Part shown: positions 1 through 64,000 of the stretch, piece after piece
Numbering within the stretch: position 1 is the stretch's first letter
Layout of the letters: the number at the start of each line of letters is the position of its first letter
Assembly: GCF_002797975.1 (NCBI RefSeq)
Contig: NZ_PGET01000001.1
Span: 1,488,001 to 1,552,000, forward strand
DNA: 64,000 nt
Direction: 5' to 3'
Source: [Clostridium] celerecrescens 18A
GTDB lineage: Bacteria; Bacillota; Clostridia; Lachnospirales; Lachnospiraceae
The notes under the pieces: model-generated
Told to the model about the DNA's origin: nothing
What the model saw: only the letters and a program-made list of their open reading frames with translations
Database searches by the model: none
Program-made: the position numbers and the translations under genes

Positions 1-238
1 GGGAGTTGAGTCCATCCTGGAATTTGTCTCAATTGCGGGAGCGTGTAAAGAAAAAATAAATTTGGCCTGCGGAGATAGAACGGTAAACGCAAAATCGTTG
101 CTTTCTGTGCTGTCTTTGGCCACTGCGGAAGGGTTGGAACTGATCATTCATGAAGACTCCAGCGACTCTCTTTTAAGACTTCTGGAACTGTATGTAGAGC
201 ACGGAAGACTTCTTGGCAGCAAACATATTGCTGTCTGA
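1..238 (+). CDS. HPr-like protein, 3' part only (left edge)
   Basis: The reading frame is open from base 2 and stops at TGA 236-238. About 78 residues are visible. The stretch VNAKSLLSVLSLA is the conserved second half of the PTS phosphocarrier HPr, including the region of the regulatory serine. Aligning backward from INLACGDRTVNAKS, the position of the phosphorylated histidine (normally in a GLHARP motif) falls at the first visible residue, which is Gly, and no GLHARP motif is present. HPr-fold paralogues without the active histidine are, from memory, common in Clostridia and are regulatory or of unknown function. The start lies outside the window, so a shifted alignment cannot be excluded. 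It is separate from the complete HPr at 36585. Confidence 0.7.
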   Translation, partial: GVESILEFVSIAGACKEKINLACGDRTVNAKSLLSVLSLATAEGLELIIHEDSSDSLLRLLELYVEHGRLLGSKHIAV

Positions 239-276
239 TCCAATAGATTAAAATCAAAACTGACAGGAAAAGGAAC

Positions 277-305
277 TTGAAAAACAAAACAAAGTAGTGT
301 ATACT
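277..305 (+). promoter_or_regulatory. Sigma-A promoter of 6S RNA
   Basis: TTGAAA at 277-282 and TATACT at 300-305 are separated by 17 bp. Transcription would begin near 312, where the 6S RNA fold begins. Confidence 0.75.
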
Positions 306-311
306 AAGACC

Positions 312-505
312 ATAGAAAACATGGGAATGTAATTCCTGAAATGTGCGACACTCTTACCTTTTTTGAACCTACATTATGACTCATGGGATTCCGATATTTT
401 CAGGTGGATGTCAAGCCTCCGTTTGCAGTGGAAGGCAGAAACTTGAGTGAGGTTGCCCACCTAGCAAGGCTAGGCGTCAATAAGTAAGAACCGGCATTTT
501 GGGGT
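312..505 (+). ncRNA. ssrS: 6S RNA
   Basis: This fills most of the 372-bp gap between the HPr-like gene and the AI-2E gene. It has the order of conserved blocks typical of Firmicute 6S RNA: TTGAACCTAC, a GGG...TCC segment, TTTTCAGGTGG, AAGCCTC, GTTGCCCACCT, then a closing strand. The ends pair: AAATGT (339-344) with GCATTT (494-499), and TCTTAC (352-357) with GTAAGA (484-489). This leaves the long rod with a central bubble that mimics an open promoter and traps RNA polymerase holoenzyme in stationary phase. A consensus promoter precedes it and a strong terminator follows. The identification is by recalled motif and pairing, not by covariance search; exact ends are approximate. Confidence 0.75.
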
Positions 506-516
506 TACCAAAGAAA

Positions 517-548
517 AAAGCAGCGAGAAATCGCTGCTTTAATTTTAT
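517..548 (+). terminator. Rho-independent terminator after 6S RNA
   Basis: AAAGCAGCGA (517-526), GAAA tetraloop, TCGCTGCTTT (531-540), then TAATTTTA. It is a perfect 10-bp stem. Confidence 0.85.
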
Positions 549-610
549 GTAAAAGTATGGTACAGTATAGGATAGACAATAGTCAATCTTAAAAACTTAG
601 GAGAATTTTT

Positions 611-1843
611 ATGAAAGAGACAAAATTTCGGAATTATTTATGCTGGGGAGTCACAGCACTTTCCGTTATTGCCTTGAGCATAACCTTTGCCTTTTTCCTT
701 TCCAGATTCCAGGCTGTGAAAGGTACGGTAAAAATAATTGTGGGGATTCTTATGCCTGTCATTTACGGGGCAGTCCTCGCATATCTTTTACTGCCGGTAT
801 ATAACAAGTCCAGAGACATTACGGTACGCCTGTTTTCTTCCAGATGGAAAAATGGGAATGGGGTGAAGTCCATATCCCGGGCCGCGGCAACTGTGGTCAG
901 CTTAATTTTTCTGTTTGTGATAGTAGTCGGACTTTTCTGGATGATCATCCCCCAGATCTATACAAGTGTCATGGGACTCCAGGAATCATTGGGCGAGAAT
1001 ATGAACGATCTGGCCCTGTGGCTTCAGAATATGCTTGAGGATAATCCTTCTGTAGAACGGGCGGTCATACCCATATACGACCGGCTGACAGGCCAACTGC
1101 AAAATTGGATGACCTCTGATCTGGTCCCCAACATGTCCATGTTGATCGGCAGCCTTTCCAGCGGACTGCTAAGCGTGGTACTGGTTCTAAAGAATATACT
1201 GATCGGTATAATCGTAATGGTTTATCTCCTGAACATAAAAGGAACGCTTTCTGCTCAGGGCAAAAAAATCATTTACAGTATATTTCCTATTAAAACGGCT
1301 AACCAGGCAATCGATGAAATCCGTTTTGTTCACCGGGTGTTCGGCGGGTTCATAACGGGAAAGATTTTAGATTCCCTGATTATCGGGATTATGTGCTTTT
1401 TTCTTTTGAACGCTATGAATATGCCTTACACACTGTTAGTAAGCGTGATTGTGGGCGTAACCAATGTGATTCCCTTTTTTGGTCCGTTTATCGGAGCTAT
1501 TCCCAGTGCATTTTTAATCCTGCTGGTCAGCCCTATTAAGTGTCTGTATTTCCTGATATTCATTCTTTTGCTCCAGCAGTTTGACGGAAATATCCTGGGT
1601 CCGAAAATATTGGGACAATCCACGGGGCTTCCCAGCTTTTGGGTGCTGTTTTCAATCCTGCTTTTTGGCGGACTGTTTGGTTTTGTGGGAATGATCATTG
1701 CGGTGCCGACCTTTGCAGTGTTTTACAGTGTCGTTTCGAGGCTGGTAAACCGTTCCCTTACGAAAAAGGATCTCTCCCTTAAAACGGTGGACTATTATGA
1801 TCTGGAGCGGATTGATGAAAACAAAAAAACTTATATGAGATAA
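611..1843 (+). CDS. AI-2E family transporter (PerM/YdiK-like)
   Basis: A 410-residue polytopic membrane protein of the AI-2E/PerM family (PF01594). It has two early membrane segments (about residues 10-65), a long extracytoplasmic stretch (about 115-200), and a cluster of helices from about 205 to 390. The family motif PFFGPFIGAIPS lies near residue 290. Some members export the quorum signal AI-2 and others act in Na+/H+ exchange, so the substrate is unknown. The ATG is preceded by TTAGGAG. The stop lies 9 bp before the SpoIID-domain gene, so the two are probably co-transcribed. Family confident, function not. Confidence 0.85.
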   Translation: MKETKFRNYLCWGVTALSVIALSITFAFFLSRFQAVKGTVKIIVGILMPVIYGAVLAYLLLPVYNKSRDITVRLFSSRWKNGNGVKSISRAAATVVSLIFLFVIVVGLFWMIIPQIYTSVMGLQESLGENMNDLALWLQNMLEDNPSVERAVIPIYDRLTGQLQNWMTSDLVPNMSMLIGSLSSGLLSVVLVLKNILIGIIVMVYLLNIKGTLSAQGKKIIYSIFPIKTANQAIDEIRFVHRVFGGFITGKILDSLIIGIMCFFLLNAMNMPYTLLVSVIVGVTNVIPFFGPFIGAIPSAFLILLVSPIKCLYFLIFILLLQQFDGNILGPKILGQSTGLPSFWVLFSILLFGGLFGFVGMIIAVPTFAVFYSVVSRLVNRSLTKKDLSLKTVDYYDLERIDENKKTYMR

Positions 1844-1852
1844 GAGGAGCGC

Positions 1853-4129
1853 ATGAATAAAAAGACATTTATCGGATTTATAGTCGGTATTCCTCTTTTG
1901 GTTTTGATTCTCATTATTATTATTCTGGTAAATGAACCGGAACCGGAGGGAATATCAAGGGGGGTAGCATATAAGTCAGCTGCACTTCTTCTTACCGATA
2001 GAGAAAGCTGTGAAAAAATGCTGAAGGAACATAGCCAGGAATACTTTCCGGAAAAGGAACAGAATAACTGGTATGTGAAATACATGAATTACCTGTATGC
2101 AGGCGGTTATCTTGACCCCCATGAAATTCCGGCAAAAAGTGATACTGCGGAAGGCTTTCTGACCTATAAAGAGGCGGAAAGCCTGGCGGAGGCTCTGGTT
2201 CCTGGATCAGGAAAGAGGATTCATGAAAGCAGCAAAAAACAAAATAAGAAACTTCCGGCTGATGAATGGTGGTATTTGTATGAAGAACTGAGGCAGGCAC
2301 TGGATAAGGAAGGAACGATCAAAGTGCTTGACGTATTTCTTTATGGCACTCCTACCAATGTAAAAACTGCAACAGCCTGGACTGCCTATACCAGCGGGGG
2401 AAATTTTCAATTTGAAGGCATCAGCCTGGATTCTTACATAGACTGGGAGTTAAAGCTCCTGGTAAAAGGCAATGAGATCATTGCATTAAAAGAAGCGGTG
2501 ACAGATTCCATAACCTATAAAAATGTCTGGCTGACCACAGGAACTGGAGGTACATTCGGTGTATACCTGGGATCAGTGGAACGTACTTTTCCCCTTGAGG
2601 CCTCTTTGGGGCAGCCGGAGGATTTTGCCAATAATATTGCGGATATCAGTTTAAAAAGAGGGAGCCTTCAAAAGGTTACCTTAAAGAAAAAGAAGATATC
2701 GGGGAAGGTTCTTGCGGTGAAGGATGATTCTGTTGAGGTTGAGGGGTATGGCAGCTTAAAGCTGGATAAAGATTTTAAGGTATACCGGTTATACGGTCAG
2801 TTTGAAGAGCGCAGTGTCTCTGATATTCTTGTAGGATATGATATACAGGATTTTGTTGTTGCCCATGGCAGGATATGTGCTGCCTTACTGGTAAGGGAAT
2901 TTGATGCTAAGAGCATTCGTGTCCTTTTGATGAGCACCAATTTCCAGTCTATCTTCCATCCGTCAGTAACCCTGTCTGCTGAAAGTGGTCTGTTATTGAC
3001 CTATGGCGAGAAGGAGGTAAAGGTGCCTCCAAAGGCAGAAGTAATTATTGATACCTCAGATGAGCGGCTAAAGGATGGACGTATTGTAATCGCACCTTTA
3101 GAAAAAGGAGATTCCATTTCCGTTAATTCCATCCAGAGGTCCTATGGCACCCCGGCCTATGACGGAACGATTGAGATACGTAAGGAAGCCGATGGGCTGC
3201 TATTAGTCAATGAGTTGTACCTGGAAGATTATCTGACTAAGGTTGTTCCCAGCGAGATGCCAGACAGCTATGAAAAGGAAGCTTTAAAAGCTCAGGCTGT
3301 CTGTGCCAGAACCTATGCGTTCCGTCAGATCCAGAGCAACACCTACAGCAAATACGGAGCCCATGTGGATGACAGTACCAGATTCCAGGTTTATAACAAT
3401 CTGCAGGCTGCATCAAAAACAGAAGAAGCGGTACGCGAGACTTATGGAAAGCTGTTGTTTTATAACGATAAACCAATTGAAGCTTTTTATTTCTCAACCT
3501 CTTGCGGACATACAACCGACGGGAGCATATGGGGAGGAGATCCGGCTGGTTTTCCCTATCTTGATGGCAGCCTTCTTCAGGATAGCAGGGGAGTATTAAA
3601 TTTGTCGACAAATTCTGATTTTGATGAATTTATAAAGAAAAAAGATTATCCAGCCTTTGATTCAGGTTTCCCCATGTACCGATGGGAAACCACTGTCACG
3701 AACCGGCAGCTGGAGGAAGAAATCACCGAAGTCGGGTCGATCCTGAATATTACTGTAACAGAACGGGGAGTAGGCGGAATTGTTAAAAAACTAAGGGTCG
3801 AGGGATCCGACGGCGTCATGACCATCAATGGGGAAGGACAGGTAAGGGCAAAGCTTGGAAATAAATATATGAGCATTACAAAGCTTGATGGTACGCTTAT
3901 GAAGAATTTTGACTCCCTTCCCAGTGCCTATATTGCAATAGAAAATCAAGGCGTTGATGACAATAATATCACAACCTTTCATATCTATGGGGGAGGTTTT
4001 GGGCATGGTGTCGGAATGAGTCAGAATGGGGCTCAGGCCATGGCAAAGGGCGGAAAGAATTTCGAGGATATCCTGAAATTCTTCTATCATGACACGGAAG
4101 TGCGGGAGGCAGAGCAGAGTAAGGAATGA
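1853..4129 (+). CDS. SpoIID/LytB domain protein, membrane anchored
   Basis: 758 residues. An N-terminal signal anchor (about residues 7-27, LLVLILIIIILV) is followed by roughly 400 residues of unassigned extracytoplasmic sequence. The C-terminal 320 residues are a SpoIID domain, with VPSEMPDSYEKEALKAQAVCARTYA near residue 465, SCGHTTDGSIWGG near 555, and the C-terminal GGGFGHGVGMSQNGAQAMA. SpoIID family proteins are lytic transglycosylases acting on denuded peptidoglycan. The classical SpoIID for engulfment is about 330 residues, so this larger protein is a LytB-type relative and may act in wall remodelling instead. RBS AAGAGGAG precedes ATG 1853. It lies between an AI-2E permease and a subtilase on the same strand. 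Confidence 0.87.
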   Translation: MNKKTFIGFIVGIPLLVLILIIIILVNEPEPEGISRGVAYKSAALLLTDRESCEKMLKEHSQEYFPEKEQNNWYVKYMNYLYAGGYLDPHEIPAKSDTAEGFLTYKEAESLAEALVPGSGKRIHESSKKQNKKLPADEWWYLYEELRQALDKEGTIKVLDVFLYGTPTNVKTATAWTAYTSGGNFQFEGISLDSYIDWELKLLVKGNEIIALKEAVTDSITYKNVWLTTGTGGTFGVYLGSVERTFPLEASLGQPEDFANNIADISLKRGSLQKVTLKKKKISGKVLAVKDDSVEVEGYGSLKLDKDFKVYRLYGQFEERSVSDILVGYDIQDFVVAHGRICAALLVREFDAKSIRVLLMSTNFQSIFHPSVTLSAESGLLLTYGEKEVKVPPKAEVIIDTSDERLKDGRIVIAPLEKGDSISVNSIQRSYGTPAYDGTIEIRKEADGLLLVNELYLEDYLTKVVPSEMPDSYEKEALKAQAVCARTYAFRQIQSNTYSKYGAHVDDSTRFQVYNNLQAASKTEEAVRETYGKLLFYNDKPIEAFYFSTSCGHTTDGSIWGGDPAGFPYLDGSLLQDSRGVLNLSTNSDFDEFIKKKDYPAFDSGFPMYRWETTVTNRQLEEEITEVGSILNITVTERGVGGIVKKLRVEGSDGVMTINGEGQVRAKLGNKYMSITKLDGTLMKNFDSLPSAYIAIENQGVDDNNITTFHIYGGGFGHGVGMSQNGAQAMAKGGKNFEDILKFFYHDTEVREAEQSKE

Positions 4130-4177
4130 GAATGACTTTTCCAGCGTAGGATGATAGAAAAAACACAGGAATGTCGT

Positions 4178-5881
4178 ATGCAAGATCAAAAGCTGGAAGT
4201 CCTGTTAAATCTTGCCCTCAGCGCAACTCCTGAAGAGCGTGAAAAATCAGGCAATTTAAATGTAGGATATAATCCCGAGGAAAAAACATGGGATGTGATT
4301 GTAAAGCATTCCGGAGATATAAGCAATCTTTCCCTGGTGGGAATCCGTGTGGAACAAATGGTGAATGAATACTCTATACTTACCGTACCGGAATCCCTTA
4401 TTGACCAGTTAAGTGCCTTGCCTCAAATCGAATATGTAGAGAAACCAAAGAGGCTGTTTTTTGCCATCAACCAGGCAAAGTCGGCCTCTTGTGTCAATCT
4501 GGTCCAGCAGGGAAGCAATCCTCTTACCGGAAGGGGCGTTTTGGTAGCTATTATTGATTCGGGAATTGATTATTACCACGCTGATTTCCGGAATGATGAC
4601 GGTACGACCAGGATTGTAGCGCTGTGGGATCAGACACTGGACCGGGTGTTCACTGCAGAAGAAATCAATGCCGCCCTGGCTACCGGAAGCAGGACAGAGG
4701 CCAGAAAGCTGGTTCCAACCGTAGATATTTCCGGCCATGGCACAGCCGTGGCATCCATAGCGGCAGGAAACGGAAGGGAAAACAGGGGACAATACCGGGG
4801 AATTGCTTTTGAAAGCCCTCTTTTAGTTGTAAAGCTTGGAGTTCCTCAGGAAGGAGGATTTCCCAGGACCACAGAACTTATGCGTGCGGTTAATTTTGCG
4901 GTACAACAGGCTGTAAGTATGCAGATGCCTCTGGCCATTAACTTAAGCTTTGGAAATACTTATGGATCCCATGACGGCACCAGCCTTTTAGAGACATTCC
5001 TTGATGACTTATCCAATTACGGGAAGACGGTGATTGTGGTGGGAACGGGTAACGAAGGGGTGGCCGGCGGTCATATTTCCGGAGTTCTGACAATGTCAAA
5101 TCCCGAGGAGATTGAGCTGAGCGTGGGAGGATACCAGCGAAGCTTCAGTGTACAGCTTTGGAAATCCTATGCGGATTTATTTGATATCAGCATTATAACA
5201 CCTTCCGGAGTAGTGATCGGACCCATCAGCAGCAGCCTGGGGCCTCAAACCCTGAACTATGGAAATACAAGAATTTTACTGTATTATGGGAAGCCCGGAC
5301 CATACAGTGTGGCGCAGGAAGTTTATATGGATTTCCTTCCCCTCGATACCTATATCGACAGCGGGATATGGAAATTCCGCCTGACTCCCAGACAGATCGT
5401 GGAAGGCAAATACGATCTCTGGCTCCCATCCGCCGGAGTGCTGAGTGAGTCTACCAGGTTTTTAAGAGCCACACCTGAAACCACTTTGACCATTCCCTCT
5501 ACGGCCAACAAGGTCATTTCCGTGGGTGCATATGATGATACCTATCAGTCTTATGCGGATTTTTCCGGCAGAGGATTTACCAGGAGAACCAATCTGGTAA
5601 AACCGGATATTGCGGCTCCCGGAGTGGGGATCATTGCGGCAAGGGCCGGAGGCGGGTATGAAACGGTAACAGGTACGTCCTTTGCAACTCCTTTTGTCAC
5701 CGGCAGCGCCGCCCTTTTGATGCAATGGGGAATTGTGGATGGAAGGGATCCGTTTTTGTTCGGGGAAAAGGTTAAGGCTTATTTCATTCGAGGTGCCAGG
5801 CCCTTGCCAGGAATTACGAAATATCCCAATCCTGAGCTTGGATACGGTGCTTTATGCGTGAGTGACAGCCTTCCTGTATAA
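4178..5881 (+). CDS. Subtilisin-like serine protease (S8), Csp-like
   Basis: 567 residues from ATG 4178, which has CAGGAA 6 bp upstream. An in-frame ATG at 4151 has its AGG directly abutting it and was not chosen. The S8 triad is intact: Asp in IIDSGID (about residue 127), His in GHGTAVASIAAG (about 187), Ser in GTSFATPF (about 501), with the oxyanion Asn in GTGNEG (about 292). A roughly 100-residue N-terminal region resembles a subtilase prodomain, and a jelly-roll-like insert separates Asn and Ser, as in clostridial CspB/CspC germination proteases. There is no signal peptide, fitting a cytoplasmic or spore-located enzyme. It follows the SpoIID-domain gene by about 48 bp. A germination role is inference; S8 membership is firm. 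Confidence 0.85.
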   Translation: MQDQKLEVLLNLALSATPEEREKSGNLNVGYNPEEKTWDVIVKHSGDISNLSLVGIRVEQMVNEYSILTVPESLIDQLSALPQIEYVEKPKRLFFAINQAKSASCVNLVQQGSNPLTGRGVLVAIIDSGIDYYHADFRNDDGTTRIVALWDQTLDRVFTAEEINAALATGSRTEARKLVPTVDISGHGTAVASIAAGNGRENRGQYRGIAFESPLLVVKLGVPQEGGFPRTTELMRAVNFAVQQAVSMQMPLAINLSFGNTYGSHDGTSLLETFLDDLSNYGKTVIVVGTGNEGVAGGHISGVLTMSNPEEIELSVGGYQRSFSVQLWKSYADLFDISIITPSGVVIGPISSSLGPQTLNYGNTRILLYYGKPGPYSVAQEVYMDFLPLDTYIDSGIWKFRLTPRQIVEGKYDLWLPSAGVLSESTRFLRATPETTLTIPSTANKVISVGAYDDTYQSYADFSGRGFTRRTNLVKPDIAAPGVGIIAARAGGGYETVTGTSFATPFVTGSAALLMQWGIVDGRDPFLFGEKVKAYFIRGARPLPGITKYPNPELGYGALCVSDSLPV

Positions 5882-5918
5882 CAAGGAAGGTACGCCCTGA
5901 CAGGATGATGAAAAGCCA

Positions 5919-5947
5919 TTGGAAAAACAAGCAAAATGATTTATAAT
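5919..5947 (+). promoter_or_regulatory. Sigma-A promoter before AraC gene leader
   Basis: TTGGAA 5919-5924, 17-bp spacer, TATAAT 5942-5947. Predicted start near 5954, giving a roughly 110-nt leader. Confidence 0.65.
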
Positions 5948-6045
5948 ATAGTTTATGAACTTGCAGCGCAAGTGAAGATAAAAGGGCTGCCTTTTAGCCC
6001 GTCCATCCGATTATGAAAACATCTATTGTTTTCATAATAGAATCA
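5948..6045 (+). repeat. Structured intergenic repeat, copy A
   Basis: The leader of the AraC gene contains three hairpins. The first is ACTTGC/GCAAGT (5959-5973). The second is GGGCT/AGCCC (5984-6000, 7-nt loop). The third is ATTATGAAAAC/GTTTTCATAAT (6010-6038). GTCCATCCG lies between the second and third. A second copy precedes rnpB at about 14345-14443: the 20-mer GTCCATCCGATTATGAAAAC is identical, and the GGGCT stem is replaced by a differently sequenced but still paired stem. I do not recognise it as a named RNA family or repeat. Confidence 0.6.
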
Positions 6046-6065
6046 GTACTTTTGGGAGGTGTGAA

Positions 6066-6896
6066 ATGGAAGTCAGACATGAACTGGTCATTCCCAATGA
6101 TGATTTGCCTTTCCGGTTGTTTATTTTTGAGGGAAGAGATGGAAATTACAAGGTCACGAAACATTGGCACCATTCCGTTGAGATTTTTCTGGTTCAGGAG
6201 GGCAGGATTGATTTTTATATCAACAACAGCCACCTTTCCCTTGAGAAACAGGATTTTGTGCTGGTCAATTCCAATGAAGTCCATTCCATTGAATGTCCAA
6301 ATCCTAATATTACCATAGTTCTTCAAATACCGGCGGAAACCTTTGAGGAGTACATGGGAGAAGAGACCTATGTGAATTTTGAGAAAAAGGATGAGGTCCA
6401 AAATAAGAAACTGACACAGCTGGTGATTTCCATGTTTTCCATATATGAGGAACAGGAATATGGTTATAGCCTGAAGGTAAAAAGCCTGTTCTATGAACTT
6501 CTATATCTTTTGGTTACGGAGTTTAAGTCGGAAACCATGGATAAGGAGGTTATCCGCCAAAAAAAGCAGCTCGACAAGCTGTCAAAGGTGACTCAGTATA
6601 TGAGAGAAAATTATGACCAGGACTTAAAGCTTGATGAGGTGGCAGGGCGATTTGGCTTCAGCCCTACCTACTTGTCCAGAATTTTTCAAAAATATGCGCA
6701 GGTCAATTACCGTACCTATCTTATTGACCTGCGTGTCAAATATGCGGTCCGGGAACTGGCAGGGACCGGCGGTGAGATTGGTGAGATCGCCATGAAGCAT
6801 GGATTTCCGGACAGCAGGGCCTTTTCAAAGGCATTTAAGAAGAGGTATGGCTGTCTTCCCAGTGAATACAGGAAATATCTGGATGCAGGCAGATAA
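6066..6896 (+). CDS. AraC family transcriptional regulator
   Basis: 276 residues. The N-terminal half (about 1-110) is a cupin-like sensing domain (KHWHHSVEIFLVQEGRIDFYI, then EVHSIECP), typical of AraC regulators that bind a small ligand such as a sugar. The C-terminal 100 residues hold two helix-turn-helix motifs: LDEVAGRFGFSPTYLSRIFQKY and GEIAMKHGFPDSRAFSKAFKKRYG, ending in PSEYRK. GGGAGGTG lies 5 bp before ATG 6066. It is monocistronic behind its own promoter and a structured leader. No obvious target operon is adjacent, since the next gene is dgt, so its regulon cannot be stated. Confidence 0.88.
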   Translation: MEVRHELVIPNDDLPFRLFIFEGRDGNYKVTKHWHHSVEIFLVQEGRIDFYINNSHLSLEKQDFVLVNSNEVHSIECPNPNITIVLQIPAETFEEYMGEETYVNFEKKDEVQNKKLTQLVISMFSIYEEQEYGYSLKVKSLFYELLYLLVTEFKSETMDKEVIRQKKQLDKLSKVTQYMRENYDQDLKLDEVAGRFGFSPTYLSRIFQKYAQVNYRTYLIDLRVKYAVRELAGTGGEIGEIAMKHGFPDSRAFSKAFKKRYGCLPSEYRKYLDAGR

Positions 6897-6902
6897 CGGA
6901 TA

Positions 6903-6953
6903 TTGCAATTATTTTAATATAGGGTGTTATAATTACTGAAAATATGATATAAT
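6903..6953 (+). promoter_or_regulatory. Candidate promoter region for the dgt-dnaG-rpoD operon
   Basis: Two TATAAT hexamers lie upstream of dgt, at 6928-6933 and 6948-6953. The first has TTGCAA at 6903-6908 but with a 19-bp spacer; the second has only a poor -35. Which one is used is not decidable from sequence. Confidence 0.4.
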
Positions 6954-6985
6954 GTACCATAACTTTGGGCGAAGGAAGTGATTGT

Positions 6986-7996
6986 ATGAATATCAGGGAA
7001 TCCACTGAACAATGGGAGGAAGCATATTTAAGTCCTTATGCCGCTATCAGTAAGAACAGCAAAGGAAGAGAGCGGAAAGAGGAATCTTGTGATATCCGGA
7101 CTGCCTACCAACGGGACCGGGACCGGATCATTCACTGCAAGGCATTTCGCAGGCTGAAACATAAAACCCAGGTTTTTCTGGCCCCGGAAGGGGATCATTA
7201 CAGAACCAGGCTGACTCATACCCTGGAAGTATCCCAGATAGCCAGAACCATAGCAAAATCCCTGCGCATGAACGAAGACTTAACGGAGGCCATAGCTTTG
7301 GCTCATGATCTGGGCCATACCCCATTCGGCCATTCCGGGGAAGCAATTTTGAATAAGATCTGCTCCCAGGGCTTTGCTCATTATAAGCAAAGTGTACGGG
7401 TAGTGGAGGTTTTGGAAAAGGACGGCATGGGCTTGAACCTTACTTGGGAGGTCCGGGATGGAATCTTAAATCACCGCACCAGCGGTCACCCTTCCACCTT
7501 AGAAGGAGGCATTGTCCGCCTGTCGGATAAGATTGCCTACATCAACCATGACATTGACGATGCCATCAGGGCAAAGATGTTTGTGGAAGAGGATCTGCCG
7601 GAGTGCTATACGGGTGTTTTGGGTCACAGCGTTCGTGAAAGACTTAACAATCTGATCCATGATATTATCCGCAACAGCTATGGAAAGCCGGAGATCATAA
7701 TGTCTCCTGATATGGAGAAGGCCATGCAGGGGCTGCGCACCTGGATGTTTGATAACGTTTATAAAAGTGATATCCCAAAAGCAGAAGAAGGGAAAGCACA
7801 GCATCTCATCGTCATGCTTTTTAATTACTATATGGAGCACCCGGACAAGCTTGCGGAGGAATACCGCACCTTAATGGAGGAAGGTGAGGAAAGCCGGGAA
7901 CAGGCGGTCTGCGATTACATAGCAGGCATGAGCGACAGATTTGCCATTGATAAATTTGAAGAGCTGTTTGTCCCAAAAGCCTGGAAAATGGTTTAA
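6986..7996 (+). CDS. dgt: Deoxyguanosinetriphosphate triphosphohydrolase-like protein
   Basis: 336 residues from ATG 6986 with GAAGGAAG 7 bp upstream; an in-frame TTG at 6965 lacks a good RBS. HD-superfamily dNTPase: conserved HCKAFRRLKHKTQVF, then RTRLTHTLEVSQIARTIA, and the metal-binding HD in AHDLGHTPFGHSGE, with a later histidine/aspartate pair in KIAYINHDIDDA. The enzyme removes triphosphate from dGTP or other dNTPs. In Firmicutes it often precedes dnaG and rpoD, as here, so it would be co-expressed with the replication primase and the primary sigma factor. The gap to dnaG is 93 bp and holds a small overlapping ORF. Confidence 0.9.
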   Translation: MNIRESTEQWEEAYLSPYAAISKNSKGRERKEESCDIRTAYQRDRDRIIHCKAFRRLKHKTQVFLAPEGDHYRTRLTHTLEVSQIARTIAKSLRMNEDLTEAIALAHDLGHTPFGHSGEAILNKICSQGFAHYKQSVRVVEVLEKDGMGLNLTWEVRDGILNHRTSGHPSTLEGGIVRLSDKIAYINHDIDDAIRAKMFVEEDLPECYTGVLGHSVRERLNNLIHDIIRNSYGKPEIIMSPDMEKAMQGLRTWMFDNVYKSDIPKAEEGKAQHLIVMLFNYYMEHPDKLAEEYRTLMEEGEESREQAVCDYIAGMSDRFAIDKFEELFVPKAWKMV

Positions 7997-8001
7997 AGCA
8001 A

Positions 8002-8115
8002 ATGAAACTGAAAAGGAGAAACACCCTGCGGGTATACCTTCATGGCCAAAATATTTTGTCTGAAAAGAGGAAAGGAGAAATGAAGCTTCATGCGATATTC
8101 GGAAGAAGTAATTGA
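8002..8115 (+). CDS. Possible 37-codon ORF overlapping the dnaG start
   Basis: ATG 8002 to TGA 8113-8115 encodes a basic peptide. An internal in-frame ATG at 8080 is placed ideally behind AAAGGAG (8071-8077). The dnaG ATG at 8090 has only this same Shine-Dalgarno, about 12 nt away. The ORF overlaps the first 26 bases of dnaG. It has no similarity I recognise and may be noise, or it may couple translation into dnaG. Confidence 0.2.
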   Translation: MKLKRRNTLRVYLHGQNILSEKRKGEMKLHAIFGRSN

Positions 8116-9859
8116 AGAGGTCCGGATGAAGAATGACATCGTGGATGTGATCTCGGGATACGTCAAGCTGCAGAAGAAGGGAAGCAATTATTTTGGTCTC
8201 TGTCCTTTTCACAATGAAAAGTCCCCTTCCTTTTCCGTATCTCCCGCTAAACAGATGTACTACTGCTTTGGCTGCGGTGCAGGCGGAAATGTACTGACGT
8301 TTATCATGGAATATGAAAACTATTCCTTTTCTGAGGCCCTAAAAGTTCTGGCAGACCGCTCAGGCGTGAAGCTTCCTGTGGCAGAGTACAGCAAGGAGGC
8401 GAGAGAGCAGGAAGATCTTAGGTCCGCTCTTTTGGATATCAATAAGCTGGCCGCCAGTTACTTTTATTACCAGCTTAAGAATCCTCAGGGTGAGACTGGC
8501 TACCGTTATTTAAGGGACAGGCAGCTGAGCGACGAAACCATCACCAGGTTCGGGCTTGGCTACTCCAATAAGACCAGCGATGATCTTTACCGGTATTTAA
8601 AGGGCAAGGGATATGACGATAATCTGTTAAAGCAGACCGGACTGGTGACCATAGAGGAACGGGGGACCTATGATAAGTTTTGGAACCGGGTCATGTTTCC
8701 TATTATGGATGTGAACAACCGGGTCATTGGTTTCGGCGGCCGGGTCATGGGAGCCGGGGAACCAAAGTATTTAAACTCGCCGGAGACTAAGCTTTTTGAT
8801 AAAAGCCGGAATTTATATGGTCTTAATTATGCCAGGCTTTCACGGGAAAAGTACATATTGATCTGCGAGGGTTACATGGATGTGATTGCGATGCACCAGG
8901 CCGGTTTTACCAATGCGGTGGCTTCTCTTGGAACGGCTTTCACCACCCAGCACGCCCAACTGTTAAAACGATATACGGATAAAGTGGTTCTCACATATGA
9001 CAGTGACGGCGCAGGCGTTAAGGCTTCCCTCCGTGCCATTCCCATTCTTAAGGAAGCGGGAATCTCCATTCGCGTGCTAAACATGCAGCCATATAAAGAT
9101 CCGGATGAGTTCATAAAGAATCAGGGAGCAGAAGAATTCCGTAAACGGATCGATGAGGCCCGCAACAGCTTCCTGTTTGAAATTGATGTATTGAAAAAGA
9201 ATTATAAAATGGATGATCCGGAGCAGAAAACAGAATTTTACAATCAGGTCGCCAGGAAGCTTTTAGAATTCCCAGAAGCATTGGAACGTGAGAATTATTT
9301 GGAGGCGGTATCCAGAGAATATTTTATCAATTATGATGATTTAAAACGTCTGGTCAACCGCTTGGGCGCTTCTCTGGGACCATCGGTTTCTGCTCAAAGG
9401 GAAGAAGAGGGGTACTTAAAAAACCAGAGGAAAAAGGAAAAGGAAGACGGTGTAAAGCAGTCCCAAAGGCTGTTACTCACCTGGCTCATTGAAAATCCAT
9501 TATTATTTGATAAGATTGAAGGAGTGATTACTCCCAATGATTTTATAGAAGAACTGTATCACAAGGTGGCACGGATGGTTTTTGACGGACACGCTGCCGG
9601 AACATTGAATCCGGCCGAGATCTTAAATCATTTTATTCATGATGAAGGTCAATACCGGGCAGTCGCAGGTCTTTTTCATGCGAGCTTAAAAGAGTCCCTA
9701 GATAATGAAGAGCAAAAAAAAGCGTTTTCGGAAACAATTATGAAAGTGAAAAAAAACAGTCTGGATTATGCCAGCCGTCATGCAGCGGGGATTTTGGAAC
9801 TGCAGAATATTATAAAGGAACAGGCTGCGCTAAAGGATTTGCATATTTCGCTGGATTAG
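8090..9859 (+). CDS. dnaG: DNA primase
   Basis: 589 residues, normal for bacterial DnaG, which makes RNA primers at the replication fork. The N-terminal CHC2 zinc finger is CPFH...CFGCGAGG (about residues 40-65). The catalytic core follows, and the TOPRIM domain contains ICEGYMDVIAMHQAG (about 260) and the acidic TYDSDGAG (about 305). The C-terminal 140 residues are the DnaB helicase-binding region. The start MRYSEEVIEEVR agrees with the family N-terminus, although its RBS spacing is long at about 12 nt. It is the second gene of the dgt-dnaG-rpoD operon; rpoD starts 39 bp later. Confidence 0.96.
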   Translation: MRYSEEVIEEVRMKNDIVDVISGYVKLQKKGSNYFGLCPFHNEKSPSFSVSPAKQMYYCFGCGAGGNVLTFIMEYENYSFSEALKVLADRSGVKLPVAEYSKEAREQEDLRSALLDINKLAASYFYYQLKNPQGETGYRYLRDRQLSDETITRFGLGYSNKTSDDLYRYLKGKGYDDNLLKQTGLVTIEERGTYDKFWNRVMFPIMDVNNRVIGFGGRVMGAGEPKYLNSPETKLFDKSRNLYGLNYARLSREKYILICEGYMDVIAMHQAGFTNAVASLGTAFTTQHAQLLKRYTDKVVLTYDSDGAGVKASLRAIPILKEAGISIRVLNMQPYKDPDEFIKNQGAEEFRKRIDEARNSFLFEIDVLKKNYKMDDPEQKTEFYNQVARKLLEFPEALERENYLEAVSREYFINYDDLKRLVNRLGASLGPSVSAQREEEGYLKNQRKKEKEDGVKQSQRLLLTWLIENPLLFDKIEGVITPNDFIEELYHKVARMVFDGHAAGTLNPAEILNHFIHDEGQYRAVAGLFHASLKESLDNEEQKKAFSETIMKVKKNSLDYASRHAAGILELQNIIKEQAALKDLHISLD

Positions 9860-9898
9860 GGTGTACACTATAGGCAGGCTGTGGAAGGATGGAAGAAC

Positions 9899-11104
9899 AT
9901 GGACGAGAATGTGAAGAAGGCAGCAGATAAGATGGTGGGGTCAAAAAAAACGGAAGAGGAACAGGCTGCAGAGCTGAAGGCTTTGGAGTCAGCCGCTGCA
10001 TTTGAGGAAAAATTAAATCAACTTCTTCTCCTGGCAAAAAAGAAACGGAATGTACTGGAAAACCAGGAGGTTCTGGATTTTTTTGTGGGAGAGAACTTAG
10101 ACTCAGATAAGCTGGATCAGATTTATGATTTTCTGGAAAGCAATAAGGTAGATGTACTTCAAATCGGCGGTGAAGATCTGGATCTTGATGAGGATCTGTT
10201 CATAGAAGAAGATATCGAGGATGAAGAAGAAATCGATATGGAAAGTATTGATTTATCTGTTCCGGAAGGTATCAGTGTGGAAGATCCGGTCCGCATGTAT
10301 TTGAAAGAGATCGGCAAGGTTCCTCTTCTTTCCAGTGAAGATGAGATTGAGCTTGCCAAGAGAATCGAGCTGGGTGACGATGATGCAAAGCAGAGGCTGA
10401 CAGAGGCCAATCTGCGCCTGGTGGTCAGTATTGCCAAGCGTTATGTCGGGCGGGGAATGCAGTTTTTAGATCTGATCCAGGAAGGAAACTTGGGACTTAT
10501 TAAGGCTGTGGAAAAGTTTGATTACCGGAAAGGTTATAAGTTCAGTACTTATGCGACCTGGTGGATCAGACAGGCCATCACCCGCGCCATTGCGGACCAG
10601 GCCCGCACCATCCGGATTCCGGTCCATATGGTAGAGACCATCAACCGCCTGGTTCGTGTATCCAGACAGCTTTTACAGGAGCTGGGCAGAGAGCCGGTGC
10701 CGGAGGAAATAGCCGCCAGAGCGGATATGCAGGTCGACCGGGTCAGAGAAATCATGAAGGTATCTCAGGAACCGGTATCCCTAGAGACGCCTATCGGAGA
10801 GGAAGAGGACAGTCATCTTGGAGATTTTATTCAGGATGAGCAGGTAGCTGTTCCCGCCGATGCCGCCACATTTACCATGCTCCATGAACAGCTGATGGAG
10901 GTGCTTGACACCTTAACCGAGCGGGAGCAAAAGGTCTTAAAGCTGCGTTTCGGACTTGATGACGGGCGGCCCAGAACCCTGGAAGAGGTAGGAAAAGAAT
11001 TTAATGTTACGAGAGAACGGATTCGTCAGATAGAGGCTAAAGCATTGCGTAAACTGCGCCATCCCAGCAGAAGCAAGAAGCTTAAGGATTATCTGGATGA
11101 TTAA
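9899..11104 (+). CDS. rpoD: Primary RNA polymerase sigma factor (sigma-A)
   Basis: 401 residues from ATG 9899 (GGAAGG about 10 bp upstream). A GTG at 9881 would add six residues and lacks an RBS. Region 1.1 (about 30-90) is followed by an acidic linker and region 1.2 ([17 protein letters not shown]). Region 2 contains [17 protein letters not shown] and [17 protein letters not shown], which recognise and melt the -10. Region 3 follows. Region 4 carries [18 protein letters not shown] and the helix-turn-helix [28 protein letters not shown] for -35 binding. It is the third gene of the macromolecular synthesis operon, with trmK 21 bp downstream. Confidence 0.97.
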
Positions 11105-11125
11105 GGATACAAGACGGAGTTTAAA

Positions 11126-11827
11126 ATGAAGTTATCAAGGCGTTTGGAAACAATCGCTTCCTTTGTTCCGGAAGGAAGCAGAATTGCAGATATTGGAACG
11201 GATCATGGTTATATTCCTATCCATCTGGTACAGGAAGGTAAAGCAAAATATGCCATTGCCATGGATGTGCGGAAGGGCCCCTTGTTAAGGGCCCAGGCCC
11301 ATATCCAGGAGGCAGGTTTACAAGCTCATGTTGAAGTCCGTTTAAGCGACGGACTTTTAAAATTAGAGCAGAACGAAGCGGACTGTGTGGTCATAGCTGG
11401 CATGGGCGGTGAACTGATCATACATATACTTGAGGAAGGCCGTAATTTATGGGAAGGCATTCCTTATTGGGTCCTGTCCCCCCACTCAGAACTGGACAAG
11501 GTGCGCAGATTCCTGGAAGAACAGGAATTTTTTATTGAGCGGGAGACTATGATAAAGGAAGAAGGAAAGTTCTATTCCGTAATGGGGATCAGCAGAAAGA
11601 TAAAAGCAGTAGAAAAAAATGAACGCGAGATTTCCTACCGCTATGGCAGGAGCCTTCTGGAATCCAAAGATCCTGTTTTAAAGGAATATTTAAAAAAGGA
11701 AGAAGAGCAGCTGGAGCAGATCATGAGAGGGCTTTCCGTGAGCCAATCGGAGGCAGCGGTCAGAAGAATGGAAGAGCTGAAGCTGGAACTAGCCTATAAC
11801 AAGGAGGCACAGGATGCAGTGCGATAA
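11126..11827 (+). CDS. trmK: tRNA (adenine(22)-N(1))-methyltransferase
   Basis: 233 residues of the TrmK/YqfN family. It is a Rossmann-fold SAM-dependent enzyme that methylates N1 of A22 in tRNA. The SAM-binding motif I is IADIGTDHGYIPI (about residues 20-32). The catalytic-loop GMGGELI (about 92-98) and SPHSELDKVRRFL (about 118) are characteristic. The C-terminal 60 residues are predicted coiled coil, as in the family. It sits between rpoD and the Nif3-family gene, the usual Firmicute order, and overlaps the next gene by 14 bp, indicating translational coupling. Confidence 0.9.
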   Translation: MKLSRRLETIASFVPEGSRIADIGTDHGYIPIHLVQEGKAKYAIAMDVRKGPLLRAQAHIQEAGLQAHVEVRLSDGLLKLEQNEADCVVIAGMGGELIIHILEEGRNLWEGIPYWVLSPHSELDKVRRFLEEQEFFIERETMIKEEGKFYSVMGISRKIKAVEKNEREISYRYGRSLLESKDPVLKEYLKKEEEQLEQIMRGLSVSQSEAAVRRMEELKLELAYNKEAQDAVR

Positions 11828-12635
11828 ACTCATAGAAAAACTGGAACTGCTGGCTCCGCCAGTCTGTGCCTGTGATTGGGATAATGTGGGCCTTTTAGCG
11901 GGCCGTAGTGATAAAGAAGTAAAAAAGGTTTTTATTGCCTTAGATGCTACTGACGAAGTTGTCGAAAATGCTGTCCGGTGGGGAGCAGATTTATTGATTA
12001 CCCACCATCCCCTTATTTTCAAGCCTTTAAATAGAATTAATGACAAAGATTTTATATCCAGACGTATTTTAAGCCTGATCCGCAATGACATTTCTTACTA
12101 TGCCATGCATACAAACTTTGATGCTGCACCTGGATGTATGGCTGATGCGGCCGCTGGAAAGCTTGGTCTTACAGATTTAAACGTACTGGATAAAGAAGGC
12201 ATGATGACGAAAGAAACATCGGAAGGTTCCAGGGAAATGGTATATGGAATCGGGAAAACGGGGTATCTTAAGGAAGAGATGACGGTAAAGGAGATCGCTG
12301 TTCTTGTGAAGGAGCGGTTTCGTCTTCCCTTTGTCACGGTTTATGGAGAGGCAGCACCAGGAGAGACCGTGCGTTTTGTAGGCATAAGCCCTGGATCCGG
12401 AGGAAGTATGATCAAACCGGCTTTGGCTGCAGGTGTGAAAGTCTTTATTACAGGCGATATCGGCCACCATAATGGGATTGATGCCGCTGCAAACCATATG
12501 GCAGTCATTGATGCCGGCCATTACGGCCTGGAATATCTGTTTTTGGACTTTCTGGAAGAGTATCTGAAGAAAGAAGTAGGGGAGGACTTAGAAATCTGCA
12601 AGGCAGAAGTGGAATTTCCTGAAACATTCATATAA
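11814..12635 (+). CDS. Nif3-like dinuclear metal center protein
   Basis: 273 residues of the NIF3/YqfO family (PF01784). Metal-binding histidines are visible in LLITHHPLIFKPL (about residues 64-76), YYAMHTNFDAAPGG-like YAMHTNFD (about 100), and DAGHYGLEYLFL near 230. The length indicates the short form without the full PII-like insert. Nif3 proteins form hexameric toroids. They have been proposed as GTP cyclohydrolase I type 2 enzymes or metallochaperones, but their function remains unsettled. AAGGAGG precedes ATG 11814, which lies inside the end of trmK. The nucleoside kinase follows 11 bp later. Confidence 0.88.
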   Translation: MQCDKLIEKLELLAPPVCACDWDNVGLLAGRSDKEVKKVFIALDATDEVVENAVRWGADLLITHHPLIFKPLNRINDKDFISRRILSLIRNDISYYAMHTNFDAAPGCMADAAAGKLGLTDLNVLDKEGMMTKETSEGSREMVYGIGKTGYLKEEMTVKEIAVLVKERFRLPFVTVYGEAAPGETVRFVGISPGSGGSMIKPALAAGVKVFITGDIGHHNGIDAAANHMAVIDAGHYGLEYLFLDFLEEYLKKEVGEDLEICKAEVEFPETFI

Positions 12636-12646
12636 GGAGGAAGCGA

Positions 12647-14308
12647 ATGGCAGTTGTTACGATAAACGGTGTTGAAAAGCAATACCCAATTGGCACGTCT
12701 TATCAAGATATTGCAAAAGAATATCAGCCCCAGTATGAAAATGATATCTTACTGGTCAGCATAAACGGAAAATTAAGTGAACTCCATAAAAAAGTCCAGT
12801 TTGACTGCAGCCTTCGATTCTTTACTGGGAAAGATCAGCCCGGAATCCAGACTTATCACAGAAGCGCTATATTTGTAATGATGAAAGCCTTTTATGATGT
12901 GGCTGGCGCAGAAAATATTGAAAAAGTGACTGTGGATTTTTCTCTTGGAAAAGGCTATTATATGCAGGCTCACGGAAAAATCGGACTGACCGAGGAACTG
13001 CTTTCCCGGGTAAAATCTCGCATGCAGGATTATGTGAGCCAAAAAATCCCGATTATGAAACGGAGCGTAAACACGGATGATGCCATTGATTTATTTCACA
13101 AGCACCGGATGTATGACAAAGAAAGACTGTTTCGCTACCGCCGCGTCTCCCGTGTCAATATCTACAGCATAGGCGGCTTTGAAGATTACTATTATGGATA
13201 CATGGTACAGAATACCGGATATATTAAGTATTTTGACCTGATATTACATGATGACGGCTTTATGCTCATGCTGCCCCAGAAGGAAAACCCCAAAGAAGTT
13301 CCTGTTTTCGAGCCGGAAAAGAAAAAGAAGCTGTTCCGGGTGCTGAAGGAGAGTGTAAAATGGGGGGAACGGCTGAATGTATCCCATGTAGGCGCTCTGA
13401 ATGAAGAAATTGCATCGGGAAATATCAATGAACTGATTTTAATTCAGGAGGCTTTACAGGAAAAGAAAATTGCTGAGATCGCAGAACGAATTGGCGCCGA
13501 CAGGAGCAAAAAATTTGTTATGATCGCCGGACCGTCCTCATCCGGAAAAACTACCTTTTCCCACCGGCTGTCCGTTCAGCTAAAGGCTCAGGGAATGATA
13601 CCTCATCCCATTGCTGTGGACGATTATTTTGTTAATCGGGTAGACAGTCCGAAAAATCCGGACGGAAGCTACAATTATGAGGTCCTGGAAAGCCTTGATA
13701 TTGAACAGTTTAATAAAGACATGACGGCCCTTCTGGCAGGAGAAACAGTGGAAATGCCGCGGTACCAATTTAAAACAGGGGTCAGGGAGTATAGAGGCGA
13801 TTATCTCAAACTGGGAGAAGATGATATCCTGGTGATCGAAGGAATCCATTGCTTAAATGACAGGCTCTCCTATACCCTGCCAAAGGAAAGTAAATTCCGT
13901 GTATATGTAAGTGCACTGACTCAGTTGAATATTGATGAACACAACCGGATTCCAACAACCGATTGCCGTCTGATCCGTCGGATGGTACGGGATGCCAGAA
14001 CAAGAGGAGCTTCCGCGCAGGACACCATACGCATGTGGCCGGCGGTGAGAGCAGGAGAGGAGGAGTATATTTTCCCCTTCCAGGAATCTGCGGACATGAT
14101 GTTCAACTCAGCTACGGTCTATGAACTGGCTGTTCTGAAGCAGTATGCAGAACCGCTGTTATTCGGTATTCCAAGAGAATCCCCGGAATATATGGAAGCA
14201 AAGCGCATGTTAAAATTCCTTGACTATTTTCTTGGGGTCAATTGTGAGGATATTCCCCGCAATTCCATTGTCAGAGAATTTATTGGAGGAAGCTGTTTTA
14301 AGGTTTAA
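12647..14308 (+). CDS. TGS-domain nucleoside (uridine) kinase
   Basis: 553 residues. The N-terminal part (about 1-60) resembles a TGS domain, and about 60-230 resembles the threonyl-tRNA synthetase second additional domain. The C-terminal half is a phosphoribulokinase/uridine kinase: Walker A GPSSSGKTTFSHRL (about 290), VDDYF (about 325), and Walker B-like DILVIEGIHCLND (about 395). This fusion is common in Clostridia and is annotated as nucleoside kinase. Its substrate is presumed to be uridine or cytidine, and its N-terminal domains hint at RNA contact, but that is inference. RBS AAGGAGGAAG. It ends the operon that begins at dgt. Confidence 0.85.
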   Translation: MAVVTINGVEKQYPIGTSYQDIAKEYQPQYENDILLVSINGKLSELHKKVQFDCSLRFFTGKDQPGIQTYHRSAIFVMMKAFYDVAGAENIEKVTVDFSLGKGYYMQAHGKIGLTEELLSRVKSRMQDYVSQKIPIMKRSVNTDDAIDLFHKHRMYDKERLFRYRRVSRVNIYSIGGFEDYYYGYMVQNTGYIKYFDLILHDDGFMLMLPQKENPKEVPVFEPEKKKKLFRVLKESVKWGERLNVSHVGALNEEIASGNINELILIQEALQEKKIAEIAERIGADRSKKFVMIAGPSSSGKTTFSHRLSVQLKAQGMIPHPIAVDDYFVNRVDSPKNPDGSYNYEVLESLDIEQFNKDMTALLAGETVEMPRYQFKTGVREYRGDYLKLGEDDILVIEGIHCLNDRLSYTLPKESKFRVYVSALTQLNIDEHNRIPTTDCRLIRRMVRDARTRGASAQDTIRMWPAVRAGEEEYIFPFQESADMMFNSATVYELAVLKQYAEPLLFGIPRESPEYMEAKRMLKFLDYFLGVNCEDIPRNSIVREFIGGSCFKV

Positions 14309-14344
14309 AACGGAAAGTAGCTTTACAAATAAAGAAATATATGA

Positions 14345-14443
14345 TATGTTATTATAGTTTGTGAGAAGCTTTCTTTTTGCTTTTTACAAAAGGTGCTGGT
14401 TTTTAGCGCCGTCCATCCGATTATGAAAACAGTTTTTCATAAT
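14345..14443 (+). repeat. Structured intergenic repeat, copy B (upstream of rnpB)
   Basis: It matches copy A at 5948-6045 in order and sequence. A TATAGTTTGTGA segment lies at 14353-14364 and a weak GAAGC/GCTTT hairpin at 14365-14383. GGTGCT/AGCGCC (14392-14410, 7-nt loop) follows, then GTCCATCCG, then ATTATGAAAA/TTTTCATAAT (14420-14443, 4-nt loop). A 20-mer at 14411-14430 is identical to 6001-6020. The second hairpin differs in sequence from copy A yet still pairs. It ends two bases before the RNase P RNA helix. A possible promoter TTTACA (14322-14327), 17 bp, TATGTT (14345-14350) lies at its start. Confidence 0.6.
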
Positions 14444-14445
14444 AT

Positions 14446-14798
14446 AGTTTTGAGTAAGACAAATGGCCGCAGCTGCAAAGCCGAAAGGCTGCAGGTGAGG
14501 AAAGTCCGGGCTTCACAGGGCAGGATGCCAGATAACGTCTGGCGGAGGCGACTCCAGGGAAAGTGCAACAGAAATATACCGCCGCTTCATGCGGTAAGGG
14601 TGGAAAGGTGGTGTAAGAGACCACCGCCCTTCTGGTAACAGGAGGGGTCCATGTAAACCCCATCCGAAGCAAGACCGAACAGGGAGCATAAGGCGGCCCG
14701 TCTGCTCCCGGGTAGGTCGCTTGAGCCTGCTGGTGACGGCAGGCCTAGATAGATGGCCATTCAACGACATAACCCGGCTTATCGTCTTGCTCAAAACT
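14446..14798 (+). ncRNA. rnpB: RNase P RNA, bacterial class A
   Basis: Catalytic RNA of ribonuclease P, which matures tRNA 5' ends. The conserved core blocks are present: GAGGAAAGTCCGGGC near 14496, and toward the 3' side CAAGACCGAACAGGG, GGGTAGGTCGCTTGAGCC, and AGATAGATGGCC with CAACGACATAACCCGGCTTA. The terminal P1 helix is exact over 15 bp apart from G-U pairing: AGTTTTGAGTAAGAC (14446-14460) with GTCTTGCTCAAAACT (14784-14798). It lies between the nucleoside kinase and the end of pyrI. The whole gap 14309-14904 is accounted for by copy B, rnpB and a terminator. Confidence 0.96.
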
Positions 14799-14861
14799 TA
14801 AAAAAGTGGATACGTATGCAATGTCTCTGTTTCTTATCAGAGCAAGCCATATGGAAAGAAT

Positions 14862-14902
14862 AAAAAAACTGCCTTCCTTGTATACAGGGAAGGCAGTTTT
14901 TG
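14862..14902 (-). terminator. Terminator of pyrBI (possibly bidirectional)
   Basis: AAAACTGCCTTCC and GGAAGGCAGTTTT flank a short loop, with A and T tracts on the two sides. It can terminate pyrI transcription on the minus strand and read-through from rnpB on the plus strand. Confidence 0.8.
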
Positions 14903-14904
14903 AA

Positions 14905-15330
14905 TTATTTCGAATATTTTTCTTCGCAATACCGGCAGCGGTAAACTTCTTTCTGCTCATCGGCAAGATAAAATACATGAGGAAGCCCCTGCTCGATGGA
15001 GGTAATGCAGCGGGGGTTTTTGCATTGAATCACGTTGGTGATCTTATTAGGAAGGCTTAAGGTCTTCTTTTCCACAATCAGGTTATCCTTTATAATGTTA
15101 ACCGTAATGTTATGGTCAATGTATCCCAGAATGTCTAAATCAATGTGGTCTAAGCCGCCTTCAATTTTTATGATGTCCTTTTTTCCCATCTTATTGCTTC
15201 TTGCATTCTTAATGATGGCAACCTGGCAATCCAGCTTGTCCAGACCCAGGTTATAATAGATTTCCAGACTTTTGCCGGCTTCAATGTGGTCTAATACGAT
15301 TCCTTCTTTTAATCCGCTGATATTTAACAT
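14905..15330 (-). CDS. pyrI: Aspartate carbamoyltransferase regulatory subunit
   Basis: 141 residues, read on the minus strand. PyrI binds CTP/ATP and zinc and holds PyrB trimers in the allosteric holoenzyme of pyrimidine synthesis. The N-terminal allosteric domain begins [21 protein letters not shown]. The C-terminal zinc domain has the four cysteines in CKNPRCI (about residue 107) and CRYCEEKY (about 134). It overlaps the end of pyrB by 7 bp, so the two are coupled, and a terminator follows. Confidence 0.95.
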
Positions 15331-16247
15331 GATTTTTCTACCTCCAGTAATGTCATGATAAGAGCCATACGCACATACACGCCGTACTGTGCCTGCTTAA
15401 AGTAGGCGGCTCGGGGATCCTCGTCAACCTCCACTGAGATTTCGTTGACTCTTGGAAGAGGGTGAAGAACATACATATCTTCTTTCGCCAGTTTCATTTT
15501 CTTTTTGTCCAGAATGTAGCAGTCTTTTAAACGGATGTAATCTTCCTCGTTGAAGAAGCGTTCCTTCTGGACGCGGGTCATATAGAGGATATCAAGAGAA
15601 GGCATGGCATCGTCAAGGCTGTCCATTTCTACAAATTCAATGTTATTGGCTTTCAGTACATCTTCTCGGATGTATTCAGGCACCCGCAGCTCTGGGGGGG
15701 AAATTAAGATGAATTTGATGTTTTCGTAACGAACAAGAGCATTAATCAGAGAGTGAACCGTGCGGCCAAATTTTAAGTCGCCACAGAGGCCAATGGTCAG
15801 ATCATTCAAACGGCCTTTTAAAGAATTGATGGAAAGCAGATCAGTAAGGGTCTGGGTCGGATGCTGGTGGCCTCCGTCACCGGCATTGATTACCGGTATG
15901 CTGGAATGGTTGGCAGCTACCAGTGGAGCCCCTTCCTTTGGATGTCTCATGGCACATATGTCTGCGTAGCAGGAGAGAACCCGAATGGTATCAGCAACAC
16001 TTTCTCCTTTTGCGGCAGAACTGGAGTCGGCAGAAGAAAAGCCTAGTACACTGCCGCCCAGATTTAACATGGCAGCCTCGAAACTCAAACGAGTTCTTGT
16101 ACTTGGCTCATAAAATAATGTCGCTAATTTTTTTCCATCGCATACATGAGAATATTTTGGAAGATTTTCTTCGATATCTTTCGCCAGGTCTAAGAGTTGT
16201 CCTGTCTCTTCCACACTAAAGTCTAACGGGTTAAGTAAATGTCTCAT
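15324..16247 (-). CDS. pyrB: Aspartate carbamoyltransferase catalytic subunit
   Basis: 307 residues. It catalyses carbamoyl phosphate plus L-aspartate to N-carbamoylaspartate. The carbamoyl-phosphate motif is [15 protein letters not shown] (about residues 47-61). [10 protein letters not shown] (about 128) and HPLPRVNEI (about 262) form the rest of the active site. It is of normal length and intact. It is the first gene of pyrBI on the minus strand. The GAGATTCT upstream on that strand is a modest RBS. No PyrR-type attenuator was seen in the short leader. Confidence 0.96.
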
Positions 16248-16296
16248 AAGAATCTCCTTTATCCACTAAATTATGGTTTAAAATTCTATCCCATCT

Positions 16297-16325
16297 ATTA
16301 TACAGTATCCATTAGAATATTTCCA
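16297..16325 (-). promoter_or_regulatory. Candidate pyrB promoter
   Basis: On the minus strand TATAAT occupies 16302-16297, with a weak TGGAAA at 16325-16320, 17 bp upstream. Confidence 0.45.
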
Positions 16326-16430
16326 CACTTTTTTTAAATTTATGATATAATCTTTTCGTATGCCTTTTTTCCAGTAATTAACAGCTTCCCTCCTGTAAGG
16401 AATATTTAAGGAAGCGTAAGAAAATAAAGA

Positions 16431-16511
16431 ATGACCGATTGAAATATCTTGTTGTATAATGTGTATGCAAAGTCAAGTATCCTACAGCAGGTTCAGGATC
16501 GTTGATACTTG
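16431..16511 (+). promoter_or_regulatory. Candidate promoter and leader hairpin of ABC cassette
   Basis: Within the 345-bp divergent gap between pyrB and the ABC ATPase, ATGACC (16431-16436) and TATAAT (16455-16460) have an 18-bp spacer. Just downstream CAAGTATC (16474-16481) pairs with GATACTTG (16504-16511). No known riboswitch was recognised in the rest of the gap. Confidence 0.45.
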
Positions 16512-16592
16512 CAGCATTCGCCAGATACAAGAATTCCTGCATTCCTGTGCCTGGCTCATTGCTTGTGAAAATAAAGAAAGGGGGTGTCTGTT

Positions 16593-17348
16593 TTGGCGGA
16601 AAGAAAGTCACCTATGATTCAGGTCAAGAATCTCTACAAGGTGTACAAAGTGGGAAACACAAAGGTCTATGCGTTAAACGGTGTGGACTTTACTATAAAT
16701 AAGGGAGAGTTCTGTGCGATCGTGGGCCCCTCCGGTTCCGGTAAATCCACTCTCTTAAATATGTTGGCCGGCCTTGAGAAGCCGTCAAAGGGAGAGATTG
16801 TCATTGGCGGGAGCCATATAGAAAAGCTTTCAGAAAATCAGCTGGTATCATTCCGCAGAAAGCACGTGGGTTTTATTTTTCAGTCTTATAATCTTTTACA
16901 GACTATGAACGCGGTGGAGAATGTGGCTATGCCTCTGTCATTTCGTGGAGTGCCAAAGAAAACTAGAAATGAAAAGGCAAAGGAATACATAAAGCTGGTG
17001 GGGCTTGAGAAACAGATGAAGCATATGGCCAATGAGATGTCAGGAGGTCAGCAGCAGAGAGTCGGTATTGCAAGAGCTTTGGCAGTAGACCCTAAGATCA
17101 TCTTTGCGGATGAGCCAACTGGAAACTTAGATTCCAAGACTACCAGAGAAATTTTAAGTTTAATGCAGAAAATCGTGAGGGAGCAGAATCAGACTTTGGT
17201 CATGGTTACACATGATAATTATATTGCAAAGTTTGCTGACAGACAATTCCATATAGTAGATGGAAAGATCGTTAAAATCGAAGAACAGCATCATGAGGAA
17301 CAGCATCATGAGGATACGAAGGAGGACATGGGATATGAAGAAGGTTAG
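16593..17348 (+). CDS. ABC transporter ATP-binding protein (MacB/LolD type)
   Basis: 251 residues from TTG 16593, with AAAGGGGG 8 bp upstream; GTG 16584 and ATG 16614 are alternatives with poorer context. Walker A GPSGSGKSTLL (about residue 46), Q-loop FIFQSYNLL, signature MSGGQQQRVGIARAL, Walker B KIIFADEPTGNLDS and H-loop MVTHD are intact. This is the three-component exporter class that works with FtsX-like permeases. The C-terminus contains a short HHEEQHHE repeat. The gene overlaps the next by 14 bp and forms a cassette with the secreted protein and permease that follow. Confidence 0.9.
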   Translation: MAERKSPMIQVKNLYKVYKVGNTKVYALNGVDFTINKGEFCAIVGPSGSGKSTLLNMLAGLEKPSKGEIVIGGSHIEKLSENQLVSFRRKHVGFIFQSYNLLQTMNAVENVAMPLSFRGVPKKTRNEKAKEYIKLVGLEKQMKHMANEMSGGQQQRVGIARALAVDPKIIFADEPTGNLDSKTTREILSLMQKIVREQNQTLVMVTHDNYIAKFADRQFHIVDGKIVKIEEQHHEEQHHEDTKEDMGYEEG

Positions 17349-19179
17349 GAAAGGGATTTTATGGCTGCTTGCGGCCCTTATGATCATAGGAGCCATGCCC
17401 GGTGCGGCTTTTGCCCAGTATGACCTAAGCAAAAACACCTACATAGATGTTAAGAAGACTCCGTCGGGAAAGACCGGGGAAAACGTTACCATTAATATGG
17501 TTTTTACTAATAATAGCGGCAATGATTTAAATAACGTGGCAGTGAGGTTTGACCGGGATCTGGCAGAACAGGAATACCGGGCAACGGAAGATGCAGATGA
17601 AGATTCGAAATATACTGGAGCAGTCTTTCCTTTTGAGATCACTTCCAGTACTTTTGATAACAAAAAGCTGGGAACGGTAAAGAGCGGTTCATCTAAGAGT
17701 ATTTCTCTTACTGGTAGGGTTCGGAGAGACATTGCAGAGGGGTATTACCTAATACCTTTGGAAGTCGTAACGGATGCATTAAAAAAGGATGATGGTGCCC
17801 ATTCCAGTTACGAAAAGGTCAACATCTGGATCACAAAATCCTCATCAACCACAGAATCCGGGAAAGATGAAGGAACGATTCAGTTTGAGCTGGGTGAAAA
17901 CCAGAATACGCCTTTTGGCATCTATCCCCAAACCATGAATTTTAATATGAACGTCCGCAATGCTTCCCAAGTTACGGCTTTTGATGTAAATGTCCGTATG
18001 AAGCTGGACCAGGACAGCACAAAGTTCCCCTTTGATATTAACGATGGAAACTACACCAGACATTATGACCGCATGGGCGGTGGTGAAACGGTGGAGATTC
18101 CCTACAGCATGAATATCCGCAAGGATGTTTACAGCGGATACTATCCTATTACCTATACCATTGAATACCGCGACAGCACGGACGGAGACGTCCAGAAAGC
18201 GGAAGAGACCTTCTATGTCAAGGTTCAGAATAAAGACAAAGAAGAGGAGACAGGTGATTTCAATGCCAATGACAGAACAAAGGCGAGAATCATTGTAGAT
18301 GGATTCCAGACGAACCCGGAGACAGTTTACGCCGGGGAGGAATTTGAAATGATCCTCCATATGAAGAACGCCTCCGAAAATGTTGCAGCAAGCAACATTC
18401 TCTTTAACCTGGAATCAGAAAAGGTTACGGACAGCGCGGTATTTACCATGGATTCCGGTTCCTCATCGATCGTTGTAAATTCTCTTCCCGCTGGCCAGAC
18501 CACGGATATAAAATTAAAGCTTCGGGCAGGAGCATGGGTGGATCAAAGAACCTATGCCATCACCATCAATGAAAAGTATGACAGCCCTGAATTTAAAAAC
18601 GCAGAAGAAAAAGTTACGGTAAACATTCCTGTTAAGCAGGTTTCCAGGTTGAATACGGGAACGATCGAGGTAATGCCGGATACGATTTCCGTAGGATCAG
18701 AAACAAATGTAATGTTTCCTATCAATAACACCGGAAAGGTTCTCCTCTACAACGTAATGGTGGCCTTTGTGGGAGATTCCATCCAACAGACCAACAGCTA
18801 TGTAGGAAATATAAAGCCAGGAGAGTCTGGAAATGTGGATGCCATGATCAGCGGAACAGCACATACCACGGATGATGGGAAAATTAAGGTTATGATCACC
18901 TATGAGGATGAAAATGGGGTTGTCAGCGATCCTGTTGAAAAAGAGTTAAGTTTAACAGTAACGGAACAGGAAGACTTAGATCCCGGAATGGATGGTTCAG
19001 GAGAATTTCCGGCAGTAACAGAGCCGGAAGGCACTTCCAAATATGGAAAGATCATCATTCCTGCGGTGATTGTCGTCCTGGTGATAGGAACCATTGGAAC
19101 CGTATATGTGCTTAAGAGGCGTAAAAAGAAAAAGGAAGCACTGGAAGAACTGGAAGAGGAAAAAGACAATGAAATTTAG
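17335..19179 (+). CDS. Secreted COG1361-like membrane-anchored protein in an ABC cassette
   Basis: 614 residues. A signal peptide (KKVRKGILWLLAALMIIGAMPGAAFAQ) precedes a long extracellular region of repeated beta-sandwich modules (about 30-570). These have the GENVTINMVFTNNSGNDLNNV type seen in COG1361/NEW3-like S-layer-related proteins. A single transmembrane helix near residues 585-607 (IIIPAVIVVLVIGTIGTVYVL) is followed by a KRRKKKKE tail. ATG 17335 lies within the ATPase end and has AAGGAGG upstream. It overlaps the permease by 11 bp. It could act as an extracytoplasmic adaptor of the exporter or be its regulated client. The function is inferred only from context. Confidence 0.75.
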   Translation: MKKVRKGILWLLAALMIIGAMPGAAFAQYDLSKNTYIDVKKTPSGKTGENVTINMVFTNNSGNDLNNVAVRFDRDLAEQEYRATEDADEDSKYTGAVFPFEITSSTFDNKKLGTVKSGSSKSISLTGRVRRDIAEGYYLIPLEVVTDALKKDDGAHSSYEKVNIWITKSSSTTESGKDEGTIQFELGENQNTPFGIYPQTMNFNMNVRNASQVTAFDVNVRMKLDQDSTKFPFDINDGNYTRHYDRMGGGETVEIPYSMNIRKDVYSGYYPITYTIEYRDSTDGDVQKAEETFYVKVQNKDKEEETGDFNANDRTKARIIVDGFQTNPETVYAGEEFEMILHMKNASENVAASNILFNLESEKVTDSAVFTMDSGSSSIVVNSLPAGQTTDIKLKLRAGAWVDQRTYAITINEKYDSPEFKNAEEKVTVNIPVKQVSRLNTGTIEVMPDTISVGSETNVMFPINNTGKVLLYNVMVAFVGDSIQQTNSYVGNIKPGESGNVDAMISGTAHTTDDGKIKVMITYEDENGVVSDPVEKELSLTVTEQEDLDPGMDGSGEFPAVTEPEGTSKYGKIIIPAVIVVLVIGTIGTVYVLKRRKKKKEALEELEEEKDNEI

Positions 19180-20530
19180 CGATTTGCTTTCCATGAGTGT
19201 AAATAACTTAAGACGCAGGAAGCTAAGGACATTTTTAACGGTTCTGGGAGTTTTGATCGGTACGGCTTCCATTGTTGTCATGGTGTCTTTGGGGATCGGC
19301 TTTAATGAACTTACCATGGAACAGATCGCTTCCTATGGAAGCCTTACGGAAGTTTCCGTATATTCCAATGCAATGTGGGGAGGAAATGAAAGCAGCAAGG
19401 ACCCTAATTACATGACGGATGATGTGATTGCACAGTTTGAACGGATCGATCATGTTAATACTGCTTCCCCTCTTCTGGAAACCAGTGTTTTGATGACTCA
19501 GGGGGCTTATCAGGCGTATATCAACCTGATCGGAGTCACTCAGGAGTACATGAAGAACATCCCCTTAAAGGAGGGGCAAATTCCGGAGGCGGGAAAAAGA
19601 GACTTGCAGATGATTGTAGGGAATATGGTTGCCAGGAATTTCAGCAATCCCAAGAGCAATCGTAACAACTATTATGATGATCCCACCAGCATTCCTGACA
19701 TAGATTTTATAAATAGACCTCTGTTTGTGATTTTTGATATGGATGCCTATTATCAGTCCCAAAACGGGGGAACTGGGGAAGGCGGAACAATCGTCAAACC
19801 GCCCAAAAAGTATCTCATACCAACGGCCGGTCTGGTAGAAGGAGGGCCAGAGGATTGGAATAATTACAGTTACAGCGTTTATGTGGATTTAGAAGCGCTA
19901 AAATCTCAGCTAAAACAGATTTTTAAAAAGAAGCCCATTCCCAACCAGCCAACCAATAAAAAGGGAAAACCCTACAACTATTTTATTTATCAGCAGGCGG
20001 TTGTTGAAGTGGATGATATGAATAATGTTACTGCGGTACAAAAAGCGATTACAGATATGGGCTTTCAGGCCAACAGCAACATGGAGTGGCTGGAGCAGTC
20101 TCAGAAGCAGGCTAAGATGGTTCAGGCTCTTTTAGGAGGTATCGGAGCCGTATCCCTGTTTGTGGCGGCAATTGGTATCGCCAATACCATGATGATGTCC
20201 ATTTACGAAAGAACAAAGGAAATCGGTATCTTAAAGGTCCTTGGCTGCGATATGAATAATATCAGGAACATGTTCCTTATGGAGTCAGGCTTTATCGGCT
20301 TTTTAGGAGGCATAACGGGAATCCTGTTCAGCTATGGGGTTTCATTCCTTATTAACAGGTTCCTTTCGGGCCGCTTTATGTCAGATATGCCTGGAGATCT
20401 TTCCAGGATTCCTCCCTGGCTTACCTTAACGGCTGTTGGATTTGCTGTTTTTGTAGGAATGGCCGCAGGATTTTTCCCTGCCCTTAGAGCCATGAAGCTA
20501 AGTCCTCTTGCAGCCATTAGGAATGAATAG
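19169..20530 (+). CDS. ABC transporter permease (MacB/FtsX family)
   Basis: 453 residues from ATG 19169 (GAGGAAAAAG upstream). One N-terminal membrane helix (RTFLTVLGVLIGTASIVVMVSLGIG) is followed by a large extracytoplasmic MacB-PCD-like domain (about 55-320) and three C-terminal helices. The FtsX-family motif IANTMMMSIYERTKEIGILKVLGC lies near residue 340. The 11-bp overlap with the secreted protein and its place after the ATPase indicate one exporter unit. It is the last gene before the ZTP riboswitch; there is no clear terminator immediately after it. The substrate is unknown. Confidence 0.87.
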   Translation: MKFSDLLSMSVNNLRRRKLRTFLTVLGVLIGTASIVVMVSLGIGFNELTMEQIASYGSLTEVSVYSNAMWGGNESSKDPNYMTDDVIAQFERIDHVNTASPLLETSVLMTQGAYQAYINLIGVTQEYMKNIPLKEGQIPEAGKRDLQMIVGNMVARNFSNPKSNRNNYYDDPTSIPDIDFINRPLFVIFDMDAYYQSQNGGTGEGGTIVKPPKKYLIPTAGLVEGGPEDWNNYSYSVYVDLEALKSQLKQIFKKKPIPNQPTNKKGKPYNYFIYQQAVVEVDDMNNVTAVQKAITDMGFQANSNMEWLEQSQKQAKMVQALLGGIGAVSLFVAAIGIANTMMMSIYERTKEIGILKVLGCDMNNIRNMFLMESGFIGFLGGITGILFSYGVSFLINRFLSGRFMSDMPGDLSRIPPWLTLTAVGFAVFVGMAAGFFPALRAMKLSPLAAIRNE

Positions 20531-20583
20531 TGGTAAAAAATAGGGTTGCATTTTTTCAGAGAATATTATATGATGATGTATAA

Positions 20584-20657
20584 GGTACGTGCGACTGGCG
20601 GATAAGTGGATTTTTACCACGGGGAGCACGATACGTAAAAAGCCGACCGCCTGGGCA
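20584..20657 (+). promoter_or_regulatory. ZTP (pfl) riboswitch
   Basis: GTGCGACTGGCG at 20589, GTGGA...CCAC, GGGGAGCACGAT, then GCCGACCGCCTGGGCA ending at 20657 match the recalled consensus of the pfl motif, which senses ZMP/ZTP (AICAR nucleotides). The terminal CCGCCTGGGCA is shared with the 5' arm of the terminator that follows, so ligand binding to the aptamer pseudoknot would prevent termination. The genes downstream consume AICAR, as expected. Confidence 0.9.
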
Positions 20658-20684
20658 CCCTATGGGATGCCCAGGCGGTTTTTT
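20647..20684 (+). terminator. Riboswitch-controlled terminator
   Basis: CCGCCTGGGCA (20647-20657) pairs with TGCCCAGGCGG (20668-20678), followed by TTTTTT. It is the expression platform of the ZTP switch. Confidence 0.9.
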
Positions 20685-20744
20685 GCGTAAACAGCGAGCC
20701 AAAAGAGTTCATTGTGTTTTCATTCAGAAAGGAGACCAGAGCTG

Positions 20745-21458
20745 ATGAGTTTGATTTCTTTACAAGACGATTTAAAGAGTAATTCCTATCCGGGAAGAGG
20801 CATTATTATGGGAAAAACACCGGATGGAAAAAAGGCGGTTGCCGCTTATTTTATTATGGGAAGAAGCGATAACAGCCGAAACCGTGTATTCGTAGAGGAA
20901 GGGGAAGGTATCCGTACCCAGGCCTTTGATCCCTCAAAGGTCACAGACCCCAGTCTCATTATTTACGCTCCGGTGCGGGTAATGGGGAATAAGACCATCG
21001 TGACAAACGGAGATCAGACCGATACCATTTATGAGGGAATGGATATACAACTGACGTTTGAACAGTCCTTGCGGTGCCGGGAATTTGAACCGGATAGTCC
21101 TAATTATACGCCCCGTATTTCCGGGATCATGCATATAGAAGGCGGGCGCTTCAATTACGCCATGTCCATCATCAAGAGCAATCATGGGAATCCGGACTCC
21201 TGTAACCGTTATACCTTTGCCTATGATAATCCTGAAGCAGGTGAAGCCCATTTCATTCATACCTATATGCATGATGGAAGTCCTTTGCCTAGCTTTGAAG
21301 GGGAACCTAAGCTGGCAGCGGCCCTTGACGACCTGGATGAATTTACTGCCATGCTATGGAAAAGCCTCCATGAAGAGAATAAAATTTCTCTCTTTGTAAG
21401 ATATATTGACATAGAATCCGGAGCTTATGAGACACGGATTGTAAATAAAAACCAATGA
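20745..21458 (+). CDS. purO: IMP cyclohydrolase, archaeal PurO type
   Basis: 237 residues from ATG 20745 (AAAGGAGACC upstream). The sequence YPGRGIIMG...[14 protein letters not shown] near the N-terminus is the hallmark of PF07826, the PurO fold first known from methanogens. It closes FAICAR to IMP, the last step of purine synthesis. In most bacteria this step is done by the N-terminal domain of bifunctional PurH. Here it is a separate protein preceding a transformylase-only gene. Expression is gated by the ZTP riboswitch. The stop overlaps an ATGA, but the next gene probably starts 14 bp later. Confidence 0.87.
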
Positions 21459-21472
21459 CAGGAGTACAAAAG

Positions 21473-22651
21473 ATGAATGAGCTGGAATTAAAATATGGAT
21501 GTAACCCGAATCAGAAGCCCTCAAGGATTTTTATGCCAGGTGGGAAAGAACTTCCCATTAAGGTATTAAGCGGCCGTCCGGGATATATTAATTTTCTGGA
21601 TGCTTTTCATGGCTGGCAGCTGGTAAGAGAATTAAAGGAAGCGACCGGCCTTCCTGCGGCAGCTTCTTTTAAACATGTGTCTCCGGCCGGTGCCGCAGTG
21701 GGACAGCCTCTTGACCGGATACTTGCAAAGATCTACAGGGTAGAGGATATGGAAGGGCTTTCTCCCCTGGCTTGTGCCTATGCAAGGGCAAGAGGTGCAG
21801 ACCGTATGTCTTCCTTCGGTGACTTCATTTCCCTGTCGGATATCTGTGATAAGGATACTGCAAGAATTATCAAACGGGAAGTGTCGGATGGCGTCATTGC
21901 CCCAGGGTATGAACCGGAAGCCCTGGAAATCTTAAGGTCAAAGAAAAACGGCAATTACAACATCATTCAAATTGACCCGGATTACCAGCCAGAGCCGCTT
22001 GAGAGAAAACAGGTTTTTGGGATTATGTTTGAGCAGGGAAGAAATGAAGAGAAGATTCATGGAGATCTTTTAATGAATGTGGTGACAAAGAACCAGGATA
22101 TCCCCCAATCAGCTAAAATTGACCTGATTATTTCTCTTATTACTTTAAAATATACCCAGTCCAATTCTGTTTGTTTTGCAAAGGGCGGACAAGCGATCGG
22201 GATCGGGGCTGGTCAGCAGTCCCGTATACACTGCACAAGACTGGCAGGAAATAAGGCGGATAACTGGTTTCTTCGTCAGGCTCCTCAGGTCCTGGAGCTG
22301 CCGTTCTTGGAAGGCATCAGCCGTGCGGACCTGGACAATGCCATTGATGTCTACATTGGAGAAGATTATATGGATGTCATTGCTGACGGCAGATGGGAAA
22401 ATATTTTCAGGGTAAAGCCAGCCGGATTCACAGGTGAAGAAAAGAAGGCCTGGCTTAGCCGGCTGACGGAGGTTTCTCTGGGATCTGATGCATTTTTCCC
22501 ATTTGGCGATAACATTGACCGCGCATACAGAAGCGGTGTAAAGTACGTGGCCCAGCCTGGGGGATCGGTTCGTGATGACCAGGTTATTGAAACCTGTGAC
22601 CAATATGGGATGGCCATGGCCTTTACAGGGCTTCGTCTGTTCCATCATTAA
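21473..22651 (+). CDS. purH: AICAR transformylase (PurH C-terminal domain as separate protein)
   Basis: 392 residues from ATG 21473, with CAGGAG at 21459-21464. It converts AICAR plus 10-formyl-THF to FAICAR. The family motifs include [14 protein letters not shown] at the N-terminus, [15 protein letters not shown] (about residue 62), [10 protein letters not shown], and near the C-terminus [17 protein letters not shown]. The MGS-like cyclohydrolase domain of bifunctional PurH is absent, and PurO replaces it. Together the two genes form a ZTP-regulated unit that removes the riboswitch ligand's precursor. Confidence 0.92.
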
Positions 22652-22750
22652 ATGGGAAGGAAAATAAGTACCAGCCTATATTTTTTGTAAAAGCACTTTA
22701 AAGAGAAGGCCGGCATAAAATGAGAGTAAGTAAGTTTAAGGTGGCTTTCT

Positions 22751-23032
22751 TTGAAAACTTTTCCCAAACCTTTAACTGCGCGAGAAGAACGAGAGTGTCT
22801 GGAACGATACCAGGAAGGGGATCAGGAGGCGAGAGCCACACTCATCGAGCGAAATATGCGTCTAGTGGCACATGTGGCAAAAAAATATCAGAATACAGAT
22901 TATGATATGGAAGATCTTCTTTCCGTAGGTACCATAGGACTTATAAAAGCCGTCAATACCTTTCACCCGGACAGAGGCTCCAGACTAGCCACTTATGCGG
23001 CCAAGTGTGTGGAGAATGGTATCCTATCATAA
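22751..23032 (+). CDS. sigK: Sigma-K N-terminal half, interrupted by element
   Basis: Codons 1-89 of the late mother-cell sigma factor, then four element-derived codons (GILS) and TAA. Start TTG 22751 has AAGGTGG 6 bp upstream; no other start exists in frame back to the stop at 22727. The protein begins MKTFPKPLTAREE, so, as recalled for C. difficile sigma-K, there is no N-terminal pro-sequence. Region 1.2/2 is intact through RNMRLVAHVAKKYQNTDYDMEDLLSVGTIGLIKAVNTFHPDRG and RLATYAAKCVEN. The reading frame resumes at 28751. Alone, this 93-residue piece lacks region 4 and cannot recognise promoters, so the gene is off until excision. Confidence 0.95.
   Translation: MKTFPKPLTAREERECLERYQEGDQEARATLIERNMRLVAHVAKKYQNTDYDMEDLLSVGTIGLIKAVNTFHPDRGSRLATYAAKCVENGILS
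23015..23026 (+). other. Left junction (attL) of the sigK intervening element
   Basis: AATGGTATCCTA reads AAT GGT ATC CTA in the sigK frame. The right junction at 28748-28759 is AATGAAATCCTA. They share AATG and ATCCTA and differ at the two bases between. Because serine recombinases need identical central dinucleotides, crossover must lie in AATG or in ATCCTA. The B. subtilis skin element, as I recall, recombines at AATGA in the same gene position. Confidence 0.85.
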
Positions 23033-23055
23033 CGGCTCCAAACGGGACGAAACAT

Positions 23056-23098
23056 GGAACCGGTGTATGCCTGCGGCAGCAGGGCATACACCGGTTCC
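23056..23098 (+). terminator. 16-bp perfect hairpin just inside the left junction
   Basis: GGAACCGGTGTATGCC (23056-23071) pairs completely with 23083-23098 around an 11-nt loop. No T tract follows, so it is a weak candidate for intrinsic termination of the truncated sigK transcript. It lies 30 bp inside the element. Confidence 0.5.
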
Positions 23099-23104
23099 TG
23101 ACGT

Positions 23105-23227
23105 TTATATATTAAATTGACCTTCACGGCTGCAGATGAATTCTGCTTTGCAATTACATTTCTTCTTCTGTGCTGTACCTTTCCACCAATAATCCCCCAG
23201 CAAAGAATATTTAAATTTGTCCAACAT
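23105..23227 (-). CDS. Possible 40-residue protein, unrecognised
   Basis: A minus-strand ORF starting MLDKFKYSLLGDYWWKG and ending with a cysteine-containing CNCKAEFIC segment. There is no convincing Shine-Dalgarno upstream. It lies inside the element between the hairpin and the hydrogenase operon. Its composition is protein-like, but evidence is thin. The rest of 23033-23267 shows no clear promoter for the hydrogenase genes. Confidence 0.25.
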   Translation of the reverse strand: MLDKFKYSLLGDYWWKGTAQKKKCNCKAEFICSREGQFNI

Positions 23228-23267
23228 ATATATTGATAAATAACAAATTTGAGAAGGGGGCAAGGGT

Positions 23268-23729
23268 ATGGTGAAGTTAATTGCTATCGGCAATCGTTTT
23301 ATGAAGGATGACGCCGTAGCAATTAAAGCTGCCGAAATCTTGGAAGACCGGCTGATCCGCCAGGATATTCATGTGATCGTTGGTGAAACCGATTTTCAAA
23401 ACTGCTTTTATTTACTGGATGAGGATGACTTTGTTTTCATCCTTGATGCACTTTCTTCTGGAGCAGAGCCGGGAAGCGTTCATCTGACCAGCCTAGAAGA
23501 TGTGATGTCACAGCCTTCCTTATTCTCCATGCAGCATGATTTAAGCATGGTGGAACTCATGAAGCTGTATGGCAGTCAATTTAAGGGATACTTGATGGGC
23601 ATAGAAATCTACGAAATCGGCTTTGGCCAGGAACTAAGCACTGTTTTAAGAGATAAACTACCCCAGATCTGCAGGGTAATTGAATGCGCAATTAAAAAAA
23701 TCATATCGGAGGAAATCACGAATGCATGA
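23268..23729 (+). CDS. Hydrogenase maturation protease (HupD/HycI family)
   Basis: 153 residues. This endopeptidase removes the C-terminal tail of the [NiFe] large subunit after nickel insertion. The family N-terminus KLIAIGNRFMKDDAVAIKAAEIL is present, followed by GETDFQNCF, where the Glu/Asp region binds nickel. FVFILDALSSGAEPG holds the conserved Asp, and QHDLSMVELM holds the metal-binding His. The substrate is presumably the large subunit at 25429, which retains a 14-residue tail. RBS AAGGGGG 7 bp before ATG 23268. It is the first gene of the cargo operon, an unusual place for a protease that usually follows the structural genes. It overlaps the next ORF by 8 bp. Confidence 0.88.
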   Translation: MVKLIAIGNRFMKDDAVAIKAAEILEDRLIRQDIHVIVGETDFQNCFYLLDEDDFVFILDALSSGAEPGSVHLTSLEDVMSQPSLFSMQHDLSMVELMKLYGSQFKGYLMGIEIYEIGFGQELSTVLRDKLPQICRVIECAIKKIISEEITNA

Positions 23730-23979
23730 TACGTTCCTAAATCAAAATATATTTGAAGCGATTGTTGAAATATGCGGGGAGAATTTTATCGAGAAGATTT
23801 TTTATTTAACCATTACGGTACATACAAACAGCCATATAAGTGAAGACAGCCTCCGTGACTATTTTTCAGAAAGAAATAATACGCTTATTGGAGACTGGAC
23901 AAACATATTGGTACTTAAACGGGAAATAGAGCCGCTTACTGCGGTTATAGACGAAATTGAAGGAGAGATATCCCAATGA
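23722..23979 (+). CDS. HypA-like protein lacking the zinc domain
   Basis: 85 residues from ATG 23722 (GGAGG upstream), overlapping the protease gene. It starts MHDTFLNQNIFEAIVEIC, resembling the MHE...L...IVE start of the nickel chaperone HypA. LTITVHTNSHISEDSLRDYF and REIEPLTAVIDEIEGE also fit the HypA N-terminal fold. The two CxxC zinc motifs that should follow are absent, and the gene stops where they would begin. His2, the nickel ligand of HypA, is present. It may be a minimal nickel-delivery or subunit-specific factor. Assignment is by pattern and context, not by a strong motif. Confidence 0.5.
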   Translation: MHDTFLNQNIFEAIVEICGENFIEKIFYLTITVHTNSHISEDSLRDYFSERNNTLIGDWTNILVLKREIEPLTAVIDEIEGEISQ

Positions 23980-24044
23980 TAAGGCCTGGTTGATGACCGG
24001 CACAAGTTTCAATCATTCAGTAATTTATTATGGGAGGTTATTTC

Positions 24045-24515
24045 ATGGAATTAAATATGTTTTTGAATTACATCGGGAACTGCGTCAAGCATATAAACGA
24101 GGATATAGAAAGACTACATTCCAACCAGTACAACAATAACGTTGTGCTGGATCATTTGAGCAGTGAAGTGATCATGCTGGAAAGTCATATCAAATATTTT
24201 AGTCAGTCAAATCAAGTAGACATGGAAGAAACACAATATCCATATCAGGCCATCCATGCAAATCAAGCCGAGGAGGAAGTACCAAGATACTTTACCCTGG
24301 AAGAGTTATCCCGTTATGATGGGAAGAACGGAGCCCCGGCTTATGTAGCAGTAAACGGAGTGGTGTATGATGTGACAAATAATTCTGTGTGGAAAGGAGA
24401 CAGCCATTTTGGTCTTAATCCTGGAAATGATTTATCAGTTAATTTTGCAACATGTCATCCGGGAGCAATGGTCCTGACCAGATTACCGATCATCGGCTAT
24501 TTGGCTACAGAGTAA
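24045..24515 (+). CDS. Cytochrome b5-like heme/steroid-binding domain protein
   Basis: 156 residues from ATG 24045 (GGGAGG 8 bp upstream). The N-terminal 75 residues form a helical, hydrophilic region with no signal peptide. From about residue 80 onward is a cytochrome b5-like domain of the clostridial short type: YFTLEELSRYDGKNG, AYVAVNGVVYDVTN, and the loop HFGLNPGNDLS...CHPGAMVLTRLPIIGYL. Histidines fit the heme-binding positions. In the hydrogenase operon it is a candidate electron acceptor or redox partner, which is inference. It ends 5 bp before the proposed small-subunit start. Confidence 0.72.
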   Translation: MELNMFLNYIGNCVKHINEDIERLHSNQYNNNVVLDHLSSEVIMLESHIKYFSQSNQVDMEETQYPYQAIHANQAEEEVPRYFTLEELSRYDGKNGAPAYVAVNGVVYDVTNNSVWKGDSHFGLNPGNDLSVNFATCHPGAMVLTRLPIIGYLATE

Positions 24516-24520
24516 AGTTG

Positions 24521-25426
24521 GTGAAATGTTTGGATTATGGAAGCTTTGAATGTCCTTACCAGGAAAGCAGGCTAAAAACAACGGAAAGTCTTGTGAACAG
24601 GGTAAGGGATGAAATCGTTGGAGAGACGCGGCAAAGACGGAATCTTGTCTGGCTTGAATTAAATGGCTGTTCTGGTAATACCATCTCTCTTTTGGACGGG
24701 CAAAATCCGGATTTTAAGTATCTGCTCACTCAAATGACCAATTTTACATACAGCAACAGCCTGATGAATTCTTATGGAAACAAGGCCATGGATCAGCTGT
24801 TCGACGTGATAGGAAGGGATTATATCCTTGCCGTGGAAGGTGCCGTATCTTTAAAGGACAACGGTTCTTATAATATCATCGGCCGGCACAACGGCAGGGA
24901 GATTACCGGGTATGAAGCGGTTAAAAGATTGGGGGAACAGGCGGCCCATGTGATTGCAGTAGGAGCCTGCGCTTCACACGGAGGCGTGTCGGCGGCAAGA
25001 CCCAATCCAACCCAGTGTGTGGGAGTACAAGAGGTTTTGCAGAGAAAAGTGATTAAATTAACAGGCTGTCCGTGTCATCCGGACTGGTTTATGGGGACAC
25101 TGGCCTATCTGATATTATATGGGGACCCCCCGCTTGATAGCAGGGACCGTCCCTTGATGTTTTACAGCATTACCATTCACGACAGATGTCCAAGGAGATC
25201 TTATTTTGACAGCGGTATCTTTGCAACGAAGCTCGGGCAGGAAACCTGTATGTACATGATGGGCTGTAAAGGTCCGGTTACCCAGATCGACTGTCCCATT
25301 CGACAATGGAATGGGCATGTCAACTGGCCCATAGGAGATGATTCGCCCTGCATCGGATGTGCTCAGTTTGGATTTCCTGATGCAATGGAGCCTTTTATTA
25401 CCTATGACACCATGAGAGGGGAGTAG
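24521..25426 (+). CDS. [NiFe] hydrogenase small subunit, atypical proximal cluster
   Basis: 301 residues from GTG 24521. The start is uncertain: ATG 24452 would overlap the previous gene by 64 bp without an RBS, and TTG 24518 is possible. The small subunit carries the Fe-S chain between active site and electron partner. The proximal-cluster motif reads LNGCSGNTISLL (about residues 48-59), where the usual second Cys is Asn. GACASHGG and GCPCHPDWF supply the other ligands. The C-terminus has medial and distal ligands in IHDRCPRRSYF, ETCMYMMGCKGP, IDCPIRQWN and SPCIGCAQFGFPD. No twin-arginine signal or membrane anchor is seen, so it is predicted cytoplasmic. Confidence 0.88.
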   Translation: MKCLDYGSFECPYQESRLKTTESLVNRVRDEIVGETRQRRNLVWLELNGCSGNTISLLDGQNPDFKYLLTQMTNFTYSNSLMNSYGNKAMDQLFDVIGRDYILAVEGAVSLKDNGSYNIIGRHNGREITGYEAVKRLGEQAAHVIAVGACASHGGVSAARPNPTQCVGVQEVLQRKVIKLTGCPCHPDWFMGTLAYLILYGDPPLDSRDRPLMFYSITIHDRCPRRSYFDSGIFATKLGQETCMYMMGCKGPVTQIDCPIRQWNGHVNWPIGDDSPCIGCAQFGFPDAMEPFITYDTMRGE

Positions 25427-25428
25427 AT

Positions 25429-26805
25429 ATGGCGGAGAGAATAACCATCAATCCTGTTACCCGAATCAGCGGCTTCATGGAAATTGATGCCGATATCGAA
25501 GAGCGGTCAGTGGTGGATGCAAAAATGAGAGGTTTGATGTTCCGTGGATTTGAAAAAATGCTTCAGGGCAGAAGTCCTTTTGATGCTGTTTATTTTACAC
25601 AGCGCATCTGCGGTATCTGTTCAACCGCACATTCCATGGCTTCTGCTCTTGCTCTGGAAGAAGCATTGAACATTGTCCCCTCTGAACAGGGAAGGTATGT
25701 AAGGGACCTTCTTCATGCCTGCGAATTCCTGCAAAATCATCTAAGGCATTTTTACCAGTTTACCTTGCCGGATTTTGTTAAGCTGCCTGAGGATTATCCG
25801 CTGTTTAAGACAGATCACAATGATTACAGGCTACCAAAGAACATAAACGATAAAATGGTAAACGATTATTTTGAATCCCTTCAGTTCAGCAGGGCTGCGC
25901 ATCAGATGCTGGCCATTCTTGGAGGAAAGGTTCCTCATAATCACGGAATATTCATTGGAGGGATCACTTCGCCGATATCTGCAGATAAGATCATTACCAT
26001 AAAATCAATCCTATATAACATAGGACAGTTCATCATTGAAAAAATGGTTCCGGACGTATACACAATTGGTACCTTTTATCCAGAGTATTATCATTACGGT
26101 GGAGGCTATGGCAACTTACTGACCTATGGAAGCTTTAACCATTATAAAAATTTGGGGACGCTCTATGTGGATCCTCTTGTTTATTCCAATGGACAGACAT
26201 CCCCCTTTGATCCTGTACTTATAACCCAGGAAGACGAATACGCCTGGTTCAATGAAAATGATGAACCGGACAGAAATAAATCCCAGGCATATTCCTGGAT
26301 AAAAGCGCCGAGATACAATAATATCCCTTATGAGGTAGGGCCGCTGGCAAGGCAGTGGCTCTCCGGCGAGTACAGAAATGGGATCTCTGCCATGGACCGG
26401 ACCATTGCAAGAGTGCTGGAAGCTAAGAAAATTGTGGAAATCATGCAAACCCTTATAGATAATCTGATCCCGGGAGTATCCATGCAGAGGGAAAATGAGA
26501 TTCCTGTGCAGGCATCGGGAAAAGGACTGGTGGATACGACACGGGGAGCCCTGGGCCATTGGCTGTATATTGACAACAGTAAGATAGCCTTTTACCAGAT
26601 CATAACCCCGTCTGCATGGAATTTGTCAACACAGACAAATGGAATGAAGGGAACCGGAGAACAGGCACTGATGGGGGTACCTGTGAAAGATGTAACTACA
26701 CCTGTGGAGATCGGAAGGATCATACGGTCGTTTGATCCCTGCGTGTCCTGTGCTACCCATGTTTTCTTAAGCGGGAAGTATATGAATACAATTCAGGTTG
26801 TGTGA
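25429..26805 (+). CDS. [NiFe] hydrogenase large subunit
   Basis: 458 residues, 2 bp after the small subunit. It binds the NiFe(CN)2CO center. The L1 motif is RICGIC (Cys61, Cys64) and the L2 motif is DPCVSCATH (Cys438, Cys441), giving all four ligands. A 14-residue tail follows His444 (VFLSGKYMNTIQVV), marking a precursor that needs the maturation protease encoded at the start of this operon. The N-terminal signature is TRISGF rather than the common TRIEGH, an unusual change next to the active site. It is a complete gene in a group 1-like heterodimer. HypB-HypF needed for cofactor assembly are not in the element and must come from elsewhere. Confidence 0.93.
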   Translation: MAERITINPVTRISGFMEIDADIEERSVVDAKMRGLMFRGFEKMLQGRSPFDAVYFTQRICGICSTAHSMASALALEEALNIVPSEQGRYVRDLLHACEFLQNHLRHFYQFTLPDFVKLPEDYPLFKTDHNDYRLPKNINDKMVNDYFESLQFSRAAHQMLAILGGKVPHNHGIFIGGITSPISADKIITIKSILYNIGQFIIEKMVPDVYTIGTFYPEYYHYGGGYGNLLTYGSFNHYKNLGTLYVDPLVYSNGQTSPFDPVLITQEDEYAWFNENDEPDRNKSQAYSWIKAPRYNNIPYEVGPLARQWLSGEYRNGISAMDRTIARVLEAKKIVEIMQTLIDNLIPGVSMQRENEIPVQASGKGLVDTTRGALGHWLYIDNSKIAFYQIITPSAWNLSTQTNGMKGTGEQALMGVPVKDVTTPVEIGRIIRSFDPCVSCATHVFLSGKYMNTIQVV

Positions 26806-26954
26806 AGCTCTTCCATAAGAGCCTGTTTTTGGTCATTCGGGCAGGAAAGCTGCTGGATATATTGAAGGACAGCCTGACTATGCAGGAGTGCAGCTTTTTT
26901 TCTCAATTCTTTTCTGTCTTCTTCTGTTTTGGGCTGATATACGATCATATTCAT
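26793..26954 (-). CDS. Small protein divergent from the recombinase (candidate control factor)
   Basis: 53 residues on the minus strand from ATG 26954, starting MNMIVYQPKTEEDRKELRKK and rich in charged residues, predicted mostly helical, ending in an acidic tail. An in-frame ATG at 27002 would add 16 residues. The reading frame converges on and overlaps the end of the hydrogenase large-subunit gene by 13 bp. It is divergently arranged with the recombinase gene about 110 bp away. I recognise no family. Position and size resemble recombination directionality factors of serine integrases, but that role is only a hypothesis. Confidence 0.5.
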   Translation of the reverse strand: MNMIVYQPKTEEDRKELRKKAALLHSQAVLQYIQQLSCPNDQKQALMEELHTT

Positions 26955-27066
26955 AACACGGACCTGATATAGACTGTTATTATAATGTATGTTGCCTCCC
27001 ATGTCCTGTATGTTTGGATTAAGGGAGCGGAACGCAGCGCTATGCTTTAGTGAGGAGGAAGATTGG

Positions 27067-28752
27067 GTGGAAGCCGGGATAGAAAGGTTTGCGATTTATT
27101 CAAGAAAATCAAAATTTACCGGAAAAGGAGAGAGCATCGGAAACCAGATCGAGCTGTGCAGACAATACATTTCAGCACATTATGGAGCGTGTTTCGCTGA
27201 CAGCGCCTGTGTATATGAGGATGAGGGGTTTTCCGGAGGAAACCTTGAACGGCCTCAGTTCAAAGTCATGATGCAGGAAGCAAAAAAAAAGAAATTTACG
27301 GCGGTCGTATGCTACCGTCTTGACCGTATAAGCCGTAATATCGGTGATTTTGCAAATCTGATCGAAGAGCTTAATGAACTTCATATTTCCTTTATATCCA
27401 TAAAAGAGCAATTTGACACATCCTCACCCATGGGGCGGGCCATGATGTACATTGCTTCTGTTTTCTCTCAACTGGAGAGAGAGACAATCGCGGAGCGCAT
27501 CCGGGATAATATGCTGGAGCTCTCTAAAAGCGGAAGATGGCTGGGAGGGAATACGCCTACGGGTTATACGTCGGAGAGCGTATCCTCCGTGACCATAGAC
27601 GGTAAGGTGAAAAAAGCATTTAAGCTAAAGATGATTCCGGAAGAGGCAAATCTTGTCAAGTTGATTTTTGAGAAATTCTTAGAAACAGGTTCACTGACTC
27701 AGACGGAAACCTATTTGCTCCAAAATGGTCATAGGACAAAATATGGCCGCCTATTCAGCCGCTTTGCAATAAAAGGAATATTGACCAATCCGGTTTATAT
27801 GATCGCAGATCAGGAGGCCTATGAGTATTTACGGGAAAAGAATGTGGATCTGTTTGCAGAAAGAGAAGCCTTTGACGGAAACCATGGAGTGATTGCATAT
27901 AACCGTACCCTTCAAAGGGCCGGAAAAACTCACGAGATGAAAGTTATGGAAGAATGGATCGTGGCAGTTGGAAAGCATAAGGGAGTGATATCCGGCTCCA
28001 TGTGGGTCAATGTTCAGATGCAGCTGGAGCAAAATAAATCAAAAAATTACCGGAAACCCCGCAGTAATGTGGCGTTGCTGTCCGGAATCCTCTTTTGTGG
28101 CGGCTGCGGCGGTTATATGCGTCCAAAGCTGTCAGGCCGGTACAATGACGAAGGGGAACAGATCTATTCTTATTTATGCACCATGAAGGAAAAAAGCCGT
28201 ATGAAATGCTGCGGAATGAAGAACGTAAATGGAAATATGCTGGATCAGATGGTCCTGGAAGAAATCAAAAAGATATCTGTGGATTGGAGTGAATTTCAAA
28301 AGCAGCTTTGCCGGAGCAAAAAGGCAGTGGAAGAAAGCAAAGAGGAAGTGGAATGGGATAAATCCCGTTTAAAGGATGAACTGAAGAATATGGAAGGAGA
28401 AATAACCGGACTGGTGGCCTCCCTTGGAAAAGCCGGAGGGACCGGGGCGGAAGGATATATCATACAGCAGATCGAAGGGCTTCATAAAAGAAAAGGGGAA
28501 ATGGCACAGCGGTTATGGGAGCTTTCCCTTGACGTAGGAAATAAAGAGCTTTCCGATTCGGAATTACAGTTCATAAAGCAGACCCTGTCTTCCTTTCAAC
28601 ATGTGATCAGCCTTATGGATGTCCGGCAAAGGCGGGCAGCGGTCCGCACTTTTGTGGATAAGGTCATATGGGATGGTGAGAATGTTCATCTGTATCTGTT
28701 TGGCTCGAAGGTGCCTGAATTACCAGAGCCGCAAGGTGACTATAGCAAATGA
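27067..28752 (+). CDS. Large serine recombinase (SpoIVCA-like)
   Basis: 561 residues from GTG 27067, with GAGGAGG 7 bp upstream; ATG 26989 is in frame but has no RBS. The N-terminal resolvase domain has RFAIYSRKS with the catalytic Ser at residue 15, then DEGFSGGNLERPQF, YRLDRISRN and FSQLERETIAERIRDNM. A recombinase domain follows (about 150-270, LGGNTPTGYTSE, TKYGRLFSRFAIKGILTNPVY). A zinc ribbon (CGGCGGYMRPK...CCGMKN, about 345-390) and a coiled coil (about 410-500) complete the architecture. It is the enzyme expected to excise the element from sigK. Its TGA stop (28750-28752) lies in the right junction, so excision can replace it. Confidence 0.94.
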   Translation: MEAGIERFAIYSRKSKFTGKGESIGNQIELCRQYISAHYGACFADSACVYEDEGFSGGNLERPQFKVMMQEAKKKKFTAVVCYRLDRISRNIGDFANLIEELNELHISFISIKEQFDTSSPMGRAMMYIASVFSQLERETIAERIRDNMLELSKSGRWLGGNTPTGYTSESVSSVTIDGKVKKAFKLKMIPEEANLVKLIFEKFLETGSLTQTETYLLQNGHRTKYGRLFSRFAIKGILTNPVYMIADQEAYEYLREKNVDLFAEREAFDGNHGVIAYNRTLQRAGKTHEMKVMEEWIVAVGKHKGVISGSMWVNVQMQLEQNKSKNYRKPRSNVALLSGILFCGGCGGYMRPKLSGRYNDEGEQIYSYLCTMKEKSRMKCCGMKNVNGNMLDQMVLEEIKKISVDWSEFQKQLCRSKKAVEESKEEVEWDKSRLKDELKNMEGEITGLVASLGKAGGTGAEGYIIQQIEGLHKRKGEMAQRLWELSLDVGNKELSDSELQFIKQTLSSFQHVISLMDVRQRRAAVRTFVDKVIWDGENVHLYLFGSKVPELPEPQGDYSK

Positions 28753-28759
28753 AATCCTA
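28748..28759 (+). other. Right junction (attR) of the sigK intervening element
   Basis: AATGAAATCCTA, read AAT GAA ATC CTA in the sigK frame. The same bases contain the recombinase stop TGA in another frame. See the left junction at 23015-23026. Confidence 0.85.
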
Positions 28760-29116
28760 ATGCTTCTTCGTGCAAACAAGAAATATTCAAAAGAGGTTTC
28801 TTTGTTTGAACCCATTGGCGTAGACAAGGATGGAGAGACTGTAAGTTTAGTAGATGTCATTGAAATGGAAAATAAGGAGACTCTGGAATCTATAATTTTA
28901 AAACAGGATATTAAGGAACTGTATGAGGCCTTTGACAGTTGCCTTAAGGAAAATGAAAAAACCATAATCGGAATGAGGTACGGTCTCCATGGAGGGAAGG
29001 AGTATACACAGCGGGAGATTGCGGATGTCATGGGGATATCCAGATCCTACGTATCCAGGCTGGAAAAAAAGGCTTTGGAGCGGTTAAGAGACGAACTTAA
29101 AAAGAATTGTATTTAA
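28751..29116 (+). CDS. sigK: Sigma-K C-terminal half
   Basis: Codons 90 onward of sigK: 121 residues, EILMLLRANKKYSKEVSLFEP to a TAA stop. They contain regions 3 and 4, including the -35 recognition helix YTQREIADVMGISRSYVSRLEKKALERL. There is no start codon or RBS of its own at the junction; an ORF reading in from 28619 is only antisense-like overlap with the recombinase. Joined to the N-terminal half it gives 210 residues, close to mature sigma-K. It becomes expressed only after the element leaves. Confidence 0.94.
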   Translation, partial: EILMLLRANKKYSKEVSLFEPIGVDKDGETVSLVDVIEMENKETLESIILKQDIKELYEAFDSCLKENEKTIIGMRYGLHGGKEYTQREIADVMGISRSYVSRLEKKALERLRDELKKNCI

Positions 29117-29160
29117 AAAGAAGCATTATTAAATTGTCCCATCTCTGATGGTTTAGTAAA

Positions 29161-29203
29161 AAGTCTGGGAGGCCCGATAAACAGGGCGTTCCGGACTTCT
29201 TTG
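29161..29203 (+). terminator. Probable terminator of sigK
   Basis: AAGTCTGG...CCGGACTT with an inner GGCCC/AGGGC pairing, followed by the T-rich CTTTGCTGTCTT. The 304-bp gap 29117-29420 also holds the promoter of the peptide transporter and an AT-rich leader with nothing else recognised. Confidence 0.5.
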
Positions 29204-29275
29204 CTGTCTTGTGACAGTGCGTTATCCGGTCAGGGTGTTCTTATCAGGACTTAATGCAGATTGTAATTAATATGG

Positions 29276-29304
29276 TTGACAAAAAAACGAAATCATAATA
29301 CTAT
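29276..29304 (+). promoter_or_regulatory. Sigma-A promoter of the peptide transporter
   Basis: TTGACA 29276-29281, 17-bp spacer, TACTAT 29299-29304; start near 29311. Confidence 0.7.
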
Positions 29305-29420
29305 GTAAAAAAGGATATTTCATACTAAACATATATGTATTCTTTAATATAAGAAATGCGTACAATGCGCAGGACAAATATCTGAGAAAATTTTATGTTT
29401 ATTTAAGGAGGAGGACATTT

Positions 29421-31103
29421 ATGAAAAAAGTAGTCTTTCAAAAACTGCATAAGGTAATTGGAGCTATGCTAGTTTTCGGCATGGTGGTATCTCTTGCGGC
29501 CTGTGCAAAGTCAAATTCCAATCCGGGAGCTGAGAGTCCGGTTAAGGGTAATGCGGCAGAGGATAATTCCGCAAAGGGTGAGAATACGGAGGATAAGATC
29601 GTTAATATCGGAATGACCGATTCTATCAGCAGCGTTAACCCACTGTTGATGGATGCAACTGAGATCATGAAGACCTCCACGGCAATGGAATTCCTGCCTC
29701 TTGTTGAATTAAACAGCAATCTGGAGTTTGAGGGTATGCTGGCTTCTTCTATTACTACGGAAGACAATATACATTTTACGGTAAATATTGATCCGGGCGC
29801 AAACTGGTCCGACGGTCAGCCAGTAACTGCAGATGACGTCGCATACACTGTTCTTAAGCTCTCAAGCCCCGTCCGTGCCAATGCAAGCATGGCGCTCTAT
29901 GCCATTGAAGGCGTGGGCGACGACGGTTTTTCAGAGGCGGGAGCAACGGAGATATCCGGCGTTAAGGCAATCGACAATAAAACCGTCGAATTCACGACCA
30001 AATATCAGATGGCCCTTACCACCTTTCAGAATACATATGGACGCTATATACTGACACTGCCCAAACATGTACTTGAGAGCGTGGCGGATGAGGACCTGGC
30101 AGGTTATGACTGGTTCAACGCTCCGACGGTAGTTAACGGACCCTACCGCATCACAGCCGTTGATTTGCAGCATTATGTATCCTATGAGGCAAATGAAGCA
30201 TACTGGAAGGGCGCTCCAAAGATTAACAGGTTAAATATCAAGATCGTACCTGCGGCACAATTGCTGACAGGGCTGCAATCAGGAGAGATTGATTTTGTGC
30301 AGCAGACCACTGGTAACATCCTGCAGGAGGATTATGCCAGCGTAGAAGCCCTTGCGAATGTGACTGTCAACTATGGTGCCCCTGTCATCAACCAGTCGAT
30401 CTTCTTTAATACCACCACGGTAACGGATCCCCGCATCCGTCAGGCGATTTTGTATGGAATTGACCGCCCTTCCATAATAACAGGACTGTTAAACGGAAAA
30501 GGCGAAGTGGTTGACGGCTTCCTGTCCAGTGCGGGACCTTTTTATGACGAGGGCCTGACACCTACTGTTTACGATCCGGAAAAAGCGAAAGAATTAGTCG
30601 CTAAGGCAGTCGCAGACGGTTGGGATGCTTCAAGGACATTAAGCTTCTATGTAAACAGCGGTGACTCCACTTTCTGTCAGGCCGCAGATTACATTGCTGC
30701 GAAGCTGCAGGAAATCGGACTCAAGATTCAGGTGACAACCGTGGACTTATCCAGCTTAATGACTAAAGCGGGAAATAAGGATTTCGATTTGCTGGCAGTG
30801 CAGTATACCTATGCACCGGTAGATCCTTTCCCGGACGTTAACTGGTTATTATCTGCGGACGGCTGGACCGGCTATGTGAATGATACCGTAACTCAGGCCC
30901 TGGCGGCGACCCAGGCCACCAGTGATATGAATGAAATCAAGAAGGAATATCGAAAGATCGATACCGTCATGCAGCAGGAGGCCCCAATGATTTCTACCTA
31001 TATCATAAGTGCAATCGGAGCTGTGAATAAAAGGGTGGAGAATGCGACGCCGGATGTATATGGCTCTTTTAATAATATCCAAGAATGGGATGTGACACAA
31101 TGA
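29421..31103 (+). CDS. Oligopeptide/dipeptide ABC transporter substrate-binding lipoprotein
   Basis: 560 residues. It has a lipoprotein signal peptide with lipobox VSLAAC (cleavage before Cys about 28) and a Ser/Asn/Glu-rich linker, then the SBP_bac_5 fold (PF00496). Typical segments are WSDGQPVTADDVAYTVLKL (about residue 130), NKTVEFTTKY, GPYRITAVD and DPRIRQAILYGIDRP. It captures peptides or a related solute outside the membrane for the OppDFBC-type components encoded next. RBS AAGGAGGAGG. It overlaps the ATPase gene by 4 bp. The exact ligand cannot be read from sequence; nickel or dipeptide uptake are alternatives within the family. Confidence 0.9.
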   Translation: MKKVVFQKLHKVIGAMLVFGMVVSLAACAKSNSNPGAESPVKGNAAEDNSAKGENTEDKIVNIGMTDSISSVNPLLMDATEIMKTSTAMEFLPLVELNSNLEFEGMLASSITTEDNIHFTVNIDPGANWSDGQPVTADDVAYTVLKLSSPVRANASMALYAIEGVGDDGFSEAGATEISGVKAIDNKTVEFTTKYQMALTTFQNTYGRYILTLPKHVLESVADEDLAGYDWFNAPTVVNGPYRITAVDLQHYVSYEANEAYWKGAPKINRLNIKIVPAAQLLTGLQSGEIDFVQQTTGNILQEDYASVEALANVTVNYGAPVINQSIFFNTTTVTDPRIRQAILYGIDRPSIITGLLNGKGEVVDGFLSSAGPFYDEGLTPTVYDPEKAKELVAKAVADGWDASRTLSFYVNSGDSTFCQAADYIAAKLQEIGLKIQVTTVDLSSLMTKAGNKDFDLLAVQYTYAPVDPFPDVNWLLSADGWTGYVNDTVTQALAATQATSDMNEIKKEYRKIDTVMQQEAPMISTYIISAIGAVNKRVENATPDVYGSFNNIQEWDVTQ

Positions 31104-32101
31104 CACCGCTGCTGGAAGTAGATTCGCTGGAAATGGCGTTTTCCACCGGAGCCGGAGATATCAAATGCTTAGACAGGGTCAGCCTTCATGTAAATCAAGG
31201 CGAGATCCTGTGCATCGTTGGAGAATCCGGCTCCGGCAAGAGCGTTACCCTTCTGTCAGTCATGGGTCTGCTTGGAGAAAATGGTAAAATCACAGGAGGT
31301 AAGGTGGTCTTTGACGGGCAGGAACTGCTGAAACTGCCGGAGGAGGAATTGGACCGTATCCGAGGGAGTAAGATGACTATGATCTTTCAGGACGCCATGG
31401 CCAGCTTAAATCCGTTATTCACCATTGGGAACCAGATCATGGAAGCCATGCGGATTCATATGAACCTGGACAGGAAAACAGCGAAGGAACGGGCACTGCT
31501 CCTCCTGGATAAGGTGGGGCTTCCGGATCCTTCTTCTATTATGAACAAATATCCGCATACACTGTCTGGAGGAATGCGGCAACGGGCAATGATTGCCATG
31601 TCCCTTGCCTGTAATCCGAAGCTTCTCATAGCGGATGAGCCAACTACTGCGCTGGATGTTACGATTCAGGCACAGATTATGGAACTCTTAAGGAACTTAC
31701 GTGAGGAGCTTCATATGTCAATCATTTTAATTACCCATGACATGGGACTGGTAGCTGAAATGGCGGACCGGGTTATGGTTATGTATGCCGGACAGATTGT
31801 GGAGGAGGCTGGCGTTCTCGATTTGTTTAAGAAACCGGGTCACCCCTATACACAAGCTCTGCTGAAATCCATTCCAAGTATCAGAGATAAAGAAGAGAGA
31901 GAACTGCTTACGATTGAGGGTGCTGTTCCAGAGTTTTACGGTGAGATCACCGGCTGCCGCTTTGCAAACCGCTGCCCGTATATGGCCAATGGCTGTGATC
32001 TGGAGCAAAGTTTGGTTGAAATAGAAGATAGTCACGGGACAAGATGCTGGCGGGCGGAAGAAATCCGGGAGAGGAAGAAGCAAGCATCAGGAAGGAATTA
32101 A
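31100..32101 (+). CDS. Peptide ABC transporter ATP-binding protein (OppD/DppD)
   Basis: 333 residues from ATG 31100, overlapping the binding-protein stop as ATGA. Walker A GESGSGKSVTLLS, Q-loop MIFQDAMASLNPLFTIGNQI, signature LSGGMRQRAMIAMSL, Walker B KLLIADEPTTALD and switch His in ILITHD are intact. The C-terminal oligopeptide-transporter extension contains the cysteines of GCRFANRCPYMANGCD, typical of OppD/DppD, which can hold an Fe-S cluster. It pairs with the OppF-type ATPase 3 bp downstream. Confidence 0.92.
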   Translation: MTPLLEVDSLEMAFSTGAGDIKCLDRVSLHVNQGEILCIVGESGSGKSVTLLSVMGLLGENGKITGGKVVFDGQELLKLPEEELDRIRGSKMTMIFQDAMASLNPLFTIGNQIMEAMRIHMNLDRKTAKERALLLLDKVGLPDPSSIMNKYPHTLSGGMRQRAMIAMSLACNPKLLIADEPTTALDVTIQAQIMELLRNLREELHMSIILITHDMGLVAEMADRVMVMYAGQIVEEAGVLDLFKKPGHPYTQALLKSIPSIRDKEERELLTIEGAVPEFYGEITGCRFANRCPYMANGCDLEQSLVEIEDSHGTRCWRAEEIRERKKQASGRN

Positions 32102-32104
32102 CAA

Positions 32105-33124
32105 ATGCAAAAGGAACGACAACCTCTGGCAGAGATAAAGGGATTGAAAAAATATTATCCGGTTCGTGACGGAATTATTCCCCATACAGTTGGGTTTATC
32201 CATGCTGTGAACGGTGTGGATTTTGAGCTATATCCGGGAGAAACTCTGGGACTGGTAGGTGAATCCGGCTGCGGCAAATCCACCATAGGGCGGCAGCTGG
32301 CCGCGTTAGAAACTCCCACAGAGGGCAGCATTGTCTATGATGGATATCCGTTCACGGACCGGTCAGCGGCTGGAATGAGACAAATCCGTACCCAGATACA
32401 AATGGTGTTTCAGGATCCTTATACCTCCCTTAATCCGAAAAAACGTATTTTTGAAACTCTATCCTACCCAATGCTGTATCATGGTGTCACTACAAAACAG
32501 AATATCCATAGGGAGGTTGACCGCCTGCTTGATATGGTGGGACTTCCGAAAAATACGAAGGGGCGTTATCCTCATGAGTTCTCCGGCGGGCAGCGGCAAA
32601 GGATCGGGATCGCAAGAGCCCTGTCTCTTAACCCCAGACTGGTCATCTGCGATGAGCCGGTCAGCGCCCTTGATGTATCAATACAGGCTCAGATTCTAAA
32701 TCTGCTTCGTGATCTGCAAAAGGAGCTAAAGCTTACCTATCTGTTTATCGGCCACGGTCTGGATGCGGTCAAATACATCAGTGACCGGATTGCCGTCATG
32801 TATCTTGGGAAGATTGTGGAGCTTGCGGATGCAAAGGAACTGTTTGAGAATCCGGTGCATCCTTATACGCAGGCATTATGCAGTGCCGCACCGATTCCAG
32901 ATCCTGAGGCCAGAGGCAGAAAAAGAGTGATATTGCAGGGAGAACTGCCTTCCAATAAGGATCTTCCTTCCGGCTGCAATTTTCACAGCCGGTGTCCCTA
33001 CGCCATAGAGGAATGCAAGCGATCGGAGCCGGCGTTGATTCAGGTCCAGCCTGGAAGCGGCCATCTGGCAGCCTGTCCGGTGCTGACCCTGAGGAAACGG
33101 CCAAAGGAGGATGCGAATGCTTAA
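32105..33124 (+). CDS. Peptide ABC transporter ATP-binding protein (OppF/DppF)
   Basis: 339 residues. Second ATPase of the transporter: Walker [17 protein letters not shown]-loop [16 protein letters not shown], signature [15 protein letters not shown], Walker [14 protein letters not shown]. The switch histidine is in FIGHGLD, where most relatives have SHD. The C-terminal cysteine motif [15 protein letters not shown] is present. It overlaps the first permease gene by 8 bp. Confidence 0.92.
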
Positions 33125-34061
33125 ATATATTATCAAGCGTATTCTTATCGCTATCCCGGTCCTGATAGGTATAACCGTAATTGACTTTCTGATCATGACT
33201 ATGGTAGGAAGTCCATTGGAACTGCTCCAGGGCCCCAGAGTATCCGAGGCGGCCATCGAAACGAAACGAATAGCGTTAGGCCTTAATAAGCCTGTCTATG
33301 TACAATACTGGATCTGGCTGACAAATCTTCTTCAGGGCAACATGGGATATTCCATGAAGAGTTTCCAGCCGGTCAGTCAAATGATTAAAACCTATATCGG
33401 GCCAACGTTACTGCTCATGTCCGTCTCGTTATTTGTCAGTATGCTGATTGCGGTACCGGCAGGAATCTATAGCGCAGTCCACAAATATACACCGCAGGAC
33501 TATACTGTAGTCACGCTATCCTTTCTTGGAAGCAGTGTTCCCAGTTTTTTTCTTGCATTGGTGCTGATCTATTTTTTTACTGTGAGGCTTGGCTGGCTGC
33601 CCTCCAGCGGTATGTATACCCTGGGAGCGCAGAAAAGTGCCATGGACGTCATCAGGCATATGATCATGCCTGTGATTGTATTGGCGACCTCCATGGCGGG
33701 GACCAATATCCGATATATCCGCAGTGCCATGCTTGAGATCCTTCAGATGGATTATCTGCGAACGGCAAGAGCAAAGGGAATTGGCCGCTTTCTGGTGATT
33801 AATAAGCATGCGCTTCGCAATGCGTTAATTCCGGTCATTACTGTATTCGGAATGCATATACCGATTTTGTTTGGCGGAGCCATCATCATAGAACAGGTAT
33901 TTTCCTGGCCAGGGCTTGGCATGATGACCATGAGTGCAATTATCAGCAGAGATTATCCGGTCATTATGGGTGTCTGTCTGATGTCCGCCATCGTTGTTCT
34001 GGTGGCAAACCTGCTGACAGATATCATCTACGCACTGGTAGATCCGACGATTACGTATTAA
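33117..34061 (+). CDS. Peptide ABC transporter permease (OppB/DppB)
   Basis: 314 residues from ATG 33117, 6 bp after AGGAGG; ATG 33111 directly abuts the Shine-Dalgarno and is less likely. Six membrane helices, starting with LIAIPVLIGITVIDFLIM. The EAA-type loop is YLRTARAKGIGRFLVINKHALRNALIPVIT near residue 220, which contacts the ATPases. OppB is characterised by the N-terminal helix and the periplasmic loop seen here (about 30-95). The next gene is the OppC partner 15 bp downstream. Confidence 0.92.
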   Translation: MLKYIIKRILIAIPVLIGITVIDFLIMTMVGSPLELLQGPRVSEAAIETKRIALGLNKPVYVQYWIWLTNLLQGNMGYSMKSFQPVSQMIKTYIGPTLLLMSVSLFVSMLIAVPAGIYSAVHKYTPQDYTVVTLSFLGSSVPSFFLALVLIYFFTVRLGWLPSSGMYTLGAQKSAMDVIRHMIMPVIVLATSMAGTNIRYIRSAMLEILQMDYLRTARAKGIGRFLVINKHALRNALIPVITVFGMHIPILFGGAIIIEQVFSWPGLGMMTMSAIISRDYPVIMGVCLMSAIVVLVANLLTDIIYALVDPTITY

Positions 34062-34076
34062 AGCAGGAGAAAATGA

Positions 34077-34949
34077 ATGAATAGAGATAAAACAATCATC
34101 AGTGAAGACAATACATACCGTAATACGGTAATGAGGCGGTTCCTAAAACACAAATTGGCTGTGGCCAGTACTGTGTTCCTGGCGATCATCCTCCTATGTG
34201 CGCTGCTGGCGCCGGTTCTTTCGCCTTATGACCCGAATAAGGTGGTCGGTGGATTCAGTGATCCGCCTTCCATAAAGCACCTGCTTGGAACGGACCAGGT
34301 GGGTCGGGATGTATTGAGCAGAATGCTGTACGCCGTCAGAATCTCACTGCTGGTAGGATTTGCCGCTACCGCCGTATCTACGGTAGTCGGTGTGGTTTTA
34401 GGCCTGGTATCCGGGTTCTTCGGAGGAATCCTTGATATGGTTATCATGCGGTTTACTGATATGGTCATGTCCTTTCCTTATATCCTGCTAGTATTAGTTT
34501 CTGCTGCGATATTTCGCCCAGGCCTTTTAAATATTATTCTGATTCTCGGTTTTGTTGACTGGCCCGGAATTGCCCGGCTTGTCAGAGGGAATGTACTGTC
34601 CATCCGGGAGATGAATTTTATTCAGGGGGACCGCGTCGCAGGAATGCCGAAGCATTATATCCTGTTTTCTGAGATACTTCCCAATACGGTCGCACCTATT
34701 CTGGTTTATGCGACCTCTGTTATCGCTATATCAATGTTAGATGAAGCAGCCTTAAGCTTTCTTGGTATGGGAATTCAACCGCCTCAGTCCAGCCTTGGCA
34801 ATATGTTAAACGGAGCCCAATCCATCTCCATCCTCACTTCCAAGCCATGGTTGTGGGTACCGCCGGGTCTGATGATCATATTGCTGGTTGTCAGTATTAA
34901 TTTCATCGGAGACGCGTTAAGAGATGCGTTCGATCCTTCGGGAAATTGA
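34077..34949 (+). CDS. Peptide ABC transporter permease (OppC/DppC)
   Basis: 290 residues; GCAGGAG precedes ATG 34077, while ATG 34073 opens only a three-codon frame. It has an N-terminal OppC motif (FLKHKLAVASTVFLAIILLCALLAPVLSPYDPN), the segment HLLGTDQVGRDVLSRMLYAVRISLLVG and the EAA loop NFIQGDRVAGMPKHYILFSEILPN. Last gene of the five-gene transporter operon in the order SBP-D-F-B-C. No strong intrinsic terminator was seen directly after it. Confidence 0.92.
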   Translation: MNRDKTIISEDNTYRNTVMRRFLKHKLAVASTVFLAIILLCALLAPVLSPYDPNKVVGGFSDPPSIKHLLGTDQVGRDVLSRMLYAVRISLLVGFAATAVSTVVGVVLGLVSGFFGGILDMVIMRFTDMVMSFPYILLVLVSAAIFRPGLLNIILILGFVDWPGIARLVRGNVLSIREMNFIQGDRVAGMPKHYILFSEILPNTVAPILVYATSVIAISMLDEAALSFLGMGIQPPQSSLGNMLNGAQSISILTSKPWLWVPPGLMIILLVVSINFIGDALRDAFDPSGN

Positions 34950-35082
34950 TTACGGATCGCTGTGTATGGGATAGGGCTGTAGTCTGTTTTTCAGTTTAAA
35001 TCCTGATTTGAGGATAGGTGAGAGGAATTTAGACTGAAAAAACGAGGAATTATAAAAAATATAGAAAATGTATAAAATTTTG

Positions 35083-35110
35083 TTGACTTTTTTGAAATAA
35101 CTGGTATAGT
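35083..35110 (+). promoter_or_regulatory. Promoter of the PTS operon
   Basis: TTGACT 35083-35088, 16-bp spacer, TATAGT 35105-35110. Transcription starts about 15 nt before the antiterminator target. Confidence 0.7.
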
Positions 35111-35131
35111 TAAAGCAAGGATATATTGAGT

Positions 35132-35159
35132 GGATTGTTACTGGAAAGCAGGCAAAACC
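35132..35159 (+). promoter_or_regulatory. RAT (ribonucleic antiterminator) site
   Basis: GGATTGTTACTG, a short loop, then GCAGGCAAAACC match the recalled LicT/SacT/BglG RAT consensus nearly exactly. Its 3' end overlaps the terminator stem, so binding of the dimeric antiterminator would block termination. Confidence 0.9.
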
Positions 35160-35214
35160 AATTTTGATTATGGAAAATGAAATTTTATTTTCGTGGTCGA
35201 AGTTGGTTTTTTAT
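35154..35214 (+). terminator. Conditional terminator under RAT control
   Basis: AAAACCAA (35154-35161) pairs with TTGGTTTT (35203-35210), extended by further inner pairs, followed by a T-rich stretch. It overlaps the RAT site by six bases. Confidence 0.85.
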
Positions 35215-35234
35215 TTTATAGGATGGGACATTGT

Positions 35235-36062
35235 ATGAAAATTGACAAAATAATCAATAACAATATTGTCAGTGCGCTGGAGCCGGATGGAAAAGAAATT
35301 ATAGTCATGGGCAGAGGAATCGGTTTCGGTATGAAGCCGGGAAAAGAGATTCCGGAGAGCGCAGTTGAAAAAGTATTCCGTCTGGACAGCCAGAACAATG
35401 TTGACAAATTTAAAGAATTGCTGGTGAACCTTCCCCTTGAGCACATCCAGGTTTCTACGGAAATCATAAATTACGCGAAAAGCGTATTAAACAGGAGTCT
35501 TAATCAAAACATATACATAACGCTGACGGACCACATCAATTTTGCCATTCACCGGTTTAAGCAGAAGATGAAATTTTCAAACCCTCTGCTTAATGAGATA
35601 AAAACCTTCTACAAAGAGGAATACTTGATCGGTGAATACGCCATCGCATTAATTGAGCGGAGGATAGGAATATCCCTTCCTGTTGACGAGGCGGGATTCA
35701 TTGCGTTTCACATCGTCAATGCGGAATTTAATACCGCCATGCGTGATACCATTGATATCACAAACCTGATCCAGAATACCGTAGGGATTGTGAAAGAATA
35801 TTTTTCAATGGAACCTGATGAAATGTCTTTAAATTATCAGCGGTTTGTTACCCATTTAAGGTTTCTGGCACAAAGAATCGTTACAAAGGAGCTGTTAAAC
35901 AGCGGGAATGTTGAATTTAACCATTTGATATCCAAGATGTACCCGGAGGAATACAGGTGCAGTTTAAAAATTAAGGATTATATAATGGAAACATACCATC
36001 ACGATGTAACGGAAGAAGAGACCGCATATCTGGCGGTTCACATCAAGAGAATGAGGCTATAG
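35235..36062 (+). CDS. BglG/LicT family transcription antiterminator
   Basis: 275 residues from ATG 35235. The RNA-binding CAT domain occupies about 1-58 (MKIDKIINNNIVSALEPDGKE, GRGIGFGMKPGKEIPE). PRD1 (about 65-170) and PRD2 (about 171-275) follow, with regulatory histidines seen in LTDHINFAIHRF, FIAFHIVNAEF, VTHLRFL and YLAVHIKRM. PRDs are phosphorylated by HPr and the cognate EIIB, so sugar in the medium activates antitermination. It should bind the RAT site in its own leader, making the operon autoregulated. EIIA, HPr and EIICB genes follow immediately. Confidence 0.93.
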   Translation: MKIDKIINNNIVSALEPDGKEIIVMGRGIGFGMKPGKEIPESAVEKVFRLDSQNNVDKFKELLVNLPLEHIQVSTEIINYAKSVLNRSLNQNIYITLTDHINFAIHRFKQKMKFSNPLLNEIKTFYKEEYLIGEYAIALIERRIGISLPVDEAGFIAFHIVNAEFNTAMRDTIDITNLIQNTVGIVKEYFSMEPDEMSLNYQRFVTHLRFLAQRIVTKELLNSGNVEFNHLISKMYPEEYRCSLKIKDYIMETYHHDVTEEETAYLAVHIKRMRL

Positions 36063-36081
36063 AAGAAAGGAGAATCATGGT

Positions 36082-36576
36082 ATGTTTGATTCATTAAAAA
36101 AAATATTCGGTGGAGGGGGAGAAAAAGAAAGAGAAAAAATTCTGGCCCCGGCGGAAGGAACAGTAGTACCCTTAAGTGAAGTGAATGATCCCACATTCAG
36201 CCAGGAGATCCTTGGAAAAGGAGTCGCCATTATTCCGGCAAAAGGCAGAATTGTGGCTCCGGCCGACGGAATCCTTACGGTGGTGTTTGAGACAAAGCAT
36301 GCTGTCAGCATTACGACTCCGGAAGGTGCTGAGATCATTGTCCATGTAGGACTTGATACGGTCAATTTAAAAGGGGAGCATTATACTGCTTATAAAAAGC
36401 AAGGAGACAAAGTGAAAGCTGGGGAGCTTCTTCTTGAATTTGATATGGCAGCCATAAAGGAAGCAGGTTATGAGGTGATTACTCCGGTTATCGTCTGTAA
36501 TACTCCGAATTATCCGGATATGGTATGCCATACAGGGATGCAGGTAAAGGAACTGGAACCAATCATCGAATTATAG
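36082..36576 (+). CDS. PTS EIIA component, glucose family (Crr-like)
   Basis: 164 residues with the EIIA-Glc fold. The phosphorylated His is in IIVHVGLDTVNLKG (about residue 93), and the partner His is in TVVFETKHAVSI (about 75). Segments ILAPAEGTVVPLSEV and IIPAKGRIVAPADG are typical. It transfers phosphate from HPr to the EIIB domain of the EIICB transporter at 36911. GAAAGGAG is upstream. In this operon EIIA is a separate protein, whereas in many Firmicute glucose systems it is fused to EIICB. Confidence 0.92.
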   Translation: MFDSLKKIFGGGGEKEREKILAPAEGTVVPLSEVNDPTFSQEILGKGVAIIPAKGRIVAPADGILTVVFETKHAVSITTPEGAEIIVHVGLDTVNLKGEHYTAYKKQGDKVKAGELLLEFDMAAIKEAGYEVITPVIVCNTPNYPDMVCHTGMQVKELEPIIEL

Positions 36577-36584
36577 GTATTAAA

Positions 36585-36839
36585 ATGAGGGAGTATTTGT
36601 ATGAAATAAAAGATCCCCTGGGACTTCATGCCAGGCCGGCCTCCATGATCTTTATGGAAGCAAGGAAATATTCATGCAGCATAGAAGCCCAGTGGGAATC
36701 AGACAAAGCGGATTGTAAAAGCCTTTTGGCATTAATGGGGCTTGGAGCCAAAAGAGGAAGCATCATCCGGTTCCGGTTTGACGGAGAGGATGAGGCGGCG
36801 GCCATAACCGCGCTTTGCGCCGTTTTGGAAGAAATGTGA
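36585..36839 (+). CDS. HPr phosphocarrier encoded within the PTS operon
   Basis: 84 residues from ATG 36585. GLHARPAS carries the active-site His (about 15). The regulatory Ser lies in CKSLLALMGLGAKRG, corresponding to Ser46 of HPr-type proteins. It passes phosphate from EI to EIIA. Having its own HPr in a substrate-specific operon is less common than using the general ptsH. It may tune the PTS phosphate flow for this sugar or contact the LicT-like PRDs. It is 8 bp after the EIIA gene. Confidence 0.9.
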   Translation: MREYLYEIKDPLGLHARPASMIFMEARKYSCSIEAQWESDKADCKSLLALMGLGAKRGSIIRFRFDGEDEAAAITALCAVLEEM

Positions 36840-36910
36840 TCTGAACCTGCTTGGCAGCAGGTATGGATAAAAAATGTCCGGTAGGACAAAAAGAAAGGGG
36901 TTTCTTTATT

Positions 36911-38347
36911 ATGATGAAGTATTTGCAAAAACTAGGTAAGTCATTGATGCTTCCGGTGGCATGTTTGCCTGCGGCAGGCATACTGATGGGGATTGGTTAC
37001 TGGATTGACCCCACCGGCTGGGGGGCTAACAGTGCCATTGCTGCCTTTTTAATTAAGGCAGGGGGCGCCATCATCGATAACATGGCAGTTCTGTTTGCAA
37101 TCGGCGTTGGTGTTGGTATGGCAGATGACCATGAGGGTACTGCAGCACTTGCGGCCATTGTTTCCTGGCTGATGATTCAGACGATCCTTTCACCTGGAGT
37201 AGTTGCCATGTTAAAAGGAATTGATGTCAGTGAAGTAAATCCTGCCTTTGGTAAGATTGGTAACCAGTTTATCGGTATCGTATCCGGTATCATCGGTTCC
37301 AGCTGTTATAACAGGTTTAAGAATACCAAGCTTCCTGATGCGCTGGCATTCTTCAGCGGCAAACGGTCTGTTGCCATTGTCACCGCACTTGTTTCTTTGG
37401 TAGCCTGCCTTGTTTTATTCTTTATATGGCCGGTTGTATATTCCGGATTGGTTGCATTTGGTAAGGGCATCCTGGGATTGGGCGCAATAGGAGCTGGTAT
37501 TTATGGTTTCTTCAACCGTCTTCTGATTCCGGTAGGTCTCCATCACGCACTGAACTCCGTATTCTGGTTTGACGTTGCAGGAGTAAACGACCTTGGTAAT
37601 TTCTGGTCAGGAAATGGTGTCCTGGGCCAGACAGGTCAGTACATGACAGGATTTTTCCCGGTTATGATGTTCGGTCTTCCGGCCGCAGCTTTAGCTATGT
37701 ATCATACCGCAAAACCTGGTAAAAAGAAAAATGCATATGGTTTATTGCTTGCAGCAGCAGTTTGTTCCTTCTTTACAGGCGTAACAGAACCTCTGGAATT
37801 TGCTTTCATGTTCCTTGCTCCAGGCCTTTATTTAATCCATGCAATTTTAACCGGTATCTCCTTAACGATCTGCTCCCTGCTACCCGTACGTGCAGGCTTT
37901 AACTTCAGTGCAGGTTTCGTTGACTGGTTCTTGAGCTTTAAGGCTCCTATGGCTGTAAATCCGCTGCTTATTATCCCTCTGGGCCTTGTTTATGCAGCTG
38001 TTTACTACTTCGTATTCCGCCTTGCAATCTTAATGTTTAACTTTAAGACTCCGGGTCGGGAAGATGATGATGTAGATGAAAACACAGTCACTCTTTCCAA
38101 TAACGACTATACGGCAGTTGCTTCCATTCTTCTGGAAGGACTTGGCGGCAAGAATAACATCACCAGCATCGATAACTGTATTACAAGATTAAGGCTGGAG
38201 ATCAAAGATTACACTCTGGTAGACGAAAAGAAGATCAAATCCGCAGGCGTTGCCGGCATCATCAGGCCAGGTAAGACCAGCGTACAGGTTATCGTAGGAC
38301 CCCAGGTGCAGTTTGTTGCAGATGAATTTAAGAAGCTGTGCCAGTAA
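36911..38347 (+). CDS. nagE: PTS EIICB transporter, GlcNAc (NagE) type
   Basis: 478 residues from ATG 36911 (AAAGGGG upstream). The EIIC membrane domain (about 1-385) begins KYLQKLGKSLMLPVACLPAAGILMGIGY and contains FNRLLIPVGLHHALNSVFWF and FFTGVTEPLEF, the conserved GITE-like substrate motif. These are closer to N-acetylglucosamine permeases than to glucose ones, although specificity is not proven. The C-terminal EIIB domain has the phosphorylated Cys in IDNCITRLRLEI (about residue 430). No EIIA domain is fused, which matches the separate EIIA gene. It is the last gene of the LicT-controlled operon. Confidence 0.87.
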   Translation: MMKYLQKLGKSLMLPVACLPAAGILMGIGYWIDPTGWGANSAIAAFLIKAGGAIIDNMAVLFAIGVGVGMADDHEGTAALAAIVSWLMIQTILSPGVVAMLKGIDVSEVNPAFGKIGNQFIGIVSGIIGSSCYNRFKNTKLPDALAFFSGKRSVAIVTALVSLVACLVLFFIWPVVYSGLVAFGKGILGLGAIGAGIYGFFNRLLIPVGLHHALNSVFWFDVAGVNDLGNFWSGNGVLGQTGQYMTGFFPVMMFGLPAAALAMYHTAKPGKKKNAYGLLLAAAVCSFFTGVTEPLEFAFMFLAPGLYLIHAILTGISLTICSLLPVRAGFNFSAGFVDWFLSFKAPMAVNPLLIIPLGLVYAAVYYFVFRLAILMFNFKTPGREDDDVDENTVTLSNNDYTAVASILLEGLGGKNNITSIDNCITRLRLEIKDYTLVDEKKIKSAGVAGIIRPGKTSVQVIVGPQVQFVADEFKKLCQ

Positions 38348-38356
38348 TAAACAGGC

Positions 38357-38392
38357 AAAAAGCAGGGGCATATTACAGCCCCTGCTTTTTTA
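38357..38392 (+). terminator. Terminator of the PTS operon
   Basis: GCAGGGGC (38362-38369) and GCCCCTGC (38378-38385), then TTTTTTATT. Confidence 0.9.
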
Positions 38393-38484
38393 TTCTTGTA
38401 TGTGGGTGAAAATACCAAAGTTTCCGGGGTCCCAAACAGGCCTTGAATGAATATATTAAAATAAAAAGGTAAGTTTGCCAGGAT

Positions 38485-39105
38485 ATGCGTGATATATTAA
38501 TTCTTGTGCTGGCGCTTTGCACCGACACCTTTGTTGCCAGCATAGCCTACGGGGCTAACCGTCTGAAGATTTCCAGCGGAAAGGTTATTGCAGTAAATTT
38601 GATTTGCAGCGGATGTCTGGGAGCTGCTCTTATATTTGGAAGCGTAATCAGCGGATTGGTACCGGAAAATTTTGCAAAAGGTGCAGCATTTTCCTGCCTG
38701 TTTCTTCTGGGCGTTATAAAGCTTCTGGATTATACCATAAAAAAATATATAAACAACCATGTAAATGTTCAAAAGAATCTTACATTCTCTATTTCCGGCC
38801 TGAGCATCATCATAAATATATACGGGAATCCTTTGGCGGCAGACTGGGATCACTCCAAATCTTTGTCCTGGAAGGAGACCATCATGTTTTCCCTGGCGAT
38901 GTCCTTGGACAGTCTGGTAGCTGGAGCTTTATCCGGATTTCTAATGATTCCTCCGGGACTTACAGCCCTTTGTGCCATGATTGTGGGTACTGCCGTCATG
39001 TATATCGGCCTGTTTTTGGGACATAAGATTGCAGCGTTAAAAGGCTGGGATTTGACCTGGGTCAGCGGTATACTGTTTTTGTTCCTGGCATTTGGGAAAT
39101 TATAA
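38485..39105 (+). CDS. ytaF: Sporulation membrane protein YtaF (MntP-like fold)
   Basis: 206 residues with about six membrane helices in two repeats. The repeats open LALCTDTFVASIAYGANRLKIS and LAMSLDSLVAGALSGFL. The conserved Asp residues in these helices are the mark of the MntP/YtaF group. MntP exports manganese; YtaF in Bacillus is a sporulation protein of undefined mechanism. The start ATG 38485 has only CAGGA close by, so it is probably right but not strongly marked. It is monocistronic between two terminators. Confidence 0.83.
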   Translation: MRDILILVLALCTDTFVASIAYGANRLKISSGKVIAVNLICSGCLGAALIFGSVISGLVPENFAKGAAFSCLFLLGVIKLLDYTIKKYINNHVNVQKNLTFSISGLSIIINIYGNPLAADWDHSKSLSWKETIMFSLAMSLDSLVAGALSGFLMIPPGLTALCAMIVGTAVMYIGLFLGHKIAALKGWDLTWVSGILFLFLAFGKL

Positions 39106-39116
39106 TCATTTGATTT

Positions 39117-39161
39117 AAAAATGGGGTTCCGCTCATTTAATTGGGTTGCACCCCATTTTTA
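39117..39161 (+). terminator. Terminator of ytaF
   Basis: AAAATGGGGT and ACCCCATTTTT surround a loop of about 22 nt. It overlaps the promoter of the next gene. Confidence 0.75.
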
Positions 39162-39174
39162 TTTGCGGTATAAT
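39146..39174 (+). promoter_or_regulatory. Promoter of the FliB-like gene, within the terminator
   Basis: TTGCAC 39146-39151, 17-bp spacer, TATAAT 39169-39174. The -35 lies in the 3' part of the ytaF terminator stem-loop. Confidence 0.65.
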
Positions 39175-39201
39175 CGTTATCAAAAACAGGAGCAATCATT
39201 T

Positions 39202-40362
39202 ATGCAGTTTACAATACCTCATTATTATAATAAATTCCGCTGTGTGGCCGGAGAGTGCCCGGATACCTGCTGTGCAGGCTGGGCCATCATGATCGATGAT
39301 CTTACAAGGAAACGATACCAAACGCGAAAGGATGCTTTTGGCAGAAGGCTTAGGCAGTGGATCGACTGGAAAAATGGCTCCTTTAAACAGTGTGACGGCC
39401 GGTGCGCGTTTCTGAATAAGGACAATCTATGTGATATCTATAAAGAAGCCGGCCCGGGAATGCTATGCAAAACCTGCCGGGATTATCCAAGGCATATAGA
39501 AGAATACGAAGGAGTCAGGGAAATTTCTCTGTCCTTATCCTGTGAGGAAGCTGCCGGTCTGATTCTTGGCTGTAAAGATCCTGTCCGATTTCTTACGAAA
39601 GAAGATGAAAGGGAGGAGTCTTATCCTGATTTTGATTTTTTATTGTTTACCAAGCTTATGGATGCAAGGGATATGATTTTATCCTTCCTGCAAAACCGGG
39701 ACATGGATTGCCGTCTGCGCACTGCCATGGTACTGGGGTTTTCTCATGATATGCAGCGGAGAATCAATGAGGAAAAGTTATATGAGTTGGATGAATTGAT
39801 GAAACGGTATCAAGGGGCAGCCGGAGCCGAGTTCGTTGAAAAGAAAATGGCTGTTCGCAGGATAGAAGACAGGATCCGTTATGAAAAGATGAAGAAGTGG
39901 TTTTCTCTGTTTGGAAAGCTTGAAGTGCTTAATGAGAGCTGGCCCCAATATTTGGGAACTCTTAAAAGCATATTGTTTGATGCCGGTGCAGAAAGCTATG
40001 AGGAAAACAGGAAAGCCTTTCACCGGTATTTAATGGAGGATGAAGGTCATAAGCGCCAATGGGAGCAGTGGAGCGAACAGCTTATGGTATACTTTATCTT
40101 CACCTATTTCTGCGGAGCTGTTTATGACGAACACCCCTATGTGAAAGTAAAGCTTGCCGCAGTGAGCACAATTCTTATTCAGGAAATGGGCCTGGCAGTA
40201 TTTAAGAGAAATAAAGGCAGCCTGGATTTTGAGGAGTTTGTTCATCTGTCCCACCGGTTTTCACGTGAGGTAGAGCATTCGGATGCGAACCTCAATGAAA
40301 TGGAACGAATATTCCGGACGGATAAAGGATTTGGCCTGGAGGAGATTCTTCAGATGCTTTAG
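39202..40362 (+). CDS. Flagellin lysine-N-methylase-like protein (FliB family)
   Basis: 386 residues from ATG 39202 (AGGAG upstream). The N-terminal region is rich in cysteine: FRCVAGECPDTCCAGW, CDGRCAFLN, CDIYKEAG, MLCKTCRDYPR and SLSCEEAA. These resemble the metal or Fe-S binding part of FliB/YkgJ-like proteins. The rest is helical. FliB methylates lysines of flagellin in Salmonella. In Clostridia the family (lysine-N-methylase) is widespread, also without adjacent flagellar genes, as here. The methyltransferase chemistry is by family; I see no classic SAM motif. Confidence 0.82.
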   Translation: MQFTIPHYYNKFRCVAGECPDTCCAGWAIMIDDLTRKRYQTRKDAFGRRLRQWIDWKNGSFKQCDGRCAFLNKDNLCDIYKEAGPGMLCKTCRDYPRHIEEYEGVREISLSLSCEEAAGLILGCKDPVRFLTKEDEREESYPDFDFLLFTKLMDARDMILSFLQNRDMDCRLRTAMVLGFSHDMQRRINEEKLYELDELMKRYQGAAGAEFVEKKMAVRRIEDRIRYEKMKKWFSLFGKLEVLNESWPQYLGTLKSILFDAGAESYEENRKAFHRYLMEDEGHKRQWEQWSEQLMVYFIFTYFCGAVYDEHPYVKVKLAAVSTILIQEMGLAVFKRNKGSLDFEEFVHLSHRFSREVEHSDANLNEMERIFRTDKGFGLEEILQML

Positions 40363-40367
40363 GGTTG

Positions 40368-40410
40368 AGGTTTGAAAAGCATAACTTTTGATATTATGCT
40401 TTTCAAACCT
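40368..40410 (+). terminator. 17-bp hairpin at the convergent gene ends
   Basis: AGGTTTGAAAAGCATAA (40368-40384) is fully complementary to 40394-40410. The T tract is weak, but its position between converging genes suggests a bidirectional terminator. Confidence 0.65.
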
Positions 40411-40470
40411 CCTGTTATTTTTGCAAGCCAATCCCTTTTCAAGCAGAACTCTTTGGGATAGGAGGGGATA

Positions 40471-41163
40471 TTACAGGAAGCCAGAGAACACAGAAGCAAA
40501 TATAACGGTACAAAGTCCGGAGGTCGCGATGGCAAGACTGCTCATAGCCCCTTCGATTTCCCCCATTTCCAAAGCTTTTGTCGTTCCCACGGCATGGGAA
40601 GCAGAACCAATGGCAATGCCCTTGGCAATAGGGTCCGTAATTTTAAATACCTTGCATACGGCTTCAGCAATAATGCTTCCCTGGATTCCGGTGATGATGA
40701 TGCTGGCTACTGTTATGGTCACATATCCCTTCATTTCCTCTGAGATTCCCATTGCAATGGCTGTTGTAATGGACTTTGGCAGAAATGTAACATACTCCTG
40801 GTGATTTAAACCAAAGACCAGAGCCAAAAGCAGTACAGTGGTCATTGTGGTAAAAACCCCGGTCAGGGTTCCGGCTATAATGGCTTTGGAATGCTTCTTA
40901 AGCAGTTCCATTTGGCGGTATAGGGGGATTGCCAGGCAAATGGTGGCTGGCGTCAGAAGATAGCTGATGTATTTGGCGCTTTTATCGTACACCTCATAAT
41001 CAATGTGAAATACAGACAGAAATACCATGACAATACAGATGGATATTAAAAGAGGGTTGAAGATAGCCCATTTAAATTTTTTCTTTAAACGGAGTCCCAG
41101 CTCATAGCTTAAGAGACTGAGCACCGCACCAAAAAACAAAAAATCACTAACTGTATTACTCAT
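40471..41163 (-). CDS. lrgB: LrgB family membrane protein
   Basis: 230 residues on the minus strand from ATG 41163 (AAAGG upstream). LrgB/CidB family (PF04172) with about six membrane helices and the motifs LLTPATICLAIPLYRQ, LLPKS-like FLPKSITTAIAMGISEE and GSASHAVGTTKALEMGEIEGAMSSLA. With LrgA it modulates murein hydrolase export and programmed lysis in Staphylococcus. In Bacillus and Streptococcus the pair moves pyruvate. The 8-bp overlap with lrgA indicates a two-gene operon. Confidence 0.92.
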   Translation of the reverse strand: MSNTVSDFLFFGAVLSLLSYELGLRLKKKFKWAIFNPLLISICIVMVFLSVFHIDYEVYDKSAKYISYLLTPATICLAIPLYRQMELLKKHSKAIIAGTLTGVFTTMTTVLLLALVFGLNHQEYVTFLPKSITTAIAMGISEEMKGYVTITVASIIITGIQGSIIAEAVCKVFKITDPIAKGIAIGSASHAVGTTKALEMGEIEGAMSSLAIATSGLCTVIFASVFSGFL

Positions 41164-41527
41164 TTTTTTCTGCCTTTCCATTTCTGTCATTTTTTATAAA
41201 TAGCTGAGTCACTTTTCCGGTAATTACCATCACGATGATTGTGGAAAGCAGGGTGATGACCAGAAAAGGAACCAAAATGGGACGAAGTACGCCCCAGGAA
41301 TCCAGAAGTCCGACGGCTGCCGGAATAAACATCAATGGCATGATGTCTATGAGAAATATGCTGACTTCCTCAACTGCTTCCAATGGAATCCATTTCTTCC
41401 TTAACCCAATCAGCATGACAAGCAGGCCATAGATGCTTGCAGGGACCGGAAGGGGAACCAGCAGATGTATGATTTCTCCTGCCAGAGATATAAATAGAAT
41501 AATAGTGAATTGTCTGATGTATTTCAT
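41156..41527 (-). CDS. lrgA: LrgA/CidA family holin-like protein
   Basis: 123 residues on the minus strand with TAAGGAGG before the ATG. Four membrane helices and the family core LVPLPVPASIYGLLVMLIGL, FLIDIMPLMFIPAAVGLLD. Holin-like partner of LrgB. The C-terminus is charged (KNDRNGKAEKNE). It is first in the lrgAB pair; no LytSR regulator is adjacent in this window. Confidence 0.92.
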   Translation of the reverse strand: MKYIRQFTIILFISLAGEIIHLLVPLPVPASIYGLLVMLIGLRKKWIPLEAVEEVSIFLIDIMPLMFIPAAVGLLDSWGVLRPILVPFLVITLLSTIIVMVITGKVTQLFIKNDRNGKAEKNE

Positions 41528-41692
41528 TACAAAGCCTCCTTAGTTTCCTTCCTGACTTTTCAACTATGGTTTATCCTAAACTTAAATTTAGGGCTTGTCA
41601 AATGGTTTTATTATCATAACGATTTTTTTTGTTGGTAAATTTAAGGGAAGCAAGGTATAATAGGAGCAAGAATGAAGAAGGAGTAAAGAATT

Positions 41693-42244
41693 ATGATGGC
41701 TGGTACGGAATTTGATATTCTGTATTTTTTACAATCGTTACATACTCCCTGGCTGGATGTGTTTATGAAGGAGATTACCAGTCTGGGAGATCACGGGATT
41801 TTCTGGATCCTCACCGGAGCTGTTTTGCTGTGTTTTAAAAAGACAAGAATCATAGGCCTTTGTGTTATTTTATCCTTGGCGGCCGGCTTTTTGGTTGGAA
41901 ATACGTTCCTTAAGAATGTGATTGCCAGAGAAAGGCCTTGTTGGATTGATAGCAGTGTTCCCCTTTTAATTCATAATCCCAGAGACTATTCCTCTCCATC
42001 CGGGCACACTCTGGCTTCCTTTGAAGGAGCTGTGAGCATCTGGCTTTACCACCGGAAGTGGGGAACTGCTGCACTGATACTGGCGGCGCTAATCGGTTTT
42101 TCCAGAATGTATCTGTTTGTTCATTTTCCTACCGATGTACTGGGAGGGCTGATTCTTGGTGTTTTGATCGCTTTATTGGTTCATTCCATCGTGGAGAAAG
42201 GAAGAAATTCTAAAAAAAATATTTGCTTTCCAGGAAATCTGTGA
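41693..42244 (+). CDS. PAP2 family phosphatase
   Basis: 183 residues, membrane embedded (about five helices). The three phosphatase signatures are KNVIARERP (about residue 72), SSPSGHT (about 101-107) and SRMYLFVHFPTDVLGG (about 138-153). It may act on undecaprenyl pyrophosphate or phosphatidic acid. GAAGGAG lies upstream of ATG 41693, and an immediate second ATG at 41696 is possible. It directly precedes the folate-transporter leader, probably as a separate unit. Confidence 0.9.
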   Translation: MMAGTEFDILYFLQSLHTPWLDVFMKEITSLGDHGIFWILTGAVLLCFKKTRIIGLCVILSLAAGFLVGNTFLKNVIARERPCWIDSSVPLLIHNPRDYSSPSGHTLASFEGAVSIWLYHRKWGTAALILAALIGFSRMYLFVHFPTDVLGGLILGVLIALLVHSIVEKGRNSKKNICFPGNL

Positions 42245-42270
42245 TATACTGATGGCGTTACAAAATACAA

Positions 42271-42376
42271 TATAATAGTCGCAGAGTAGACCCGTGTGCG
42301 TTAAGTGCCAGCTGAACAGGGAGTTGTCAGCCGGACGAAAAGATTTTCTTGCGGTACACCGGTCGCATCCCGCTGC
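42271..42376 (+). promoter_or_regulatory. THF riboswitch with its -10 element
   Basis: A TATAAT at 42271-42276 is followed at 42281 by GCAGAGTAGA, GCGTTAAGTGCC, GGGAGTTGTC, GGACGAAA and the 3' strand GGTCGCATCCCGCTGC ending at 42376. The order and sequence match the recalled tetrahydrofolate riboswitch; the outer GCAG/CTGC stem closes it. The gene downstream encodes a folate transporter. As the aptamer starts almost at the -10, the transcript would begin with it. A strong AAAGGAGGT lies 46 bases downstream, consistent with translational control. Confidence 0.9.
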
Positions 42377-42437
42377 ATCAGAAGATAGGAATATTATCTC
42401 CGGTTGTAGTTTGAGGTCTGCAAAGGAGGTATTTTTT

Positions 42438-43010
42438 ATGAAAAAATTCGTCACTTTGTTCACCGATTCTTACAGAGAGCTGAAGTCTGTAAGAACCATT
42501 ACCACAGCCGCCATGTTTGGCGCAGTAGCAATTGTTTTGGGCATGTTTTCCATTAACATGGGAAATTACATCCGGATCAGTTTTGCCTCCATTCCCAATG
42601 GAATGGTTTCATACCTGTTTGGCCCGGTAGTTGGAGGCCTGTTTTCCGGAAGTATGGATGTGCTTAAATACCTCTTAAAGCCTACGGGAGCATTTTTCCC
42701 GGGACTGACCCTGGTAACGGTTCTGGCAGGTATCATGTATGGCTGCATGTATTACAGAAAGCCGATCACCTTAAAAAGGGTTCTGGTCTCCAAGCTATTA
42801 GTCATGCTGGTATGTAATGTGATTCTTAATACCATGTGTCTATCTATCCTGTACGGAAAGGGCTTTATAGTACTTTTACCGGCAAGGGCACTTAAAAACC
42901 TGGTCATGTGGCCAATTGATTCCATGATCTTTTATTCCATGGCAAAAGCTTTGGATACCATGGGGGTTTTTAAAACAATCCGTAATGTTAGGACTGCGGG
43001 AACAAAATAA
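42438..43010 (+). CDS. folT: Folate ECF transporter S component
   Basis: 190 residues from ATG 42438 (AAAGGAGGT). Six membrane helices of the ECF S-component fold. ITTAAMFGAVAIVLGMFSI at the start is the helix that docks to EcfT, and YIRISFASIPNGMVSYLFGPVVGGLFSG is typical of FolT. It captures folate for a shared energy-coupling module (EcfA, EcfA', EcfT) that is not in this window. The THF riboswitch in the leader supports folate as the ligand. Confidence 0.92.
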   Translation: MKKFVTLFTDSYRELKSVRTITTAAMFGAVAIVLGMFSINMGNYIRISFASIPNGMVSYLFGPVVGGLFSGSMDVLKYLLKPTGAFFPGLTLVTVLAGIMYGCMYYRKPITLKRVLVSKLLVMLVCNVILNTMCLSILYGKGFIVLLPARALKNLVMWPIDSMIFYSMAKALDTMGVFKTIRNVRTAGTK

Positions 43011-43015
43011 AAAAC

Positions 43016-43054
43016 AAAGGCCTGTAGCGTCATTGATGACGGCACAGGCCTTTT
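43016..43054 (+). terminator. Terminator of folT
   Basis: AAAGGCCTGT (43016-43025) and ACAGGCCTTTT (43044-43054). Confidence 0.85.
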
Positions 43055-43186
43055 GCCAAGTCAATCGGATATTCGCAATCTGCGACCCACTTTATCACAG
43101 CATGCCCCGCTTTGCCTGGCATAACCTCATAGCTGCTGTCGCAGCTTATCGGAATGGTCCAGAACGCCCTTTTATCTTCCTTTGCA

Positions 43187-43215
43187 TTGCAAGTTCAGAT
43201 AAGATATATTATAAT
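43187..43215 (+). promoter_or_regulatory. Promoter of the HAD phosphatase operon
   Basis: TTGCAA 43187-43192, 17-bp spacer, TATAAT 43210-43215. Confidence 0.7.
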
Positions 43216-43281
43216 CTTAAGTGTTTATATGTTGTGACGGCACAGATAAGAATAATCAGATTAAAAAGGAATGATGGAAAA

Positions 43282-44097
43282 ATGGAAAAAAAGATAAAAG
43301 CCATTTTTTTTGATATTGATGGTACGCTTCGGGATTTTCAAACAAAACGGATTCCGGACAGCGCAAAAGAGGCACTTTTGGAAGCCAGGAAGGCAGGAAT
43401 CCTGTTGTTTATTGCAACAGGGCGCCATAAGCTTGAAATGGAAGAAGAAAACCTTCTGGAGGGAATTCCCTTTGACGGCTATGTGACGCTAAACGGCCAG
43501 TACTGCTATTGCGGAGACAGGATTATTTATGATTTGCCCATAGACCCTGGTGAAGTGGAGCGGACGTTAATGTTTTTGGAGGAAGAGCCTTTTCCATGCA
43601 TGTTTATGGAAGGGGACCGCATGTACATCAATATGGTGAATCATATTGTGGAAAAGGTCCAGATGGATATCGGAACCAGGATTCCACCGGTTTTAAATGT
43701 AGAAAGGGCCAAAAAACAGCGTATTTACCAGATAATACCTTATGTTTCCTGCGATATGGAGCAGAAGCTGAAGAAGCATCTTTGCGGCTGCGAGTTCATG
43801 CGCTGGCATGATGAGATGGGCTGTGATGTGATTCCCGCAGGCGGAAGTAAGTGGAATGGGATCATGAAGATGGCAGAGCATTATGGCTTTTCTGCAGGTG
43901 AGATGGCTGCCATTGGCGACGGTAATAACGATATTTCCATGATAACCGGTGCGGGTCTTGGAATTGCCATGGGAAATGCCTCTGACGAGGTTAAGAGAGC
44001 AGCCGGTTATGTTACAGATTCGATAGAAACAGATGGCTTAAAAAAAGCCGTCTTCCATATATTAGACTATAATTCATTTAGGAGGAATCATCAATGA
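43282..44097 (+). CDS. Cof-type HAD-superfamily hydrolase
   Basis: 271 residues from ATG 43282. Motif I is FFDIDGTLRDF (nucleophile Asp), motif II is FIATGRH, and motifs III/IV are KWNGIMKMAEHYG and AIGDGNNDISMITGAG. The C2B-type cap (about 85-185) places it in the Cof/YwtE group that dephosphorylates sugar phosphates, FMN or pyridoxal phosphate. An open frame upstream of 43282 is noncoding leader. It overlaps the next gene by 4 bp (ATGA). Confidence 0.88.
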   Translation: MEKKIKAIFFDIDGTLRDFQTKRIPDSAKEALLEARKAGILLFIATGRHKLEMEEENLLEGIPFDGYVTLNGQYCYCGDRIIYDLPIDPGEVERTLMFLEEEPFPCMFMEGDRMYINMVNHIVEKVQMDIGTRIPPVLNVERAKKQRIYQIIPYVSCDMEQKLKKHLCGCEFMRWHDEMGCDVIPAGGSKWNGIMKMAEHYGFSAGEMAAIGDGNNDISMITGAGLGIAMGNASDEVKRAAGYVTDSIETDGLKKAVFHILDYNSFRRNHQ

Positions 44098-44930
44098 GTG
44101 ATGTAAATTGTACTCATAATTGTAATACCTGCCAGGAGAACTGCGGCAGCCGTGAGGAACAGGTAAGCTTTTTAGAACCACTTAACCCTGCCAGTACAGT
44201 AAAAAAGGTAATCGGGGTTGTAAGCGGAAAGGGTGGCGTGGGTAAATCCCTGGTAACATCCCTGATGGCTGCAGGCATGAACGGGAAAGGTTATAAAACG
44301 GCAATCCTTGATGCGGATATCACCGGGCCATCCATTCCAAAGGCCTTTGGTCTTTCGGATTACGGTGTGGGCATGACGCCTGGTGGCCTTATGATCCCGG
44401 CTATCACGGCAACAGGAATTGAAGTGATGTCAGCGAATCTGATTCTGGATCATGAGACAGATCCTGTCATCTGGAGAGGTCCAGTCATTGCAGGAGCTGT
44501 GAAACAGTTCTGGCAGGAAGCTCTATGGGATAATATTGACTACATGTTCGTGGACATGCCTCCGGGAACTGGAGATGTGCCCTTAACCGTGTTCCAGTCC
44601 CTACCTGTGGATGGAATTATCATTGTCACCTCCCCTCAGGAGCTGGTTACCATGATTGTAGAAAAAGCGGTAAATATGGCGAAAAAGATGAACATACCGA
44701 TTCTGGGGCTTGTAGAAAACATGAGTTACTTAATTTGCCCGGACTGTGGAAAGCAGATTTCTGTATTTGGGGAGAGCCGCGTTGATGAAGCAGCCAAAGC
44801 CAATGGTCTTACCGTTCTGGCTAAAATCCCTATTGATCCACAGATCGCGGCAGCAGTGGATGGCGGTACGGTCGAGTATTTAGAGGTGAACTGGCTTAAC
44901 GAGGCAGTTTCGGCAGCAGAGAAAGCTTAA
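44094..44930 (+). CDS. Mrp/Nbp35 family Fe-S carrier ATPase
   Basis: 278 residues. The N-terminus has Cys residues in CTHNCNTCQENCG, comparable with the N-terminal cluster of Nbp35. Then comes the deviant Walker A GVVSGKGGVGKSLVTSLMA (about residue 45). FVDMPPGTGDVPLTV and the C-terminal CPDCGKQI motif, which holds the bridging cluster, complete it. ApbC/Mrp proteins carry Fe-S clusters to target enzymes. The extended N-terminal cysteines are a Clostridial feature. RBS AGGAGG. It is second in the operon after the HAD phosphatase. Confidence 0.9.
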   Translation: MSDVNCTHNCNTCQENCGSREEQVSFLEPLNPASTVKKVIGVVSGKGGVGKSLVTSLMAAGMNGKGYKTAILDADITGPSIPKAFGLSDYGVGMTPGGLMIPAITATGIEVMSANLILDHETDPVIWRGPVIAGAVKQFWQEALWDNIDYMFVDMPPGTGDVPLTVFQSLPVDGIIIVTSPQELVTMIVEKAVNMAKKMNIPILGLVENMSYLICPDCGKQISVFGESRVDEAAKANGLTVLAKIPIDPQIAAAVDGGTVEYLEVNWLNEAVSAAEKA

Positions 44931-44956
44931 AGTAATGTAAGTTTCGAGGGATAAGA

Positions 44957-45667
44957 ATGAATATTAGCATGAACCCCAATAGTGAATTGAACCAGTCCAT
45001 TGTGAATGTTCCCAATCTGGTTCAGGTTCCGGACCCGCTTATGAAGCAGGCATACCAGTTTCAGGAAGCTATGATGATGTATACCTGTGCCATTCGGGAG
45101 ATCAAGACAAAGCTGGAGGTCCTTAATGATGAATTGTCAGTAAGAAACTCCAGAAACCCAATTGAAATGGTTAAATCAAGAGTAAAGAAGCCTATCAGCA
45201 TTGTGGAAAAGCTGCAGCGCAGAGGGCTGCCGGTTTCCCTGGAATCCATGATGGAAAATCTGGATGATGTTGCAGGGATCCGCGTGATCTGCTCTTTCCT
45301 TGATGATATTTATGCAGTGGCAGATATGCTGGCCCGCCAGGATGATGTACATATCATTGCCATTAAGGATTACATCCGCCACCCCAAAAAAAATGGTTAC
45401 CGCAGCTATCACATGATCGTTGAGATCCCCGTGTTCTTTTCCGACCAGAAAAAATGGATGAGGGCAGAGGTCCAGATCCGTACCATTGCCATGGATTTCT
45501 GGGCCAGCCTGGACCACCAATTAAAATATAAAAAAGAAGTGGAAGAGTACTCCCAGGAAATCAGCGAAGAACTGCGGGAATGTGCGGACGTGATCGCACA
45601 GACCGACGAAAGAATGCTGGGTATCAGAAAGAGAATTGAGGATCATGGAATTGCAGTTTCTAAATAA
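44957..45667 (+). CDS. Small alarmone synthetase (RelQ/YjbM-like)
   Basis: 236 residues with a RelA/SpoT nucleotidyltransferase domain only; no HD hydrolase, TGS or ACT domain. Key segments are RVKKPISIVEKLQRRG, DDVAGIRVICSFLDDIY and PKKNGYRSYHMIVEIP. AEVQIRTIAMDFWASLDHQLKYKK is the G-loop/active-site region with the Glu and Gln needed for (p)ppGpp synthesis. It makes ppGpp or pppGpp from GTP/GDP and ATP. It is followed directly by a bidirectional terminator. Confidence 0.9.
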   Translation: MNISMNPNSELNQSIVNVPNLVQVPDPLMKQAYQFQEAMMMYTCAIREIKTKLEVLNDELSVRNSRNPIEMVKSRVKKPISIVEKLQRRGLPVSLESMMENLDDVAGIRVICSFLDDIYAVADMLARQDDVHIIAIKDYIRHPKKNGYRSYHMIVEIPVFFSDQKKWMRAEVQIRTIAMDFWASLDHQLKYKKEVEEYSQEISEELRECADVIAQTDERMLGIRKRIEDHGIAVSK

Positions 45668-45674
45668 ATAAGAG

Positions 45675-45717
45675 AAGGGAGCAATTGGGGTAAAAACCTG
45701 CAATTGCTCCCTTTTTT
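45675..45717. terminator. Bidirectional terminator
   Basis: AAGGGAGCAATTG (45675-45687) pairs with CAATTGCTCCCTT (45701-45713), followed by T's. It serves the alarmone synthetase on the plus strand and the histidine kinase on the minus strand, whose stop codon abuts it. Confidence 0.85.
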
Positions 45718-46984
45718 AAGTTTTGATTATGTGCTGGCGGGTAGAAAGGGGAAGGCTGACGGTAAAAATAGTTCTTGTTTCAAGACTGCTGGTCAGGTTA
45801 ATCTTTCCCTTGTGGTGTTCAATAATAGACTTTGCAATAGAAAGGCCAAGTCCATAGCCGCCATCCTTACGGACTCTTGATTCATCCGTCCGGTAAAACC
45901 GTTCAAAGACATGGATCTGCTCCTTTTTAGGAATAGGGTCTCCCGTATTTTGAACGGTCAAGATGGCATAATGGGATGATTTCTTTAAGCTGACTGTTAC
46001 GGAACCATGTTTTCCTGCGTATTTGCAGGCATTGTCCAGCAGGATGTTGATAACCTGCTTTAGCTGGACTTCCCAGCCTTCCAGGATAATGCCGGAGTCA
46101 ATTTCATTTTCCAGGTTAACCTTATTCTCAAAGGCAACGGATTCAAAAAGCAGGACTCCGTTTAATACGATGTCACTGAAATCCAGAGGAGCCATTGCCG
46201 TCTGGGTAGCCTGGACGGCCCCAGTATCGGAACGGGCCAAAAAGAGCAGTTCCTCTACAAGCTGTTTCATGCGTTCTGCCTCTTCTTTTGTGTTGTTCAG
46301 CCATTTCTGCTGATCCATGATGGTGCATTCCTTATGAAGGGAAAGAATCTGTAAATTGGCCAGGATTACGGTAAGAGGCGTCTTTAGTTCATGGGATGCA
46401 TCGGCAATGAACTGGTTTTGCATCCGCCACGCGGTTTCCACAGGTCTTAGTGCCAGACGGGAAAGGAAAATACTCAGGATCAAAAAAAGAAAGACCGCAG
46501 CAAGAAAGACCAGCAGACAATTGATCAGAAGGGCTTTTAAATTATTTCGTTCATATCGTTGGTCTGCAAATACTATTTTCGTACCCTCTGTGGAGGAAAC
46601 TTTAAGGTAACGAAGGGAATAATCCTTAAGTTCCCCCTGGGAAGAGTCATTTGCTTTTGCAAGCTCCACCAGTGTGGAAGCCAGCTCTCTGGTAATCGTG
46701 AGATTGTTTTCCCTAATGTTTTCTATGGAGTTGCGGTTGTTTAAATTTACCACGAAAACAGGGACAAGAGGCGGCAGATACTTTTGGGGTCTGCGGGTAA
46801 TCTCCAACTTATCCGGCAGACGGTCCGGCCTGTTATGGTCGGCGGCCTGGTAAAGAGCCATGACGGTCTGCCGTTCGATGCGTTTAAAATTGGCGTAGTA
46901 AAAGATGCCAAGAACTGCGGAAAGAATGCTTATCACAAAAATCATGTTAACCAAAACAAACCGTCTTCTTAATTTTTTTATCAT
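45716..46984 (-). CDS. Sensor histidine kinase
   Basis: 422 residues. Two membrane helices (about 8-30 and 150-173) enclose a roughly 120-residue extracytoplasmic sensor. The phosphorylated His198 is in DASHELKTPLTVI. N-box LLDNACKYA, G1 GGYGLGLSIAKSI and the FERFYRTDESR F-box follow. It is cotranscribed with the response regulator upstream, with a 4-bp overlap. It probably controls the divergent SLH/MacAB-like genes, by location only. The signal is unknown. Confidence 0.92.
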   Translation of the reverse strand: MIKKLRRRFVLVNMIFVISILSAVLGIFYYANFKRIERQTVMALYQAADHNRPDRLPDKLEITRRPQKYLPPLVPVFVVNLNNRNSIENIRENNLTITRELASTLVELAKANDSSQGELKDYSLRYLKVSSTEGTKIVFADQRYERNNLKALLINCLLVFLAAVFLFLILSIFLSRLALRPVETAWRMQNQFIADASHELKTPLTVILANLQILSLHKECTIMDQQKWLNNTKEEAERMKQLVEELLFLARSDTGAVQATQTAMAPLDFSDIVLNGVLLFESVAFENKVNLENEIDSGIILEGWEVQLKQVINILLDNACKYAGKHGSVTVSLKKSSHYAILTVQNTGDPIPKKEQIHVFERFYRTDESRVRKDGGYGLGLSIAKSIIEHHKGKINLTSSLETRTIFTVSLPLSTRQHIIKT

Positions 46985-47655
46985 GTTGTTTCCTCCAGGC
47001 GGTATCCGACCTTGCGGAGGGTGCTGATTTCCACCCGTGAACCCACAAAGTTCAGTTTTTTGCGTAAAAAGGAAATATAAGCCTCAACATTGTTGTCCTC
47101 TGCGTCGGAATCACTTCCCCATACCCTTGAGATGAGAGTTTCCTTTGAAACGATCCTTCCGGAATTGCTCATAAGGATCTTTAACACTTCAAATTCCTTA
47201 TACCCAAGATGAATGGATTTGGTGCCGCAGCATAAATCATTGGCAGACAGATTCAGGGTTAAGTCACCGAATTTCATTTCTTCCACGATCACTTCTCCCT
47301 GGCGGCGGGAGAGAGCCCGGATGCGGGCTAACAGCTCTTCCGGAATAAAAGGCTTTGTCATATAGTCATCAGCACCCCGGTCAAGCCCGGTTACCTTATC
47401 CTGAATGTCATCCCGTGCGGTCAGCATGAGAACAGGAGTCTGGATGCGGGACTCTCTAAGCTTTTTAACCACTTGAAAACCATTTTCCCCCGGAAGCATG
47501 ACATCTAAAACAATGACGTCATATTCCCCGGAAAGACCGCAGGACAAACCATCAGTTCCATTATACACAATATCAGCCTGGTAATGTTGTTCCTTCATAA
47601 TCTGTCCCAAAGCATCGGCCAGTCTTACTTCGTCTTCTACAATCAATACCTTCAT
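46981..47655 (-). CDS. OmpR/PhoB family response regulator
   Basis: 224 residues. The receiver domain has the acidic pair in IVEDEVRLADALG, the phosphorylated Asp in VIVLDVMLPGENG (about residue 51), and LTARDD and TKPF. The C-terminal winged helix has CGTKSIHLGYKEFEVLKILMSNSG and VEAYISFLRKKL. Minus strand; first gene of the two-component operon. Confidence 0.93.
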   Translation of the reverse strand: MKVLIVEDEVRLADALGQIMKEQHYQADIVYNGTDGLSCGLSGEYDVIVLDVMLPGENGFQVVKKLRESRIQTPVLMLTARDDIQDKVTGLDRGADDYMTKPFIPEELLARIRALSRRQGEVIVEEMKFGDLTLNLSANDLCCGTKSIHLGYKEFEVLKILMSNSGRIVSKETLISRVWGSDSDAEDNNVEAYISFLRKKLNFVGSRVEISTLRKVGYRLEETT

Positions 47656-47920
47656 GATTCAATTCTCCTATATATATTATTATGAACCTGCTAACATCTA
47701 TTATAAAATGTGACTGCTTATTAAGCAATCTTTCATTTGTGTAATCATAATGGATCAAGCTTAAATTAAGCTGAAATGTCATGATCAGATATGGTCTGGT
47801 TAAGAAATATTTTAAAGTGAAAACATCAAGTTTCAGGTTAATTTCAGCTTACTGTCACAAAACAGACATATGCGCCTGTTAAAATAAGCCTCAGATTTAA
47901 ATGATGAGAGGAGAAACTGG
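47656..47920. promoter_or_regulatory. Divergent control region with inverted AAGCTGAAAT repeats
   Basis: AAGCTGAAAT (47768-47777) and ATTTCAGCTT (47841-47850) form inverted copies 63 bp apart in the gap between the response-regulator gene and the SLH gene. AT-rich flanks (TTAAATTAAG, GGTTAATTTCAG) accompany both. They are candidate binding sites for the adjacent response regulator. No consensus promoter was assigned with confidence. Confidence 0.45.
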
Positions 47921-49009
47921 ATGAACAGACGGACAATAGCGGCCTCCCTGGCTTTTGCAATGGCTGCGACGGCAGTCAGCCCCATGATTACAGAGGCATC
48001 AAGTAATTTTGATTTAAGGAAAAAGGTGATCGGTGTTTCGGGGATCATGAACACTGGGAATCTGAATTTATCAGTGACGCGGGGGGAATTTGCAAGCATG
48101 CTGGTAAATGCCTCTTCCTATCGAAGTACGGCCGGCAAAACCAGCAACACTTCTGTATTTGCTGATGTGCCGAGAAACCATGAATATGCATCTCAGATCC
48201 GGATCGCAGCGGATCAGGGGTGGATGAACGGGTATCTGGGAGGAAACTTTAAACCGGATGAATCCATAACGCTTCAGGAGGCGGTAAAAGGAGTTCTAGG
48301 GCTCTTGGGATATGTAAATTCCGATTTTACTGGTGATCAGTCAGGTTCCAGACTTTCCAAATATCATTTCTTGGAATTGGATGAGAACTTAAATAAAGAA
48401 GCTTTGGAAATTCTAAATAAAGAGGATTGCATCAACCTGTTTTATAATCTGCTGAAAGCAGATACAAAAGCTGGAACCATGTTTGGAAAAAGTCTGGACT
48501 GTGAATTGACGAGTGACGGTGAGATTGATCCGTTTTCAATGGTCGATAACAGCATCAAGGGACCGAAAATTGCAAAAAGCAAGAGCAGGCTTAATTCCAT
48601 TTTGCCCTTTAAGCTTAGTGATGCCAATATTTATCTTGACGGAGATCCTGTTACCAATTCCAGTGATGCAATTAATGTTTCCTTGGAAAGCACGGATGGT
48701 GTTCTTGTATATTATCATACTATCTCTAAAACCGTATGGCTTTATACCGTTGGAAATGAAAATGAAAGCGGACGCTCCGCCGTATTTGGAGAAATCACCA
48801 ATGTGGTCTATGATTCTTCGGATTTAATGACGCCGGGGGCAATCATACTGGATGACGGTAACACCTACGAGCTTTCCAGCACTGAGATGAAGTTTGCATT
48901 TTCTTCCTATGGGGATCTTCGGGTAGGAGATACCGTGAATCTGATCTATACCCTGTCTGTAGACAAGGAAGGAAATGAGACCCGGACTGTCATTGATTAT
49001 ATAGAATAG
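47921..49009 (+). CDS. S-layer homology (SLH) domain protein
   Basis: 362 residues with an N-terminal signal peptide (NRRTIAASLAFAMAATAVSPMITEASS). SLH-like repeats cover about residues 50-150: TRGEFASMLVNASSYR, VFADVPRNHEYASQIRIAADQGWMNGYLGGNFKPDESITLQEAVKGVLGLLGY. The C-terminal 180 residues are of unknown fold. SLH modules bind secondary wall polymers, so the protein is expected at the cell surface. RBS GAGAGGAG. The MacA-like gene follows 21 bp later, suggesting one operon. Confidence 0.85.
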   Translation: MNRRTIAASLAFAMAATAVSPMITEASSNFDLRKKVIGVSGIMNTGNLNLSVTRGEFASMLVNASSYRSTAGKTSNTSVFADVPRNHEYASQIRIAADQGWMNGYLGGNFKPDESITLQEAVKGVLGLLGYVNSDFTGDQSGSRLSKYHFLELDENLNKEALEILNKEDCINLFYNLLKADTKAGTMFGKSLDCELTSDGEIDPFSMVDNSIKGPKIAKSKSRLNSILPFKLSDANIYLDGDPVTNSSDAINVSLESTDGVLVYYHTISKTVWLYTVGNENESGRSAVFGEITNVVYDSSDLMTPGAIILDDGNTYELSSTEMKFAFSSYGDLRVGDTVNLIYTLSVDKEGNETRTVIDYIE

Positions 49010-49030
49010 AAGATAACAGGAGAAGCCGGA

Positions 49031-50818
49031 ATGAAAAAAATCATTCAAAAATTATTTTTAAAAAATAAGAAAAAGGGCCGTATAAAGGGAAAAAAGGTTT
49101 TGATTTTTCTGATTTTAATCCTTGCGGTGCTGGCAGGAGTAATAGCGGCTGCAGGCTTTAAAAAGTCAAAGTCAGCATCAACCACAGCAAAAAGTATAAG
49201 AACTGCAACAGTAACAAAACGGGATATCGTTTCAGAACTATCCTCCTCCGGAACTATTTCTCCCCAGAATACCTATGACATAACCTCTTTGGTTGAAGGA
49301 GAAGTCATCGCAGCAGACTTTGAGGAGGGAGACGAGGTAGAAAAGGGACAGATCCTCTATCAGATCGACACATCATCCATGGAATCGGAGATGACATCTG
49401 TAAACAACAACCTGTCCAGAGCCCAGGAAAATTATCAAACTGCACTTGATGATTATAATTCTGCTTTAGGTGATTACAGCGGAAATACTTATAAATCCAC
49501 AGAGAGCGGGTACATAAAGTCACTTTCTATTAAGGAAGGGGATAAAGTAGGAAACAATACGGAAATCGCCTCAATTTATGACGATAAAACCATGAAGATC
49601 AAGCTTCCGTTCCTTTCCGGGGAGGCAGCTCAGATAGCGGCCGGTCAGGCGGCGGTTCTGACCCTTACAGATACTGGAGAGCAGATCCAGGGCGCAGTTA
49701 CTTCTGTCAGCAACATGGATGTAACCTTAACAGGAGGGCGTATCGTTCGTTATGTAACCATTGAAGTTACAAATCCTGGCGGTCTTACCACGGAAACCCC
49801 GGCTACGGCTGCGGTAGGCGATTATGTGTGCAGTGTGGAAGCAACATTTGAACCCAAGCTTGAGTCGACCATGAAAGCGGACTTATCTTCCAGCGTGGAG
49901 GTAGGAACCATGCTGGTACATGAAGGAGATTATGTAACAAAAGGCACTCCTATTTTTACAATGGAAAGCAAGTCTGCGGATAAACTGTTGCGCACTTATA
50001 AAGATACGATGGAAAAGGCCCAGGAAACACTGGAAGGAGCAAAAAGCAAGCTGGAGAGCACCGAGAATACTTATGATAACTACACCATTACTGCTCCCAT
50101 ATCCGGAAAGGTCATTACAAAAACCGTGAAGGCAGGAGATAAGATTACCAAAAGCTCCAGCGGAAGCTCAACTCTGGCAGTCATATACGATATGTCCGCC
50201 TATACATTTAAAATGTCTGTGGATGAATTGGATGTAAAGTCCGTGGAAGTTGGCCAGGAAGTAAACATTACAGCAGACGCCGTAACCGGTAAAACCTTTC
50301 AGGGAACAGTTACCAATGTTAGCCTGGAGAGTTCTACTTCCAATGGTGTTACCAATTATCCTGTAACTGTCACCTTAAATGATGGTATGGATGAGCTTCT
50401 CCCCGGCATGAACGTAGATGGAGTGATTATTCTGGATAAAGCGGCTGACGTCCTTGCCGTACCGGCCGATGCGCTGATGCGGGGAAATCAGGTGTATGTA
50501 AAGGATGATTCGGTGAAGGAGCCCCAGGGGAACATTCCGGAAGGCTTTCGGGCAGTAGAAGTTACTACAGGCTTAATCAGTGATGAATATGTGGAAATTA
50601 CCAGCGGATTGGAAGAGAACCAGGAGGTCTACGTTGCACAAACCACTGTAAGCACCTCAACGAATATTATGATGCCGGGAGGCATGGGTGGCGTAAACGT
50701 AGGCCCAGGCGGCTCCGGTTCCGGAGTAAGGTACCGCAGTGAAGGCGGTGGCTCCGGCAGCGGAAACCGCAGTACAGGCAGCGGCGGAGGTTCCGGCAAC
50801 GGCGGCCGTCAGCCTTAA
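49031..50818 (+). CDS. HlyD/MacA-like adaptor protein of an efflux ABC system
   Basis: 595 residues. It has a very basic N-terminus (KNKKKGRIKGKKVLIFLILILAVLAGVIAAAG signal anchor, about 1-42). Biotinyl-lipoyl-like halves are interleaved with coiled coil (VEGEVIAADFEEGDEVEKGQILYQIDTS near 95; TAPISGKVITKTVKAGDKI near 360), then beta-barrel and membrane-proximal domains. The last 45 residues are a low-complexity Gly/Ser/Arg tail. It links a MacB-type ABC exporter to the cell surface in Gram-positive bacteria. Two lipoyl-like segments are visible, suggesting a duplicated adaptor core. It is between the SLH protein and the ATPase. Confidence 0.87.
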   Translation: MKKIIQKLFLKNKKKGRIKGKKVLIFLILILAVLAGVIAAAGFKKSKSASTTAKSIRTATVTKRDIVSELSSSGTISPQNTYDITSLVEGEVIAADFEEGDEVEKGQILYQIDTSSMESEMTSVNNNLSRAQENYQTALDDYNSALGDYSGNTYKSTESGYIKSLSIKEGDKVGNNTEIASIYDDKTMKIKLPFLSGEAAQIAAGQAAVLTLTDTGEQIQGAVTSVSNMDVTLTGGRIVRYVTIEVTNPGGLTTETPATAAVGDYVCSVEATFEPKLESTMKADLSSSVEVGTMLVHEGDYVTKGTPIFTMESKSADKLLRTYKDTMEKAQETLEGAKSKLESTENTYDNYTITAPISGKVITKTVKAGDKITKSSSGSSTLAVIYDMSAYTFKMSVDELDVKSVEVGQEVNITADAVTGKTFQGTVTNVSLESSTSNGVTNYPVTVTLNDGMDELLPGMNVDGVIILDKAADVLAVPADALMRGNQVYVKDDSVKEPQGNIPEGFRAVEVTTGLISDEYVEITSGLEENQEVYVAQTTVSTSTNIMMPGGMGGVNVGPGGSGSGVRYRSEGGGSGSGNRSTGSGGGSGNGGRQP

Positions 50819-50841
50819 GGGCCGCAAGGAGGTTATATAAC

Positions 50842-51549
50842 GTGGAAAACACCTTGATTGAATTAAAGGATATCTATAAAGTATATCAGATGGGAGAGGA
50901 GGAGGTCCGTGCAAACAACGGCGTGTCTTTAACCATCTGCCGCGGGGAATTCGTGGCTATTGTAGGAAAGTCGGGAAGCGGGAAATCCACGCTCATGAAT
51001 ATAATAGGCGCACTGGATGTTCCCACGTCAGGAGAATATCTTCTGGGTGGCGAGGAGGTGGGCAGGATGTCGGATAACCAGCTGGCCGGGATACGGAATA
51101 AGATGATTGGCTTTATCTTCCAGCAGTACAATCTGCTTCCCAGATTGAATCTTCTTGAAAATGTGGAGCTGCCCCTGTTATATGCAGGGGTAGGAACCAA
51201 TGAACGGAACAAACGCGCCATGGCTTCTCTGGAACGGGTAGGTCTGGCGGAAAAGTGGAAAAATTTTCCTAATCAGCTTTCCGGAGGCCAGCAGCAGAGG
51301 GTTTCCATTGCAAGGGCGCTGGCAGGAGATCCCTCCCTGATTCTGGCCGATGAGCCTACGGGGGCTTTGGATTCAAAAACCAGCCGGGAAGTCCTTAATT
51401 TCTTAAAAAAGCTGAACGATGAAGGGAATACCATCGTCATGATCACCCATGACAGCGCCATAGCAAAGGAAGCCAGGCGGGTGATCCGGGTACACGATGG
51501 TAAGATTAATTTCGATGGAGACGTAAATGAATATTCTGCAATCCTTTAA
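50842..51549 (+). CDS. ABC transporter ATP-binding protein (MacB-type exporter)
   Basis: 235 residues from GTG 50842 with AAGGAGGT upstream. Walker A GKSGSGKSTLMN, Q-loop FIFQQYNLLPRLN, signature LSGGQQQRVSIARAL, Walker B LILADEPTGALDSK and H-loop MITHDSA are intact. Closest to MacB/LolD/YknY ATPases, which energise export of peptides or toxins with a separate permease. It overlaps the permease gene by 23 bp. Confidence 0.92.
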   Translation: MENTLIELKDIYKVYQMGEEEVRANNGVSLTICRGEFVAIVGKSGSGKSTLMNIIGALDVPTSGEYLLGGEEVGRMSDNQLAGIRNKMIGFIFQQYNLLPRLNLLENVELPLLYAGVGTNERNKRAMASLERVGLAEKWKNFPNQLSGGQQQRVSIARALAGDPSLILADEPTGALDSKTSREVLNFLKKLNDEGNTIVMITHDSAIAKEARRVIRVHDGKINFDGDVNEYSAIL

Positions 51550-52711
51550 AATGGCTTTAAAAAGCATCTGGGGCAATAAAATGCGTTCCTTTCTCACCAT
51601 GCTTGGAATCATTATCGGTGTGGCATCGGTCATCATTCTGGTGAGTCTAGTAAACGGACAAATGTCCTATATGACGGAACAGTTTACCAGCATGGGTACC
51701 AACCAGATTAATGTAAACGTGACCAATCTATCATCCAGAACCGTAACCGTGGATCAGATGTATCAATTTTATGAAGACAATAAAAATCTTTTTTCCCAGA
51801 TGACGCCACGGGTTTCCTTGTCTTCTACCTTAAAAAACGGTACGGAATCCCTGACCAATACTACGGTATCCGGTGTCAGCGAGGAATATCTGGATATGAA
51901 GGATCAGACCCTGGATTCAGGGCGGTTCCTCCAATATTCTGATATCATATCCAGGCAGAAGGTTTGTGTTGCAGGTTATTATGTGGCCTGGGAATTATAT
52001 GGAGGAGCGGAAAAAGCCATTGGCCAGACCATTAAAATAAATGGTTATGCCTATCAGATCGTTGGCGTGGTTTCCAGACAGGATGAGGATGAGCTTAAGG
52101 ACGGCGGTTCAGACGATGTTTTATACCTTCCCTACAGCAGTGCCGCCAAGATGAACAACACTGCAGACATAAACAGCTATGTCTTTGCCACCGCCGACAT
52201 GGATCATTCCGCAGAGTCCAAAGAGGCCATCAACACCTTTCTTTATGGGATTTTCAAGGATGAGGACTTGTACCGGATTACTGCTATGAGTGAGCTTTTA
52301 AACTCCTTAAATTCCATGATGTCCATGATGTCCATGATGCTTGGGGGAATCGCCGGGATCTCTCTTTTAGTTGCCGGAGTCGGAGTCATGAATATCATGC
52401 TGGTGTCCGTAACGGAGCGTACCAGAGAAATCGGAATCAGGAAGGCGCTGGGGGCTAAAAAGCGCAACATCATGCAGCAGTTTGTAATAGAGGCCGCAGT
52501 TACCAGCTCTCTTGGCGGGGTTGTGGGTATCCTGGTGGGCTCCGTGGCAACCACCATCATAGGAACTGCTATGGGAATGAACGCCACACCAACACCCGGC
52601 GCTGTCATAGTTTCCTTCAGCGTATCCGTAGGGATCGGTCTTTTATTTGGCTATATGCCTGCCAGAAGAGCTGCTGATTTGAATCCGATTGACGCTCTGC
52701 GCAGCGAGTAA
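51527..52711 (+). CDS. ABC transporter permease (MacB/YknZ-like)
   Basis: 394 residues from ATG 51527, inside the end of the ATPase gene. N-terminal helix MRSFLTMLGIIIGVASVIILVSLVNG, a periplasmic-type MacB core (about 45-270), and three C-terminal helices with the family motif VGVMNIMLVSVTERTREIGIRKALGAKKRNI. This separate permease with its own adaptor and ATPase matches the YknXYZ arrangement in Bacillus. That system protects against a self-produced toxin or antimicrobial peptide. Substrate unknown. Confidence 0.92.
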   Translation: MNILQSFKMALKSIWGNKMRSFLTMLGIIIGVASVIILVSLVNGQMSYMTEQFTSMGTNQINVNVTNLSSRTVTVDQMYQFYEDNKNLFSQMTPRVSLSSTLKNGTESLTNTTVSGVSEEYLDMKDQTLDSGRFLQYSDIISRQKVCVAGYYVAWELYGGAEKAIGQTIKINGYAYQIVGVVSRQDEDELKDGGSDDVLYLPYSSAAKMNNTADINSYVFATADMDHSAESKEAINTFLYGIFKDEDLYRITAMSELLNSLNSMMSMMSMMLGGIAGISLLVAGVGVMNIMLVSVTERTREIGIRKALGAKKRNIMQQFVIEAAVTSSLGGVVGILVGSVATTIIGTAMGMNATPTPGAVIVSFSVSVGIGLLFGYMPARRAADLNPIDALRSE

Positions 52712-52768
52712 ATATGGAATATATTCTTGCAAATATATCATATTGGTGATACTATTTGCATAGTTACC

Positions 52769-52801
52769 AAAGGAGTAGCTCATTTTTGGGCTGCTCCTTT
52801 T
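52769..52801 (+). terminator. Terminator of the efflux operon
   Basis: AAAGGAGTAGC (52769-52779) and GCTGCTCCTTTT (52790-52801). Confidence 0.75.
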
Positions 52802-52843
52802 GCGTAGAGTAAATTCAGTGAATTATGAGAAAGGGAAGAAATT

Positions 52844-53836
52844 ATGAAGGTTGTTGATATGCATTGTGATACCATCTCAGAGCTTTTTTACAGGAGGGAA
52901 GAAGGAAAGGTCTTTTCCATCTTAAAAAATGATTGCCATATTGACTTGGAACGCATGAAAAAAGGTGATTATTGCCTACAGAACTTTGCTTTATATACAA
53001 ATCTTGCCGGTCAGGAGCATCCGTTTGAATATTGTATGAAGCTTGTTGACCTCTTTTATACGGAACTGGAGAAATACGAGGATATCATAGGTATTGTAAA
53101 AAGCTACAGGGATATTGAAGAAAACCGGAAGAATGGGAAGATGTCTGCCATGCTTACCATAGAAGAAGGAGGCGTCTGCCAGGGTGAACTGGCATTCTTA
53201 AGAAATTTTTACCGGCTGGGAGTACGGATGGCCACTCTTACATGGAACTATAAAAATGAGCTGGGGTATCCCAACCGGATCTGGGAGGAAAACGGAGAGG
53301 CCTTTTTTGAGCCGGAGATGGAGCATGGGCTTACGGAAAAGGGAATCGAATTTGTTCAGGAGATGGAACGGCTGGGAATGGTTATCGATGTCTCCCATTT
53401 GTCAGATGCGGGGATAGAAGATATGTTCCGGTATACAGAAAAACCATTTGTGGCCAGCCATTCCAACGCAAGAACCATTGCCTCCAACCCAAGAAACTTA
53501 ACGGACGATATGATTAGAAAGCTTTCGGAACGAGGCGGCGTGACCGGAATCAATTATTGCGCCGATTTTCTTCATGACTGGAAAAAGGGGGAAGGAGTCT
53601 TAAGCCGGGTGGAAGATATGGTTTTACATATGAAGCATATGAAAAAGGTGGGAGGCATCCAGTGTATTGGGCTTGGATCAGATTTTGACGGCATTGGGGG
53701 AAATTTAGAAATGAAATCTCCGGAAGACTTACCCCTGTTGGAAGTTTATATGAAAAAAGAGGGATTTTCGGAAAGCGAAATTGAGGCAGTTTTTTATGGA
53801 AACGTCCTTCGTGTATACAAAGAAATTTTACATTAA
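52844..53836 (+). CDS. Membrane dipeptidase family metallohydrolase (M19)
   Basis: 330 residues with renal-dipeptidase architecture (PF01244): the zinc ligands are HCDT (about residue 7), the Glu in LTIEEGG (about 106), and His residues in IDVSHLSD (about 181) and VASHSNART (about 205). The carboxylate near LGSDFDGIGG lies at about 278. It hydrolyses dipeptides, including ones with a D-residue. There is no signal peptide, so it is predicted cytoplasmic. AAAGGGAAG is upstream. Its stop codon overlaps the first of the TTTACAT repeats controlling the next gene. Confidence 0.92.
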   Translation: MKVVDMHCDTISELFYRREEGKVFSILKNDCHIDLERMKKGDYCLQNFALYTNLAGQEHPFEYCMKLVDLFYTELEKYEDIIGIVKSYRDIEENRKNGKMSAMLTIEEGGVCQGELAFLRNFYRLGVRMATLTWNYKNELGYPNRIWEENGEAFFEPEMEHGLTEKGIEFVQEMERLGMVIDVSHLSDAGIEDMFRYTEKPFVASHSNARTIASNPRNLTDDMIRKLSERGGVTGINYCADFLHDWKKGEGVLSRVEDMVLHMKHMKKVGGIQCIGLGSDFDGIGGNLEMKSPEDLPLLEVYMKKEGFSESEIEAVFYGNVLRVYKEILH

Positions 53837-53898
53837 GACAAAAATTTACATAAATTTTACATTAATGTGCATTTTACTTTACATGGATTTGATATAGT
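53827..53898 (+). promoter_or_regulatory. Pho-box-like direct repeats and promoter
   Basis: TTTACAT occurs at 53827, 53845, 53856 and 53878, with a degenerate TGTGCAT at 53866. The last four are phased by 10-12 bp. They cover the -35 position of TATAGT at 53893-53898. This layout of 11-bp direct repeats overlapping -35 resembles PhoB/PhoP boxes, and the downstream gene is a phosphate transporter followed by a PhoP/PhoR-like pair. Confidence 0.65.
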
Positions 53899-53937
53899 AT
53901 TTACAAAAATGTATTATCATGAAAAACGGAGGATGCT

Positions 53938-55593
53938 ATGTCAATCGCAGATTTACAAATGCTTTTTAAATTCATCGGGGGACTTGGAATGTTCCTTTAT
54001 GGAATGGACGCTATGGCCGATGGGCTGCAAAAATCAGCAGGTCACAAAATGCAGCAGCTTTTAGGAGTCCTTACCAGCAACCGGCTCATGGGTGTGCTTT
54101 TGGGAACTGGAATTACCGCCATCATTCAGAGCAGCTCGGCTACCACAGTCATGGTGGTAGGCTTTGTAAATGCCGGAATCATCAATCTGCAACAGGCCGT
54201 TGGTATTATTATGGGTGCTAACATCGGAACAACCGTCACCAGCTGGATTGTATCCATGAGTGAATGGGGAGAGATGATGAAACCCGAGTTTTTTGCTCCG
54301 GCATTGGTAGGCGTGGGCGCTGTTTTAAGTCTTTTTACCGGAAGCGGGAAGAAAAAACAGGTTGGAGAAATTCTGGTGGGCTTTGGTGTTCTGTTTATAG
54401 GACTTTCCTTTATGTCAGACTCCATTACGCCTTACCGGAACGCACCTATTTTCAGCCAGGCATTTTCCGTTTTAGGAAAAAACCCTTTTCTTGGAATTTT
54501 GGCAGGCCTTGTTGTTACCGGTATCATCCAAAGCTCCTCAGCATCTGTAGGAATTTTGCAGACACTGGCTCTCAATGGTGTTGTAAACTGGCAGTCAGCG
54601 ATATTTATCACTTTAGGACAAAATATCGGTACCTGTGTTACCGCCCTGCTTTCCAGTGTTGGTGCTAACAAAACCGCAAAGCGTGCCGCTGTCATTCATC
54701 TTCTTTTTAATGTGGTGGGAGCTGTCATTTTCGGATGCATCATGTTTGTCGTGTTTAAATTGAATCCGGTTTTCGCGGTATCACGGGTCAGCAGTGTGGG
54801 AATATCCATCTTCCATACGATATTTAATGTGAGCAATACCATTATCTTATTCCCATTTGCCGGGCTTTTGGTAAAGGCTTCCGGTCTGCTTGTTAGGGAG
54901 GATCAGAAAGAATCAACGGTAGATTCTGATACCCAGATGAAACGTCATCTGGATGAAAGAATTTTAGAAACTCCTTCCTTTGCCATCGAGAATGTGAACC
55001 ATGAAGTTGTGAGTATGGGATATGCTGCCATGGAAAACTTGGATCTTGCGGCGGCGGCTCTTCTTGGCAACAACAAGGCAGAGGCAAAGCTGGTGGAAAA
55101 AATGGAACAGAAAATCAATGATTATGAAAAGATACTCACAGATTATCTGATAAAACTTAATAACCAGTCCTTAAACGAGGAGCAGCATCTTCTGGTTAAA
55201 AACTTATTTTATACAATCAGCGACTTTGAGCGGGTCAGCGATCACTGTGAGAATTTATCCGAGCTGGCAATAGAAAAAACCAACCGGAACATAATCTTTT
55301 CAAATGGTGCAGAAAATGAAATAAAGGAAATGCTTAAGGAGGTTCGTTCCTCACTGGAGCATGCCATAAAAGCCAGGGAGACTGGAGACATGTCTGAGGT
55401 CCGCGCAGTGATCCAAAGCGAAGAACGTGTGGACAGCCTGGAAGAGGAATTAAGAGAACGACATATCGAACGTTTATCCGCGCAGACATGTAAACCGGAA
55501 AACGGAATTATCTTTTTGGATGCACTGAGCAATCTGGAACGTATTTCAGATCATGCCCACAATATTGCCGGTTACGTGAGGGATGAAATGTAA
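53938..55593 (+). CDS. Na/phosphate cotransporter family protein with PhoU domain
   Basis: 551 residues. The N-terminal 320 residues are the NptA/PF02690 transporter with two inverted repeats, each with the QSSSA motif (ITAIIQSSSATTVMVVGFV near 60; VTGIIQSSSASVGILQTLAL near 195). The C-terminal 200 residues are PhoU-like helices (VVSMGYAAMENLDLA, FYTISDFERVSDHCENLSELA, LDALSNLERISDHAHNIAGY). It imports phosphate with sodium, while the PhoU part suggests feedback signalling. The RBS is ACGGAGG. A Pho-box-like region lies upstream and a PhoPR-like two-component operon follows. Confidence 0.92.
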   Translation: MSIADLQMLFKFIGGLGMFLYGMDAMADGLQKSAGHKMQQLLGVLTSNRLMGVLLGTGITAIIQSSSATTVMVVGFVNAGIINLQQAVGIIMGANIGTTVTSWIVSMSEWGEMMKPEFFAPALVGVGAVLSLFTGSGKKKQVGEILVGFGVLFIGLSFMSDSITPYRNAPIFSQAFSVLGKNPFLGILAGLVVTGIIQSSSASVGILQTLALNGVVNWQSAIFITLGQNIGTCVTALLSSVGANKTAKRAAVIHLLFNVVGAVIFGCIMFVVFKLNPVFAVSRVSSVGISIFHTIFNVSNTIILFPFAGLLVKASGLLVREDQKESTVDSDTQMKRHLDERILETPSFAIENVNHEVVSMGYAAMENLDLAAAALLGNNKAEAKLVEKMEQKINDYEKILTDYLIKLNNQSLNEEQHLLVKNLFYTISDFERVSDHCENLSELAIEKTNRNIIFSNGAENEIKEMLKEVRSSLEHAIKARETGDMSEVRAVIQSEERVDSLEEELRERHIERLSAQTCKPENGIIFLDALSNLERISDHAHNIAGYVRDEM

Positions 55594-55629
55594 CAGAAAG
55601 TGTGGGCAGGAAATAAGGAAGGAGAATGT

Positions 55630-56319
55630 ATGGAACGTATCTATGTAATTGAAGACGATGACAACATCAGGGATTTAATTAAAATTGCCCTGGAAGGTTT
55701 TGGCTATGAAGTATCCGCTTTTGAGATGGCGGAAGATGCCTTAAGTCATATTGAATCAGATAAACCGGCACTGGCTGTGTTTGATCTGATGCTTCCAGGT
55801 ATGGACGGCCTGACAGCCATTCGCAGAATTCGGAAAAATGAGTCTTTAAAGGATATTCCCATTCTTATTCTTACCGCGAAAGACAGGGAGTTTGATAAGG
55901 TAGCAGGACTTGATGGAGGTGCCGACGACTACATGACAAAGCCATTTGGAGTCATGGAACTGGCTGCCAGAATCCGAAGTCTTTTGCGGCGAAGCACCAG
56001 GGGAGAGGCAAACGCAAACGAACTGAATCAATATTGCTTAAGTTTAAATAAAAAAACAAGAGAGGTCTATTGTGACGGCGTTAAGATAGAATTGACGTTA
56101 AAAGAGTTTGAGCTTTTGCAGTATTTAATGGAGAACCATAATAAGGTCGTCACCAGAGATGAGCTTTTAAACCACATCTGGGGGTATGATTACGATGGAG
56201 AGACCAGGACTCTGGACATGCATATCCGTACGCTCCGGCAAAAGCTGGGAGAAAACGGCGGTTCCTGCATCAAGACGATCCGCGGCGTTGGCTATCGTTT
56301 TATTAAGACGGAAGAGTAG
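55630..56319 (+). CDS. PhoP/PhoB-like response regulator
   Basis: 229 residues from ATG 55630 (AAGGAGAATGT upstream). Receiver domain with the acidic pair in YVIEDDDNIRDLI, phosphoacceptor Asp in LAVFDLMLPGMDG, and TAKD and TKPFG. The winged-helix domain has GVKIELTLKEFELLQYLMENHN and YDGETRTLDMHIRTLRQKLGE. It follows the Na/Pi transporter by 36 bp and is likely to bind the TTTACAT repeats, which is inference. Confidence 0.92.
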   Translation: MERIYVIEDDDNIRDLIKIALEGFGYEVSAFEMAEDALSHIESDKPALAVFDLMLPGMDGLTAIRRIRKNESLKDIPILILTAKDREFDKVAGLDGGADDYMTKPFGVMELAARIRSLLRRSTRGEANANELNQYCLSLNKKTREVYCDGVKIELTLKEFELLQYLMENHNKVVTRDELLNHIWGYDYDGETRTLDMHIRTLRQKLGENGGSCIKTIRGVGYRFIKTEE

Positions 56320-56367
56320 GACAATCACAATCAATCGTCTGGCTGTATCCAAAGAATGAGGGAATCT

Positions 56368-57771
56368 ATGAGAAGCGTAATCTTTAAGAAATTTATCCAG
56401 ATCATTTTGGTAGTGCTGATACTCAGCAGTTCTGTTTTTTATATTGCTTCCAGCAGCGCACTGCTTAAAAATTCCAGAAAAGACATGACTTACACCTTAA
56501 GAGCCATGGATGAGATCCTGGATTATTCCAGTGATCTTGCCGGTGAAATAGGTGGCTTAAAGCAGACCCTCAGTGAGAATGAGAGCCGTTTTACAATTAT
56601 ACGCATGGATGGAAGTATTGTGGCCGATACTGGGAGTGTACCGGCCGCTTCCCTGGATAATCATTTGGACAGGGAAGAAGTGAAGGAAGCACTTGTGGAG
56701 GGAACCGGCACAGCCAGACGCTATTCCAAGACCCTTAAGGAAAATATGCTTTATGTGGCAATCCGCTCCTCTCGGGCGGATTATATTCTTCGTATGGCAA
56801 TACCCTATTCGGGCATGAAAGAATACCTGATGCTTCTATTGCCTTCGATCTGGCTCAGCTTTCTGATGGCCATAATGTATTCTGCATTTTCAGCGGACAG
56901 CTTTTCAAAATCCATTACAAAGCCGTTAAAGGAAATTTCTCAGGAGATGTTAAAAGTTAACGGGGATTATACGGACCTCTCTTTTGAAAAATACCAGTAT
57001 CCGGAAATTAATATTATTGCGGAAACGACAACGGAAATGTCTAAGAACGTAAAAGAATATTTAAACCAGATTGAGCTTGAAAAGCAAATTCGCCAGGAAT
57101 TTTTCAGTAATGCTTCCCATGAGTTAAAAACCCCGATCACATCTGTTCAGGGCTATGCGGAGCTTCTGGAAAGCGGGATCATTCAGGATGAAGAACAAAA
57201 GATGGATTTTATAAGACGCATCAAGAAGGAAGCAATCAATATGAATCATCTCATCAATGACATCCTTATGATCTCCCGGCTTGAGGCAAAGGAAGCAGAG
57301 GTGTTAAAAAATGATGTGCGCCTGTCCATTCTTGTAGGCGATATCGTCGAATCTTTAAAACCACTGGCTGCATCCCATGAAGTCACTGTCCATGTGGATT
57401 GCAAACCGCTTTGTATGTACGCCAATGGACAGCAAATGAAGGAACTTTTTGGAAATCTCATAAGCAACGCGGTAAAATACAATAAGCCTGGCGGTGAAGT
57501 TTGGGTCACGGTGACAGAAGAGGACCGCAATGTAATAATCCGTGTGAAGGATAATGGAATGGGTATTCCAAAAGAATCCTTAAGCCGTATATTTGAACGC
57601 TTTTACCGGGTAGACAAAGGACGGAGCAAGAAACAGGGCGGAACAGGCCTTGGACTATCCATTGTAAAACACATTGTCAATTTCTATCATGGGACCATTA
57701 CCGTCCGGTCAGAGCTTGATATGGGTACGGAATTTATGGTAAAGATTCCAATTCAGGAGAAAATATGTTAA
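56368..57771 (+). CDS. PhoR-like sensor histidine kinase
   Basis: 467 residues from ATG 56368, where GAGGGAATCT serves as RBS; ATG 56356 is in frame without one. Two membrane helices (about 8-30 and 155-178) flank an extracytoplasmic domain with a PhoR-like motif (FTIIRMDGSIVADTGS). A HAMP-like linker and the phosphorylated His near 251 (SNASHELKTPITSV) follow, then the ATPase domain with NLISNAVKYN, VKDNGMGIP, FERFYRVDKGRS and GGTGLGLSIVKHIV. Partner of the regulator at 55630. Confidence 0.92.
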   Translation: MRSVIFKKFIQIILVVLILSSSVFYIASSSALLKNSRKDMTYTLRAMDEILDYSSDLAGEIGGLKQTLSENESRFTIIRMDGSIVADTGSVPAASLDNHLDREEVKEALVEGTGTARRYSKTLKENMLYVAIRSSRADYILRMAIPYSGMKEYLMLLLPSIWLSFLMAIMYSAFSADSFSKSITKPLKEISQEMLKVNGDYTDLSFEKYQYPEINIIAETTTEMSKNVKEYLNQIELEKQIRQEFFSNASHELKTPITSVQGYAELLESGIIQDEEQKMDFIRRIKKEAINMNHLINDILMISRLEAKEAEVLKNDVRLSILVGDIVESLKPLAASHEVTVHVDCKPLCMYANGQQMKELFGNLISNAVKYNKPGGEVWVTVTEEDRNVIIRVKDNGMGIPKESLSRIFERFYRVDKGRSKKQGGTGLGLSIVKHIVNFYHGTITVRSELDMGTEFMVKIPIQEKIC

Positions 57772-57805
57772 TATTGATTCAGTAAATGATAGGAGGTGTG
57801 CAGAT

Positions 57806-58693
57806 ATGGGAAGTTTTATTTTAACCTGCTGTTCTACAGTAGATATGAAGAAGGAATTTTTTGAGCAGCGTCAGATTCCCTATGTGTGTTTTCACTATAC
57901 AATGGATGGCGTTACCTATCCGGATGACTTAGGGCAGAGCATTCCCTTTCCTGAGTTCTATGACCGGATCGCCAAAGGCGCGACCCCAGTGACTTCCCAG
58001 GTAAATGTGGAAGAATATTGTGATTTTTTTGAACCATTTTTAAAGGAAGGCAAAGATATATTGCACCTCACCCTTTCCTCCGGTATTTCAGGAACCTACA
58101 ATTCTGCATGCGTAGCCAGGGAAGAAATGAGTTCCAGATATCCAGATAGAAAGATCGTCATCGTGGACTCTCTGGGGGCTTCTGCCGGTTATGGACTTCT
58201 GATCGATTCAGTGTCAGACTTAAGGGATAAAGGGGTTTCCCTGGAAGAGGCAACGGAGTGGACGGAGAATAATAAATTATTCGTGCATCACTGGTTTTTC
58301 TCTACGGATTTGACTAGTTTTAAGCGGGGAGGCAGAATTTCAGCCACATCCGCAATGCTTGGTACAGTGCTTAACATCTGCCCCCTCATGAGCATTGACA
58401 ACACGGGGCATTTGATTCCCAGGCAGAAGATCCGTACTAAGAAAAAGGCCATCCAGGAGATCATAAACACAATGGAGGCCCATGCAAAAGGTGGGAGAGA
58501 TTACAGCGGCAAATGCTTTCTTTCCTATTCCGCCTGTGAAAATGATGCCAGGGAAGTAGCGGCCCTGGTGGAGGAACGCTTCCAAAAGCTTTCCGGAAAG
58601 GTGCTGTTAAACAGCATTGGCGCAGTCATCGGATCCCATACCGGACCTGGTACCGTGGCATTATTTTTCTGGGGTGATAAAAGAACAGATTAG
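57806..58693 (+). CDS. DegV family fatty-acid-binding protein
   Basis: 295 residues. DegV proteins hold a fatty acid in a cleft and, with FakA, form fatty acid kinase in Firmicutes. The motif TPVTSQVNVEEY (about 60), LHLTLSSGISGTYNSA (about 90), DSLGASAGYG and FKRGGRISATSAMLG are characteristic, and the C-terminal segment AVIGSHTGPGTVALFF is the signature. RBS TAGGAGGTG. Function in lipid supply to membrane synthesis is by family; no FakA gene is adjacent. Confidence 0.92.
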   Translation: MGSFILTCCSTVDMKKEFFEQRQIPYVCFHYTMDGVTYPDDLGQSIPFPEFYDRIAKGATPVTSQVNVEEYCDFFEPFLKEGKDILHLTLSSGISGTYNSACVAREEMSSRYPDRKIVIVDSLGASAGYGLLIDSVSDLRDKGVSLEEATEWTENNKLFVHHWFFSTDLTSFKRGGRISATSAMLGTVLNICPLMSIDNTGHLIPRQKIRTKKKAIQEIINTMEAHAKGGRDYSGKCFLSYSACENDAREVAALVEERFQKLSGKVLLNSIGAVIGSHTGPGTVALFFWGDKRTD

Positions 58694-58697
58694 TTCT

Positions 58698-58750
58698 AAT
58701 CCCGGGGAGCACTATCATAATAATGAGGATGCTCTCCGGGATTTTCTTTT
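58698..58750 (+). terminator. Terminator of the DegV gene
   Basis: AATCCCGGGGAGC (58698-58710) and GCTCTCCGGGATT (58731-58743), then TTTCTTTT. Confidence 0.8.
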
Positions 58751-58808
58751 ACATAAATGCCAAAGTGTGATAAGATAAATGCTGAATGCAGGAAAAAGGA
58801 GAGCTCTT

Positions 58809-59324
58809 ATGAAAGTAAAAAATTCAGCACATGTGGCAGCGTTGTACGGAATGCTGATTGCACTGGCGTTTGTTCTCAGCTTTGTAGAAACCCTGATTCC
58901 CATTTCCCTTGGAATACCGGGTGTAAAGCTGGGGCTTGCCAATCTGGTCACGGTTGTGGGGCTCTATACGGTTGGGACAGGCGGAACGGTTGTCATTTCA
59001 CTTTTGCGGATCGTTCTCACCGGATTTACCTTTGGAAACTTGTTTGCCATGCTTTACAGCCTGGGGGGCTGGAGCTTAAGCCTGCTTCTAATGGTTATTT
59101 GCAGGAAAAAAAACTGGATGAGTACAACGGGAATCAGTATTCTCGGAGGCGTGGGGCATAACATCGGACAGGTTTGCGTAGCTGCCCTTGTGGTCAAGCA
59201 GGCCGGAGTATTCTTTTATCTTCCCTTACTTCTGATATCCGGTACAGTCGCCGGACTTATCATAGGGATCCTGGGGGGTTTGATTATAAGCCGGATCAGT
59301 AATTTTATTAAAAAAATGCAGTAA
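58809..59324 (+). CDS. Gx transporter / heptaprenyl diphosphate synthase component I family
   Basis: 171 residues from ATG 58809 (AGGAGAG upstream). Five or six membrane helices with an ECF S-component-like start, AALYGMLIALAFVLSFVETLIPISLGIPGVKLGLANLVTVVGLY. GVKLGLAN and the HNIGQ segment are conserved in PF07456, called Gx transporter or HepI-like. Its substrate is not established; relatives sit with isoprenoid or vitamin genes. It is encoded alone here. Confidence 0.85.
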   Translation: MKVKNSAHVAALYGMLIALAFVLSFVETLIPISLGIPGVKLGLANLVTVVGLYTVGTGGTVVISLLRIVLTGFTFGNLFAMLYSLGGWSLSLLLMVICRKKNWMSTTGISILGGVGHNIGQVCVAALVVKQAGVFFYLPLLLISGTVAGLIIGILGGLIISRISNFIKKMQ

Positions 59325-59341
59325 AAACAAAAGATAGGATA

Positions 59342-59370
59342 TTGTTTTGCCGCTTTTGGAAATGTATAAT
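59342..59370 (+). promoter_or_regulatory. Promoter of galT
   Basis: TTGTTT 59342-59347, 17-bp spacer, TATAAT 59365-59370. Confidence 0.6.
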
Positions 59371-59415
59371 GGGATAGGTATATTAGGATAAAAAGAAACC
59401 AGGAGGAACATCACA

Positions 59416-60933
59416 ATGATTTACGAGGCAATTAAGAAGCTGGTACAATATGGACGAAACACAGGCTTGATCGGGGAAGCGGACAGGTTTTATGCCCTTA
59501 ACCAAATCCTTGATGTAATGATGATGGACGAGTATGAGGAATCAGAAGGAGTACCGGAAAATATTGATCTGGAAACTGTTTTGCACGAATTACTTGATTA
59601 TGCATGCCAGGCCGGAATCATAGAAGAAGACAGTGTTACATACCGGGATTTGTTTGATACAAAGCTGATGAATTGTCTTATGCCAAGACCTAGCGAAATA
59701 GAAAAAACGTTCTGGGAGCTTTATCAGGGCCAGTCACCTGAGGCTGCAACCGGATATTATTATAAACTGAGCCAGGATTCCGATTATATCAGGCGGTATC
59801 GGATAGAGAAGGATATGCGGTGGGTGACCCCTACTAAGTACGGAGACCTGGATATTACGGTGAACTTATCAAAGCCTGAGAAGGATCCCAAGGCGATTGC
59901 CGCAGCAAAGCTTGCGAAACAAGGTGGTTATCCCAAATGCCAGCTTTGTATGGAAAATGAGGGTTATGCCGGAAGGACCAATCATCCGGCCAGAAATAAC
60001 CACAGGATCATCCGTCTTGAAATCAATAACAGTGAGTGGGGCTTTCAGTATTCCCCTTATGTTTATTATAACGAGCATTGTATCGTTTTCAACGGAAAGC
60101 ATATCCCTATGAAGATAGAGAGAGATACTTTTGTAAAATTGTTTGATTTTGTCAAGCTGTTTCCTCACTATTTCCTCGGTTCCAATGCAGATCTGCCCAT
60201 TGTAGGAGGATCCATCCTGTCCCATGACCATTTTCAGGGAGGAAATTATGATTTCGCAATGGCAAAGGCGCCCATGGAGAATTGCTTCCAGCTGGAAGGC
60301 TTTGAAGGAGTGGAAGTCGGAATCGTGAAATGGCCGATGTCCGTACTGCGTACCAGAAGCAAAAACCCGGAAGACTTAATCGCCCTTGGAACAAAGATTC
60401 TTGATGCCTGGAGGGCTTATACGGACGAGGAAGCCTATATTTTTGCAGAAACTGATGGAGAGCCTCACAACACCATTACCCCTATTGCCAGAATGCGGGA
60501 TGGCGTATACGAACTTGATCTGGTCTTAAGAAATAATATCACTACGGAAGAATACCCTCTTGGAGTTTACCACCCTCATCAGGAGCTTCATCATATCAAG
60601 AAAGAAAATATCGGCTTAATTGAAGTCATGGGATTGGCAGTCCTGCCTTCCAGGTTAAAGGAAGAACTGAACCTGCTGGCTCAGTGCATTGTGGAAGGAA
60701 AAAGCATAAGAGAGGAAGAAACCATTGAGAAGCACGCAGATTGGGCGGAGGGTTTCCTTGGAAAATATGAAGAAGTGACAAAAGAAACTGTGGATGAAAT
60801 TCTAAAGAAGGAAGTTGGCCTGGTTTTTGAACGGGTTTTGGAGGATTCAGGCGTATACAAATGCGATGAGCAGGGACGTAATGGATTTGGGCGGTTCCTT
60901 GCCAGTGTCGGGTTTACTCCTTGTTCACAATAG
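59416..60933 (+). CDS. galT: UDP-glucose--hexose-1-phosphate uridylyltransferase, class II
   Basis: 505 residues, the length of the GalT class II (GalT-2) of Firmicutes rather than the 350-residue class I. It moves UMP between UDP-glucose and galactose-1-phosphate in the Leloir pathway. The catalytic region includes SHDHFQGGNYDFAMAKAP (about residue 270) and NTITPIARMR with VYHPHQELHHIKKENIGLIEVMG near 380. GalK and GalE are not adjacent. RBS CCAGGAGG. Confidence 0.92.
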   Translation: MIYEAIKKLVQYGRNTGLIGEADRFYALNQILDVMMMDEYEESEGVPENIDLETVLHELLDYACQAGIIEEDSVTYRDLFDTKLMNCLMPRPSEIEKTFWELYQGQSPEAATGYYYKLSQDSDYIRRYRIEKDMRWVTPTKYGDLDITVNLSKPEKDPKAIAAAKLAKQGGYPKCQLCMENEGYAGRTNHPARNNHRIIRLEINNSEWGFQYSPYVYYNEHCIVFNGKHIPMKIERDTFVKLFDFVKLFPHYFLGSNADLPIVGGSILSHDHFQGGNYDFAMAKAPMENCFQLEGFEGVEVGIVKWPMSVLRTRSKNPEDLIALGTKILDAWRAYTDEEAYIFAETDGEPHNTITPIARMRDGVYELDLVLRNNITTEEYPLGVYHPHQELHHIKKENIGLIEVMGLAVLPSRLKEELNLLAQCIVEGKSIREEETIEKHADWAEGFLGKYEEVTKETVDEILKKEVGLVFERVLEDSGVYKCDEQGRNGFGRFLASVGFTPCSQ

Positions 60934-60965
60934 AAAGACTGTGAGAATATCAGATGGAATTGTGT

Positions 60966-60994
60966 TTGTAATTACCGTCCCTTTGAGGTATAGT
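60966..60994 (+). promoter_or_regulatory. Promoter of the YitT-family gene
   Basis: TTGTAA 60966-60971, 17-bp spacer, TATAGT 60989-60994. Confidence 0.6.
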
Positions 60995-61080
60995 CGAGTG
61001 GGAGTGAAAGGAAACTATAAATTCACTCAAAAACGTACAGAACCGGCTTAAAGGAGCCGGAGGGAGATAGACAAACAGTC

Positions 61081-61944
61081 ATGAAGCAGATAGAAAACAA
61101 AACACTGAGAACGCTTGCAGAGTATGGACTGATCACGTTCAGCATCTGGATTATGGTAGTGGGGATTTATTTCTTCAAATTCCCCAATAATTTTGCATTC
61201 GGAGGTGTCACAGGGTTTGCGACGGTTATCAGTGCATTAACCCATTGGTCGGCCAGTGAGTTCACAACCATTGTGAATACAGTTTTACTGGTGGCTGGCT
61301 TTCTCTTCCTGGGACGGAGCTTTGGGATTAAAACGGTTTACGCCACCCTCATGATGTCCGTTTTTCTTTACTTTTTGGAACGGCTTTACCCGATTACAAG
61401 GCCTCTCACCAGGGAACCACTTTTGGAACTGATCTTTGCGATTCTTTTGCCAAGCGTAGGTTCTGCGCTCCTTTTTAACACCGGAGCTTCCAGCGGGGGA
61501 ACGGATATTATCGCCATGATACTGAAACGGTACACCAGCCTTAATATTGGAACCGTGCTTTTGCTGGTGGATGTGACAGGAGTCATTATGGCCTACTTTG
61601 TATTTGGGCCGGAGACAGGGTTATTCTCTTCCCTTGGTTTATTAGCCAAATCCCTTGTGATTGGCGATGTCATCGAAAACATTAACCTGTGCAAGTGTTT
61701 CAGCATCATTTGTGATGATCCGGGGCCCATCTGTGATTATATTATTCATGGACTTAACCGGAGTGCCACGGTTTATGAGGCACAGGGCGCGTTCAGTCAT
61801 CATAAAAAGACAGTCATCCTTACGACTATGAAGCGTTCACAGGCACTTAAGCTGAAAAATTATATACGTACAGTGGAACCGACAGCGTTTATACTGATAT
61901 CTAATTCCAGCGAGATAATAGGAAAAGGATTTCTTGCCAATTAA
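61081..61944 (+). CDS. YitT family membrane protein
   Basis: 287 residues. Five predicted membrane helices (about 15-200) with the family segment FKFPNNFAFGGVTGFATVIS and FNTGASSGGTDIIAMILKRYTSLNIGTVLLLVD. A soluble C-terminal DUF2179 domain (about 215-287) includes ATVYEAQGAFSHHKKTVILTTMKRSQA. The function of YitT proteins is not established. GGAGGGAG is 12 bp upstream. It is bounded by its own promoter and terminator. Confidence 0.88.
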   Translation: MKQIENKTLRTLAEYGLITFSIWIMVVGIYFFKFPNNFAFGGVTGFATVISALTHWSASEFTTIVNTVLLVAGFLFLGRSFGIKTVYATLMMSVFLYFLERLYPITRPLTREPLLELIFAILLPSVGSALLFNTGASSGGTDIIAMILKRYTSLNIGTVLLLVDVTGVIMAYFVFGPETGLFSSLGLLAKSLVIGDVIENINLCKCFSIICDDPGPICDYIIHGLNRSATVYEAQGAFSHHKKTVILTTMKRSQALKLKNYIRTVEPTAFILISNSSEIIGKGFLAN

Positions 61945-61947
61945 AAA

Positions 61948-61979
61948 AAACCGGAGAACATAGATTCTCCGGTTTTTTT
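61948..61979 (+). terminator. Terminator of the YitT gene
   Basis: AAAACCGGAGAA and TTCTCCGG around a short loop, followed by TTTTTTT. Confidence 0.9.
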
Positions 61980-62074
61980 AATGAATAGAGCAGGAAATGT
62001 GGGATCAGCTTTCGTCATTTTTTACAAAAATGTACTTTAGCACATTAAAAACGCATAAATTTAAAGTAATAAAA

Positions 62075-62103
62075 TTGACGGCTAATCTTTTTTGTAGTAT
62101 GAT
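62075..62103 (+). promoter_or_regulatory. Promoter of the TrpX-type ABC operon
   Basis: TTGACG 62075-62080, 17-bp spacer, TATGAT 62098-62103. Confidence 0.7.
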
Positions 62104-62156
62104 ACGAATTAAGTTCCAAAAAGGGCGAAGTTTTGGAAGGAAGAGGAGAGAAGATT

Positions 62157-63194
62157 ATGAAGAAATCAGCAAATGTTTTATCATTGGTTCTTGCCGGCGC
62201 CATGATGTTGTCTTTAACGGCATGCGGCAGCAAAGCACCAGACACGGCGGCCTCAGCTCCGGAAACCACAACTGCAGCAGAAAAAGCAAGTGAAGCTGCA
62301 GAATCCACGGGAGAAAAGACAGCAGATGGAAAGCAGTATAAAATCGGGGTTCTGCAGCTTGTACAGCATGCAGCCTTAGATGCATCCAATAAGGGCTTTA
62401 TCCAGGCACTTGATGATGCAGGTCTTAACTATACCGTTGACCAGCAGAACGCCTCCGGCGACCAGCCTACGTGCCAGACCATTGCCAGCAAGCTGGTGAA
62501 TGACAACGACGATTTGATCCTTGCGATCGCAACACCGGCGGCTCAGGCTGTTGCAGGAGCCACAAGCGATATCCCGATTCTGTTGACAGCGGTCACTGAT
62601 CCGGCTTCCTCCGATCTGGTTGAGAGCAACGATAACCCAGGAGGAAACGTAAGCGGCACCTCTGATTTAACTCCTGTAAAAGAGCAGATAGCTCTCTTAA
62701 AAAAGATACTCCCTGATGCAAAAACCGTGGGAATTCTTTTCTGTTCCGCAGAATCCAACTCCGAAATCCAGGCTAAGATGGCAAAAGATGCAATTGAAGC
62801 AGAAGGCATGACAGCTGTGGAGTATACGGTATCTAACTCCAACGAGATCCAGACAGTTGTTACCTCCATGGTAGGAAAGGTAGATGCACTCTATACACCT
62901 ACTGATAATACCATTGCCGCAGGTATGGCAACCGTGAGTATGGTAGCAAATGAAAACGGCATTCCGGTAATCTGCGGGGAAGAAGGAATGGTAAATGCCG
63001 GCGGTCTTGCTACATATGGCATTGATTATTATGAACTGGGTTACTTAACCGGACAGCAGGCAGTAAAGATCCTGACAGAGGATGCGGATATCTCCAAGAT
63101 GCCGATTGAATACCTTCCTTTGGATAAGTGTAAGCTGACTGTCAATGAGGAAACGGCAAAGACCCTGGGAATTGATATTTCCAGCCTTAAATAG
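62157..63194 (+). CDS. ABC transporter substrate-binding lipoprotein (TrpX-like)
   Basis: 345 residues from ATG 62157 (AGGAGAG upstream). Signal peptide with lipobox LTAC and an Ala/Glu/Thr-rich linker. It has the PF04392 ABC_sub_bind fold, which includes the tryptophan/tyrosine binding protein TrpX: KIGVLQLVQHAALDASNKGFIQAL, NDDLILAIATPAAQAV and SDIPILLTAVTDPASSDLV. The C-terminal GLATYGIDYYELGYLTGQQAV is conserved. The permease follows. The ligand is probably an aromatic amino acid or a related compound, by family only. Confidence 0.9.
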   Translation: MKKSANVLSLVLAGAMMLSLTACGSKAPDTAASAPETTTAAEKASEAAESTGEKTADGKQYKIGVLQLVQHAALDASNKGFIQALDDAGLNYTVDQQNASGDQPTCQTIASKLVNDNDDLILAIATPAAQAVAGATSDIPILLTAVTDPASSDLVESNDNPGGNVSGTSDLTPVKEQIALLKKILPDAKTVGILFCSAESNSEIQAKMAKDAIEAEGMTAVEYTVSNSNEIQTVVTSMVGKVDALYTPTDNTIAAGMATVSMVANENGIPVICGEEGMVNAGGLATYGIDYYELGYLTGQQAVKILTEDADISKMPIEYLPLDKCKLTVNEETAKTLGIDISSLK

Positions 63195-63212
63195 GCGGTT
63201 AAAAAAATGAGC

Positions 63213-63246
63213 GGCAGGCGGGTCCTGTTTGAATGGCCCGCCTGCC
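63213..63246 (+). terminator. GC-rich hairpin between binding protein and permease
   Basis: GGCAGGCGGG (63213-63222) and CCCGCCTGCC (63237-63246), no T tract. It is probably an mRNA stabiliser or attenuator that keeps binding-protein expression above permease expression. Confidence 0.5.
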
Positions 63247-63367
63247 GGCCATAGATGCTTTACATAAAGGATGGGTTTTCATTCTTTATGTAAGGCATTT
63301 ATGTCTATGAAAGCCCTTTGGGCATTGCAGGAAATAAGAAACGAGAAAATACGCGGAGGAATGATTG

Positions 63368-64000
63368 ATGAGTGGTTTGTTGGTATCCCTTCAGGATGCA
63401 GTTGTTCAGGGGGTTTTATTGGGGATTATGGTTTTAGGAGTTTACATTACCTACAAACTATTGGACATTGCCGATTTGACGGTAGATGGAAGCTTTGCCA
63501 TGGGCGGATGTGTGTGTGCCGTTATGATACTTAATTTTAACGTTGATCCCTGGATTGCCTTAGGGATTGCGGCAGTGGCCGGGATGGCAGCCGGGGCAGT
63601 GACCGGTTTGTTACATACTGTCTTTGAAATACCGGCGATATTGGCAGGAATCCTGACGCAGATCGGTCTTTGGTCCATAAATCTACGGATTATGGGCGGA
63701 AAGAGTAATGTGCCGCTTTTAAAGACTGATACAATTATGTCTAAATTCATAGCGGTCACCGGGGTAAGCAAACAAGCTGCCGCAATGATCATCGGAATCG
63801 GCCTGGCAATCATAATGATTTTCTTTCTTTACTGGTTCTTTGGAACAGAAATCGGCAGTGCCATGCGTGCTACAGGTAATAATCAGGCAATGATACGCGC
63901 TCAGGGCGTCAATACAAACTGGACAAAGCTTTTGGCCCTCACCATCAGCAACGGACTTGTAGGACTTTCCGGAGGACTGGTCTGTCAAAGCCAGAAATAC
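63368..64000 (+). CDS. ABC transporter permease (TrpY-like), 5' part, right edge
   Basis: Open from ATG 63368 (GGAGG upstream) to the window end, 211 codons without stop. Hydrophobic, with about six membrane helices. Visible motifs are YKLLDIADLTVDGSFAMGGCV and IPAILAGILTQIGLWSINLRIMGG. GSAMRATGNNQAMIRAQGVNT is the loop typical of the BPD_transp_2 permeases that partner PF04392 binding proteins. The C-terminus and the ATPase gene lie outside the window. Confidence 0.87.
   Translation, partial: MSGLLVSLQDAVVQGVLLGIMVLGVYITYKLLDIADLTVDGSFAMGGCVCAVMILNFNVDPWIALGIAAVAGMAAGAVTGLLHTVFEIPAILAGILTQIGLWSINLRIMGGKSNVPLLKTDTIMSKFIAVTGVSKQAAAMIIGIGLAIIMIFFLYWFFGTEIGSAMRATGNNQAMIRAQGVNTNWTKLLALTISNGLVGLSGGLVCQSQKY

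Follow-up and report, generated by a model that had tools for sequence, protein, structure and literature searches.

The window analysed here is a stretch of 64,000 nucleotides from the chromosome of the Lacrimispora-like bacterium [Clostridium] celerecrescens 18A (genome G000). In it, an insert of 5,733 bp, counted between the AA core dinucleotides at 23015 and 28748, interrupts sigK directly behind codon 89 (Table 1). The break at codon 89/90 and the size of the insert were given in the initial annotation, and coordinates and core spacing agree with both. The left and right ends match, as it reported (AATG-2 nt-ATCCTA), and the serine recombinase gene does run to the right junction, with its stop codon within the right core. 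The insert is a skin-type (sigK-intervening) element, and its [NiFe]-hydrogenase cargo is borne out by the models listed in Table 1. In most descriptions, skin elements are remnants of phages; prophage-derived genes are typical of them but, since the gin element, no longer defining. No phage structural genes were recognised in this one; a PHROG scan of five element proteins (those other than HydS and the 85-aa protein) matched the recombinase to integrase, invertase and transposase families and HydL to one family of unknown function.

Table 1. Features of the sigK element, with positions in the window
Feature	Position	Strand	Evidence
sigK 5' part, codons 1-89 then GILS and stop (outside gene)	22751..23032	+	TTG start; TIGR02846/NF004471 positions 24/26 to 114/116
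attL: core AATG, AA crossover dinucleotide 23015-23016, right arm to CGGCTCC	23015..23039	.	end comparison
Hairpin, 16-bp perfect stem, just within left end	23056..23098	.	six-genome alignment, G000-like clade
Cargo promoter-like site ATA-N15-CATATATA	23207..23232	+	pattern; same as upstream of spoIIIAA in G000
Hydrogenase maturation protease (HycI/HupD family)	23268..23729	+	PF01750 above cut-off; TIGR00072 82.2 bits, cut-off 47.45
85-aa HypA-like protein, weak	23722..23979	+	PF01155 E=0.025, 15 bits, cut-off 28.9
Cytochrome b5-like protein, candidate heme ligands H121 and H138	24045..24515	+	PF00173 29.8 bits, cut-off 23.7
[NiFe] hydrogenase small subunit (HydS)	24521..25426	+	TIGR00391 228.8 bits, cut-off 179.5; also above Pfam cut-off
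[NiFe] hydrogenase large subunit (HydL), RxCGxC and DPCxxC intact	25429..26805	+	PF00374 330.9 bits, cut-off 25.8
53-aa ORF, unannotated, antisense, candidate recombination directionality factor	26793..26954	-	recurrence with sigK elements
53-aa ORF promoter-like site ATA-N17-CATACATT, GGACA in spacer	26984..27011	-	sequence pattern
Large serine recombinase, 561 aa with GTG start, longest ORF beginning at 26989	27067..28752	+	PF00239, PF07508, PF13408 above cut-offs; PHROG 95 integrase
attR: left arm AGAGCCG.. up to core AATG, AA 28748-28749	28725..28751	.	end comparison
sigK 3' part (region 4), from core codon AAT	28748..29116	+	NF004471/TIGR02846 positions 113/111 to 231/226

The joined protein scores highest on the SigK models, with 293.4 bits for NF004471 and 291.5 for TIGR02846, compared with 243.7 and 232.3 bits for SigE. 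The TIGR02846 score is slightly below the cut-off of 298.65, and the NF004471 score is above its cut-off of 252, as is that of the SigE of the same genome (258.1). The joined open frame begins just seven codons further upstream, which leaves no space for a pro-sequence. A general tie between a split sigK and an absent pro-sequence was rejected: the sigK of G046 is intact, yet judging by open-frame length it seemingly has no room for one. No second intact sigK, a possibility raised in the initial annotation, was found in G000 (a finished 5.27-Mb chromosome in one contig, 99.97% complete). Further matches to the sigK halves are at most 51% identical, and NCBIfam classifies five of them as SigE (1188383), SigG, SigF and two RpoD-type factors.

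The hydrogenase genes are all open frames in G000. The large subunit reaches 448.5 of the 600 bits set for the NCBIfam equivalog NF033181, and its closest solved structure is the periplasmic [NiFeSe] hydrogenase 5jsu (E = 1.3e-96). Large-subunit homology, the CxxC ligands and a HydA-type small subunit are common to the group 1 [NiFe]/[NiFeSe] enzymes, and from these relatives we infer a group 1 [NiFe] hydrogenase; its metal ligands, FeS-type small subunit and maturation protease fit this class. The enzyme described here differs in having Cys for Sec, a small b5-like neighbour, and a small subunit on whose N-terminus, when read, no twin-arginine signal, usual in group 1, was seen; the sole match to the twin-arginine pattern, in G000, was interpreted as the conserved-core RRNL. 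Both candidate heme ligands of the b5-like protein are invariant in 31 of 31 sequences (an alignment that excludes the contig-cut G200), and the ligand cysteines of the large subunit are kept in 29-30 of 30. A hyp set lies 0.69 Mb from the element, adjoining a group-4-type hydrogenase.

Upstream of the operon is a site that resembles the sigma-E promoter pattern used here (ATA at -35 and a CATAnnnT-like -10, 15-17 nt apart). For comparison, the C. difficile spoIIID promoter is given as ATA-N16-CATATATA in PMC3789822. The cargo site occurs in 19 of 23 genus elements, its -35 being missing in G200, G201, G221 and G222. It also precedes the hydrogenase operons of C. punense and C. tunisiense, neither of which is inside sigK, but 13 of the 15 non-sigK hydrogenase loci have no such site ahead of the operon (the sequence of L026 stops short of the first operon gene). 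When 26 loci were searched on both strands (489 kb), 13 of the 17 occurrences of ATA-N15-CATATAWW lay upstream of the hydrogenase operon. The G000 genome as a whole has 52 sites of the cargo pattern, spoIIIAA among them, versus 28 for the reversed pattern; for 30 of the 52 that were examined, with eight downstream proteins scanned, the only sporulation genes were spoIIIAA and a ylbJ-like gene (below cut-off). A broad sigma-E pattern, AATATT-N12-14-CATAYAWW, was discarded, with 9 matches genome-wide versus 8 reversed and thus no enrichment.

The initial annotation described a metabolic operon that is parked inside a developmental switch and carried by vegetative cells. Its placement of a hydrogenase inside the sigK switch holds, but the operon's own sigma-E-like site makes mother-cell use a better prediction than vegetative parking. 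We consider it unlikely that the hydrogenase of this same skin element serves vegetative or stationary-phase cells from a promoter-like site independent of sigma-E. The flat genome-wide result of the broad pattern would fit such use, as would other cargo of vegetative appearance, namely the alpha-galactosidase gene (PF16499) of related elements, behind TTGCAA-N16-TATAAT-like sites read by eye, and the sugar ABC, PTS and peptide-transport genes of elements in other genera, named from sequence by eye. Against it stand the concentration of the narrow pattern at the hydrogenase operon and a site held in common with spoIIIAA and with two Clostridium operons outside sigK. We therefore predict that the hydrogenase is likely made in the mother cell before excision.

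When sigK loci of relatives were compared, as had been proposed, hydrogenase-bearing and hydrogenase-less versions were recovered, but no intact sigK (0 of 25 genus genomes). Both halves are present in 22 of these genomes, the N half alone in two, where the element reaches a contig end, and there is no match in one (67% complete). HydL is encoded in 17 of the 25, always in or as the element: 14 of these elements are contiguous between the sigK halves, two touch one half, and in G205 the contig ends at both cores. Across the 25 genomes the hydrogenase cargo is present, partial or absent. The recombinase, the heme-b5-like protein and the 53-aa ORF recur wherever the element is readable, and these three, not the hydrogenase, are its constant part. 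In a set of 200 genomes from the family, with a single genome for each genus, nine were recognised as having a split sigK, with varied and often metabolic cargo (named by eye).

Such turnover, together with a stop in one large-subunit gene (a single in-frame TGA in G219), could point to a selfish element whose cargo is neutral or tied to element survival, with a hydrogenase idle in sporulation. We regard this as improbable. Over pairs with measurable dS, dN/dS is low, at 0.02-0.10 for HydL (0.05-0.10 in pairs with G000) and 0.04-0.11 for HydS, several dS values being above 1, and the b5-like gene is retained in all six hydrogenase-less elements readable so far along (one of them contig-cut). 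The earlier suggestion that the hydrogenase might shield the element from loss is not supported, as hydrogenase-less elements persist in two lineages.

The AA dinucleotide is common to all 27 elements listed, 26 of which have both ends on one contig or on adjoining stretches. Exchange at AA yields an open SigK frame with ENEILM or a close variant, and each of the 26 elements for which the two ends were recovered keeps this frame open through the join. The circle site formed by joining the ends would be quasi-palindromic, with AA at its centre. In 14 representative elements (including G029, whose ends sit on two contigs), 216 of 336 positions of this junction pair, versus 57-106 of 336 at centres moved by 1-6 nt, and the observed covariation of left and right arms was reached by none of 20,000 re-pairings. 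The hairpin near the left end could block sigK transcripts running into the cargo. A switch of the recombinase C-terminus upon excision was also considered and rejected: the stop lies in the core, yet it is regenerated in many relatives.

The assembly of G205 is broken at both cores, the left flank ending and the right flank starting with AATGA, and the element forms a stand-alone contig of 7,842 bp with AATGA at its start and end. Such breaks would be expected had the sequenced DNA contained excised as well as integrated forms, and the 5-bp overlaps fit integrated, excised and circular joins equally. An intact 210-aa SigK from a sequence database (P0014) carries the predicted junction and matches the joined SigK predicted for G216 at 99.5% identity; an element-free strain would give an identical sequence. 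The circle junction had no matches in viral_contigs. A dead insertion that broke sigK, in strains that never finish sporulation, is highly improbable: the lack of an excised form in the G000 assembly and the frame-shifted recombinase of G223 would suit it, but conservation across the genus extends to the element ends and to each half of sigK, the att arms covary, the G205 assembly breaks at both cores, and all 25 genus genomes encode a SpoIIID that scores above cut-off.

Excision from sigK may involve a second element-encoded protein. The 53-aa ORF has no Pfam family above cut-off, and its identification as TnpW was rejected for want of a Pfam match to that protein. A single strong copy is present in 22 of 25 genus genomes, located at the element, and 7 of 200 family genomes carry the ORF, six of the seven with a split sigK (Fisher p = 7e-9). 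It was not found in the split-sigK genomes G030 and G029, the match in G024 is weak, and in G124 it occurs alongside a full-length sigK match. The pattern ATA-N17-CATA, its spacer containing GGACA, occurs in 22 of 22 genus elements and in three of five from other genera. Because the ORF tracks the sigK elements of the family and has a sigma-E/SpoIIID-like promoter site, it is likely a directionality factor. The recombinase of G223 is broken into two frames.

We consider it probable that this skin-type element is excised in the mother cell by its own recombinase and the 53-aa helper, rejoining sigK and leaving the hydrogenase operon on a circle. The AA cores and the arms at both ends would form the circle dyad, and exchange at AA would restore the SigK frame. 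The recombinase may be there early, with excision occurring only once the antisense ORF is made; a sigma-E- and SpoIIID-like promoter of this ORF would limit excision to the mother cell, as for CD1234 of C. difficile. Transcription of the cargo, from protease to large subunit, would begin at the operon's sigma-E-like site ahead of excision and may continue afterwards, the circle still being readable in a terminal cell, and maturation factors may be supplied by the distant hyp set. In the mother cell the enzyme could catalyse H2 oxidation or production, and the heme protein could serve as its electron carrier. Loss of the cargo from the mother-cell chromosome, as anticipated in the initial annotation, stands as a prediction. 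It need not matter, since this cell is terminal and the forespore, and so the spore, would retain the integrated copy, with nothing lost to the lineage. More tentatively, and with less than even confidence, we propose that a sigma-E-switched group 1 [NiFe] hydrogenase of the mother cell, with a heme-b5 partner, has been built into the sigK switch, and that the 53-aa ORF founds a directionality-factor family marking such switches in Lachnospiraceae.

No description of hydrogen metabolism in the mother-cell programme was found in the literature searched. If the promoter prediction is true, hydrogen metabolism gains a place in that programme, and the reason for keeping such elements becomes testable. 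A mother-cell hydrogenase would mean hydrogen chemistry limited to one terminal cell, whose chromosome would lose the hydrogenase genes at the appearance of the late sigma factor. The locus also represents a compact sigK element, with no phage structural gene recognised in it, that is kept by a genus. The 53-aa ORF can be searched for as a marker of the many sigK switches that lack annotation, and is a candidate for their directionality factor.

The cyanobacterial hupL, nifD and fdxN elements are likewise excised in a terminally differentiated cell; the hupL element interrupts a hydrogenase gene, whereas here the hydrogenase is cargo. The skin element of B. subtilis (SpoIVCA) is also sigK-intervening and has a short direct-repeat core, AATGA. 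It differs in being prophage-like and in the pro-sequence on B. subtilis sigma-K (PMC5025042). In C. difficile, skinCd splits a sigK without a pro-sequence and encodes the large serine recombinase CD1231 and a small directionality factor, CD1234, controlled by sigma-E and SpoIIID (PMC5025042). The present element resembles it in the split sigK without pro-sequence, the large serine recombinase and a small candidate partner. Unlike skinCd, it measures 5.7 kb, carries a hydrogenase operon and no recognised prophage-type genes, and has as candidate partner a divergent 53-aa ORF adjoining the recombinase. In Bacillus cereus ATCC 10987, the gin element of gerE is similarly gene-intervening and free of phage genes, and requires a recombinase and an additional factor (GirC, GirX) (PMC5595907); its target, its size of 28.6 kb and its three serine recombinases set it apart. 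The gin element is closer to a second sigK insert found in relatives than to the hydrogenase element. Even after joining, the sigK frame of G201, G221 and G222 runs into this second insert and terminates there.

In G000, the genome of [Clostridium] celerecrescens 18A (a single contig of 5.27 Mb, of which the window covers 1,488,001-1,552,000), sigK is interrupted between codons 89 and 90 by an insert of 5,733 bp, measured from core AA to core AA, and the positions of the two halves agree with the split proposed in the initial annotation. From left to right, the insert encodes a hydrogenase maturation protease, an 85-aa protein with weak similarity to HypA, a cytochrome b5-like protein, the small (HydS) and large (HydL) subunits of a [NiFe] hydrogenase, an antisense ORF of 53 aa, and a large serine recombinase. 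Against NF004471 the joined SigK reaches 293.4 bits (cut-off 252), a threshold that is not specific by itself because SigE of the same genome also passes it (258.1 bits). Against TIGR02846 it scores 291.5 bits, below the cut-off of 298.65, in a match that begins at position 24, which would fit a protein without pro-sequence, and against SigE models it scores 243.7 and 232.3 bits. The initial annotation had also named an intact second sigK as an observation that would count against its reading; no such gene was found across the G000 genome, where remaining matches are at most 51% identical, five of them being classified as SigE, two RpoD-type factors, SigG and SigF.

By its anatomy the element is a skin element, carrying the defining features that were tested other than excision, for which the support comes from assembly and database evidence. 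Unlike the skin elements of C. difficile and B. subtilis, it has no recognised phage structural genes, and its cargo differs from theirs. A literature search, covering mostly the openings of abstracts, returned no description of a hydrogenase-carrying sigK element.

Positions and sizes of sigK parts, inserts, element versions and related features (L-numbers are fetched loci; other coordinates are those of the window)
Feature	Genome(s)	Position or size	Remark
sigK 5' part	G000	22751-23032	sigK split after codon 89
sigK 3' part	G000	28748-29116	
Second insert in sigK	G222	L118:437-8715	
Second insert in sigK	G201	L120:505-8913	
Second insert in sigK	G221	L121:258-8535	reverse strand
Second insert in sigK	G213	L122:471-7475	
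hypF, hypC, hypD, hypE in element	G217	L059:3739-11715	
Relative of 53-aa ORF, alone	G124	L129:1501-1668	
sigK with run of N within gene	G149	L078:2079-2457	intact or split state unreadable
Version: recombinase, 53-aa ORF and b5-like gene only	G209, G210	~2.65 kb	
Version: minimal set plus alpha-galactosidase-like gene	G201, G221, G222		PF16499
Version: window type	G000, G204, G206, G207, G216, G218, G219		
Version: full operon with hypFCDE and galactosidase	G217		
Version: galactosidase and hydrogenase	G202, G203, G205, G211, G212, G213, G215, G220, G223		with or without AraC-like gene

The matching ends described initially (AATG, 2 nt, ATCCTA) were recovered, attL reading AATG-GT-ATCCTA.. 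and attR ..GCAAATGAAATCCT. The dinucleotide AA is common to both ends in all elements for which both are available (26, plus G029, where they lie on two contigs), and the following bases vary between elements (AATG, AACG, AAAC), a pattern that makes AA the likely crossover dinucleotide. When the arms of 14 representatives, G029 among them, are placed end to end as in a circle, they form a dyad centred on AA with 216 of 336 positions paired, compared with 57-106 of 336 for control centres shifted by up to 6 nt. The outer arms match their own partner best (142 matches; none of 20,000 permutations was as good). Joining at AA leaves the sigK frame open across the junction in 26/26 cases; in G201, G221 and G222 the joined frame then enters a second insert.

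The assembly of one relative, together with database proteins, supports excision of the element, short of proof; confinement of excision to the mother cell is a prediction. In G205 the left-flank contig terminates ..GAGAATGA, a stand-alone contig of 7,842 bp starts AATGATAT.. and finishes ..GCAAATGA, and the right-flank contig starts AATGAGAT.. These breaks at the cores may reflect two alternative joins per core, since a repeat of 5 bp is not expected to interrupt an assembly by itself. A protein search with the joined SigK gave 5,034 matches among 7,999 scored candidates. Among the best 120 of these matches, P0014 (210 aa, source not stated) reads ENEILM across the junction and shares 99.5% identity with the joined SigK predicted for G216, and P0048, joined at the same site with an end still of the second-insert type, shares 96.2% with that for G201. 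Of the clusters within this set that bear the name Hungatella SigK, the four largest represent 2,167 contigs; they are intact and 88-89% identical.

The comparison of sigK loci in relatives that had been suggested at the outset was carried out on 25 genomes of the genus, and none has an intact sigK. Both halves are present in 22/25; G200 and G214 have the N half only, with the element reaching the contig end, and G208 (67% complete) has no sigK match. HydL occurs in 17/25 genomes, and elements lacking the hydrogenase also occur. Fourteen hydrogenase elements are contiguous between both halves, those of G213 and G215 adjoin one half on the same contig, and that of G205 is the contig bounded by the two cores. 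The sole HypD found in G217 sits within the element, so that excision would carry off the complete hydrogenase system on the circle; in G000, HypD belongs to a hyp set located at a distance of 0.69 Mb and adjoining a group-4-type large subunit (hypA, hypB and the group were read from ORFs). Where dS could be measured, HydL dN/dS is 0.02-0.10; the pairs that include G000 give 0.05-0.10, with dS above 1 in some of them. HydL of G219 (L061) is open apart from a single in-frame TGA where a tryptophan codon would stand (a young pseudogene or a sequencing error), and the G223 recombinase gene (L065) consists of two overlapping frames, through a frameshift or sequencing error. Among 26 named loci from a species collection, 11 are sigK-linked, ten by gene content and L021 by having the same length as the G205 contig; no sigK half was found within the sequence examined for the remaining 15.

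FastTree phylogenies were built for HydL, the b5-like protein, the flanking genes and the recombinase (unrooted). Lacrimispora sequences group together for both HydL (support 0.994) and the b5-like protein (0.993). Hydrogenase-lacking genomes fall in two places in the flanking-gene tree, G209 beside the amygdalina/xylanisolvens group (0.768) and G210 with G201, G221 and G222 (0.937). The plain reading of these trees would be one arrival of the hydrogenase and two losses, the b5-like gene being kept both times. Other histories, including two gains, may apply: support is weak at several deep nodes (0.45-0.82), and the recombinase tree places G209 with other genera (0.46). That the b5-like gene persists where the hydrogenase is absent suggests an independent role for its product. 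H121 and H138 are invariant in all 31 b5-like sequences, including nine operon relatives outside sigK. Collagen-like GPTG-type linker repeats, reminiscent of spore-surface proteins, occur in the b5-like proteins of nine genomes (short in G203), and QPQNGT-type repeats in four (G200, G201, G221, G222). The GPTG repeats follow the N-terminal domain and precede the cytochrome b5 domain (L045, L046, L052-L054, L057, L062, L065, L066), and their length differs among close relatives.

A mother-cell promoter for the hydrogenase operon is predicted with moderate support from motif searches. CATATAT(A/T) occurs within 150 nt upstream in 23/23 genus elements whose operon or b5-like start is in hand, and ATA-N15-CATATAWW in 19 of them. 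Searching both strands of 26 loci (489,314 bp) gave 17 copies of the latter pattern. Thirteen of these precede the hydrogenase operon, among them those of C. punense and C. tunisiense, in which the operon lies outside sigK; the pattern is absent before it in 13/15 non-sigK loci. Genome-wide there are 52 sites versus 28 for the reversed pattern. Thirty of the 52 were inspected and eight downstream proteins scanned: one site lies 15 nt upstream of SpoIIIAA (TIGR02858, 367.5 bits, cut-off 281.3), another precedes a YlbJ-like protein (152.1 bits, below the cut-off of 304.65), and the other six proteins are not sporulation genes by family matches. Upstream of spoIIID, the genus has ATA-N16-CATAAGTA (25 loci, by eye), and C. 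difficile has ATA-N16-CATATATA (PMC3789822). The broader pattern AATATT-N12-14-CATAYAWW was not enriched genome-wide (9 versus 8 reversed).

Large serine recombinases require a partner for excision, and CD1234 is such a partner in C. difficile (PMC5595907 and PMC5025042, respectively). The 53-aa ORF is a candidate for this directionality factor. An antisense ORF of 53-62 aa adjoins the recombinase in 22/22 genus elements read there, minimal versions included; a relative of 58-64 aa is located immediately inside the left end of the element in G033, G067, G172 and G194, and G032 has a further relative in the left part of its element. No Pfam family scored above cut-off, and among the best 120 of 397 proteins from a profile search none had a Pfam domain or informative name. 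The ORF is present in 22/25 genus genomes with one strong copy each (absent from G200, G208 and G214; G212 has an additional match, E=9e-4) and in 7 of 200 Lachnospiraceae genomes. Six of the seven (G000, G032, G033, G067, G172, G194) carry it inside an element splitting sigK; the seventh, G124, has a relative alone, with a full-length sigK match elsewhere and no related recombinase within the 16 kb read. Split sigK occurs without a strong copy in G024 (weak, E=0.0013), G029 and G030. The association is significant (Fisher p=7e-9 on 6/1/3/190), where nine genomes were recognised as split and the others were counted as unsplit without each being checked individually. Upstream of the ORF, ATA-N17-CATA with GGACA, the SpoIIID core, in the spacer occurs in 22/22 genus elements and 3/5 others. 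When these loci were cut into 4,502 stretches of 130 nt, the actual sites among them, only 22 contained both motifs in this arrangement. SpoIIID scored above cut-off in 25/25 genus genomes.

In G222, G201, G221 and G213, sigK is interrupted twice and lies in three pieces, the second site falling in the region-4 helix-turn-helix (..GISRSY / VSRLEKK..). These second inserts of 7.0-8.4 kb contain three stretches of serine recombinase sequence, some of them truncated or disrupted, and also encode a polysaccharide deacetylase and a BNR-repeat protein (both tested in G222). Split sigK genes with different cargo were seen in eight more genera of the family (L070-L077, L082, L083), the cargo by eye comprising two-component genes, transporters, PTS and glycosidase genes, a peptide ABC system and lipoproteins; one of these inserts spans 25 kb.
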